Assembly (NCBI GenBank): GCA_944332025.1
Contig: CALVJB010000012.1
Location: 1-33,223, forward strand
Reading direction: 5' to 3'
Length of the DNA stretch: 33,223 bases
Origin: an uncultured Bacilli bacterium
Lineage (GTDB): Bacteria > Bacillota_I > Bacilli_A > RF39 > UBA660
The notes beneath the pieces are model-generated. The model worked only from the letters and a program-made list of their open reading frames with translations. It had not been told where the DNA came from and did no database searches. Positions 1-33,223 of the stretch are shown here, in pieces (positions within the stretch are counted from its first letter, which is position 1; the number at the start of each line of letters is the position of its first letter). The translations under genes and the position numbers were made by a program.

Positions 1-1
1 A

Positions 2-265
2 TCAGATGCTAGTTTAATAATAAATGGATTTACTAATAAAATTTTAAGAAGTAGATATTTTAAAGATGAGGAGGATTACAATAGTAAAAAAATTAGAGAT
101 AAAACAACTAGAATAATCGAAAAATTAAGAAAACATGGAATTATTAAAAAAGTGGGGAGAGCCTCAAAATATTATGTAACCGAGAGCGGTAGAGAAATGC
201 TAAATTATTATTATCTATATCAAAATAAAGAAATACCAGAATATTTAAAGTCTATTAATAACTAG
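2..265 (+). CDS. C-terminal fragment of a winged-helix protein (partial, 5' end outside window)
   Basis: An open frame enters from the left edge and runs 87 codons to a TAG. The readable part is a charged helix followed by a segment of the form KTTRIIEKLRKHGIIKKVG, then SKYYVTESGREML. This is the recognition-helix and wing pattern of a winged helix-turn-helix: helix with Arg/Lys, HGII turn, beta wing ending in YYVT, then a helix. The family cannot be named because the N-terminal domain is missing. Similar wHTH tails occur at the ends of MarR-like regulators and of some replication or mobile-element proteins. No neighbour on the same strand helps, and a weak hairpin follows about 25 bases after the stop. 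Confidence 0.6.
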   Translation, partial: SDASLIINGFTNKILRSRYFKDEEDYNSKKIRDKTTRIIEKLRKHGIIKKVGRASKYYVTESGREMLNYYYLYQNKEIPEYLKSINN

Positions 266-290
266 TTGTTTTATCATTATATATACCTAA

Positions 291-314
291 AAAAGCCGAT
301 TTTCATCGACTCTT
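291..314 (+). terminator. Possible weak rho-independent terminator
   Basis: Arms of 10 bases (AAAAGCCGAT and ATCGACTCTT) around a TTTC loop pair with two mismatches. The hairpin lies 25 bases after the stop of the partial winged-helix gene. The T-rich tail (CTTT) is poor, so this is only a plausible terminator. Confidence 0.4.
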
Positions 315-483
315 CTTTGCATGTATTAATAAAAAAACTTGTTTTTTTTCAGTTATTATTTAAATAAATAACACATATATTGTCGTTCTTTTAAATGTTT
401 CTGTAGATATTTCTTAAAAAATATTGAAAAATTTTTCACAAATAATAAAATTTAATCATCAAAGAGATTTAATCAAAACTTAA

Positions 484-517
484 AGTCTTAATTTCACATA
501 CATATATAATTAAGACT
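484..517. repeat. Perfect 10-bp inverted repeat in a 311-bp intergenic stretch
   Basis: AGTCTTAATT (484-493) and AATTAAGACT (508-517) are perfect inverted copies separated by 14 bases. The stretch 266-576 otherwise holds the weak hairpin at 291-314, the terminator at 531-562 and AT-rich sequence with no convincing gene. The repeat could be an operator, a cruciform or an old terminator. It has no T-run, so termination is not favoured. Confidence 0.5.
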
Positions 518-530
518 ACAATTAATAACT

Positions 531-562
531 AAAAAGAGCATAGCAACAACTAAGTTCTTTTT
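531..562 (-). terminator. Rho-independent terminator of the kinase-methyltransferase operon
   Basis: Arms AAAAAGAGC-TAG and CTA-GTTCTTTTT pair around a CAACAA loop with one mismatch. Read on the minus strand the hairpin ends in a run of five T. It lies 15 bases beyond the stop of the minus-strand gene at 577. The symmetric A/T flanks could also let it work on the plus strand. Confidence 0.7.
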
Positions 563-576
563 ATCATCTCATAATA

Positions 577-2199
577 TTAATTATTCTTTTTTACTTTAAC
601 TTTATATAATACTTTAGGTTTTAAATACTCTTCTTCATCCCTAGTCATTGAAGTTTCCTCTGCTTCAACTGTACCAATTATTCCAAAATATCTATTAACA
701 TCTTCCAAATCAAAAAATCTTTTTGTATAATCTCCTTCAAAATAAAAGTTTTTCTCTAGTTCTTCACCAACACCTGCTCCAAAATTAAAGTCATTAACAG
801 AAGCAACTCGTGCTAATAGTATTCCATCAGTTTTTAATATTCTTTTTATTTCATTCATTATATGTATAGTATCTTTATTATTAAAATACTGTAAAGATAA
901 ATCTGCTATAATTAAAGAATATGTCTCATCATCAATTGGAAAACTATCTAACATATTTAAATACATTGTTTTACTATTAGGAATATTATATTTAACACTC
1001 CTTAAAGCTTCTTTAGAAAAATCACAAGACAAAGCATTATATCCTCTTTCCATTAAATATAAAGTATCAGCACCAACTCCACAACCTAAATCTAATATTT
1101 CACTATTTTTATTATCTTCTAAAATATCTTTATATTCCTCTAACCATAAATCATAAAAAGGAACACCAGAACGTTTTTTAGACCAATTATCCCACATTTC
1201 AACATAACCATTATTACCAATAATACTATTCCAAAAATCAGGTGTACTAAAACTTAATCCTTTTTCACTTTCAGCTAGCCAAAAAGCATCCTCTTCTGAC
1301 ATTTCACCAAGACTAGCCAAATAACTTACCTGTAATATTCCCATTGCATTAGCAAGGTCATAAAATAATGGGAAACACTCCAATTCATAATCTGTTAATT
1401 TATTATATTTTTGATATTCATCTAATATCATCTTTGTACTTTCTATTGTTTTATCTTTATTATCAGGATTTAAACATAAATTACAAGATGTTACCGCTAA
1501 ATCTACAATTCTAGGTAAATAATTAGAAACAGCAAAATCAATTATCCATAACCTACCATTACTATCTTTCATTACATTTGAGCTAATAATATCTCCATGA
1601 ACAAAGCTTGATGGTAATTTATCTAACTTAACATTGTTAAATCTCTGATATAAATTATCAAAAATATCTTTATATTTATTATCTAAATACTTCCCTTTCT
1701 CTTCATACTCTTTAGGAAAATTAATGATTGCCCATTTATCATAAATAAAATCTGATTCTAATTTAGCTTCATGTATTTTTACCATCTGAGAAATAATATT
1801 TTTTATCTCTTCTTCAGTAGGTATTTCATTTAAATCATAAAAACTTTTACCATCAACATATTCAAATACACATAATCTAAAAGTAACATTATCTAAACTA
1901 ATCTCACATAATATATCATTATTACATTTATATACCTTTGGAGTATTAATATCTAATGTATTTGCTAGTTCTATCCTATCAATATACATTTTTACATCCG
2001 AAGAAGTTCTTTCTTTATTAAATATTTTTACACAATACTTTCCATTTTCAGTTGTTAATATAAAATTAAAATCTTCATATCCAACTAAAATAATTTCATC
2101 AGATAAATATTTACCAAGATTATATTTCTGACATATCATTTTTGATAATAAAGACAAGTCAGGTTTAAGATTTATTCTATCGTAAAATTCTTGTAACAT
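577..2199 (-). CDS. Fusion of APH-family phosphotransferase and class I SAM methyltransferase
   Basis: This is a two-domain cytosolic enzyme of 540 residues. Residues 30-290 look like an aminoglycoside/homoserine/choline kinase fold. They carry a beta-strand Lys (CVKIF), a hinge (FEYVDG), the catalytic-loop HGD at 201-203 followed by SSNVM, and a metal-binding Asp in IIDFA at about 221. Residues 335-540 look like a Rossmann methyltransferase, with motif I DLGCGVGAD at 370-378 and an acidic residue after strand 2 (CDFS). The start is the ATG at 2199, because AAAGGA ends 9 bases upstream of it. An in-frame ATG 18 bases further upstream has no ribosome site. It is likely co-transcribed with the DUF3795-like gene 43 bases upstream. 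The substrate is unknown. Resistance, sugar/choline modification or small-molecule modification are all possible. Confidence 0.75.
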   Translation of the reverse strand: MLQEFYDRINLKPDLSLLSKMICQKYNLGKYLSDEIILVGYEDFNFILTTENGKYCVKIFNKERTSSDVKMYIDRIELANTLDINTPKVYKCNNDILCEISLDNVTFRLCVFEYVDGKSFYDLNEIPTEEEIKNIISQMVKIHEAKLESDFIYDKWAIINFPKEYEEKGKYLDNKYKDIFDNLYQRFNNVKLDKLPSSFVHGDIISSNVMKDSNGRLWIIDFAVSNYLPRIVDLAVTSCNLCLNPDNKDKTIESTKMILDEYQKYNKLTDYELECFPLFYDLANAMGILQVSYLASLGEMSEEDAFWLAESEKGLSFSTPDFWNSIIGNNGYVEMWDNWSKKRSGVPFYDLWLEEYKDILEDNKNSEILDLGCGVGADTLYLMERGYNALSCDFSKEALRSVKYNIPNSKTMYLNMLDSFPIDDETYSLIIADLSLQYFNNKDTIHIMNEIKRILKTDGILLARVASVNDFNFGAGVGEELEKNFYFEGDYTKRFFDLEDVNRYFGIIGTVEAEETSMTRDEEEYLKPKVLYKVKVKKNN

Positions 2200-2242
2200 C
2201 TTACCAAATCCTTTCATAATTACTAATTATTAATTTTATTTA

Positions 2243-2743
2243 TTATTTCTTCTCAGTATAATCAATATAATGAGGCATATTTTTATTTTCTTCATAATAT
2301 TGTCTAATACCATACTCTTTTATTTGATGATTACCATTTAACCATTTATCTATTATAGTCTTTTTATAAATAGAAGTATTAACCTTATCACAAGGAAACT
2401 CTATGCACTCTCCACAAAAATCAACATTATGTTTTTCAGTACATTCAGGAATAATACAACCCTTTATACAACAACTACTAACTCTTCCCTTTCTACACCC
2501 TGCACATTTAGGATAAGCATATTTTTTTAACTTTTTACTAAATGCTTTAAATTCGTCTAATTTATGTCTATATTCTTTCTTTAAATTATTATCTAAAAAC
2601 TCTTCATGTCCCTCTAATAAATGTAATAGCTCTTTCGCATGATAACTTATCTGTCCATACTGACAAGCAGTACAAGTTGAACAAAACATAGAGCATGGAG
2701 CAACATTATTTAAAATTTCTTTACTAACTTTTTCTTTTATCAT
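2243..2743 (-). CDS. DUF3795-like cysteine-rich protein
   Basis: A 166-residue protein with about 15 Cys. They lie in an N-terminal cluster (CSMFCSTCTAC), a central CAGCRKG followed by CC and C..C spacings, and a C-terminal CGECIEFPCDK. This arrangement, especially C..C..FPC, matches the DUF3795 family of small proteins that probably bind zinc or an iron-sulfur cluster and whose biochemical role is not established. A helical segment separates the first cluster from the second. The start is supported by GGTGA five bases upstream. It is first in a two-gene minus-strand unit with the kinase-methyltransferase fusion. No catalytic function is claimed. Confidence 0.7.
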   Translation of the reverse strand: MIKEKVSKEILNNVAPCSMFCSTCTACQYGQISYHAKELLHLLEGHEEFLDNNLKKEYRHKLDEFKAFSKKLKKYAYPKCAGCRKGRVSSCCIKGCIIPECTEKHNVDFCGECIEFPCDKVNTSIYKKTIIDKWLNGNHQIKEYGIRQYYEENKNMPHYIDYTEKK

Positions 2744-2819
2744 ATTTCACCAACTTACTTATATTTTTATATACTTAAATATATAAGGTTTTACTTCAAT
2801 ATAATTAATATTATAAATT

Positions 2820-2853
2820 ATTTCCTAATAAATTCCTACTATTTCCTAATAAA
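2820..2853. repeat. Two 13-bp direct repeats, 21 bases apart
   Basis: ATTTCCTAATAAA occurs at 2820-2832 and again at 2841-2853, with a partial TTCCTA copy between them. The repeats lie upstream of the DUF3795-like gene on the minus strand and downstream of the DUF2207 terminator. A 21-base period is about two helical turns, which would suit a regulator binding one face. In AT-rich DNA it may be chance. Confidence 0.4.
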
Positions 2854-2863
2854 AATCTATATG

Positions 2864-2887
2864 AAAAAGATGGCTACCAAGAGCCAC
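2864..2887 (-). terminator. Terminator overlapping the stop codon of the DUF2207 gene
   Basis: On the minus strand GTGGCT pairs with AGCCAT around the loop CTTGGT and is followed by CTTTTT. The Ser codon, the Trp codon and the TAG stop at the end of the DUF2207 gene are themselves part of the hairpin, so translation and termination signals overlap. Confidence 0.65.
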
Positions 2888-5150
2888 CTCCTCCACCTCC
2901 AGAGCCTCCGCCTGATGAGCCTCCTCCAGAAGAAGAACCACCTGATGAAGATGATGATGAACTAGAAGCCATAACAGATTGTGCCGATGTCATTGTAGAA
3001 CCAATAAATGTACCAAAAGCTACAACACTAAAAGCATCATGTCCATCATACCAAGATGGCGCTTGCATATTTATTGTCTCAAACTTTTTAATCCATTTAT
3101 CAGATACTCCCAAAACATAAGTAAATGGTAATATATCATAAAAGTAAGTTGGATTAGAGTTAACCATCGCTTCTAATTTATCTTTTTCAGCAGTCTCCAA
3201 AAAGTTTTTAAAGCCTCTTATTTTACCTAAGATTTCATTACCATATGGAGTTCTTTTTGGCATGTATTTAAAGCATAATATCATTCCTATTAAACATAAT
3301 ACACCAACTATAACCCCAATTAAATAAATAGGCTCACTAGTAACTGCATCCTTAATAGGTAAAGCACTAAAGAAAACAGAAGAATGAAAAATAGTAAATC
3401 CTAACCATATAACTCTGAACAATAAAGGTATCTTTGCAAATATACCAACAGCATAAAATGGTATATAAAATGCACAGATAAATAGTGTCATCGCAATTTC
3501 TCCTGATCCTGCATATTCAAGAGTAGGAATTGCAATAGTTGTAATAATTGAAACAAGCATTAATAAAATAATTATTATAGATTTCCTAGAAGCTTTCTTC
3601 TCAAATATCTTATTTTTATTTTCTTTATCATTTATATTATCTAATATCTTATTAGTCGTAACATAAAACTTATCATACAACTCATCTTTAGTCACTTCAT
3701 CTCTTACCGCTGTATCTTTAAATAATCCACCTAAGAACAGTCTTTCATTCGCATCATTACCATCATAATCTTTAAGTTTAGTTATCTTAAACCCATCTGC
3801 TTTAGAAAATAAAGACTCATCAGTATTATCAGATATCTTAATATATCCTTTATTCGCTAAATATATTAACAATGAAACTACATCTTTACTATTCGCTTTA
3901 CCTTTATATAAGAATCCCACTTCTAAACTATTAAATCCTTCAGGAGGATAAAACTCTACTGTCTCTACTACTCTATTATCACGACCAAAGATAAACCATA
4001 ATAAGAAAGATATTATTAAAGCTGCTATCGGTATAATAAACATTAAATAGATATTAGAATTTACTGCAAGTCCTGCATCCACAAAATATCCTTCAGGAAG
4101 TTCACATCTAACAGTCAAAGCCTCACCTTTATTTAAAACTCCATCATAACTTCCTGATATTGTATTACCATTAACAGTATAATTAATACCATCATTATTA
4201 GTAGAACCTACTTCTCCTTTTGAAAAGCCCAACTTACTAGCATCAAACTCTTTAGGCATCGTTATATTAAAAGTTACATTACCTATTACTGTATCCCACT
4301 CACTACCTACAATATTGTAATATAACTCATCATAACCACTTACAGGATCTTTTCCTAAATTATAAGTGTATTTAACTGTATAAGTCTTTTTTCCAGTTAA
4401 GGTACGACTAGCAGAACCTATCTGTATTTTATAATTACCATTTTCTCTTGATACCGAATATTCATCACTAACACTTAAATTAGTAACCTGAGTTCTATTA
4501 GTAGAAGTACTACCATCAAGTCTTACTATTTTATTACTTAAAGGAATAGTTCTAAATATTCCATGTTTAGGAGTATTAAAATAAGCAGTTATTGTCTCTG
4601 TTATATCAAAAGTATTATTAGAATTTACTATAATATTAACATCGTAATTATCAATAACATAATCATATGATGCATACATACTATTTTCACTAGGTGTACT
4701 AATCCTAGAACTTACTAAATCATCATTGATATTAACAAAGAGACTATAATACTTTATATCATCAGTACTATATTCTCCTAATATATCTAAATTAAACATC
4801 AAATTAAACTGATTAGAACCAGTTAAAGAGATATTAGAACTCCCCGCTTCTGTTATTAGATTATAATCTTTATCATAATAAGAAACTCTAGAACTATAAG
4901 TAATAGACTTATTAGAATTATTAACAACTTCTCCACTTAAACCAAAAGCCTTAGTAGAAGTGCCTGAATAATCTTTAAACGTAATATTAGAAAAAGACAA
5001 ATCACTAACATCTAAGTTTTTAACATCACTAATATCAGTATAAGATAACTCACTACTCAAAGCCTTAGTATTCACAGGATAAATACAAACTATAGATAAT
5101 ACAACTATTGCCAATAATAATATTTTCTTAAATCTACTTTTCATTAACAT
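2874..5150 (-). CDS. DUF2207 predicted membrane protein with Gly/Ser tail
   Basis: A 758-residue membrane protein. The N-terminus is a signal peptide (basic MKSRFKK, then a hydrophobic core, ending TKA). A large predicted extracytoplasmic DUF2207 domain follows (about residues 30-370), with the typical YDVNIIVNSNNTFDITETI start and GIFRTIP. A transmembrane helix comes near 390, then a cytoplasmic region, then about four closely spaced helices. The end is an almost pure Ser/Gly tail finishing GGGGSW, as in many DUF2207 proteins. The ATG at 5150 has GAAAGGG nine bases upstream and lies inside the last codons of the LemA gene, a 17-base overlap. A second ATG at 5144 is also possible. LemA and DUF2207 genes are often paired, but the function of the pair is unknown. 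Confidence 0.85.
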   Translation of the reverse strand: MLMKSRFKKILLLAIVVLSIVCIYPVNTKALSSELSYTDISDVKNLDVSDLSFSNITFKDYSGTSTKAFGLSGEVVNNSNKSITYSSRVSYYDKDYNLITEAGSSNISLTGSNQFNLMFNLDILGEYSTDDIKYYSLFVNINDDLVSSRISTPSENSMYASYDYVIDNYDVNIIVNSNNTFDITETITAYFNTPKHGIFRTIPLSNKIVRLDGSTSTNRTQVTNLSVSDEYSVSRENGNYKIQIGSASRTLTGKKTYTVKYTYNLGKDPVSGYDELYYNIVGSEWDTVIGNVTFNITMPKEFDASKLGFSKGEVGSTNNDGINYTVNGNTISGSYDGVLNKGEALTVRCELPEGYFVDAGLAVNSNIYLMFIIPIAALIISFLLWFIFGRDNRVVETVEFYPPEGFNSLEVGFLYKGKANSKDVVSLLIYLANKGYIKISDNTDESLFSKADGFKITKLKDYDGNDANERLFLGGLFKDTAVRDEVTKDELYDKFYVTTNKILDNINDKENKNKIFEKKASRKSIIIILLMLVSIITTIAIPTLEYAGSGEIAMTLFICAFYIPFYAVGIFAKIPLLFRVIWLGFTIFHSSVFFSALPIKDAVTSEPIYLIGVIVGVLCLIGMILCFKYMPKRTPYGNEILGKIRGFKNFLETAEKDKLEAMVNSNPTYFYDILPFTYVLGVSDKWIKKFETINMQAPSWYDGHDAFSVVAFGTFIGSTMTSAQSVMASSSSSSSSGGSSSGGGSSGGGSGGGGGGSW

Positions 5151-5685
5151 CAACACTTTCCCTTTCACTATTCTTTGCTTCAAACATTGTCTTTGACCTA
5201 AATCCAAAAATCTTTGCAAAGATATTATTAGGAAACATTTCTACTTTATTATTAAAGATTCTAACTGTCCCATTATAATATTTTCTAGAATTTGCAATAT
5301 CATCTTCTATTTTTACTAACTTATCACTTAAATCTTTAAAGTTATCACTAGCTTTCAACTCCGGATAAGCCTCTACTAAAACCATGATTTTATCAATATC
5401 TCTAGATAGTTTTACATTTGTTTTAATTTTCTCATCACTAGACATATCATCATAAATATTACCTCTTAACTTCGTAACTTCTTCTAAAGTATCTTTCTCA
5501 TATTTCGCATAACCTTTAACTACTTCCACTAAATTAGGAACTAAATCCCATCTTTTCTTTAAATAAATATCCATAGTAGAAAAAGCCTCTTTTACTTTAT
5601 TATCTAAGCTAGAAAAACTATTAAATAAAATAACAGCATAAACAAGAATTATAACAAAAACTCCTATAACAACATAAATCCACAT
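5134..5685 (-). CDS. lemA: LemA family protein
   Basis: A 183-residue protein with one N-terminal transmembrane segment (WIYVVIGVFVIILVYAVILF) followed by a helical LemA domain. The family hallmarks are clear: a short linker with N.V..A.S..D..L..R.DL.PNLV, then VKGYA.YE......V..LR. Most of the protein is probably a helical bundle on one face of the membrane. The start is the ATG at 5685, since GAGGTGG sits just upstream. A GTG nine bases further up is part of that ribosome site. Its last codons overlap the DUF2207 start, so translation of the two is probably coupled. The LemA molecular role is not settled. Confidence 0.9.
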   Translation of the reverse strand: MWIYVVIGVFVIILVYAVILFNSFSSLDNKVKEAFSTMDIYLKKRWDLVPNLVEVVKGYAKYEKDTLEEVTKLRGNIYDDMSSDEKIKTNVKLSRDIDKIMVLVEAYPELKASDNFKDLSDKLVKIEDDIANSRKYYNGTVRIFNNKVEMFPNNIFAKIFGFRSKTMFEAKNSERESVDVNEK

Positions 5686-5709
5686 AACTCCCACCTCTAT
5701 CTTAATTTA

Positions 5710-5718
5710 ATTCTATCA
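5710..5718 (-). promoter_or_regulatory. Possible extended -10 promoter for lemA-DUF2207
   Basis: The minus strand reads TGATAGAAT about 25 bases before the lemA ATG, an extended -10 (TGn plus TAGAAT). No good -35 is visible, because the expected place overlaps the T-run of the flavodoxin terminator. Confidence 0.35.
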
Positions 5719-5739
5719 TAATTAAAGTCATATGCCTAC

Positions 5740-5772
5740 AAAAAAAGAATTGTTTCTATAAATAACAATTCT
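5740..5772 (-). terminator. Rho-independent terminator after the flavodoxin gene
   Basis: AGAATTGTT (5746-5754) and AACAATTCT (5764-5772) form a perfect 9-bp stem with a 9-base loop. On the minus strand it is followed by seven T. It lies about 20 bases past the flavodoxin stop and separates the redox cluster from the lemA unit. Confidence 0.85.
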
Positions 5773-5793
5773 CTCAACCAGTTAACAAAAGTA

Positions 5794-6456
5794 TTAACTT
5801 ATACTATCAATAAAATCATTTATATCATCATCACTTGGGTTAGTTCCAAAACGAATACCTTCATGCCAAGTCCCAGTTTTAGTTAAATCTTCAAGTATAT
5901 CTGCACTATTTCCTATTCCAGATGATGAGGAAGTACAAAATGGAATAACCGTCTTACCAGTAAAATCATTCGCTTCTACAAAAGAGTTTACTGGCCAAGC
6001 TGCTATACCCCACCAAATAGGATAACCAATTAAAACAGTATCATATGTATCAAAGTTAGGAACAGTAGTACTTTCGAGTTCTACATCTCTTAAAGATTCA
6101 TCATCATGTTCTTTTGATACTCTTGAATTATCATCATTCCAGTCTAAATCATCATCGGTATATGGATTACTAGGAACAATTTCAAAGGTATCAGCATTCA
6201 AGTTTTCTGCAAGTTTTTTAGCAACTCCCCGAGTATTTCCAGTAGCAGAATAATAAACAACCAAAGTTTTACCTGTCCCACTACCAATATTATCATCAGT
6301 AATATTTTCATCAGTAGTAGAGTTATTATTACCATTATTAGTAGTATTATTATTTACATTATCACTCTCATTATTACTTAAAATTGAATACCCCATAACT
6401 GCAACAACGGCAATGATTAGTACAGCAAATAAGCCATAGACTATTTTTCTATTCAT
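5794..6456 (-). CDS. Membrane-anchored flavodoxin
   Basis: A 220-residue protein. Residues 5-25 are a hydrophobic anchor (VYGLFAVLIIAVVAVMGYSI), followed by a low-complexity Asn/Asp/Thr linker to about 60. Residues 63-220 are a flavodoxin fold of the Flavodoxin_4 type. The FMN phosphate loop is YSATGNTRGVA at about 69-79, and a WWG-containing loop (GYPIWWGIAAWPV) and CTSSSSGIG follow as flavin-contacting segments. There is no Cys after the signal, so it is anchored by the helix rather than as a lipoprotein, facing outward. AAAGGAGAG precedes the ATG. It is the last gene of the hydrogenase cluster and may accept electrons at the membrane. Its role is inferred from context only. Confidence 0.85.
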   Translation of the reverse strand: MNRKIVYGLFAVLIIAVVAVMGYSILSNNESDNVNNNTTNNGNNNSTTDENITDDNIGSGTGKTLVVYYSATGNTRGVAKKLAENLNADTFEIVPSNPYTDDDLDWNDDNSRVSKEHDDESLRDVELESTTVPNFDTYDTVLIGYPIWWGIAAWPVNSFVEANDFTGKTVIPFCTSSSSGIGNSADILEDLTKTGTWHEGIRFGTNPSDDDINDFIDSIS

Positions 6457-6514
6457 TTAAACTCTCCTTTCAAAAATAAATATACAATATTAGAGTACAC
6501 TATAATCAAATGAT

Positions 6515-7771
6515 TTATACGCTATTCTCCAAATATTTCATAATTGCATATGCTGCATCTCTTCCAGCCCGTGAGGCAAAAGCAACTGTAGAAGTAGTAC
6601 CTGCTAAATCTCCTCCAGCAAATACTTTTTCTTTTGAAGTATGTCCATCTTTATCTATTAGTATTCTTCCTCTTTTATCAAGTTCTAATCCTAAACTATT
6701 AACAACACTACTTTCAGGATGACTTCCTATCGCCATAACTACATAGTCACAAGATAGATAATAGTTAGTTCCTTCTATATTAACAGGAGATAATCTATCA
6801 TCATCATCTTTTTTAACAAGTTCTGTCTTAATTACTTCAATTTTCTCTACACTTTTTTCTCCATAAATACCAATAATATTATTTTGAAATAAAAACTCTA
6901 TACCATCTTCCTTCGCTTCCTTAATCTCTTTCGCTTCTGCAGGAGCTTCCCTCTCACTCCTCCTATAAATAACATATACTTTTTTAGCATTTTTTCTTTT
7001 TATAGTACGAGATACATCCATGGCAACATTACCAGAACCGCTGATTACTACTGTTTTACCTGTATAATCAGGATGATTATTAGATTCTAACAACTCATTA
7101 CCACCGATTACCCCTTCTAAATCTTCTCCAGGTATATTCATCTTACTAGAAAGATTCGCTCCAAATCCTAAAAACACTGCATCATATTCTTTCTCTAAGT
7201 CTTCTAAACTAAAGTCTTTCCCAATACTTTGATTAAGTTTAACATTTATACCTAACTCTAAAATCTTATCAATTACTTTTCTTAATAAAGCTTTATCTAG
7301 CCTAAAATTAGGTATCCCATGATATAAAAGACCCCCTAAATAATTATGTCTTTCATAAATAGTAACGTTATAACCATTTCGTCTTAGGAAAGCTGCACAG
7401 GTTAATCCAGATGGTCCTCCTCCTACAACAGCTATTTTCTTATTTTTTAGAGGTAAACTACTAATAGACCAATTATTCTTCAAAGCCATATCGCCAATAA
7501 AAGCTTCTATATCTCCAATTTTAACAGATTCAAAAGATACTTTCTTTACACACATTCCTTGACACTGCTTCTCATGCGGACAAATTCTTCCACAAACAGA
7601 AGGTAATACTGTGGTCTCTAATAATAAGTGATATGCTTCTTCATACTTACCTTCACGAGCCAATTTTATAAAACCAGTTGTATCATTATTTAATGGACAT
7701 CCTACTTGACAAGGCTTAGTAACACAAGAAAGACATTCTAAAGTTTTTTTCTTTATATCTTCTTCATTCAT
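6515..7771 (-). CDS. GltD-like FAD/NAD(P)H oxidoreductase (glutamate synthase small-chain family)
   Basis: A 418-residue flavoprotein related to the glutamate synthase small subunit. An N-terminal iron-sulfur domain has Cys13, 16, 21 and 25 and then Cys60, 64, 70 and 74 (CGRICPHEKQCQGMC). The FAD Rossmann motif GGGPSGL is at 117-123. The NAD(P)H motif GSGNVAMD is at 245-252, with the first Gly of the usual GGG replaced by Ser. The C-terminal GGDLAGT closes the FAD site. The ATG overlaps the end of the hydrogenase gene by eight bases and has GGGAGGT upstream, so the two proteins are probably made together. No glutamate synthase large subunit is present. The likely role is to pass electrons between NAD(P)H and the adjacent hydrogenase. 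Partner and direction are inferred. Confidence 0.85.
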   Translation of the reverse strand: MNEEDIKKKTLECLSCVTKPCQVGCPLNNDTTGFIKLAREGKYEEAYHLLLETTVLPSVCGRICPHEKQCQGMCVKKVSFESVKIGDIEAFIGDMALKNNWSISSLPLKNKKIAVVGGGPSGLTCAAFLRRNGYNVTIYERHNYLGGLLYHGIPNFRLDKALLRKVIDKILELGINVKLNQSIGKDFSLEDLEKEYDAVFLGFGANLSSKMNIPGEDLEGVIGGNELLESNNHPDYTGKTVVISGSGNVAMDVSRTIKRKNAKKVYVIYRRSEREAPAEAKEIKEAKEDGIEFLFQNNIIGIYGEKSVEKIEVIKTELVKKDDDDRLSPVNIEGTNYYLSCDYVVMAIGSHPESSVVNSLGLELDKRGRILIDKDGHTSKEKVFAGGDLAGTTSTVAFASRAGRDAAYAIMKYLENSV

Positions 7772-9113
7772 GCTTCTTACCTCCCAACAAATAAGATTTA
7801 TCCTGATAAGTAGTATGAAGTAACTCTTTTGCCTTAGGACTATTTGAATATTCTAAAAAGTCTTTATAGATTTCTTTAATCTCAGGATTCTCATGACAAA
7901 ATCTTACTTTTGCCTTTTCATCTTCCTTATAAATACCATTCATTCTAGCAAGTTTTGTCTTATTAAGATTAAGTAAAGTACTTTTAGGTTGTCCTCCACC
8001 TGCAATACAACCACCTAAACAGTTCATAACTTCGACAAAGTGATAAGTAACTTCTCCACTTCTTATTTTATCTAATAATATTTTAGCATTTTTCATACCA
8101 TTAAGAACTGCAACTTTAATCTCTAAATCATCTATCATAATAGAAGCTTCTTTAATACCTTCCATTCCTCTAACTTCATTAAACACTAACTTTTCTTTAC
8201 TAAGATTTTCTCCTGTTAAGTAATAATAAGCCGTTCTAAGAGCAGCCTCCAACACTCCCCCACTATTTCCAAAGATTAAACCTGCACTACTACCTTTTCC
8301 TAAAGGAGAATCAAAAGTACCTTCTTCTAAACTATCTAAATCAATACCTTCTTCTTTTAAAAGTAAAGCTAACTCTCTAGTAGTTAAAACAAAATCAGTA
8401 TCAGAAACACCTGACCTATTAACCTCATCTCTTTTAATCTCACTTTTCTTAGCCGTACAAGGAGCGATAACAACATTTAATATATCCTTAGGCTTAATTT
8501 TTTTCTCACCTGCAAAGTAAGTCTTAATCATTGTAGACTGCATTGTAATAGGACTTTTACAACTAGACAAATTAGGTATAAACTCAGGATAAAATATTTC
8601 TGCATACTTTACCCAAGCAGGACAACATGATGTAAACATAGGTAGAGTTCCTTTATTTTTAATACGATTAACTAACTCCATCGCTTCTTCCATAATAGTT
8701 AAATCAGCCCCAAAAGTTATATCAAAGACATAATCAAAACCTAATTTTCTTAAAGCTGTAACTACCTTTCCTTCTAAGTTTTCTCCTAACTCTAACCCAA
8801 ACTCTTCACCTATTGCCACCCTAACAGCAGGTGCAATACTAACAGTCTTTACAATACTTTCATCTTTTAATAACCTCTTAAGTCTTAAATAATCATACTT
8901 CTCATGAATACTTTCTGTAGGACACATATTTACACATTGCCCACAATTTATACAAATAGGCTTCCTACTCTTATCTATCTCATACATTCTTGCCACAGTA
9001 ATTTCATCACGACAAGTCTTAACACAATATCCACAAGAAATACATTTACTATAATCCTTTTCTATCGCTTCATTATCTTTAGAATAAATTATTTCTAAAT
9101 CTTCTTCCTTCAT
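7764..9113 (-). CDS. hydA: [FeFe] hydrogenase, two-cluster (M2-type) catalytic subunit
   Basis: A 449-residue iron hydrogenase catalysing reversible proton reduction. Two [4Fe-4S] ferredoxin motifs lie at Cys24, 27, 30, 34 and Cys54, 57, 60, 64. The three H-cluster motifs are intact: L1 TSCCPAW at 161-167, L2 APCTAKKSE at 217-225 and L3 EVMNCLGGCIAGGGQP at 361-376. After them comes a short small-subunit-like domain (residues 390-430). There is no [2Fe-2S] or His-ligated domain, so the enzyme is simpler than the clostridial monomeric type. It lies between a broken flavin reductase gene (16 bases upstream) and the overlapping GltD-like gene. The maturases HydE, HydF and HydG are not in the window. 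The start has AGGAAG seven bases upstream. Confidence 0.93.
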   Translation of the reverse strand: MKEEDLEIIYSKDNEAIEKDYSKCISCGYCVKTCRDEITVARMYEIDKSRKPICINCGQCVNMCPTESIHEKYDYLRLKRLLKDESIVKTVSIAPAVRVAIGEEFGLELGENLEGKVVTALRKLGFDYVFDITFGADLTIMEEAMELVNRIKNKGTLPMFTSCCPAWVKYAEIFYPEFIPNLSSCKSPITMQSTMIKTYFAGEKKIKPKDILNVVIAPCTAKKSEIKRDEVNRSGVSDTDFVLTTRELALLLKEEGIDLDSLEEGTFDSPLGKGSSAGLIFGNSGGVLEAALRTAYYYLTGENLSKEKLVFNEVRGMEGIKEASIMIDDLEIKVAVLNGMKNAKILLDKIRSGEVTYHFVEVMNCLGGCIAGGGQPKSTLLNLNKTKLARMNGIYKEDEKAKVRFCHENPEIKEIYKDFLEYSNSPKAKELLHTTYQDKSYLLGGKKHE

Positions 9114-9129
9114 ACAACACTTCCTAAAA

Positions 9130-9587
9130 CTATATTCGCATTTTATTTAATATCTCTCTGCCATCTAAACTATCAGTAACAACACCCTTTAACTCCATTC
9201 CCATTAAATAACTTAATCTATTAGATAAAAACTCAATAGACTTAACTGTATCTTCATTAGGAAGAGAACCTTGAGCGAATAAATATAATTTCTTACCTCT
9301 TAAAACTTCTGCCTCAGGTAGCATATAAAGCCTATCAATAAAAGTCTTTAACATACCTCCTACTGTATACCAATAAACAGGACTACCTATTACTAGAATA
9401 TCTATTTATCCATTTCTTTTAATACCTCTTTCATCTCATCATCTTCAAACACTTGTCCATACTGAGATATTCTATAATCTGCCATCTGTAAAACATTATG
9501 ATCTTTATCTTTTAATAACTCTTCTCCTATTCTATAAGTATTACCATCCCTATTAGGACTACTATTAACAAATAATATCTTTTCCAT
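9130..9587 (-). pseudogene. Frameshifted NAD(P)H-dependent FMN reductase (flavodoxin-like fold)
   Basis: Two adjacent fragments make one flavodoxin-like reductase of about 150 residues. The first frame starts at 9587 behind GGAGGAA with MEKILFVNSSPNRDGNTY, the FMN phosphate loop, and stops after KEMDK at 9402. In the frame used by the second fragment the intervening bases read IDILVIGSPVYWYTVGGMLKTF, the next expected strand and flavin loop, continuing to 9130. The frames differ by one base near 9402-9406, and no slippery heptamer is visible there. So this is either a one-base deletion or a sequencing error. It is the first gene of the hydrogenase cluster. An intact version would be a flavin or quinone reductase. 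Confidence 0.8.
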
Positions 9588-9600
9588 AAATCATTCCTCC

Positions 9601-9638
9601 TACACCCATAATACACCCGTGTTCTACTCCCATGTCAA
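9601..9638 (-). promoter_or_regulatory. Promoter of the redox cluster with three direct repeats
   Basis: On the minus strand a consensus -35 TTGACA (9633-9638) is followed either by TGTATT with a 17-base spacer (9610-9615) or by TATTAT with a 19-base spacer (9608-9613). Three direct repeats of the form A(T/C)GGG(A/T)GTA lie at 9625-9633, 9612-9620 and 9601-9609, spanning spacer, -10 and start region. The unusually G-rich repeats suggest a regulator-binding array. A 19-base spacer is typical of promoters activated by MerR-family proteins, but no dyad was seen. Confidence 0.6.
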
Positions 9639-9646
9639 GAAAAATA

Positions 9647-9674
9647 AAAAGACAAGAACTAATTCTCATCTTTT
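9647..9674 (-). terminator. Terminator containing the stop codon of the PH-domain gene
   Basis: On the minus strand AAAAGATGAGAA and TTCTTGTCTTTT pair with two central mismatches around a TTAG loop, followed by TATTTTT. The loop holds the TAG stop of the gene at 9659. It insulates that gene from the redox-cluster promoter only nine bases away. Confidence 0.65.
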
Positions 9675-10090
9675 AACTCTAACATTGCACTAGTTACTTC
9701 TTCTTCAATCTCAGGTAAAGCACTCTTACTTATATTAGATAAAATTACAAGTTCACTAACAGTATCTATTATAATCTTTCCCCAAATAATACCACTTCTA
9801 ACCTTTAAATCATTAAACATATCAGCAGTAATACTATCAAAGAAATAACCAATTACAACTCTATCCCTAGCAATAACTAATCTTTTATTAGTAACTGCAA
9901 TTATACCACTACTAGTCACATCTAAAGAACTCTTATTCTTTTGAGCATAGAAAGCATATCTAATTACTTCATCATCATGTAAATGTTCAAGTAATATTTT
10001 AGAATGTTTCCTTAATCTCCAACCTACAGTTAAAGGATACTTTCTCTTAAAATTAGAAAGTTGAGTTCTTAAAATTTCTTCATTATTCAT
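9659..10090 (-). CDS. Bacterial PH-domain (YokE-like) protein
   Basis: A 143-residue cytosolic protein. Residues 1-45 are helical and basic. The middle (about 45-125) has the strand pattern of a bacterial pleckstrin-homology domain, with SGIIAVTNKRLVIARD followed by a GYFFDSI strand and GIIWGKIIIDT. The motif T(N)KRL(V/I) after a short hydrophobic strand is the recognisable signature of the YokE-like/bPH group. Its ligand is unknown. It follows the thioredoxin-like gene by eight bases and has AGAGGAA before the ATG, so the two are probably one transcript. Confidence 0.7.
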   Translation of the reverse strand: MNNEEILRTQLSNFKRKYPLTVGWRLRKHSKILLEHLHDDEVIRYAFYAQKNKSSLDVTSSGIIAVTNKRLVIARDRVVIGYFFDSITADMFNDLKVRSGIIWGKIIIDTVSELVILSNISKSALPEIEEEVTSAMLELKDEN

Positions 10091-10098
10091 AAATTCCT

Positions 10099-10638
10099 CT
10101 ATTCACTGATAAAACCATTATCTGTTAAGAAATTAACAGTTGTATCTTTATCAGTATAACCTTCTTGAATATCAACTATCTCATCATCTTTAACTACAAG
10201 TAATAAAGGTGTACCATATCCTTCACTAAAGTAATCGTCAGACTCTATCAACTTAGCTTGACCATCATCATCTAATTCATCAGTATTTAAGTAATTAACA
10301 GTAACCCCATATTCATAAATAATATTTCTAACAATAGGAGTCATTTGTTGACAATATCCACATGTAGGTCTTGCAACATAAATAATAGATGCATCGCTTC
10401 CTTCTTTAAGATCTAAATATTCATCAATATCAATCTCAGTCATATCAGCTTGTTCATCTTCAGGTATATCACTACTACTAGATGTATCATTAGAACTATT
10501 ATTAGATTCACTAGTAGTTGTAGTACTATTATCACTTCCCTTTAACTCAGAAGTAAAATAACTAGCACCAAAAACTATAACTAAAAGCAATACGATTATA
10601 GTAGCAGTTTTAATTTTTTCTATATTCTCTTTTTTCAT
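10099..10638 (-). CDS. Membrane-anchored thioredoxin-like protein
   Basis: A 179-residue protein with an N-terminal anchor (residues 11-30, TATIIVLLLVIVFGASYFTS) and a Ser/Thr/Asn-rich linker to about 60. A thioredoxin fold fills 68-179. The active site is C93-G-Y-C96 in the context ARPTCGYCQQM, and a cis-Pro loop follows (YGTPLLLVV). The CGYC pair and the outward topology suggest a surface thiol-disulfide enzyme acting on exported proteins. In structure it resembles the PedC/BrcD-like and TlpA-like groups, but the exact family is uncertain. It has a strong site (GGAGGGAGAAG) and heads a two-gene unit with the PH-domain protein. Confidence 0.8.
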   Translation of the reverse strand: MKKENIEKIKTATIIVLLLVIVFGASYFTSELKGSDNSTTTTSESNNSSNDTSSSSDIPEDEQADMTEIDIDEYLDLKEGSDASIIYVARPTCGYCQQMTPIVRNIIYEYGVTVNYLNTDELDDDGQAKLIESDDYFSEGYGTPLLLVVKDDEIVDIQEGYTDKDTTVNFLTDNGFISE

Positions 10639-10659
10639 AAACTTCTCCCTCCGCCTACA

Positions 10660-10668
10660 ATTATATCA
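10660..10668 (-). promoter_or_regulatory. Extended -10 promoter for the thioredoxin-like gene
   Basis: The minus strand reads TGATATAAT, a perfect extended -10. The predicted start is about 15 bases before the ATG, so the leader would contain little more than the ribosome site. The -35 region is weak. Confidence 0.5.
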
Positions 10669-10719
10669 TAATTTTTTTAAAAATTAAGTATTATTAAATA
10701 ATTTCTTCAAAATTTCATT

Positions 10720-10962
10720 TTAATATATATTTCTATCATATATATTTTGTAAATTAATCCAAAGCTCAGTTGAAATACCAAATAAATTTTCCAAAGTATT
10801 AGCAAACCTATCAGAAATAGATTTTTCTCCTTTAATTACATCACTAATATACTCTAAAGACAAATTAGTTTTAGCCACTAATTCTTCTGGTATCATATTT
10901 CTATCTATCATTATTTCTTTAATAGTTTCTCCTGGATAACTAATTAAATCTCTTTCTATCAT
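10720..10962 (-). CDS. HigA-like XRE antitoxin, apparently orphan
   Basis: An 80-residue XRE/HigA-family helix-turn-helix protein. It begins ISYPGETIKEIMIDRNM, followed by EELVAKTNLSLEYISDVIKGEKSIS (HTH) and DRFANTLENLFGISTELWINLQNIYD. The PGE start and the W.NLQ..YD end are hallmarks of HigA antidotes. The ATG at 10962 is chosen because GAGAGGAG lies 11 bases upstream. A GTG and a TTG further up fall within or beyond that site. HigB toxins usually lie immediately upstream, but the 99 bases before this gene hold no ORF and then the divergent plus-strand operon begins. It is therefore a solitary regulator or a decayed toxin-antitoxin remnant. Confidence 0.8.
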   Translation of the reverse strand: MIERDLISYPGETIKEIMIDRNMIPEELVAKTNLSLEYISDVIKGEKSISDRFANTLENLFGISTELWINLQNIYDRNIY

Positions 10963-11061
10963 AATAATATACACTCCTCTCAATCATATATAATTTTAAC
11001 AAAAAATTTAAATATTACAAGAATTTATTTCATAGACTATAAAGAAAGGAATGATACCAAA

Positions 11062-11967
11062 ATGAAAATAGGACTTCCCAAAGCACTACTTTACTACTAC
11101 TATGATCCCCTATGGAAAGCTTTCTTTAATGAATTAAATGTAGATATTATTGAAAGTAATGATACTACATCTAAGACTCTAATACTAGGAAAAGAAAAAA
11201 GTATCGATGAATCATGTCTTGCCCTAAAAATATACTTAGGACACATAGAAGAGTTAAAAGAAAATTGCGATTATATCTTAATACCAAGAATATTCTCTTT
11301 AACTAAATCTGAACAAGTATGTACTAATTTCAATGCTTTATATGACTTAGTAAGAAATACTTTCCCTGACATAAAGATTCTAAATTATAATATTGACCTT
11401 AAACATCATCACAGTGAAAAAAGTGGTTTTATCAAGATAGGAAAAGAACTAGGTTTTAGTATAATAGAGTCTCTTAATGCTTATAACAAAGCTAAACAAA
11501 TAGAAAATAATTATTATAAAAATGAAGAAAAGAAAGCGAAAGATGCTCTAAGAAGTAATAAAACAAAGATACTACTACTAGGTCATCCTTATATTTTAAA
11601 GGATAACTTAATAGGAAAAAGTATTATTAACTATCTTGAAAAAAATAATATCTCAATTATTTACAGTTATCAAATACCAAGAGACTTAATAGACTTTAAC
11701 TGTAGTAGGATATCTACTAAAATACACTTTACTATGAATAAAGAATATCTAGCAGCCTTTAATTATTTTAAAGATAAAGTAGATGGTACTATTATCTTAA
11801 CAGCATTCCCCTGTGGACCAGATTCTCTATCTAATGAAATGATTATAAGAAAAAGAAAAAAACATCCAACTCTCTTATTAACTTTTGAAGATTTAACTAA
11901 CAATACAGCAGTTATTACAAGATTAGAAAGTTTTCTAGACATGTTAAAAGGAGGAATCCACTTATGA
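11062..11967 (+). CDS. DUF2229-type 2-hydroxyacyl-CoA dehydratase-like protein
   Basis: A 301-residue protein of the DUF2229/COG3580 kind. It starts KIGLPKALLYYYYDPLWKAFF and has three conserved Cys: Cys52 in DESCLALKIYLGH, Cys87 in SEQVCTNF and Cys251 in FPCGPDS. That three-Cys spacing resembles the cluster-binding subunits of 2-hydroxyacyl-CoA dehydratases and double-cubane proteins, each of which holds a [4Fe-4S] cluster with three Cys. The start has AAAGGA 11 bases upstream. It overlaps the next gene by four bases (ATGA). In many Firmicutes this domain is part of one very long protein with the next two. Substrate and reaction are unknown. Confidence 0.8.
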   Translation: MKIGLPKALLYYYYDPLWKAFFNELNVDIIESNDTTSKTLILGKEKSIDESCLALKIYLGHIEELKENCDYILIPRIFSLTKSEQVCTNFNALYDLVRNTFPDIKILNYNIDLKHHHSEKSGFIKIGKELGFSIIESLNAYNKAKQIENNYYKNEEKKAKDALRSNKTKILLLGHPYILKDNLIGKSIINYLEKNNISIIYSYQIPRDLIDFNCSRISTKIHFTMNKEYLAAFNYFKDKVDGTIILTAFPCGPDSLSNEMIIRKRKKHPTLLLTFEDLTNNTAVITRLESFLDMLKGGIHL

Positions 11968-13052
11968 AACAGTTAGTAGCATTCCCACAACTTGGTAATT
12001 ATTTTAATCCCTTAAGAAAATTAATAACAAATACTACTCATCTAAAAGTAATAGAAATGCCTAAAATAACAAAAGAAACAATTTCCTTAGGTTCTAAAAA
12101 CTCTCCTGATACAGTATGTGTTCCTTTTAAATATAATTTAGGTAATTTTATAGAAGCTTTAGATAAAGGTGCAACTGTATTATTTCAAGCAGGAGGAGGT
12201 TGTAGATATAGATATTATGCTGAAGTACAAGAGACTATCCTTAAAGATTTAGGTTATGACTTTACAATGTATCAAATTATAGAAAAAGATCATGCTAGGT
12301 TTTCTGAATTATATAAAACTATGTTAAAGTTAAACCCTTATCTTACTAGAAGAAAACTTATAAAAGAAATAATAAGTACTCTTCTTTACATTTACTATTT
12401 AGATAACATAGATATCTATATTAGAAAAAGAGTTGGTTTTGAAAAGAATAAGAACAGTTTTAAAAGAATAAAAGATGACTTTATTAAGAAAGCGAACATT
12501 GAAAATAGTATTATAAAACTAACAAGACTCTATCATAAAACAAGGAAAGAACTAAGAAAAGTAGAGATTAATAAACCTAAAGATACTCTAAAAGTAGGTA
12601 TCATAGGAGAATTGTATACATCTATGGAACCATTCTCTAACTATGAATTAGAAAAGCTATTAGCATCTTACAACATAGAAATAAAAAGATTTACTAATCT
12701 TAGTTATTTATTATGGCAAAAGAAGTTAATAGAAAAATATATGAAATTTAAAGTAAGAAAGTATTGTAAATATACATTAGGAGCAGATGGACTTGATAAT
12801 GTATATAGAGTCTACTATCTAAAGAAACATAAATATGATGGTATTATTCACACTAAACCTACAGGATGTACTCCAGAAATAGGAGCAATGCCAATCATAA
12901 TGAAAATTGCCAAAGATAATGATATGCCCATTATATTTTTATCTTTTGATGAACAAACAGGAGTTGAAGGTTTAAATACGAGGATTGAAGCTTTCTATGA
13001 TTTATTAAAGATTAAGAAGGAGGAAGAAAATGGAAGCAAGTTTAGGAATTGA
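11964..13052 (+). CDS. 2-hydroxyacyl-CoA dehydratase-like protein (COG3581 type)
   Basis: A 362-residue partner of the preceding protein. Three conserved Cys are visible at Cys52 (TVCVPFKYNLG), Cys80 (QAGGGCRYRYYAE) and Cys302 (KPTGCTPEIGAMPI). They are suited to bind one [4Fe-4S] cluster. Residues 105-205 are a highly charged helical insert, rich in Lys/Arg, and from about 210 a second alpha/beta half begins (KVGIIGELYTSMEP). The strong GGAGG lies inside the end of the previous gene, and the stop overlaps the ATPase gene by 23 bases, so the three proteins are probably made in fixed ratio. Together with the DUF2229 protein it may form a two-cluster reductase fed by the ATPase. Confidence 0.8.
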   Translation: MKQLVAFPQLGNYFNPLRKLITNTTHLKVIEMPKITKETISLGSKNSPDTVCVPFKYNLGNFIEALDKGATVLFQAGGGCRYRYYAEVQETILKDLGYDFTMYQIIEKDHARFSELYKTMLKLNPYLTRRKLIKEIISTLLYIYYLDNIDIYIRKRVGFEKNKNSFKRIKDDFIKKANIENSIIKLTRLYHKTRKELRKVEINKPKDTLKVGIIGELYTSMEPFSNYELEKLLASYNIEIKRFTNLSYLLWQKKLIEKYMKFKVRKYCKYTLGADGLDNVYRVYYLKKHKYDGIIHTKPTGCTPEIGAMPIIMKIAKDNDMPIIFLSFDEQTGVEGLNTRIEAFYDLLKIKKEEENGSKFRN

Positions 13053-13980
13053 TATAGGTTCTATTTCTACAAAAGGAGTAATCCTTGATAATGATAATAA
13101 CATCCTAGCTTCTACCTATCTATGGACTGAAGGTAATCCTATTAAAGCCGTTAAAAAGGTCTTAAAGGATTTAGAAAGTCAAATTACAAAAGATATAAAA
13201 GTTACATCAGTAGGTACAACAGGTTCTGCTAGAAAGCTTATAGGAACAATGCTAGGAGCAACAAGTATAAAAAATGAGATAACAGCCCATGCTATAGGTA
13301 CTTTATCTAAATATCCTGATATTAAAACTATCCTAGAAATAGGAGGACAAGACTCTAAGATAATTTTACTTGATAATGGAATAGTTACAGACTATGCTAT
13401 GAATACATTATGTGCTGCAGGAACAGGAAGTTTCTTATCTAGTCAAGCGAAACGTTTAGGATTAGATGTAGAAGACTTTGGTAAAATCGCTCTAACTAGT
13501 AAAAATCCTACCAACATAGCAGCAAGATGTACAGTATTTGCAGAATCTGACCTAGTCCATAAAATACAAATGGGTTACAAAAGAAATGATATCATTGCAG
13601 GACTATGTTATAGTGTAGCATCTAATTATCTTAACAATGTAGGTAAAGGTAAAAAGATAGAAGGACCAATAATATTCCAAGGAGGAGTATCAAAGAATAT
13701 TGGGGTAAAGAAAGCTTTTGAAGACTTATTAAAAGAAGATATTATCGTAGATGATAATGGTCATTTAATGGGAGCGATAGGTAGTGCTATCATAGCAAGA
13801 AAAACAGGAATAAAAAATCCGTTTAATTTTAAAATAACAAACTCTAACTTTGAAACAACAGGTATAGAATGTAAAGGTTGTCCTAATCACTGTGAGATAA
13901 TAGTAGTAAAAAAAGATAATAAGATCTTAGACTACTGGGGTAATAGATGTGATAAAGGAGCCTTAAAGGTAAAAGAGTAA
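13030..13980 (+). CDS. BadF/BadG/BcrA/BcrD-type ATPase (acyl-CoA dehydratase activase family)
   Basis: A 316-residue ASKHA-fold ATPase that in relatives uses ATP to push an electron into a dehydratase or double-cubane protein. The visible motifs are LGIDIGSISTKGVIL (phosphate 1), GTTGSAR, EIGGQDSKII (phosphate 2 region), NTLCAAGTGSFLSSQA with the Cys that bridges the dimer's [4Fe-4S] cluster, AARCTVFAESD with the second conserved Cys, and FQGGVSKN (adenosine). A short C-terminal extension adds CKGCPNHC and CDKGA, four further Cys that could bind another metal. AAGGAGG precedes the ATG. The last three codons and the stop lie in the bidirectional terminator. Confidence 0.88.
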   Translation: MEASLGIDIGSISTKGVILDNDNNILASTYLWTEGNPIKAVKKVLKDLESQITKDIKVTSVGTTGSARKLIGTMLGATSIKNEITAHAIGTLSKYPDIKTILEIGGQDSKIILLDNGIVTDYAMNTLCAAGTGSFLSSQAKRLGLDVEDFGKIALTSKNPTNIAARCTVFAESDLVHKIQMGYKRNDIIAGLCYSVASNYLNNVGKGKKIEGPIIFQGGVSKNIGVKKAFEDLLKEDIIVDDNGHLMGAIGSAIIARKTGIKNPFNFKITNSNFETTGIECKGCPNHCEIIVVKKDNKILDYWGNRCDKGALKVKE

Positions 13981-14003
13981 TGAAATGTTCATTACTCTTT
14001 TAC
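13969..14003. terminator. Perfect bidirectional terminator coding the ends of two convergent genes
   Basis: GTAAAAGAGTAATGAA (13969-13984) and its exact inverted copy (13988-14003) form a 16-bp stem with a 3-base loop. On each strand the stem ends in TCTTTTAC, supplying the T-run. Each arm also codes the last three residues and stop of the gene that reads into it, so both genes end Val-Lys-Glu-stop. Confidence 0.9.
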
Positions 14004-14780
14004 TCTAGATACAAAAGAATATAACCCGTCATTATCTATATTAAAAGTATAAAGATAAGTAGCATGATCAATTTCTGTACCATCATAATATATTTCTCTA
14101 ACTTCTTCATAAATAACTATTTGCTTATTAGACTTCTCTGCTTTTACAACACTACCAGTATAATAACTTGCACTAGTTTCCCCACTTATTCTCATATAAG
14201 GAACATAACCATCAAGACTCTCATTATAAACATAATAAATTCCCCCATAATTATCTATACTAACAGGAACACTTTTATCAATAGTTACATCATTTCCAAA
14301 TAAATCTTGATATGTTACTAACAAAGAATTATAAGGAATAAAAGACACAGTATTATTAACAACATTTAAAATATAATTATCACTTAAGCCAGGTATTAAC
14401 ACAGTACTATTTAGACCATCTATACCAATATCAACAAATTCTTTATTCGCTAGATTTAAATAAGCTAAAGTAAGTTTACTCTCGTCACTAGCATCACTAA
14501 CTACATAGTTATCATTATCATACATAAAATATTTATAATAACTATCTCCACTTAAAACCACTTTATTATACAAAGTCTGTACTAATCTACTATTAACATC
14601 TAACTCCTCTAAAGTATCATTAACAGTATCAATATCAGTATCAGTATCAGTATCTTTCTCTACTTCATTAGTTGTCTTATTATCATTAACAAAATTATCA
14701 TAACAAATATATGAAACACTACCTACTGTTGTTAAAAAGAAAACAATTACAAACGCTACTAAAATTTTATTATTCTTCAC
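13992..14780 (-). CDS. Unknown anchored extracellular protein
   Basis: A 262-residue protein I do not recognise. A basic start (MKNNK) is followed by one hydrophobic segment (residues 6-24) and then an acidic linker of Asp-Thr repeats (DTDTDTDID), coded by tandem six-base repeats. From about residue 60 it is a strand-rich domain with many Tyr, Asn and Val and almost no Cys. Such a layout suggests an anchored extracellular domain. The start is the GTG at 14780, with GAGGTG seven bases before it. An in-frame GTG five codons earlier is within that ribosome site. It may be the last gene of the surface-protein operon starting at 18515, since no clear terminator lies between, but it also has its own extended -10. 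Confidence 0.6.
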   Translation of the reverse strand: MKNNKILVAFVIVFFLTTVGSVSYICYDNFVNDNKTTNEVEKDTDTDTDIDTVNDTLEELDVNSRLVQTLYNKVVLSGDSYYKYFMYDNDNYVVSDASDESKLTLAYLNLANKEFVDIGIDGLNSTVLIPGLSDNYILNVVNNTVSFIPYNSLLVTYQDLFGNDVTIDKSVPVSIDNYGGIYYVYNESLDGYVPYMRISGETSASYYTGSVVKAEKSNKQIVIYEEVREIYYDGTEIDHATYLYTFNIDNDGLYSFVSRVKE

Positions 14781-14804
14781 AAAAAAACACCTCACTACAT
14801 TTAA

Positions 14805-14813
14805 AGTATAGCA
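14805..14813 (-). promoter_or_regulatory. Extended -10 promoter for the gene at 13992
   Basis: The minus strand reads TGCTATACT, an extended -10. A predicted start 7 bases later leaves a short leader with the GAGGTG site. The best -35 at 17 bases (TAGTTA) is weak, which the TGn motif would offset. Confidence 0.5.
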
Positions 14814-14870
14814 AAGTGTTAATTTAATAACTATATAAATTAAATAAATATATGTAAATAAATGTATATT

Positions 14871-16724
14871 TTAATCAGCAAGTTCCAAAGTAAATGGATC
14901 AGATTTAGTACCTGTTCCTTCGGTTATTACTACGTTAGATTTTAGATTTAATGATGGAAGAATACCATGTGAGTTAGAAGGAATACCATCGTTCACATAG
15001 CCACTGTACCCAACACCATACACATAAGATGCGCTATGTGGAGTTAAAGCCCAATAAGTTATACTATTATCATATTTTTCGAATTGACCAGACATTAATT
15101 CCCCATATCGGAGTAAGCCTATTTTTGCTTCTGTAGTATATGAAGTTGTACTATTCATATTAGCATCTGCATACTTTGCTAGTTTATAACTTACACCACT
15201 TTCTACTGTTCCAAGATACCAAGTACTATTTTCTTCAACCATATCACTATATGTACTATCCACATATTCTGTTAAATATACTCCATTTAAGAAGGTACCT
15301 ATTGTTGTACTACTTGAATAACTAACACTATTATTACTATCAAAAGCTATTTTTTTAAATTCTTCAGAATCTTTCAATGGTTCGGCACTTACTATCTTTG
15401 TTCCTGTACCATTTTCATGACTTACTATTCTATATAGATTATTTTCATCATTACCAAATCTTATATATTCACCACTATATCTTGTGTTAAGTTTTGTTCC
15501 ATTCAAATTAGTATCATTATCTCCCATTAGTCTGTATGGATCATCTTTTGTTCCTTCCCCATCAACTATTTTTACATTACTTTTTAAATTTATTGATGGA
15601 TGCACACCATTTGCGAGAGAAGGACTATAGTTGCTCACATTGCCAAGAGAGTCAACGTAACGTACATAAGATGAATCGTATGGAGTTAAAGTCCACCAAG
15701 AAAGCCTATTATTTAAATAACCATCTGTCCCACCATTATTACTAGACTGATACTCATACATATTTAAAAGTCCTACTGCATCAGTTACAGTTTCCTGCCC
15801 ATTAGGTCTTGTTATACTACCTAATTCTGTATCATCCGTCGTCGCATCCCACTTAGCATCTGTTACAATAAAATTCTTATAATTTCTTAAATTACCTAAA
15901 AAACCATCTACACTTGTATCATTTAACCACTCTTCCATATAACTTCCTTCAAAAGCACTACTATTAGCACCATAAGATATGGCACTTATATTCCACTGTG
16001 TTACTAACTTAGTTGTTCCTGCTTCTTTATTTACAGACACCGCTCTCCATAACTTTCCACTATACCAGATATAGTTGTTAGGATCAGTTCCTGTTATAAA
16101 TGTATCTACTCCATCATCATATTGGTTTTCTTTAGGAATATTTTCAAGCAACACTGTACTAACTTCTTCTCCTACAGGTTGTGTTGCTACTACTCTTAAT
16201 TTTGCTTTAAATGTTTTACCTCCTGCTTCTTCACTTGTTGCATCATAATCTATCCAGATTCTTAAAGTATAATTAATAGTTTCATCTTTAGCAATAGTAC
16301 CAAAGTCTACTCTTCTATTAGGATCACTTCCCATTGTTGTTAAGTTCTTAGCACTAAAAACTTCTTCATTCTTGGTTAAACTATACCTTATAGCAGAATC
16401 AGTCATCCTTGTTTCTCCTTCATCTAGAGGTATATCATCTAAATATATTTTATAATCTGTTTCTATATTTCCATTATTAGTTAAAGAAAAACTAAAGCCA
16501 TTTAAACTCATTCCTTCAGAGTCTTCTATAGGTATTTGTTTTTCAAGTGTTAATTCATTATCTTCTCCAAGTACCAAATCAAGTGTCCCTGCTCTTATTA
16601 CATACTCTTCTTGTCCTTGTAAGGTTGTTCTAAGGTAAGCATATGCTATTCCTATTAAAAGTATAAGAATTATTGCAACCGATATTATTATTACCTTTTT
16701 ATTATTTTTAATCGCTTCTTTCAT
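14871..16724 (-). CDS. Surface protein: TasA/CalY-like N-terminus and two DUF6273/lectin-like repeats
   Basis: A 617-residue exported protein. Residues 1-35 are a SipW-type signal (MKEAIKNNKK, hydrophobic core, IGIAYAYLRTTLQG). Residues 35-185 are a strand-rich TasA/camelysin-like domain (FSFSLTNNGNIETDYKIYLDD). Two tandem repeats follow. The first has DTFITGTDPNNYIWYSGKLWRAVSV, EEWLND, VGLLNMYEYQSS and WWTLTPYDSSYVRYV...PSINLKSNV. The second has SGEYIRFGNDENNLYRIVSHENG, GTFLNG, YWALTPHSASYV and PSLNLKSNV. Each repeat holds one variable cassette before its conserved PS(I/L)NLKSNV. The ATG at 16724 is chosen for AGGTG six bases upstream. A GTG and ATG just before it lie in the ribosome site. 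It follows the gene at 16734 by nine bases. It is probably a fibre or surface display protein. The ligand is unknown. Confidence 0.8.
   Translation of the reverse strand: MKEAIKNNKKVIIISVAIILILLIGIAYAYLRTTLQGQEEYVIRAGTLDLVLGEDNELTLEKQIPIEDSEGMSLNGFSFSLTNNGNIETDYKIYLDDIPLDEGETRMTDSAIRYSLTKNEEVFSAKNLTTMGSDPNRRVDFGTIAKDETINYTLRIWIDYDATSEEAGGKTFKAKLRVVATQPVGEEVSTVLLENIPKENQYDDGVDTFITGTDPNNYIWYSGKLWRAVSVNKEAGTTKLVTQWNISAISYGANSSAFEGSYMEEWLNDTSVDGFLGNLRNYKNFIVTDAKWDATTDDTELGSITRPNGQETVTDAVGLLNMYEYQSSNNGGTDGYLNNRLSWWTLTPYDSSYVRYVDSLGNVSNYSPSLANGVHPSINLKSNVKIVDGEGTKDDPYRLMGDNDTNLNGTKLNTRYSGEYIRFGNDENNLYRIVSHENGTGTKIVSAEPLKDSEEFKKIAFDSNNSVSYSSSTTIGTFLNGVYLTEYVDSTYSDMVEENSTWYLGTVESGVSYKLAKYADANMNSTTSYTTEAKIGLLRYGELMSGQFEKYDNSITYWALTPHSASYVYGVGYSGYVNDGIPSNSHGILPSLNLKSNVVITEGTGTKSDPFTLELAD
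14955..15041 (-). other. Variable cassette, second repeat of the 14871 protein
   Basis: A 29-codon cassette between LTP and PSLNL. It aligns without gaps to the cassette at 15597-15683, yet I counted about 32 base differences in 87, with 24 of them at codon positions 1 or 2. The invariant positions are few (Ser5, Tyr6, Val7, Val10, Gly14, Val16, Pro21, Gly26). It is a candidate variable region of a hypermutation system, or the result of ordinary diversifying selection. Confidence 0.55.
15597..15683 (-). other. Variable cassette, first repeat of the 14871 protein
   Basis: This is the 29-codon partner of 14955-15041. Its codon dialect (TCA, TCT, CCT, GTT) is the AT-rich host style and differs from the GC-rich dialect of the 24625 gene. 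If a template exists, it must be a different one. Confidence 0.55.
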
Positions 16725-16733
16725 AAACATCAC

Positions 16734-18515
16734 CTACCTTATTGTCGCTACTAGACGGAATGAGATAAAATCAACAACATTTCCACCATTGCTAGAAGAA
16801 GAGAAAATCCCATAAGTATTATTCATTTGTCCATAACTACCACCACGCAACAGCCATGGATATGACTCACTAACCATAATAAAATAATCATTATACCAAC
16901 CACTTGTCTCCGTTAAAGAATGACTTAAACACTCACTATCATTACATGCTGTATTTACATTATTGCTTATATACTTATCATAATACTTTACATCTGGCAT
17001 AAAAGGTAAACCACTAGTTGATATTACATCATTATAATTTGCCATGACATACTCCCAAGTACCTCCACTCATATCATATATTCCATAAATATTTCCTGTA
17101 GTTGATGCTCCTGTTCCATTCATTTCTGTATCGTATGTATATTGACATCCATAACTACCGTTAGCACTAGGTAATCCACTACTACAGCCTGTTATATAAC
17201 TATCTGATTTATTTTGATATACTTCTTTATTCTCTCTGCTATAATTAGTATTTCCTAACTTTCCATATTTACTTTGGGAAAGATATGCTACTACTGCCCA
17301 CTCACTATTCTTCATCATATGGGTATCTGTTGTTTCACTAAATCCATATCTGTTTCCTGCATCATTCATTTTTTGTGATACTGTAAAAGCAATATTTATA
17401 TTTGCACTTCTCCAACTTGTTACATTTGGTTTTATCATGACATCTAAATTCATATTGCTTCCTCCACCAGCACTAGCATTTGGATCACTACTAGAAGTCT
17501 CAAACTTTCCTACCCAGATTCCTCTTAACTCTTCATCACCAAACGTAAAAGCATCTGGAGTATACCAATCAGCATCGCTTATTCCTTCACTTACTATGTA
17601 TTTGGCACTCCCTTTATCTTTAGTATTTTCACTAACAAACTTTATATCTATCTCTCCTGGTAAAGCTTGTGTAGGTGTACTTTCTAAATACTCCCCTTGT
17701 TTTCCATAATAATTAGTACCATCAACACTACCTATTGTATAACTATATCTTGGTATCCATACCCACATTGTCTCTATATCATCCATATTTATTACTGTTC
17801 CAACTTCTGCACTTAAATAATTATCTCTTGTATCGCTACTTACTGTTACGGCATTTGCCCATTGTCCACTATCATAATTATACCAATAATTAGTACTAGA
17901 ATCTGCTTTTACCCAATTACTTCCATTATATGTTACCGCTATCATTCCATCATCTAATTCTGGTACATTTGGACTATTTTGTTTCCTATCATAACTTGTT
18001 ACTACTATCTTACTTTGATATATCTTACCCTGAGCAGAGTTATCTGCATCCTCATCTAACCACATCCATAAAGTATAAGTAGTATTATCACTTGGTTCTA
18101 ATACTTGTTCATTCATTACATCAAATGTACCTGTTCCATAATTATTTACTTTAACTACTCCACTATCATATCCTTTATCATTTGTTAGTCTCATCTTTAA
18201 ATAACTATTGGATAAAGTATTATTACTATCTTCTTCTAATGATACATGATAATAAGCATTTATATTACCAGTATTAGTTATAGTAAAAGTATAAGGTGTT
18301 GTTTTAAGTCCTTGTTTATCTGTCATAGGAGCGATATTATCTAAATTAATATTATCTCCCTCTTTAAAATCAACTTGTAATATCCCTGCTGTTAAAGTTA
18401 TCTTTTTATCTCCTTCTATAGTCATAGTAAGTAAAGCATAAGTTGTCCCTACCAAAGCTATTATACTTATTGATATTACTATTACTGATATTATTATATA
18501 TTTCTTTTTATTCAT
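16734..18515 (-). CDS. Surface protein: TasA-like N-terminus and FGE-sulfatase/C-type-lectin-like C-terminus
   Basis: A 593-residue exported protein. A signal segment (MNKKKYIIIS, hydrophobic core, LVGTTYALLTMTI) is followed by a TasA/CalY-like domain to about 180 (YTFTITNTGNINAYYHVSLEE). Residues 240-593 resemble the formylglycine-generating-enzyme/C-type-lectin fold: MWVWIPRYSYTIG, then RGIWVGKFETS, KMNDAGNRYGFS, KNSEWAVVAYLSQSKYG, GNIYGIYDMSGGTWEYVMAN and, at the end, WLLRGGSYG...FISFRLVATIR. FGE-like domains of this form are common display scaffolds, and the active-site Cys of true FGE is not evident. The last 31 codons are a typical place for a variable region. It has AGGAG before the ATG and a good promoter at 18574-18603, and heads the operon with the gene at 14871. 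Confidence 0.8.
   Translation of the reverse strand: MNKKKYIIISVIVISISIIALVGTTYALLTMTIEGDKKITLTAGILQVDFKEGDNINLDNIAPMTDKQGLKTTPYTFTITNTGNINAYYHVSLEEDSNNTLSNSYLKMRLTNDKGYDSGVVKVNNYGTGTFDVMNEQVLEPSDNTTYTLWMWLDEDADNSAQGKIYQSKIVVTSYDRKQNSPNVPELDDGMIAVTYNGSNWVKADSSTNYWYNYDSGQWANAVTVSSDTRDNYLSAEVGTVINMDDIETMWVWIPRYSYTIGSVDGTNYYGKQGEYLESTPTQALPGEIDIKFVSENTKDKGSAKYIVSEGISDADWYTPDAFTFGDEELRGIWVGKFETSSSDPNASAGGGSNMNLDVMIKPNVTSWRSANINIAFTVSQKMNDAGNRYGFSETTDTHMMKNSEWAVVAYLSQSKYGKLGNTNYSRENKEVYQNKSDSYITGCSSGLPSANGSYGCQYTYDTEMNGTGASTTGNIYGIYDMSGGTWEYVMANYNDVISTSGLPFMPDVKYYDKYISNNVNTACNDSECLSHSLTETSGWYNDYFIMVSESYPWLLRGGSYGQMNNTYGIFSSSSNGGNVVDFISFRLVATIR
16755..16847 (-). other. Candidate variable region of the lectin-fold protein
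   Basis: It spans 31 codons from RGG to SFR at the extreme C-terminus. In the lectin-fold targets of known diversity-generating retroelements the variable residues lie in this position. Only one copy exists here, so variation cannot be tested within the window. Confidence 0.4.
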
Positions 18516-18573
18516 CTAATCCAACTCCTACTACCTTTAATATGCACATAATATTAACATCTATTCTTCTTAA

Positions 18574-18603
18574 ATTATACAACAAATATTAAGGGTAATA
18601 CAA
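18574..18603 (-). promoter_or_regulatory. Promoter of the first surface-protein operon
   Basis: On the minus strand TTGTAT (18598-18603), an 18-base spacer and a perfect TATAAT (18574-18579) precede the gene at 18515 by about 58 bases. The -35 overlaps one arm of the inverted repeat at 18599-18625. Confidence 0.7.
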
Positions 18604-18625
18604 GTAAGTATTTCTATTACTTGTA
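18599..18625. promoter_or_regulatory. Inverted repeat overlapping the -35: candidate operator
   Basis: TACAAGTAA (18599-18607) and TTACTTGTA (18617-18625) are perfect 9-bp inverted copies with a 9-base spacer. The arm nearest the gene shares five bases with the -35 of the surface-operon promoter. There is no T-run on either side, so a terminator is unlikely. The layout fits a dimeric regulator site. Confidence 0.5.
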
Positions 18626-18631
18626 AATACA

Positions 18632-18661
18632 AAAAGAAAAGTAATCATTTACTCTTCTTTT
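18632..18661 (-). terminator. Rho-independent terminator of the Ca-ATPase/ABC-F operon
   Basis: AAAAGAAAAGTAA and TTACTCTTCTTTT form a 13-bp stem with one mismatch and a 4-base loop. On the minus strand it ends CTTTTCTTTTTG. It lies about 20 bases past the stop of the gene at 18680. Confidence 0.75.
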
Positions 18662-18679
18662 CATAATAATAACTATCTT

Positions 18680-19042
18680 TTATTTTCTACTATTTTTTAA
18701 TTTTAAACTATTTCTTCTATTTTGCATTTTAATTAACTTCTTTTTATTATAATCAGGTATTGAATACTTATTATCAATTCTTCCTTCTATGGTAGTACAT
18801 TCTATTAAATCATCATCAATACTTAATCTTTTAGAAACTTCTAACTCATTTATAGTTTTATAAATTTTCTCTAAACTATCTTCTAAACTAATATCTTTAC
18901 TATTATAAAATCTATAAATTTTATCTAAAAAATGAACTTCATCTTCTACTCTTACATAACTAATATTATGTTGAGACAAATATCTTAATAAAAAATCAAC
19001 AATCTCTTCTTTAGCATTAGTATATATATTTTTTATATTCAT
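18680..19042 (-). CDS. Small unknown protein downstream of the ABC-F gene
   Basis: A 120-residue cytosolic, highly charged protein without Cys motifs or membrane segments, except a single Cys in IECTTIEG. Residues 1-75 are predicted mostly helical (FLLRYLSQHNISYVRVEDEVHFLDKIYRFYN). The tail is strongly basic (YNKKKLIKMQNRRNSLKLKNSRK), which could contact RNA or ribosomes. I do not recognise a family. It begins two bases after the ABC-F stop with only a weak purine-rich site (GAGAGAAAG), so its translation is probably coupled to the ABC-F gene. A link to the ribosome is inferred only from the basic tail and that neighbour. Confidence 0.6.
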   Translation of the reverse strand: MNIKNIYTNAKEEIVDFLLRYLSQHNISYVRVEDEVHFLDKIYRFYNSKDISLEDSLEKIYKTINELEVSKRLSIDDDLIECTTIEGRIDNKYSIPDYNKKKLIKMQNRRNSLKLKNSRK

Positions 19043-19044
19043 AT

Positions 19045-20628
19045 CTACTTTCTCTCATAATACTCATCAAAAGTCATTCTCCTATCTATAATAGAACCAT
19101 CATCTAATATTTCAATAACTCTATTACAAACAGTTTGATTTAACTCATGATCTCTTGATGTCAATATTAACTCTCCTTTAAAGTTCTCTAATCCTTTATT
19201 TAATGATGTAATACTCTCTAAATCTAAATGGTTAGTAGGCTCATCTAATATAAGGAAGTTAGGCTCTTCTAACATTAATTTACTTAACATACATCTTGCC
19301 TTCTCTCCTCCAGATAAAACACTAACTTTCTTAAAGACATCTTCTCCACTAAATAACATTCTTCCTAAGAATCCTCTTAAGTGTGTCTCATCGTCTACCC
19401 TATAAAACTGACTTAACCATTCTAATATATTTTTATCATTCTCAAAGTAACTACTATTATCTTGTGGTAAATATGAAGCATCTATTGTCTTACCAAACAT
19501 TACATCTCCTTCATCACATTTAATATTACCTGCTAATATCTCAAAAAGAGTAGTCTTCGCTAAATCATTATCAGATATAATAGCAATTTTATCTCCTCTA
19601 AGAATAGTAAAAGATATTTTATTAAGTATTTTCTTACCATCTACCTCTTTACTTAAATTATCTACTTTAAGTACTTCTTTACCAATATTCTTAGTAATAG
19701 GAAAATCTATATAAGGATACTTTCTAGATGATGGAACTATTGTCTCTAATTCTATCTTCTCCAACATCTTCTTTCTAGAAGTAGCCTGCCTACTCTTAGA
19801 AGCATTAGCACTAAACCTTGCAATAAAGTCTTGTAACTCTTTAATCTTCTCTTCTTTCTTCTTATTAGCATCTTTCATTTGTTTTAAAAGAAGCTGGCTT
19901 GATTCATACCAAAAGTCATAATTACCTATATACATCTTCATCTTACCATAATCTATATCTACTATATGAGTACATACTTTATTTAAGAAATGTCTATCAT
20001 GACTAACAACTATTACTGTATTAGGATAATTTATTAAAAACTCTTCTAACCAACTAATAGCATCTATATCTAAACTATTAGTAGGTTCATCAAGTAAAAG
20101 AATATCAGGATTACCAAACAAAGCAGATGCTAACATAACTTTGACTCTTAACTTAACAGGTATATCTTTCATACTTTTTTCAAAGTATTCATCACTAACC
20201 CCTAAATTAGTTAAAAGTATAGCACTATCATTCTCTGCATTCCAACCATCCATATCTAAAAACTCTGCTTCAAGATCTGCTAATTTATACCCATCTTCTT
20301 CAGTAAACTCCGTATGAGAATATAACTCTTCTTTTTCTTTCATAATTTTATAGAGTCTATCATTACCCATAATAACAACATCTAATACTCTCATATCATC
20401 ATACTGATAATGATCTTGCTTTAATATTGATATTCTCTCTCCCTTACTAACTATAATATCTCCAGTAGTAGTATCAATCTCTCCAGTAAGAAGTTTTAAA
20501 AAGGTACTTTTCCCAGCCCCATTCGCTCCTATTATTCCATAACAATTACCATTTGTAAATTTTAAATTAACATCACTAAACAAAGTTCTCTTATCAAACT
20601 TTAAACTAACATTATTTACTTGTAACAT
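19045..20628 (-). CDS. ABC-F family ATPase, YbiT/YkpA-like, with one degenerate ATP site
   Basis: A 527-residue two-domain soluble ABC-F protein of the ribosome-associated type. NBD1 has an intact Walker A (GANGAGKS, 34-41), Q-loop, Walker B (LLLDEPTN, 177-184) and switch (SHDRH, 209-213), but its signature is IPVKLRV (156-162) instead of LSGGxxx. The linker 240-300 is the charged helical ABC-F arm with SANASKSRQATSR. NBD2 has an intact signature (LSGGEKAR, 438-445) and Walker B, but its Walker A reads SDNDLAKTT (352-360) and its switch SRDH (491-494). The three losses fall on the same composite site. The start has GGAGGAG. It is fourth in the Ca-ATPase operon. Confidence 0.9.
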   Translation of the reverse strand: MLQVNNVSLKFDKRTLFSDVNLKFTNGNCYGIIGANGAGKSTFLKLLTGEIDTTTGDIIVSKGERISILKQDHYQYDDMRVLDVVIMGNDRLYKIMKEKEELYSHTEFTEEDGYKLADLEAEFLDMDGWNAENDSAILLTNLGVSDEYFEKSMKDIPVKLRVKVMLASALFGNPDILLLDEPTNSLDIDAISWLEEFLINYPNTVIVVSHDRHFLNKVCTHIVDIDYGKMKMYIGNYDFWYESSQLLLKQMKDANKKKEEKIKELQDFIARFSANASKSRQATSRKKMLEKIELETIVPSSRKYPYIDFPITKNIGKEVLKVDNLSKEVDGKKILNKISFTILRGDKIAIISDNDLAKTTLFEILAGNIKCDEGDVMFGKTIDASYLPQDNSSYFENDKNILEWLSQFYRVDDETHLRGFLGRMLFSGEDVFKKVSVLSGGEKARCMLSKLMLEEPNFLILDEPTNHLDLESITSLNKGLENFKGELILTSRDHELNQTVCNRVIEILDDGSIIDRRMTFDEYYERK

Positions 20629-20643
20629 TACACTCCTCCAGTA

Positions 20644-21291
20644 CTATCTTTTTAATTTATAAGTTAAAACAGCTTCTATAGGATAAGCTTCTCCCACGTT
20701 AGATACTTCAGTCATACCTACTAATTTATGAACATTTGAAGCTTTTAAATTTCTAGATATAAAGAAATGATTTAACATCTCTCTATTATTTTTAGCATGA
20801 CTCATCCCACCTACTAAAGTAGAAATATCATCTAAATCAAACATATCACAAAATTGATTTGTATCAAATTCTCTTGGAAATCTACCTGCAACTATTCTAG
20901 TCTTAAGAACATGTTCAGTATTAGGATTATTATAAGCTTCACACACTTTATAAACATCTTTCATATTTTTAGGATTATCACAATTTACATTAATCCATGC
21001 CATAGGTCCACTATTAAACATAATAGTAGAACTAACTACTTTAGATTTAAAATCAATATCATATCCTTTTAAATCTTTATCATATAATAAAGCCATTCTA
21101 TTTCTATAATTAATAGCATTATAATCTAATTTACTAAAATCAATATTACTAGTTAAAATATTACCTTGTAACATAATAATACTATAATCTTCATGACTTA
21201 TATAATTTGTTATATATTCTCTTTTACTATTATCCTTTATAGGAACAAAAGCCTTTCCTAAATTCATACTAAGTATTTTTAAATTCTTCAT
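20644..21291 (-). CDS. EEP-fold-like protein lacking the catalytic Glu (paralogue 1)
   Basis: A 215-residue cytosolic protein. Its layout recalls the endonuclease/exonuclease/phosphatase superfamily: strand KILSMN with Asn10, a helix, then YSIIMLQGN at 36-44 where active enzymes have LQE, a later strand with NCDNP, and near the end NHFFISRNL where enzymes have a (S)DH motif. The metal-binding Glu is Gly43 here and the DH pair is changed to NH, so it is probably not a nuclease. It is clearly paralogous to the next upstream gene, with the same LQGN at the same position. AGGAGATAAG precedes the ATG. It could be a binding or scaffold derivative. Fold assignment rests on motifs read by eye. Confidence 0.6.
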   Translation of the reverse strand: MKNLKILSMNLGKAFVPIKDNSKREYITNYISHEDYSIIMLQGNILTSNIDFSKLDYNAINYRNRMALLYDKDLKGYDIDFKSKVVSSTIMFNSGPMAWINVNCDNPKNMKDVYKVCEAYNNPNTEHVLKTRIVAGRFPREFDTNQFCDMFDLDDISTLVGGMSHAKNNREMLNHFFISRNLKASNVHKLVGMTEVSNVGEAYPIEAVLTYKLKR

Positions 21292-21302
21292 AATCTTATC
21301 TC

Positions 21303-21872
21303 CTATCTCTTTTTCTTATATGTAATATCAACAACCATAGGCTCTACTTCTACTGAACCCATCATAGGACTATCTACTACTCTAGCATCTAATCCTTTAG
21401 ATACAAGTATATAATTACTTCTAAGTTCACTACAAATAATATCAAGGTTATATTTATTACAAAAACTATCTATATTTACATTCTGTAATGTTCCTGCCAA
21501 GACTTTATGGTCTATATTTTCATATTCTCTAAGTATATCTCTAAGTTTCCCTAAACTTTCTTTCTTAAGTTTTTTTATGTTACAAAAAGCAGTATCTTTA
21601 GTAACAATAGCACTATAATCTACAGAAGAAAAATTATCAACAATATCTAATATAGGCTTCAAAAGAAACATACTACTATAATAATCATAAGTAATATCAT
21701 ATCCATCTAACCTAGTAGAAAGATCATACAAATAATTATTATTTCCCTGTAACATACAAAAATCAACATTTATTTTTCTTAAATAATCTATTACTCTTTT
21801 AGATCTTGCTTCTTTACCTTTAACTAAGGTAAAAGAATCTAAATCAAAGCTCATGACTCTAAAATTTTTCAT
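21303..21872 (-). CDS. EEP-fold-like protein lacking the catalytic Glu (paralogue 2)
   Basis: A 189-residue paralogue of the gene 11 bases downstream. It starts MKNFRVMSFD, with Asp10 where the other has Asn10, continues to INVDFCMLQGN with Gly43 replacing the catalytic Glu, and ends SNYILVSKGLDARVVDSPMMG, where the usual SDH is SN. The two proteins keep the same spacing from start to LQGN but are otherwise strongly diverged, as expected of an old tandem duplication. The ATG at 21872 follows GGAGGAGAAG. An in-frame codon ten residues further up lacks any such site. No activity can be assigned. Confidence 0.6.
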   Translation of the reverse strand: MKNFRVMSFDLDSFTLVKGKEARSKRVIDYLRKINVDFCMLQGNNNYLYDLSTRLDGYDITYDYYSSMFLLKPILDIVDNFSSVDYSAIVTKDTAFCNIKKLKKESLGKLRDILREYENIDHKVLAGTLQNVNIDSFCNKYNLDIICSELRSNYILVSKGLDARVVDSPMMGSVEVEPMVVDITYKKKR

Positions 21873-21912
21873 ACTTCTCCTCCAGTGATTTATATTATAC
21901 AACTAATATTCT

Positions 21913-24525
21913 TTAAACACAACCAAGTTTTCCTTTACTTTTAAGATAAAGTTTTCTAAAGAATTCTACAGGTATAACCGAAAAAGCACATATTAACATT
22001 ATCTCTATTTCTTTTAGACTAAGAGATGTTGTTCTAAACAAATCTCCTCCATAATATATAAGAATAATTTGTACTATTACGATAAAGATAATTACTCCTA
22101 AAAAGACTTTATTAGAAAGAAGATTAGCGAAAATATTAAGTCTACTTGTTCTTGCATTAAAACTATTAAAGATCATCATAAAGATAAATAATCCAAAGAA
22201 AGCACTCATAAAGTAGATATCATTTTTTCCTTCTCTAAAAAAGGAATGAATAAAAGGACTTTTTAAGAAGAAAATACAAAGTAAAAAAGAATAGATACTA
22301 GTAAAGATTATCTCATGAATCATATAACTATTTAATATTTTTTCATCACGTTTTTTAGGAGATTCTTCCATATATTCTAAAAGAGGTGCTTCATAAGAAA
22401 AGGCAATCCCTGCAAGAGTATCCATAACCATATTAACCCAAAGCATTTGAATAACAGTAACAGGACTATCTACTCCTATAAAAGGTCCTACTATTGATAA
22501 GAAAACAGCACAAAAGTTAACTGTTAATTGAAAGATAATAAATTTACGAATACTTTTAAAGATTGTTCTTCCATAAAGAATCGCTTTTACTATAGAGTTA
22601 AAGTTATTATCAAGTAAAATTATATCAGAAGCTTCTTTAGCAACTTCAGTACCACTTCCCATAGCAAATCCTACATCACACTTTTTCAAAGCAGGAGCAT
22701 CATTTACACCATCCCCAGTCATTCCTACAACAAGACCTAATTCTTGACTTAATCTTACTAGTCTACTCTTATCAGTAGGTAAAGCCCTTGCAACTACACA
22801 AAGTTTAGGAAGAATCTCTTTAATCTTATCATCACTCATATTATTTAACTCACTACTAGTAAGAACAATATCTTTATCACTATTAATAATACCTGCAGAG
22901 GCTGCTATTGATTTAGCAGTTATCTTATTATCTCCAGTTATCATAACAGTCTTAATACCAGCTTTTCTAACTAAAGATATTCCTTCCTTAACTTCTTCTC
23001 TTAACTCATCTTTAATAAACAATAAAGATATAAAAGATAACCCCTTACCATCATCAACACCTAACATTAAGACTCTAATACCCTTACTAGCATAGTTATC
23101 TATTACATCACTAATTCTCTTTTTATTAACAAAAGGAACTCTTCTTCCACTAGAAGATATATAATATTTACATTTATCAAGTAATACTTCAGGAGCACCT
23201 TTATAATAAACACTCTCTCTATCACCTTCAATTACCTTAGTATAAGAATATTTATTCTTACTATCAAAAGGAACTTCTTTTATTTTTTTTACCGCATAAT
23301 TACTCTCTCCCAAATAATTAACAACTGCCTTATCAGTAGCATTTCCCCCTATCCACATTTTTTTCTCCGCGCTATAGACACAATTAGTATTAGATAAAAT
23401 TGCCTTTTTCAAAGTATTATAGTAAGTTATACTACTCTTAAGCCTCTCTTTATCTTGATAATAATCTAAATTACCAAACATAACCCCCACTACTTCTAAC
23501 TCTCCTTTAGTAAGAGTACCTGTCTTATCAGTAAATAATATATTTAAACTACCAGCAGTCTCTATTCCCATAAGTTTTCTAACTAAAACATTATCTTTAA
23601 GCATTCTTTTCATATTACTAGATAACACCAAGGTTATCATCATAGGTAATCCTTCAGGAACAGATACTACAATGATTGTAACTGCAAGAGTTAAAGCTTG
23701 AAGAAAATATGCAAATAGTAGTGAAGTATCAGATAAAGTAACAACAATTCTACTTATATCAAAGTTATTATCAATTATTAAAACAGAAAAAAGATATGAA
23801 AAAGCGACAAGAAATGCTCCTACATAACCAATTCTACTAATAACCCGAGCTAAGTCTCTAAGTCTTAACTTCAAAGGACTCTCTGGTTGTTTATCTTGTA
23901 ATTCTAAAGATATTTTCCCATAAAAAGTATTAACTCCTACTTTAGTAACAATCATCTCTCCAACCCCATGATAAATAACACTACCTCTTAATAGTTCATT
24001 ATTTGTATTAGGATTTAAACCACTAGTAAAGGGATGTTTATAGACTTCTTTACTTTCTCCAGTAATAGAAGACTCATCAACACTAACTTCTCCTTTAATA
24101 AGCACACCATCAGAGGCTATTCTATCACCACTATCTAATAATATAATATCTCCTACTACTACATCATTAACATCTATAAGTACTATTTTACCATTTCGTC
24201 TTACTTTTACTTTAATCGCTTCCGCTTCACTTTGTAATTTTAAGAAAGCTTTTTCACTACCATACTCTGATATAGTAGATATAAAAGAAGCTAGAAATAT
24301 AGCGATAACTATTCCTACAGTTTCATACCAATCAAAGTCTTGTATTAAAAAGATTGTTTTAATACCTAAAGCGATTAAAAGAATCTTAATAATAGGATCT
24401 CCCAAACTTCTAATTAATTGTTTAATAAAACTATCTTTTTTTAAAACAGTTAAAGCATTATTACCATACTTATCTCTAGATTTAATTACTTCATCATTAC
24501 TTAGTCCATTACTATTTATTTTCAT
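21913..24525 (-). CDS. Calcium-transporting P-type ATPase (P2, PMCA-like)
   Basis: An 870-residue complete P2-type ATPase, expected to pump Ca2+ out of the cell with ATP. The visible motifs are TGES at 155-158 (actuator), VPEGLP at 289-294 in M4, DKTGTLT at 333-339 with the phosphorylated Asp333, KGAPE at 442-446 in the nucleotide domain, TGDNK, and TGDGVND at 603-609. M6 reads NMVMDTLAGIAFSYE, closer to plasma-membrane Ca2+ pumps (NxxMD) than to SERCA (NxxTD). About ten membrane helices are present and the length is usual for bacterial Ca2+ pumps. It heads a minus-strand run of five genes with gaps of 40, 11, 15 and 2 bases. AGGAGG lies before the ATG. Confidence 0.93.
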   Translation of the reverse strand: MKINSNGLSNDEVIKSRDKYGNNALTVLKKDSFIKQLIRSLGDPIIKILLIALGIKTIFLIQDFDWYETVGIVIAIFLASFISTISEYGSEKAFLKLQSEAEAIKVKVRRNGKIVLIDVNDVVVGDIILLDSGDRIASDGVLIKGEVSVDESSITGESKEVYKHPFTSGLNPNTNNELLRGSVIYHGVGEMIVTKVGVNTFYGKISLELQDKQPESPLKLRLRDLARVISRIGYVGAFLVAFSYLFSVLIIDNNFDISRIVVTLSDTSLLFAYFLQALTLAVTIIVVSVPEGLPMMITLVLSSNMKRMLKDNVLVRKLMGIETAGSLNILFTDKTGTLTKGELEVVGVMFGNLDYYQDKERLKSSITYYNTLKKAILSNTNCVYSAEKKMWIGGNATDKAVVNYLGESNYAVKKIKEVPFDSKNKYSYTKVIEGDRESVYYKGAPEVLLDKCKYYISSSGRRVPFVNKKRISDVIDNYASKGIRVLMLGVDDGKGLSFISLLFIKDELREEVKEGISLVRKAGIKTVMITGDNKITAKSIAASAGIINSDKDIVLTSSELNNMSDDKIKEILPKLCVVARALPTDKSRLVRLSQELGLVVGMTGDGVNDAPALKKCDVGFAMGSGTEVAKEASDIILLDNNFNSIVKAILYGRTIFKSIRKFIIFQLTVNFCAVFLSIVGPFIGVDSPVTVIQMLWVNMVMDTLAGIAFSYEAPLLEYMEESPKKRDEKILNSYMIHEIIFTSIYSFLLCIFFLKSPFIHSFFREGKNDIYFMSAFFGLFIFMMIFNSFNARTSRLNIFANLLSNKVFLGVIIFIVIVQIILIYYGGDLFRTTSLSLKEIEIMLICAFSVIPVEFFRKLYLKSKGKLGCV

Positions 24526-24586
24526 AGTGATCCTCCTACAAAATACTATGAAAATAACTAAAAGAATAATCTAAATATAGAAAGAC

Positions 24587-24619
24587 AAAAAAATACATAT
24601 AACTTATTGTTATATGTAT
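24587..24619 (-). terminator. Terminator of the second surface-protein operon
   Basis: ATACATATAAC (24593-24603) and GTTATATGTAT (24609-24619) form a perfect 11-bp stem with a 5-base loop. On the minus strand seven T follow. It ends the transcript of the genes at 26552 and 24625 just before the Ca-ATPase gene. Confidence 0.9.
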
Positions 24620-24624
24620 AAAAA

Positions 24625-26532
24625 CTAACTACCAAGAGTCAAAGTGAAAGGTGAATTTTTAGTACCATTTCCTCCTGTTATTACTACGTTTGACTTTAGA
24701 TTTATGGATGGTCGGACACCGCCCGAATAGGTCGGAGCGTTGTTGTTCGCAATGCCATCGTCGAACACGTAACGCACGTAATACGCACTATCTGGTGTCA
24801 AAGTCCAATAAGTTATATTATTACCATATCTGTCAAATTGCCCTGCCATTAATTCTCCCATTCGAAGTAATCCTACTTTAGATTCTGTACTTGTAGCATA
24901 CCCTGACATACTGATATCTGTATATTTGGCTAGTTTATAACTTGCACCACTTCCTACTCTTCCTAAATACCAAGTTGTACTATCTTCTATCATATCACTA
25001 TATGTACTATCTACATAACTTGTTAGATATTCTCCATTTAAAAATGTTCCAATTGTATTTGTACTTGAAAATGTAGTTGTATCTCCAAATGCACTTGTTA
25101 TAAATTCTCCGTTACTCTTTAATGGTTCGGCACTAACTATTTTTGTTCCTATTCCATTTTCATGGCTTACTATTCTATATAGATTATTCTCATCATTTCC
25201 AAATCTTACATACTCACCACTATATCTACTTGAAAGTAATGTACCTGATAGACTAGTATCATTATCTCCTTCTAAGCGATAGGGATTTTCTATTGTTCCA
25301 TTACCATCTACAATACGAACGCTAGATTTTAGATTTATTGATGGCCGGACACCGTACGAAAAGGTCGGAGTGTAGAGGCTCGCATTGCCATTGTAGTACA
25401 CGTTACGCACGTAAGACGAACTATATGGTGTTAAAGTCCACCAATAAAGTCCATTATTTAAATAACCATTACCATCGGTTGTTCCTGTATAACTGGATTG
25501 ATACTCATACATATTAAGTAATCCTACAGATGCCGTTACAGTTGTTGTTCCATCAGGGCGTGTTATACTTCCCAACTTTCTATCATCCATTGTCACATCC
25601 CATACTGCATCTGTTACTATAAAGTCCTCATAATCTCTTAAATTGCCTAAGAAACCATCGGCACTAGTATCATTTAGCCACTCTTCCATATGACTTCCTT
25701 CAAAGTCTGTACTACCACTAGAGTAATCAACTGCACTTATATTCCATTGAGTTACTAATTTAGTAGTATTCGCTTCTTTATTAACAGATACTGCTCTCCA
25801 TAATTTACCAGAGTACCAGATATAGTTATTTGGATCTTCTCCAGTTATAAAGGTATCTACTCCATCATCATATTGATTATCTTCTGGTATATTTGCTAGT
25901 AACACATCACTTACTGGCTCTGCTACTCTATCTAGTCCATACACATTTATTTGAACACTAAATTGTAAGTTTCCTCCATCTCCTTGAGGATTATAATCTT
26001 CATCAACCCACATTCTAAGTCTATAGTTATTACTTTCACTAGAGTTCATACTACTAGTATATAAACTCATCTCTCCTGATGGTCTTCCTGTAAAACTATT
26101 AGATGTACTTTCTTCATTATATACTTCAGGTGTCATTAATTCTTCTTCTGTTCCATCTTCTGTTAATCTTGTTAGATATAACTTTATATTAGATCCATCT
26201 ATCTTCTTTACATCACTACTAGTTACATCCTTAGCAGATATCTCATAATTAATATTTACATCTCCTGATATTTGACTACTTACTGTAAAATCAAAATATT
26301 CTCCTGGATTTAATCTTACTTTCCCTGTCGCATCTGTTGTCGGTAATGCTCCATTTAAACTTATTGTATTATCAGTCTCAGTATATGTCATTGTAATAGA
26401 ACCAGTCGTAATTGTATTTAATTTAGTGCCTGTGGCACTATAGTTAAATACAGCCCAACTTACTCCTATTAATGCTATTACCATTAATAATATTAATCCT
26501 ATTATTACTATCTCTTTCTTTGTTTTTTCCAT
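24625..26532 (-). CDS. Surface protein: TasA/CalY-like N-terminus and two hypervariable lectin-like repeats
   Basis: A 635-residue exported protein, paralogous to the gene just upstream and of exactly the same length. The signal is MEKTKKE, a hydrophobic core and IGVSWAVFNYS. A TasA-like strand domain (residues 35-205) contains ITTGSITMTYTE and YFDFTVSS. Repeat 1 runs from DTFITGEDPNNYIWYSGKLWRAVS to WWTLTPYSSSYVRNVYYNG and GVRPSINLKSS. Repeat 2 runs from SGEYVRFGNDENNLYRIVS to YWTLTPDSAYYVRYVFDDG and GVRPSINLKSNV. The two variable cassettes (25342-25428 and 24709-24795) have 52% and 55% GC with codons AAC, TAC, GCG and GTG that are rare in the rest of the gene. AAGGAGAG precedes the ATG, 19 bases after the upstream gene. 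The likely role is display of a variable ligand-binding face. Confidence 0.82.
   Translation of the reverse strand: MEKTKKEIVIIGLILLMVIALIGVSWAVFNYSATGTKLNTITTGSITMTYTETDNTISLNGALPTTDATGKVRLNPGEYFDFTVSSQISGDVNINYEISAKDVTSSDVKKIDGSNIKLYLTRLTEDGTEEELMTPEVYNEESTSNSFTGRPSGEMSLYTSSMNSSESNNYRLRMWVDEDYNPQGDGGNLQFSVQINVYGLDRVAEPVSDVLLANIPEDNQYDDGVDTFITGEDPNNYIWYSGKLWRAVSVNKEANTTKLVTQWNISAVDYSSGSTDFEGSHMEEWLNDTSADGFLGNLRDYEDFIVTDAVWDVTMDDRKLGSITRPDGTTTVTASVGLLNMYEYQSSYTGTTDGNGYLNNGLYWWTLTPYSSSYVRNVYYNGNASLYTPTFSYGVRPSINLKSSVRIVDGNGTIENPYRLEGDNDTSLSGTLLSSRYSGEYVRFGNDENNLYRIVSHENGIGTKIVSAEPLKSNGEFITSAFGDTTTFSSTNTIGTFLNGEYLTSYVDSTYSDMIEDSTTWYLGRVGSGASYKLAKYTDISMSGYATSTESKVGLLRMGELMAGQFDRYGNNITYWTLTPDSAYYVRYVFDDGIANNNAPTYSGGVRPSINLKSNVVITGGNGTKNSPFTLTLGS
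24709..24795 (-). other. Hypervariable cassette, second repeat of the 24625 protein (DGR-like)
   Basis: A 29-codon, gap-free counterpart of 25342-25428. I counted 17 differences in 87 bases. Sixteen are at codon positions 1 or 2, and in 13 one copy has A. The third positions agree almost throughout. It includes three consecutive AAC codons, and 48 of 87 bases are G or C. This is the footprint expected when adenines of a template are randomised. Confidence 0.7.
25342..25428 (-). other. Hypervariable cassette, first repeat of the 24625 protein (DGR-like)
   Basis: This is the partner of 24709-24795, with 45 of 87 bases G or C. Shared non-A positions include TAC-GTG-CGT, GGC, GCG, CCG-ACC, TCG and GGT-GTC-CG. 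From the two copies a template rich in AAC/AAT codons can be inferred for the varying positions. Confidence 0.7.
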
Positions 26533-26551
26533 ATCAAGCTCTCCTTACTAT

Positions 26552-28459
26552 TTAACTACCTAATTCAATTTGAAATGGATTATTTTTAGTACCATTACCG
26601 CCTGTTATCACAACATTAGATTTTAAATTTAAGGATGGACGAATACCGTATGTATCATTTGGAACAAAGTAGTAATACCCATCACCATTGTAATAAACAA
26701 CCCGCATATGAGACGCACTATATGGTGTTAACATCCAATAAGTTAAATTATTAGCATACCTGTCAAATTGTCCTGCCATTAATTCTCCCATTCGAAGTAA
26801 TCCCACCTTAGCTTGAGTTACATTTGAAGTTGCTGTATTTCCTGTAACATCTGTATATTTCGCTAGTTTATATGAAGTACCACTACCTACTGTTCCTAAA
26901 TACCAAGTTGTACTATCTTCTATCATATCACTATATGTGCTATCTACATAACTTGTTAGATAATCCCCATTTAAGAATGTTCCTATTGTATTGGTACTTG
27001 AAAATGTTACTGTATCTCCAAATGCACTTGTTATAAATGTATCAGAATTCTTTAGTGGTTCGGCACTTACTATCTTTGTTCCTGTTCCATTTTCATGACT
27101 TACTATTCTATATAGATTATTTTCATCATTGCCAAATCTTATATACTCTCCACTATATCTTGTATTTAGTAGTGTCCCTGATAGATTACTATCATTATCT
27201 CCTTCTAAGCGATATGGATTATCTATTGTGCCATCTCCATCCACAATTTTAACGTCAGATTTTAAATTTATAGATGGACGAACTCCATATGAATCAATCG
27301 GAGCATTCATATACATGATACCATGATCAATAATAATTCGTAAGTCTTCCCCCACTTGTGTTAAGGTCCACCAAATAAGTCCATTATTTAAATAACCATT
27401 ACTATAAGTTGTTCCATGATAACTAGATTGATATTCATACACATTAAGTAATCCTACAGGTGCTGTTACTGTTGTCGTTCCATCAGGTCTTGTTATACTT
27501 CCTAAACCATTAAAATCTTCTGTTGTATCCCATACGCTATCTGTTACTATAAACTTCCCTGGTTCTCTTAAATTACCTAAAAAACCATCTACTGTAGTAT
27601 CATTTAACCATTCTTCCATATAACTTCCTTCAAAAGCACTACTATCATTATCATATGATATTACACTTATATCCCACTGTGTTACTAATTTAGTAGTCTT
27701 GACTTCATTATTTACACTAACCGCTCTCCATAACTTACCACTATACCAGATATAGTTATTAGGATCTTCTCCAGTTATAAAGGTGTCTACTCCATCATCA
27801 AACTGATTTTCTTTTGGTATATTATTAAGTAATACTGTTGATGCTTCTTCTGCTACTCTATCTAATCCATAAACATTTATCTGGACACTAAACTGTAGGT
27901 TTCCTCCATCTCCTTGAGGATTATAATCATCACTAACCCACATTCTAAGTCTATAAGTATTACTCTCACTAGAGTTCATACTACTTGTATATAAACTCAT
28001 CTCTCCTACTGGTCTTCCTGTAAAGCTATTTGAACTTACTTCTTCATTATAAACTTCTGGTGTCATTAACTCTTCCTCACCATCATCTGTTAATCTTGTT
28101 AAATATAGCTTTATATTACTTCCATCTATTTTATTAGCACTACTACTAGTTACATCTTTTGCACTTATCTCATAATTAATATTAACATCTCCTGATATAT
28201 TACTACTAACAGTAAAATCAAAGTATTCTCCTTGATTTAATCTAGTCTTACCTGTCGCATCCGTTGTAGGTAGGGCTCCTGTTAAATTAATTGTATTATC
28301 ACTCTCTTCATATGTCATAGTAATAGATCCCGTTGTTATAGTATTTACTTTAGTTCCTTCTCCTATAAATCTAAACGCTGCATATGAAACCCCTATTAAT
28401 GCAATTATCATTAATACTATCAATCCTATTATTACTATCTCTTTCTTTGTCTTTACCAT
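26552..28459 (-). CDS. Surface protein: TasA/CalY-like N-terminus and two variable lectin-like repeats
   Basis: A 635-residue paralogue of the gene at 24625 and first in the operon. The signal is MVKTKKE, core, IGVSYAAFRFIG. The TasA-like domain keeps ITTGSITMTYEE and YFDFTVSS. Repeat 1 has DTFITGEDPNNYIWYSGKLWRAVSV, EEWLND and WWTLTQVGEDLRIII, where the usual LTP is LTQ and the cassette is one codon short. Repeat 2 has SGEYIRFGNDENNLYRIVS, FLNG and YWMLTPYSASHMRVV, ending GIRPSLNLKSNV, with a cassette one codon long. The frameworks outside the cassettes are nearly identical to those of the 24625 gene, so duplication was recent compared with the divergence of the cassettes. GAGGAG lies nine bases before the ATG. 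Confidence 0.82.
   Translation of the reverse strand: MVKTKKEIVIIGLIVLMIIALIGVSYAAFRFIGEGTKVNTITTGSITMTYEESDNTINLTGALPTTDATGKTRLNQGEYFDFTVSSNISGDVNINYEISAKDVTSSSANKIDGSNIKLYLTRLTDDGEEELMTPEVYNEEVSSNSFTGRPVGEMSLYTSSMNSSESNTYRLRMWVSDDYNPQGDGGNLQFSVQINVYGLDRVAEEASTVLLNNIPKENQFDDGVDTFITGEDPNNYIWYSGKLWRAVSVNNEVKTTKLVTQWDISVISYDNDSSAFEGSYMEEWLNDTTVDGFLGNLREPGKFIVTDSVWDTTEDFNGLGSITRPDGTTTVTAPVGLLNVYEYQSSYHGTTYSNGYLNNGLIWWTLTQVGEDLRIIIDHGIMYMNAPIDSYGVRPSINLKSDVKIVDGDGTIDNPYRLEGDNDSNLSGTLLNTRYSGEYIRFGNDENNLYRIVSHENGTGTKIVSAEPLKNSDTFITSAFGDTVTFSSTNTIGTFLNGDYLTSYVDSTYSDMIEDSTTWYLGTVGSGTSYKLAKYTDVTGNTATSNVTQAKVGLLRMGELMAGQFDRYANNLTYWMLTPYSASHMRVVYYNGDGYYYFVPNDTYGIRPSLNLKSNVVITGGNGTKNNPFQIELGS
26636..26725 (-). 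other. Variable cassette, second repeat of the 26552 protein
   Basis: It has 30 codons, one more than most of the other cassettes. Its left part (TAT AGT GCG TCT) matches the 24625 cassettes, and the centre is rich in TAT/TAC (Tyr-Tyr-Tyr). Tyr-rich sites are usual in lectin-fold ligand faces. Confidence 0.5.
27275..27358 (-). other. Divergent short cassette, first repeat of the 26552 protein
   Basis: It has 28 codons. It starts with CAA in place of the otherwise constant CCA (Pro to Gln) and has host-like codons (ATT ATT ATT GAT). It may be a cassette no longer renewed from a template, or one made from another template. Confidence 0.45.
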
Positions 28460-28514
28460 TAAAACACACTCCTCTACTACTTATTAGAATATCTATATTT
28501 CTTTATCCTATACC

Positions 28515-28529
28515 TTAATTATTAATTAA
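28515..28529. repeat. Short palindrome in the leader of the second surface operon
   Basis: TTAATTA-T-TAATTAA is a perfect 7-bp dyad between the surface operon start (28459) and the divergent regulator promoter (28546-28574). Its place would suit a shared operator. Its pure AT content makes chance likely. Confidence 0.3.
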
Positions 28530-28545
28530 TAAAATATCATTATTT

Positions 28546-28574
28546 TTGACATTTTCATCCTAAAAATATTTAAT
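28546..28574 (+). promoter_or_regulatory. Strong promoter of the broken XRE regulator
   Basis: A perfect -35 TTGACA (28546-28551), a 17-base spacer and TTTAAT (28569-28574, five of six consensus bases). The predicted start is near 28581, leaving a leader of about 105 bases before the regulator ATG at 28686. Confidence 0.7.
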
Positions 28575-28603
28575 AATTAACAACTAACTCTACTCTATAA
28601 ATT

Positions 28604-28612
28604 ATTGTAACA
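28604..28612 (-). promoter_or_regulatory. Possible extended -10 promoter of the second surface operon
   Basis: The minus strand reads TGTTACAAT, an extended -10, about 145 bases before the ATG at 28459. A TTGGGG 19 bases upstream is a poor -35. If real, it overlaps and opposes the regulator promoter region. Confidence 0.4.
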
Positions 28613-28685
28613 CATTTTAGGTCTATTTCCCCAAGAAATTTTATATTGATGCCAAAAAATGGAAAAATTAAATTGGTGAAGTAAA

Positions 28686-29120
28686 ATGATTGTTAAAAGA
28701 TTAAGACATACTAGGGAAGATATGGGTCTAAAACAAAAAGATTTAACTACTCTTTTTAATGTTACCTATTCTACTATCTCAGGCTGGGAAACAGGTAAAG
28801 ATACAATCCCTTTAAGATAATTAATTAAATATGCTAATAAATATAATTATAGTTTAGATTACTTATTTGGACTCACTAATACAAATAAAAAATATCTCCC
28901 TTTAGATATAGATCTTGATACTATATCTAAAAACTTAACTACTATTAGAAAAACAAATAAAAAGACTCAAGCAGATATCGCTAAAGTCTTAAATACAAGT
29001 CCTGCAGGATATGCTCATTATGAAAACTCAAGATATTTAATACCTACTAGTTTCATCTATAACCTAGCTTTATTCTACAAAGACTTCTCTATAGATGAAA
29101 CTCTAGGTAGAAAAGTATAA
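28686..29120 (+). pseudogene. Two-domain XRE regulator broken by a nonsense codon
   Basis: A reading frame of 144 codons with GGTGAA before its ATG carries two HTH units. The first is IVKRLRHTREDMGLKQKDLTT, then VTYSTISGWETGKDTIPLR. After an in-frame TAA at 28818-28820 the same frame continues LIKYANKYNYSLDYLFGL and a second unit, LTTIRKTNKKTQADIAKVL, then TSPAGYAHYENSRYLIP. The interrupted WETGKDTIPLR-LIKYANKY run shows that the stop replaces a sense codon. It is divergent from the second surface operon and ends exactly where the facing gene at 29121 ends. An intact version would be a natural regulator of the surface genes. A short 44-residue HTH peptide could still be made. Confidence 0.8.
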
Positions 29121-30635
29121 CTAACTAATTCGTTTATATATTCTATATTTCATTTTATTATCTAAAGACTCTAAACTAAATTCATTAATAGAAGTATTTT
29201 CATAAACTATCTTATAATTATCTATATCATCCATATTATCATATAAATAATCTCTTTCTATTACTAATAAATGACTAAACTTATACTTTTCTAAAAACTC
29301 TTCTATATCTAAACTACCTATTTGTAATAAGTAATACTCCTTCATAATATCTTCTTTTTTATTATTCCCTTTTAAAAATATCTCCGCTCTAGGATCTATA
29401 TAACACTTTATCCCTTTCCATTCAGGATAAGCCCCTTCAGCATATCCTGTATATAATGTAATATCACTAACTTTAGTTTTCTCTTGTTCTAATAGATAAT
29501 CTATACCATCTTTAAATTTATAAGTAAAATTCATTCTATTAGTACTTATAACAATTAATAATCCTATAATTGCAAGAGAACAACTACTTAATATATATTT
29601 ATAAGAATTTACCTTTTCTCTAACTTTATCCTTCTTAAATGAAGACTTTAAATAATAACTAAGTGGTAAAATACCCCCAATAATTAAATAAGCTAAACCT
29701 TTCTCTGAAGATAAAGTAAGATAAATAGTTCCTATCAGTAAATAAAAATATCTAGGCTTTATATTATTTTTTCTATAAAACATATAAATAAAAACTATCA
29801 CAAATATAATAAAAATACTAATATTACCTACACTATCACCAATTACAACAGGAGCCATCTCTTCTACTATACTATTTATATAACTATTACCATAACTACT
29901 AAAAATATATGTAATCGCTTTTACACCATAAGGATTTATTAAACCAACTAAAAGCATACAAATAGTAGTTATAAAAAGAGGTTTCTTTTTATAACCAGAA
30001 CTTTCTAATGGTCCTATTTTATATTTAAAAGAATCTATTAGATAAGGAAGTAAAAATGCAAATTGCATAAAGAACATAGAAGCATGTAAATTAATCTCTA
30101 ATAAAGAAAGTATTGGTAAAGGATATAAATATTTCTTATTATCTTCTTTAATATATTTTTCTAATAAATAAATCTCTGTAATTATAATTGCAAAAGTAAA
30201 AATATGTGGTCTTGATGTTATAAAAGTTGCAGCTAGTAAAGTAGTAACTATTGTAGATATAAGTACTGATAAACTAGATCTATTATCACTTAATAACATA
30301 CATAGTTTATAACTAATAAAAATAATATAACCTGTTACTAAAAGAGTTAAAATTAATAATCCATACTTACCTAACAAACTATAAGATAAATAGAATATAA
30401 CTGAAGATAACCATTGTTGCATAACAAAAGAAAAGCCTTGATGAATTGTAAAAGGTTCTATACTAGGAAATCCATTATTTAAAACATATTCTCCATGATT
30501 TAATAAAAACCAAATATCATTATATTCTACTCTCCATAAAAGAACTAAAAGTAAAGGAATATTAAAATATAAAAATAAAGTTTTCTTTGATGGATGATAA
30601 TTTTTTAATATATTTTTAATTTTACTTTTCTTCAT
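29121..30635 (-). CDS. Polytopic membrane protein, GT-C glycosyltransferase-like
   Basis: A 504-residue protein with about ten to twelve membrane helices and a C-terminal domain of about 130 residues outside the membrane. The first loop after helix 1 reads EYNDIWFLLNHGEYVLNNGFPSIEPFT. It resembles the first external loop of GT-C (lipid-linked sugar) transferases, with an acidic Asp followed by a W..L..G and P..D/EPFT pattern. A conserved-looking INLHASMFF and, beyond the last helix, CYIDPRAEIFLKG also fit uncharacterised GT-C-like families. Donor and acceptor are unknown. The ATG overlaps the oxidoreductase gene by 14 bases and uses GGAGAAGGTG. Its stop directly abuts that of the XRE pseudogene. 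Confidence 0.6.
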   Translation of the reverse strand: MKKSKIKNILKNYHPSKKTLFLYFNIPLLLVLLWRVEYNDIWFLLNHGEYVLNNGFPSIEPFTIHQGFSFVMQQWLSSVIFYLSYSLLGKYGLLILTLLVTGYIIFISYKLCMLLSDNRSSLSVLISTIVTTLLAATFITSRPHIFTFAIIITEIYLLEKYIKEDNKKYLYPLPILSLLEINLHASMFFMQFAFLLPYLIDSFKYKIGPLESSGYKKKPLFITTICMLLVGLINPYGVKAITYIFSSYGNSYINSIVEEMAPVVIGDSVGNISIFIIFVIVFIYMFYRKNNIKPRYFYLLIGTIYLTLSSEKGLAYLIIGGILPLSYYLKSSFKKDKVREKVNSYKYILSSCSLAIIGLLIVISTNRMNFTYKFKDGIDYLLEQEKTKVSDITLYTGYAEGAYPEWKGIKCYIDPRAEIFLKGNNKKEDIMKEYYLLQIGSLDIEEFLEKYKFSHLLVIERDYLYDNMDDIDNYKIVYENTSINEFSLESLDNKMKYRIYKRIS

Positions 30636-32169
30636 GATACACCTTCTCCGTATTTACATTCCATATCTCTGTTTTATCTTTATCATTATTGATTATTTTC
30701 TTAACTGCAATCATAGAAGTCAACATAGAATGATCCATATTATTATATCTATGTTGTCCATTTCTACCAATACAATAAAGGTTAGAAAACTTATTTAAAT
30801 AAGTAATTAACTTATCTATCTCACTATAAGTATCAAAATAAGCAGGATAAGCTTTTTTAACTCTCTCTAAATGAGAATCTAAAACATCTTCTTTATTAAT
30901 TATATCCATACTAACTAATTCATCTATCGCTTTATTAATAAACTCTTTATCACTCATATTCCAAAGAGAATCATTTTCATTACAAAAGTATTCTAACCCT
31001 AGCCATATATTATCTATAGGATTCTCTACCATATATGGTGACCAATTATTAAAGATTTGTATCCTTCCTAATTTAACAGAAACATCTTGTATATAAAGCC
31101 AACAATCAGGAATCATATTTCTAATAGTTCTTATATTAGTTGTATTTTTAAGTTTTAAATTCTTAACTAATAATCCTACTGTCATAAAATCACGATATGG
31201 TAAATTAGTAGCAATTCTCTTAATATCAGGTTCTACTTTAATAGAAAAACTTTCAATCAAGTCTTTTAAAGGCATAGAAGAAATAAAAATATCTCCTTTT
31301 AATTCTACTTCTTTACCATTATTCTTATATATAACAGAAACTATTTTTTTATTTTTAATTTTAATATTAGTAACAGTACACCCCGTCCTAACTTCACCCT
31401 TCTTCTTTAAAATTTTCTTCTCTAACTCTTCAAAGAACTGTCCAGGACCATATTTAGGATAATAAAAGCTTTCAATTAAAGATGTTTCTTTATTTTTATT
31501 AGTAATATGTAATATTTTACAAATATTATCTTTAATAACAGTTAAAACAGATAAACCTTTCGCTCTTTGGCTACCCCAATCAGCACTTATTTTACTTGGA
31601 TGTCTTCCCCATACTTTTAAAGTATAACCTTCAAAAAACATTTTATATAGTTTCTTACCAAATCTATTTATATAAAAGTTTTCTAAAGAACTCTCTTTTC
31701 TTTTAAAAAATATAGATTTTAAATAACTAAAACCACCCTTAATTATATTAACAAATCCTAAATTCTTAAGAGTATCTATACTTAATGTAATTGGATAATT
31801 AAAAAAATGCTTTAAATAATAAATACGTGATATCCGGTCTCTAATTAAAAAAAGAGAATCTGTAACTTCAGGATCTGGTCCATCTTTCTCTAACTTTTTT
31901 TCTCGTCCTAAAACTTTATCATCAAAGCTCTTCTTTCCTTGAATAGGCATAATCTCTTTCCAAAGATTCATAACTTCTTCGTTTTTAGTAAAGAAACGAT
32001 GTCCCCCTAAATCCATATGATTATTATGATAATTTATTGTCTTAGAAATACCTCCTACTTGCCTATCACTTTCTAAAATAATTACTTTATACTTATTACT
32101 ATTTTTTAGCAGTTCATAAGCAGCAGTTAAACCAGCAGGACCCGCTCCTATAATAATTACAGTCTCCAT
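30622..32169 (-). CDS. FAD-dependent oxidoreductase (protoporphyrinogen-oxidase/UDP-galactopyranose-mutase-like)
   Basis: A 515-residue flavoprotein. The N-terminal dinucleotide fold is VIIIGAGPAGLTAAYEL (GxGxxG at 8-13) with the acidic ILES at the end of strand 2 and GGISKT. Substrate-domain hallmarks are MDLGGHRFFTK and, near the C-terminus, CIGRNGQHRYNNMDHSM, the FAD-closing motif of COG1232 relatives found in polysaccharide gene clusters. There is no quinone-linked membrane helix. The start is the ATG at 32169, following AGAGGTG. An in-frame GTG two codons earlier is in that site. It is followed by the overlapping GT-C-like gene, suggesting a step in making a lipid-linked sugar or a cell-surface glycan. 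The actual substrate is unknown. Confidence 0.78.
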   Translation of the reverse strand: METVIIIGAGPAGLTAAYELLKNSNKYKVIILESDRQVGGISKTINYHNNHMDLGGHRFFTKNEEVMNLWKEIMPIQGKKSFDDKVLGREKKLEKDGPDPEVTDSLFLIRDRISRIYYLKHFFNYPITLSIDTLKNLGFVNIIKGGFSYLKSIFFKRKESSLENFYINRFGKKLYKMFFEGYTLKVWGRHPSKISADWGSQRAKGLSVLTVIKDNICKILHITNKNKETSLIESFYYPKYGPGQFFEELEKKILKKKGEVRTGCTVTNIKIKNKKIVSVIYKNNGKEVELKGDIFISSMPLKDLIESFSIKVEPDIKRIATNLPYRDFMTVGLLVKNLKLKNTTNIRTIRNMIPDCWLYIQDVSVKLGRIQIFNNWSPYMVENPIDNIWLGLEYFCNENDSLWNMSDKEFINKAIDELVSMDIINKEDVLDSHLERVKKAYPAYFDTYSEIDKLITYLNKFSNLYCIGRNGQHRYNNMDHSMLTSMIAVKKIINNDKDKTEIWNVNTEKVYHEEK

Positions 32170-32184
32170 ACGCACCTCTATATA

Positions 32185-33060
32185 TTACTTATAATTAGTC
32201 TCAAAATTTCCAATTTTATTTCTAACATATATCCTTGCTAATCTTTTATCTTCTCTTTTAGTTTCTTTATCTTTATTAACTAACTGATCTAATAGTATTA
32301 CTAACTCACTACGAGAAAAGAAATAAGGAAATAAATCAGATGAAATAAAACCATTACCTAAACTTATTTCATAATCTTTTGAAAAATGTTCACTATAAAC
32401 AAAAGGGAAAAACTTAATTAATTTATTATCATCAAGCATAAAAGATATATGTATATTATCAATATCACCAAATTTAATAATTATTTCAAAATAATTAGTC
32501 TCAACATTATTTTTTACTATATTTAAATCTACAACTGAAATGACACTAAGTTTACTTCTTAACTCTTCCTGATCAAAATTAGAAAGAAAGTTTAACAGTT
32601 CTTTTTTCAAATCAAAAACGTTAAAATCTTTCTTATCTAAATTAGGTGTTACTAAAACAATAGAGTTATCTAAAGAATAACTATATAACCCTCTTACTTT
32701 ATCAAAAGAACAAATATTACCATCTACATAAAGTCTACTAAAACATTCTCCTGTCTTAACATCTATATTTTTTAAATACTTAGTATTCTCTTTTATATCA
32801 TCTTTACTTATATATTCTATATCTTTAGTAATAGAAACTCCCCCATATATAGTCTCTTCTCTTACAACAAGATCCCTTTCAGTAAGTTTCCCTGCTACTA
32901 CTAAAGTATCATTCTCTTCAATATAATCACCAAATTTAGGATCAACTCCTAAATAATAAAAAGTTGAATAAGTACCTATAAAGTTTTTCTTCAAAACATA
33001 ATTGTGTTCATTAAAAGACATTGTCGCTAAATTATCTCCAACCAAACCTCTTATTACCAT
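32185..33060 (-). CDS. Unknown protein at the head of the glycan-type operon
   Basis: A 291-residue cytosolic protein I do not recognise. It has no membrane segment or signal. Residues 1-90 are rich in strands (MVIRGLVGDNLATMSFNEHNYVL, YYLGVDPKFGDYIEENDTLVVAGKLTERDLVV), and the rest alternates strands with acidic helices. No catalytic motif stands out. The ATG at 33060 is used because GGAG lies eight bases upstream. Two GTG codons further up have no better site. A clear promoter (33095-33123) lies just before it, and the oxidoreductase ATG follows 15 bases after its stop, so it is the first gene of a three-gene unit. Confidence 0.6.
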   Translation of the reverse strand: MVIRGLVGDNLATMSFNEHNYVLKKNFIGTYSTFYYLGVDPKFGDYIEENDTLVVAGKLTERDLVVREETIYGGVSITKDIEYISKDDIKENTKYLKNIDVKTGECFSRLYVDGNICSFDKVRGLYSYSLDNSIVLVTPNLDKKDFNVFDLKKELLNFLSNFDQEELRSKLSVISVVDLNIVKNNVETNYFEIIIKFGDIDNIHISFMLDDNKLIKFFPFVYSEHFSKDYEISLGNGFISSDLFPYFFSRSELVILLDQLVNKDKETKREDKRLARIYVRNKIGNFETNYK

Positions 33061-33094
33061 ACTACCTACTCCATTCACCACTATTTATATATTA

Positions 33095-33123
33095 ATTATA
33101 TGTAAGATAGTAAAAAAAATCAA
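33095..33123 (-). promoter_or_regulatory. Promoter of the three-gene unit 33060-29121
   Basis: On the minus strand TTGATT (33118-33123), a 17-base spacer and a perfect TATAAT (33095-33100). The predicted start is near 33088, giving a leader of about 28 bases. It lies immediately after the hairpin at 33128-33147. Confidence 0.8.
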
Positions 33124-33127
33124 TATA

Positions 33128-33147
33128 AAAAGAGCCTAAGCTCTTTT
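33128..33147 (-). terminator. Rho-independent terminator from upstream of the window edge
   Basis: AAAAGAGC and GCTCTTTT form a perfect 8-bp stem with a CTAA loop. On the minus strand it is followed by a run of T (GCTCTTTTTATATTG). It either ends an unseen minus-strand gene to the right or attenuates a leader. Confidence 0.7.
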
Positions 33148-33177
33148 GGTTCTTCCGAAAGTTTGCGGATTAACCAA
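33146..33177. ncRNA. Candidate structured RNA element (bulged hairpin)
   Basis: TTGGTT pairs with AACCAA (33172-33177), then after two unpaired bases on each side TCCG pairs with CGGA around an AAAGTTTG loop. It directly abuts the hairpin at 33128-33147 (sharing two bases) and is followed by the hairpin at 33185-33205. I do not recognise a known family. Orientation is undecided. Confidence 0.35.
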
Positions 33178-33184
33178 TAATAGG

Positions 33185-33208
33185 AAGTAGGATATATTCC
33201 TACTTTTT
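33185..33208 (+). terminator. Possible plus-strand terminator near the right edge
   Basis: AAGTAGGA (33185-33192) and TCCTACTT (33198-33205) form a perfect 8-bp stem with a TATAT loop, followed by TTTATT. On the plus strand this is a good terminator, but no plus-strand gene before it is visible. It might end a small RNA. Confidence 0.5.
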
Positions 33209-33223
33209 ATTATGAATTTAATA

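Follow-up and report, generated by a model that had tools for sequence, protein, structure and literature searches.

Paired variable repeats in tandem DUF6273 domains point to a remote target of a diversity-generating retroelement in an uncultured Bacilli bacterium

Introduction

Why should two short cassettes of one gene in an AT-rich genome be GC-rich and conserved at third codon positions, while positions 1 and 2 change? We addressed this question in a window of 33,223 nt, contig C12 of a 1.59 Mb assembly (101 contigs, 95% complete) of an uncultured Bacilli bacterium. An earlier sequence-only reading had proposed that the encoded protein carries two variable regions of the diversity-generating retroelement (DGR) type in tandem. 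Our analysis indicates that the gene is very probably a remote bacterial DGR target, whose two tandem DUF6273 domains, of a type reported to be lectin-like, each contain one variable repeat (VR). Adenine-restricted differences, templates (TRs), genes for DGR reverse transcriptase (RT) and Avd, and paired VRs were all directly established.

Results

Two GC-rich cassettes change at codon positions 1 and 2

The features analysed are listed in Table 1. The two cassettes lie in frame in a gene encoding 635 aa, and our recount agreed with the sequence-only reading on their coordinates and composition: 29 codons align gap-free and differ at 17 bases, of which 16 occupy codon position 1 or 2 and one occupies position 3, and A is present in one copy at 13 of the 17. 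The described contrast with AT-rich flanks was also borne out, as the GC contents of the cassettes (0.55 and 0.52) exceeded those of the whole gene (0.34) and the window (0.28). These values are reached by 0.07% and 0.2% of 87-nt windows, placing the cassettes among the most GC-rich parts of the window. When the two domains of the gene were compared, third positions differed in 2 of 28 codons in the cassette vs 92 of 162 outside it (GC3 0.64 vs 0.16), confirming the claimed conservation inside and divergence in the flanks. The cassettes are therefore far closer at silent positions than the older duplication that surrounds them.

Table 1. Coordinates of the features discussed; positions without a contig or locus label are those of the window
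Feature	Position	Strand	Remarks
Target gene, 635 aa	24625..26532	-	Hydrophobic N-terminal segment, beta-sandwich, two tandem DUF6273 domains, one VR each
VR1, internal variable repeat	25342..25419	-	TR-homologous limits; residues about 372-397
VR2, C-terminal variable repeat	24709..24786	-	TR-homologous limits; residues about 583-608
A-free GC-rich 3' end of VR1	25342..25353	-	Position expected of an initiation-of-mutagenic-homing (IMH) site
Same 3' element in VR2	24709-24720	-	Contains one G-to-A change
Paralogue with two cassettes	26552..28459	-	Cassettes 27278-27352 and 26642-26716; fits no known template
Paralogue with two partly decayed cassettes	14871..16733	-	Cassettes 15600-15674 and 14958-15032
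Gene with weak FGE-sulfatase match	16734-18515	-	
TR, non-coding, AAC/AAT-rich	C49:6856-6931		Roughly 170 nt past the second VR of a paired-VR target
TR, non-coding, AAC/AAT-rich	C57:5312-5389		Roughly 170 nt past the second VR of a paired-VR target
TR cut short	L036, G000:C24, about 1076-2400		Followed by ORFs resembling transposase pieces
Conserved element just after TR	G000:C49:6966-6999; C52:1-34; C57:5423-5456		TATATAGAATAGATAAAAGGAACAGGTAATTTCC
Row of other-family template-like repeats	L004, G000:C5:13442-16074	-	Four to five repeats
Third DGR	L006, G000:C41, about 6487-10400	-	Own target, VR and TR
ORF112	L002:255-593; L166:7194-7532		Between TR and Avd

Cassettes on other contigs yield a template that predicts the window differences

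Searching the DNA of the same genome with the cassette gave about 20 strong matches, most of them arranged as pairs with a spacing of about 630-670 nt. The homologous DUF6273 genes that bear them lie on contigs C2, C3, C8, C11, C17, C24, C30, C43, C46, C49 and C57 and in the window. We inferred a template from nine cassettes on other contigs, with the window excluded and A called at every varying column; this call presupposes DGR behaviour, although the window took no part in it and the real TRs carry A at nearly the same places. Among the other-contig cassettes, A was one of the alleles in 24/24 variable columns, and 23 of these columns fell at codon positions 1 or 2. Against the held-out template, VR1 was changed at 12/27 adenine sites and 0/51 other sites (p = 4e-7), and VR2 at 13/27 adenine sites and 2/51 other sites (p = 6e-6). 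VR1 and VR2 differ at 16 positions covered by the template, and 14 of these are template A, which occupies 27 of 78 positions (hypergeometric p = 1.5e-6), as the sequence-only reading had anticipated. Of the rest, one difference lies outside the template on its 5' side, and two are non-A changes that belong to the C-terminal copy.

The closest real template, in the congener G004, is 91% identical to the inferred one. A guessed template matched only the TRs on C49 and C57, plus one chance-level match. Templates of this family, A-rich as expected, exist elsewhere in the genome. The exact cognate of the window cassettes, which match neither assembled template type, was absent from the 101 contigs of the 95%-complete assembly, and we had to infer its sequence. 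The pair was probably homed into by a template outside the assembly.

Real templates differ from their paired repeats at adenines

The family templates in this genome comprise two adenine-rich TRs (C49 and C57) and a broken one (C24). Compared with the VRs of its adjacent target, the C49 TR differed at 16/26 A and 1/49 other positions in VR1 and at 9/26 A and 0/49 others in VR2; for the C57 TR the values were 14/23 A and 0/56 others in VR1, and 11/23 A and 1/56 others in VR2. The same adenine bias relative to the TR marked the two VRs of the adjoining gene in five congeneric genomes (G001, G006, G022, G026 and G032), ranging from the cleanest case, G032 (13/27 and 14/27 A vs 0/49 and 1/49 others), to weaker ones such as VR1 of G026 (14/24 A vs 7/51 others). 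These comparisons indicate that a single TR serving two VRs of one gene is common in the genus.

The GC richness of the cassettes is that of the templates. In C49 and C57, TR-VR similarity stops at the A-free GC-rich 3' element, and by analogy with Bordetella phage BPP-1 the corresponding end of VR1 is a candidate IMH site. No significant inverted repeat or hairpin was detected within 130 nt of the internal VR1, and the only inverted repeat near VR2 is terminator-like and lies about 90 nt downstream. An AAT CTA AAA stretch just 3' of the VRs was considered as a recognition element and set aside as uninformative, since silent sites are conserved in the flanks of the paralogues in any case.

A conserved element (TATATAGAATAGATAAAAGGAACAGGTAATTTCC) was observed just after the TR; it is present in 20 of 35 genus genomes and may form part of the template RNA. 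The C24 TR breaks off early, and the ORFs after it resemble transposase pieces, as if a mobile element had disrupted it.

The variable repeats occupy the most variable part of two DUF6273 domains

PF19789 (DUF6273) matched the protein in two stretches (45 bits vs a cut-off of 23.5), of which the stretch 269-403 includes VR1, the VR sitting at the C-terminal end of the Pfam domain. Among 38 relatives, the VR columns were the most variable portion of both domains, with mean entropies of 2.1 and 2.3 bits vs 0.6-0.9 in the rest. The full-length fold had a mean pLDDT of 47.8 and was uninformative for the DUF6273 domains. The model of D1 built from a single-domain alignment reached a pLDDT of 95, and in it the VR covers a hairpin with strands 171-174 and 180-183. 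The best PDB match of D1 was a bacterial IgA peptidase (9qa6, E 8e-10, TMq 0.62); D1 also matched phage DUF6273 proteins, and matches to lectins and to the Lcl domain of Legionella appeared only at E values of 0.19 or higher. The lectin assignment of DUF6273 rests on published work (PMC10743442).

The hydrophobic N-terminal segment is the feature that suggests a surface location, and the target probably serves in binding there. A TasA/camelysin-like identity of the N-terminal domain was dropped, as Foldseek returned only generic beta-sandwich matches, none at E <= 0.001. The named relatives of the gene come from metagenome-assembled genomes of uncultured Bacilli/Tenericutes and Candidatus Onthousia, which probably places the host in or close to the latter genus. 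The neighbouring genes of the window look ordinarily bacterial by eye. No viral contig among those searched encodes a relative of the target, and the RT relatives found in them do not exceed 38% identity; a phage origin was therefore rejected.

Reverse transcriptases and the state of the system

The DGR reverse transcriptase that the sequence-only reading expected elsewhere in the genome was found on three other contigs (C5, C41 and C52), with PHROG 1423 as the best family (E 1e-117, 3e-59 and 1e-57). The C5 RT also matched PDB 8ub7 (E 6e-47), which we take to be the DGR reverse transcriptase of BPP-1. Genes of the type of Avd, an accessory protein that is usual but not universal in DGRs, adjoin the RTs, the C5 copy scoring above the curated cut-off (NF033474, 83.4 vs 80) and those of C41 and C52 weakly. 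The RT lineage matching the present template family is that of C52; in relatives the RTs are intact, at 305-318 aa and 82-92% identity. In G001 the complete order was two-VR target, TR, ORF112, Avd-like gene and an RT of 316 aa.

Past DGR diversification by a system now dead in this strain, with the cassettes left over from a template since lost and an RT since broken, is an unlikely explanation with several observations behind it. The cognate template is missing from the assembly; the C52 RT has 245 aa, an internal deletion having removed the C-terminal portion after YMDD; and the C41 RT has YMDG instead of YMDD and a frameshift interruption. These points also weigh against the main reading, as do the association of the intact C5 RT with templates of another family and the lack of a significant hairpin after VR1. 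VR2 bears the two non-A changes, and both neighbouring paralogues contain decayed cassettes, with 24-27/49 (26552..28459) and 15-20/49 (14871..16733) non-A mismatches to the type-1 and C49 templates. However, VR1 and at least five other-contig cassettes have zero non-A mismatches to the inferred template, which argues that the last writing was recent. Moreover, C57 resembles the counterpart of the intact G001 core (same upstream genes, by eye) and is simply cut off by its contig end where ORF112 begins, and the last 77 nt of C49 are exactly the first 77 nt of C52, as at an assembly-graph branch, suggesting a further, unassembled core copy. That copy perhaps carries the missing cognate template, and DGR activity on the window gene may continue.

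Other retroelement traces were observed in the same genome. ORF112, a small conserved gene, had no match in family searches; on C41 an ORF of similar size precedes Avd, with only a marginal MutS_I match (E 0.4). The same contig has a third DGR whose own target, VR and TR differ in sequence. On C5, a single Avd and a single intact RT are preceded upstream by a row of four to five template-like repeats that belong to another family (ending ...AACTCGTTCCGCCTCGTG); the search used recovered no VR for these repeats in this genome. The window gene at 16734-18515, compared by eye with the C5 templates, has an end (RGGSYGQMNNTYGIF...SFRLVATIR) like that of classical DGR targets and may once have been a target of that template family.

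Mosaic cassettes and the case for template exchange

Cassette types were assigned from diagnostic non-A positions. Cassettes of the window, C17, C2, C8, C43, C46 and C11 were of type 1 and those of C49 of type 2, and the C3 and C24-end cassettes point to further template types. VR1 of C24 and VR1 of C30 are mosaics that combine type 2 on the 5' side with type 1 on the 3' side, while VR2 of C24 is broadly the reverse (type-1 5', type-2 3'). In BPP-1 the cDNA begins at the 3' end of the VR, so a partial overwrite from a second template would yield the type-2-5'/type-1-3' arrangement. An exchangeable pool of TRs may accordingly overwrite shared, genome-wide paired VRs in turn, the mosaics recording partial overwrites; we hold this only tentatively, because recombination between paralogues would also produce such mosaics and possibly had a role in forming them.

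The many paralogues and the mosaics of template types would also suit gene conversion combined with diversifying selection on a binding surface, with no retroelement involved. This is highly improbable: conversion and selection would not confine changes to positions at which a distinct non-coding copy has A, and the real TRs show exactly that confinement in this genome and five others, so that this reading is effectively refuted. A chance pattern, or a horizontally acquired GC-rich domain duplicated in the gene and left to ordinary drift, fits GC-rich cassettes in an AT-rich genome but has a negligible probability, since drift favours third positions, here conserved while positions 1 and 2 change, and the GC richness traces to the templates.

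Discussion

The held-out template, the RTs and the real TR-VR pairs together support the proposal of two tandem DGR-type variable regions in one protein. The scale of the system, with about 20 mostly paired cassettes in the genome and a design repeated across the genus, goes beyond what the sequence-only reading had proposed. Under the DGR reading, a TR elsewhere in the genome would be transcribed and copied into cDNA by a DGR RT with an Avd-type partner, random bases entering at template adenines. The cDNA would then replace VR1 or VR2, homing from the GC-rich 3' end; any VR with such an end and sufficient 5' similarity would accept it, and the same template could reach both VRs of a gene. 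Since the template codons are mainly AAY, rewriting would alter surface residues and spare third positions, so that the GC-rich template backbone persists; randomised NNY codons never become stop codons, and the diversified codons therefore could not turn into stops. Because these proteins have a common N-terminal part but different heads, a cell could display many pairs of binding faces. The benefit can only be guessed at, and might be gut attachment or evasion of host or phage recognition.

The DGR reading accounts for a GC-rich, third-position-conserved pattern that ordinary annotation would overlook. If template exchange is real, a gut commensal with a 1.6 Mb genome keeps a dozen or more two-headed binding proteins diversifying in trans. 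To our knowledge, few bacterial (non-phage) DGRs have been studied experimentally. Because the genus holds a two-headed diversified repertoire with several templates, it offers a natural setting for studying how one template serves two VRs, whether a hairpin is needed and whether templates are exchanged.

The case is a clear, unusually extended example of a known mutation system. Multi-VR ORFs, remote targets, many targets per genome and DUF6273 targets have all been published (PMC3521204, PMC6642488, PMC10907252, PMC10743442, PMC11792537); in a literature coverage that was partial, we found no publication linking Onthousia or RF39 to diversity-generating retroelements. Like BPP-1 (Mtd, Avd, bRT), the present system has a bRT-related RT, an adjoining Avd, adenine mutagenesis and a GC-rich VR 3' end. 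Homing in BPP-1 requires a hairpin just after the VR (PMC3240598), whereas the internal VR1 described here has no significant hairpin; a hairpin or cruciform 3' of the VR occurs in BPP-1 and many phage DGRs and is not defining for all.

DUF6273 is a lectin-like DGR target in gut phages, in tentaclins and Faecalibacterium prophages (PMC10743442, PMC11792537), which share with our protein the domain, the C-terminal VR and a lectin-like model with the VR on a surface hairpin. Those targets are phage proteins, whereas ours has no relative in the viral contigs searched. In a survey, 31 of 271 multi-VR DGRs held several VRs in one ORF (PMC6642488); that survey (Yan et al. type) counts single loci, whereas the family described here is dispersed and has several template types.

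Thiohalocapsa PB-PSB1 and Marichromatium purpuratum have several DGR loci per genome, remote targets diversified in trans (15 targets in PB-PSB1) and single targets with tandem VR-bearing lectin domains (PMC10907252, PMC3521204), and the present genome resembles them in all three respects. Their tandem targets carry conflict-system domains (vWA and others), whereas the targets described here combine DUF6273 with a beta-sandwich at the N-terminus. They belong to a gut Bacilli genome of 1.6 Mb, and pairs are the rule in its genus. What distinguishes the present case is this genus-wide paired-VR design, a repertoire dispersed over so small a genome, and mosaic VRs that suggest template exchange.
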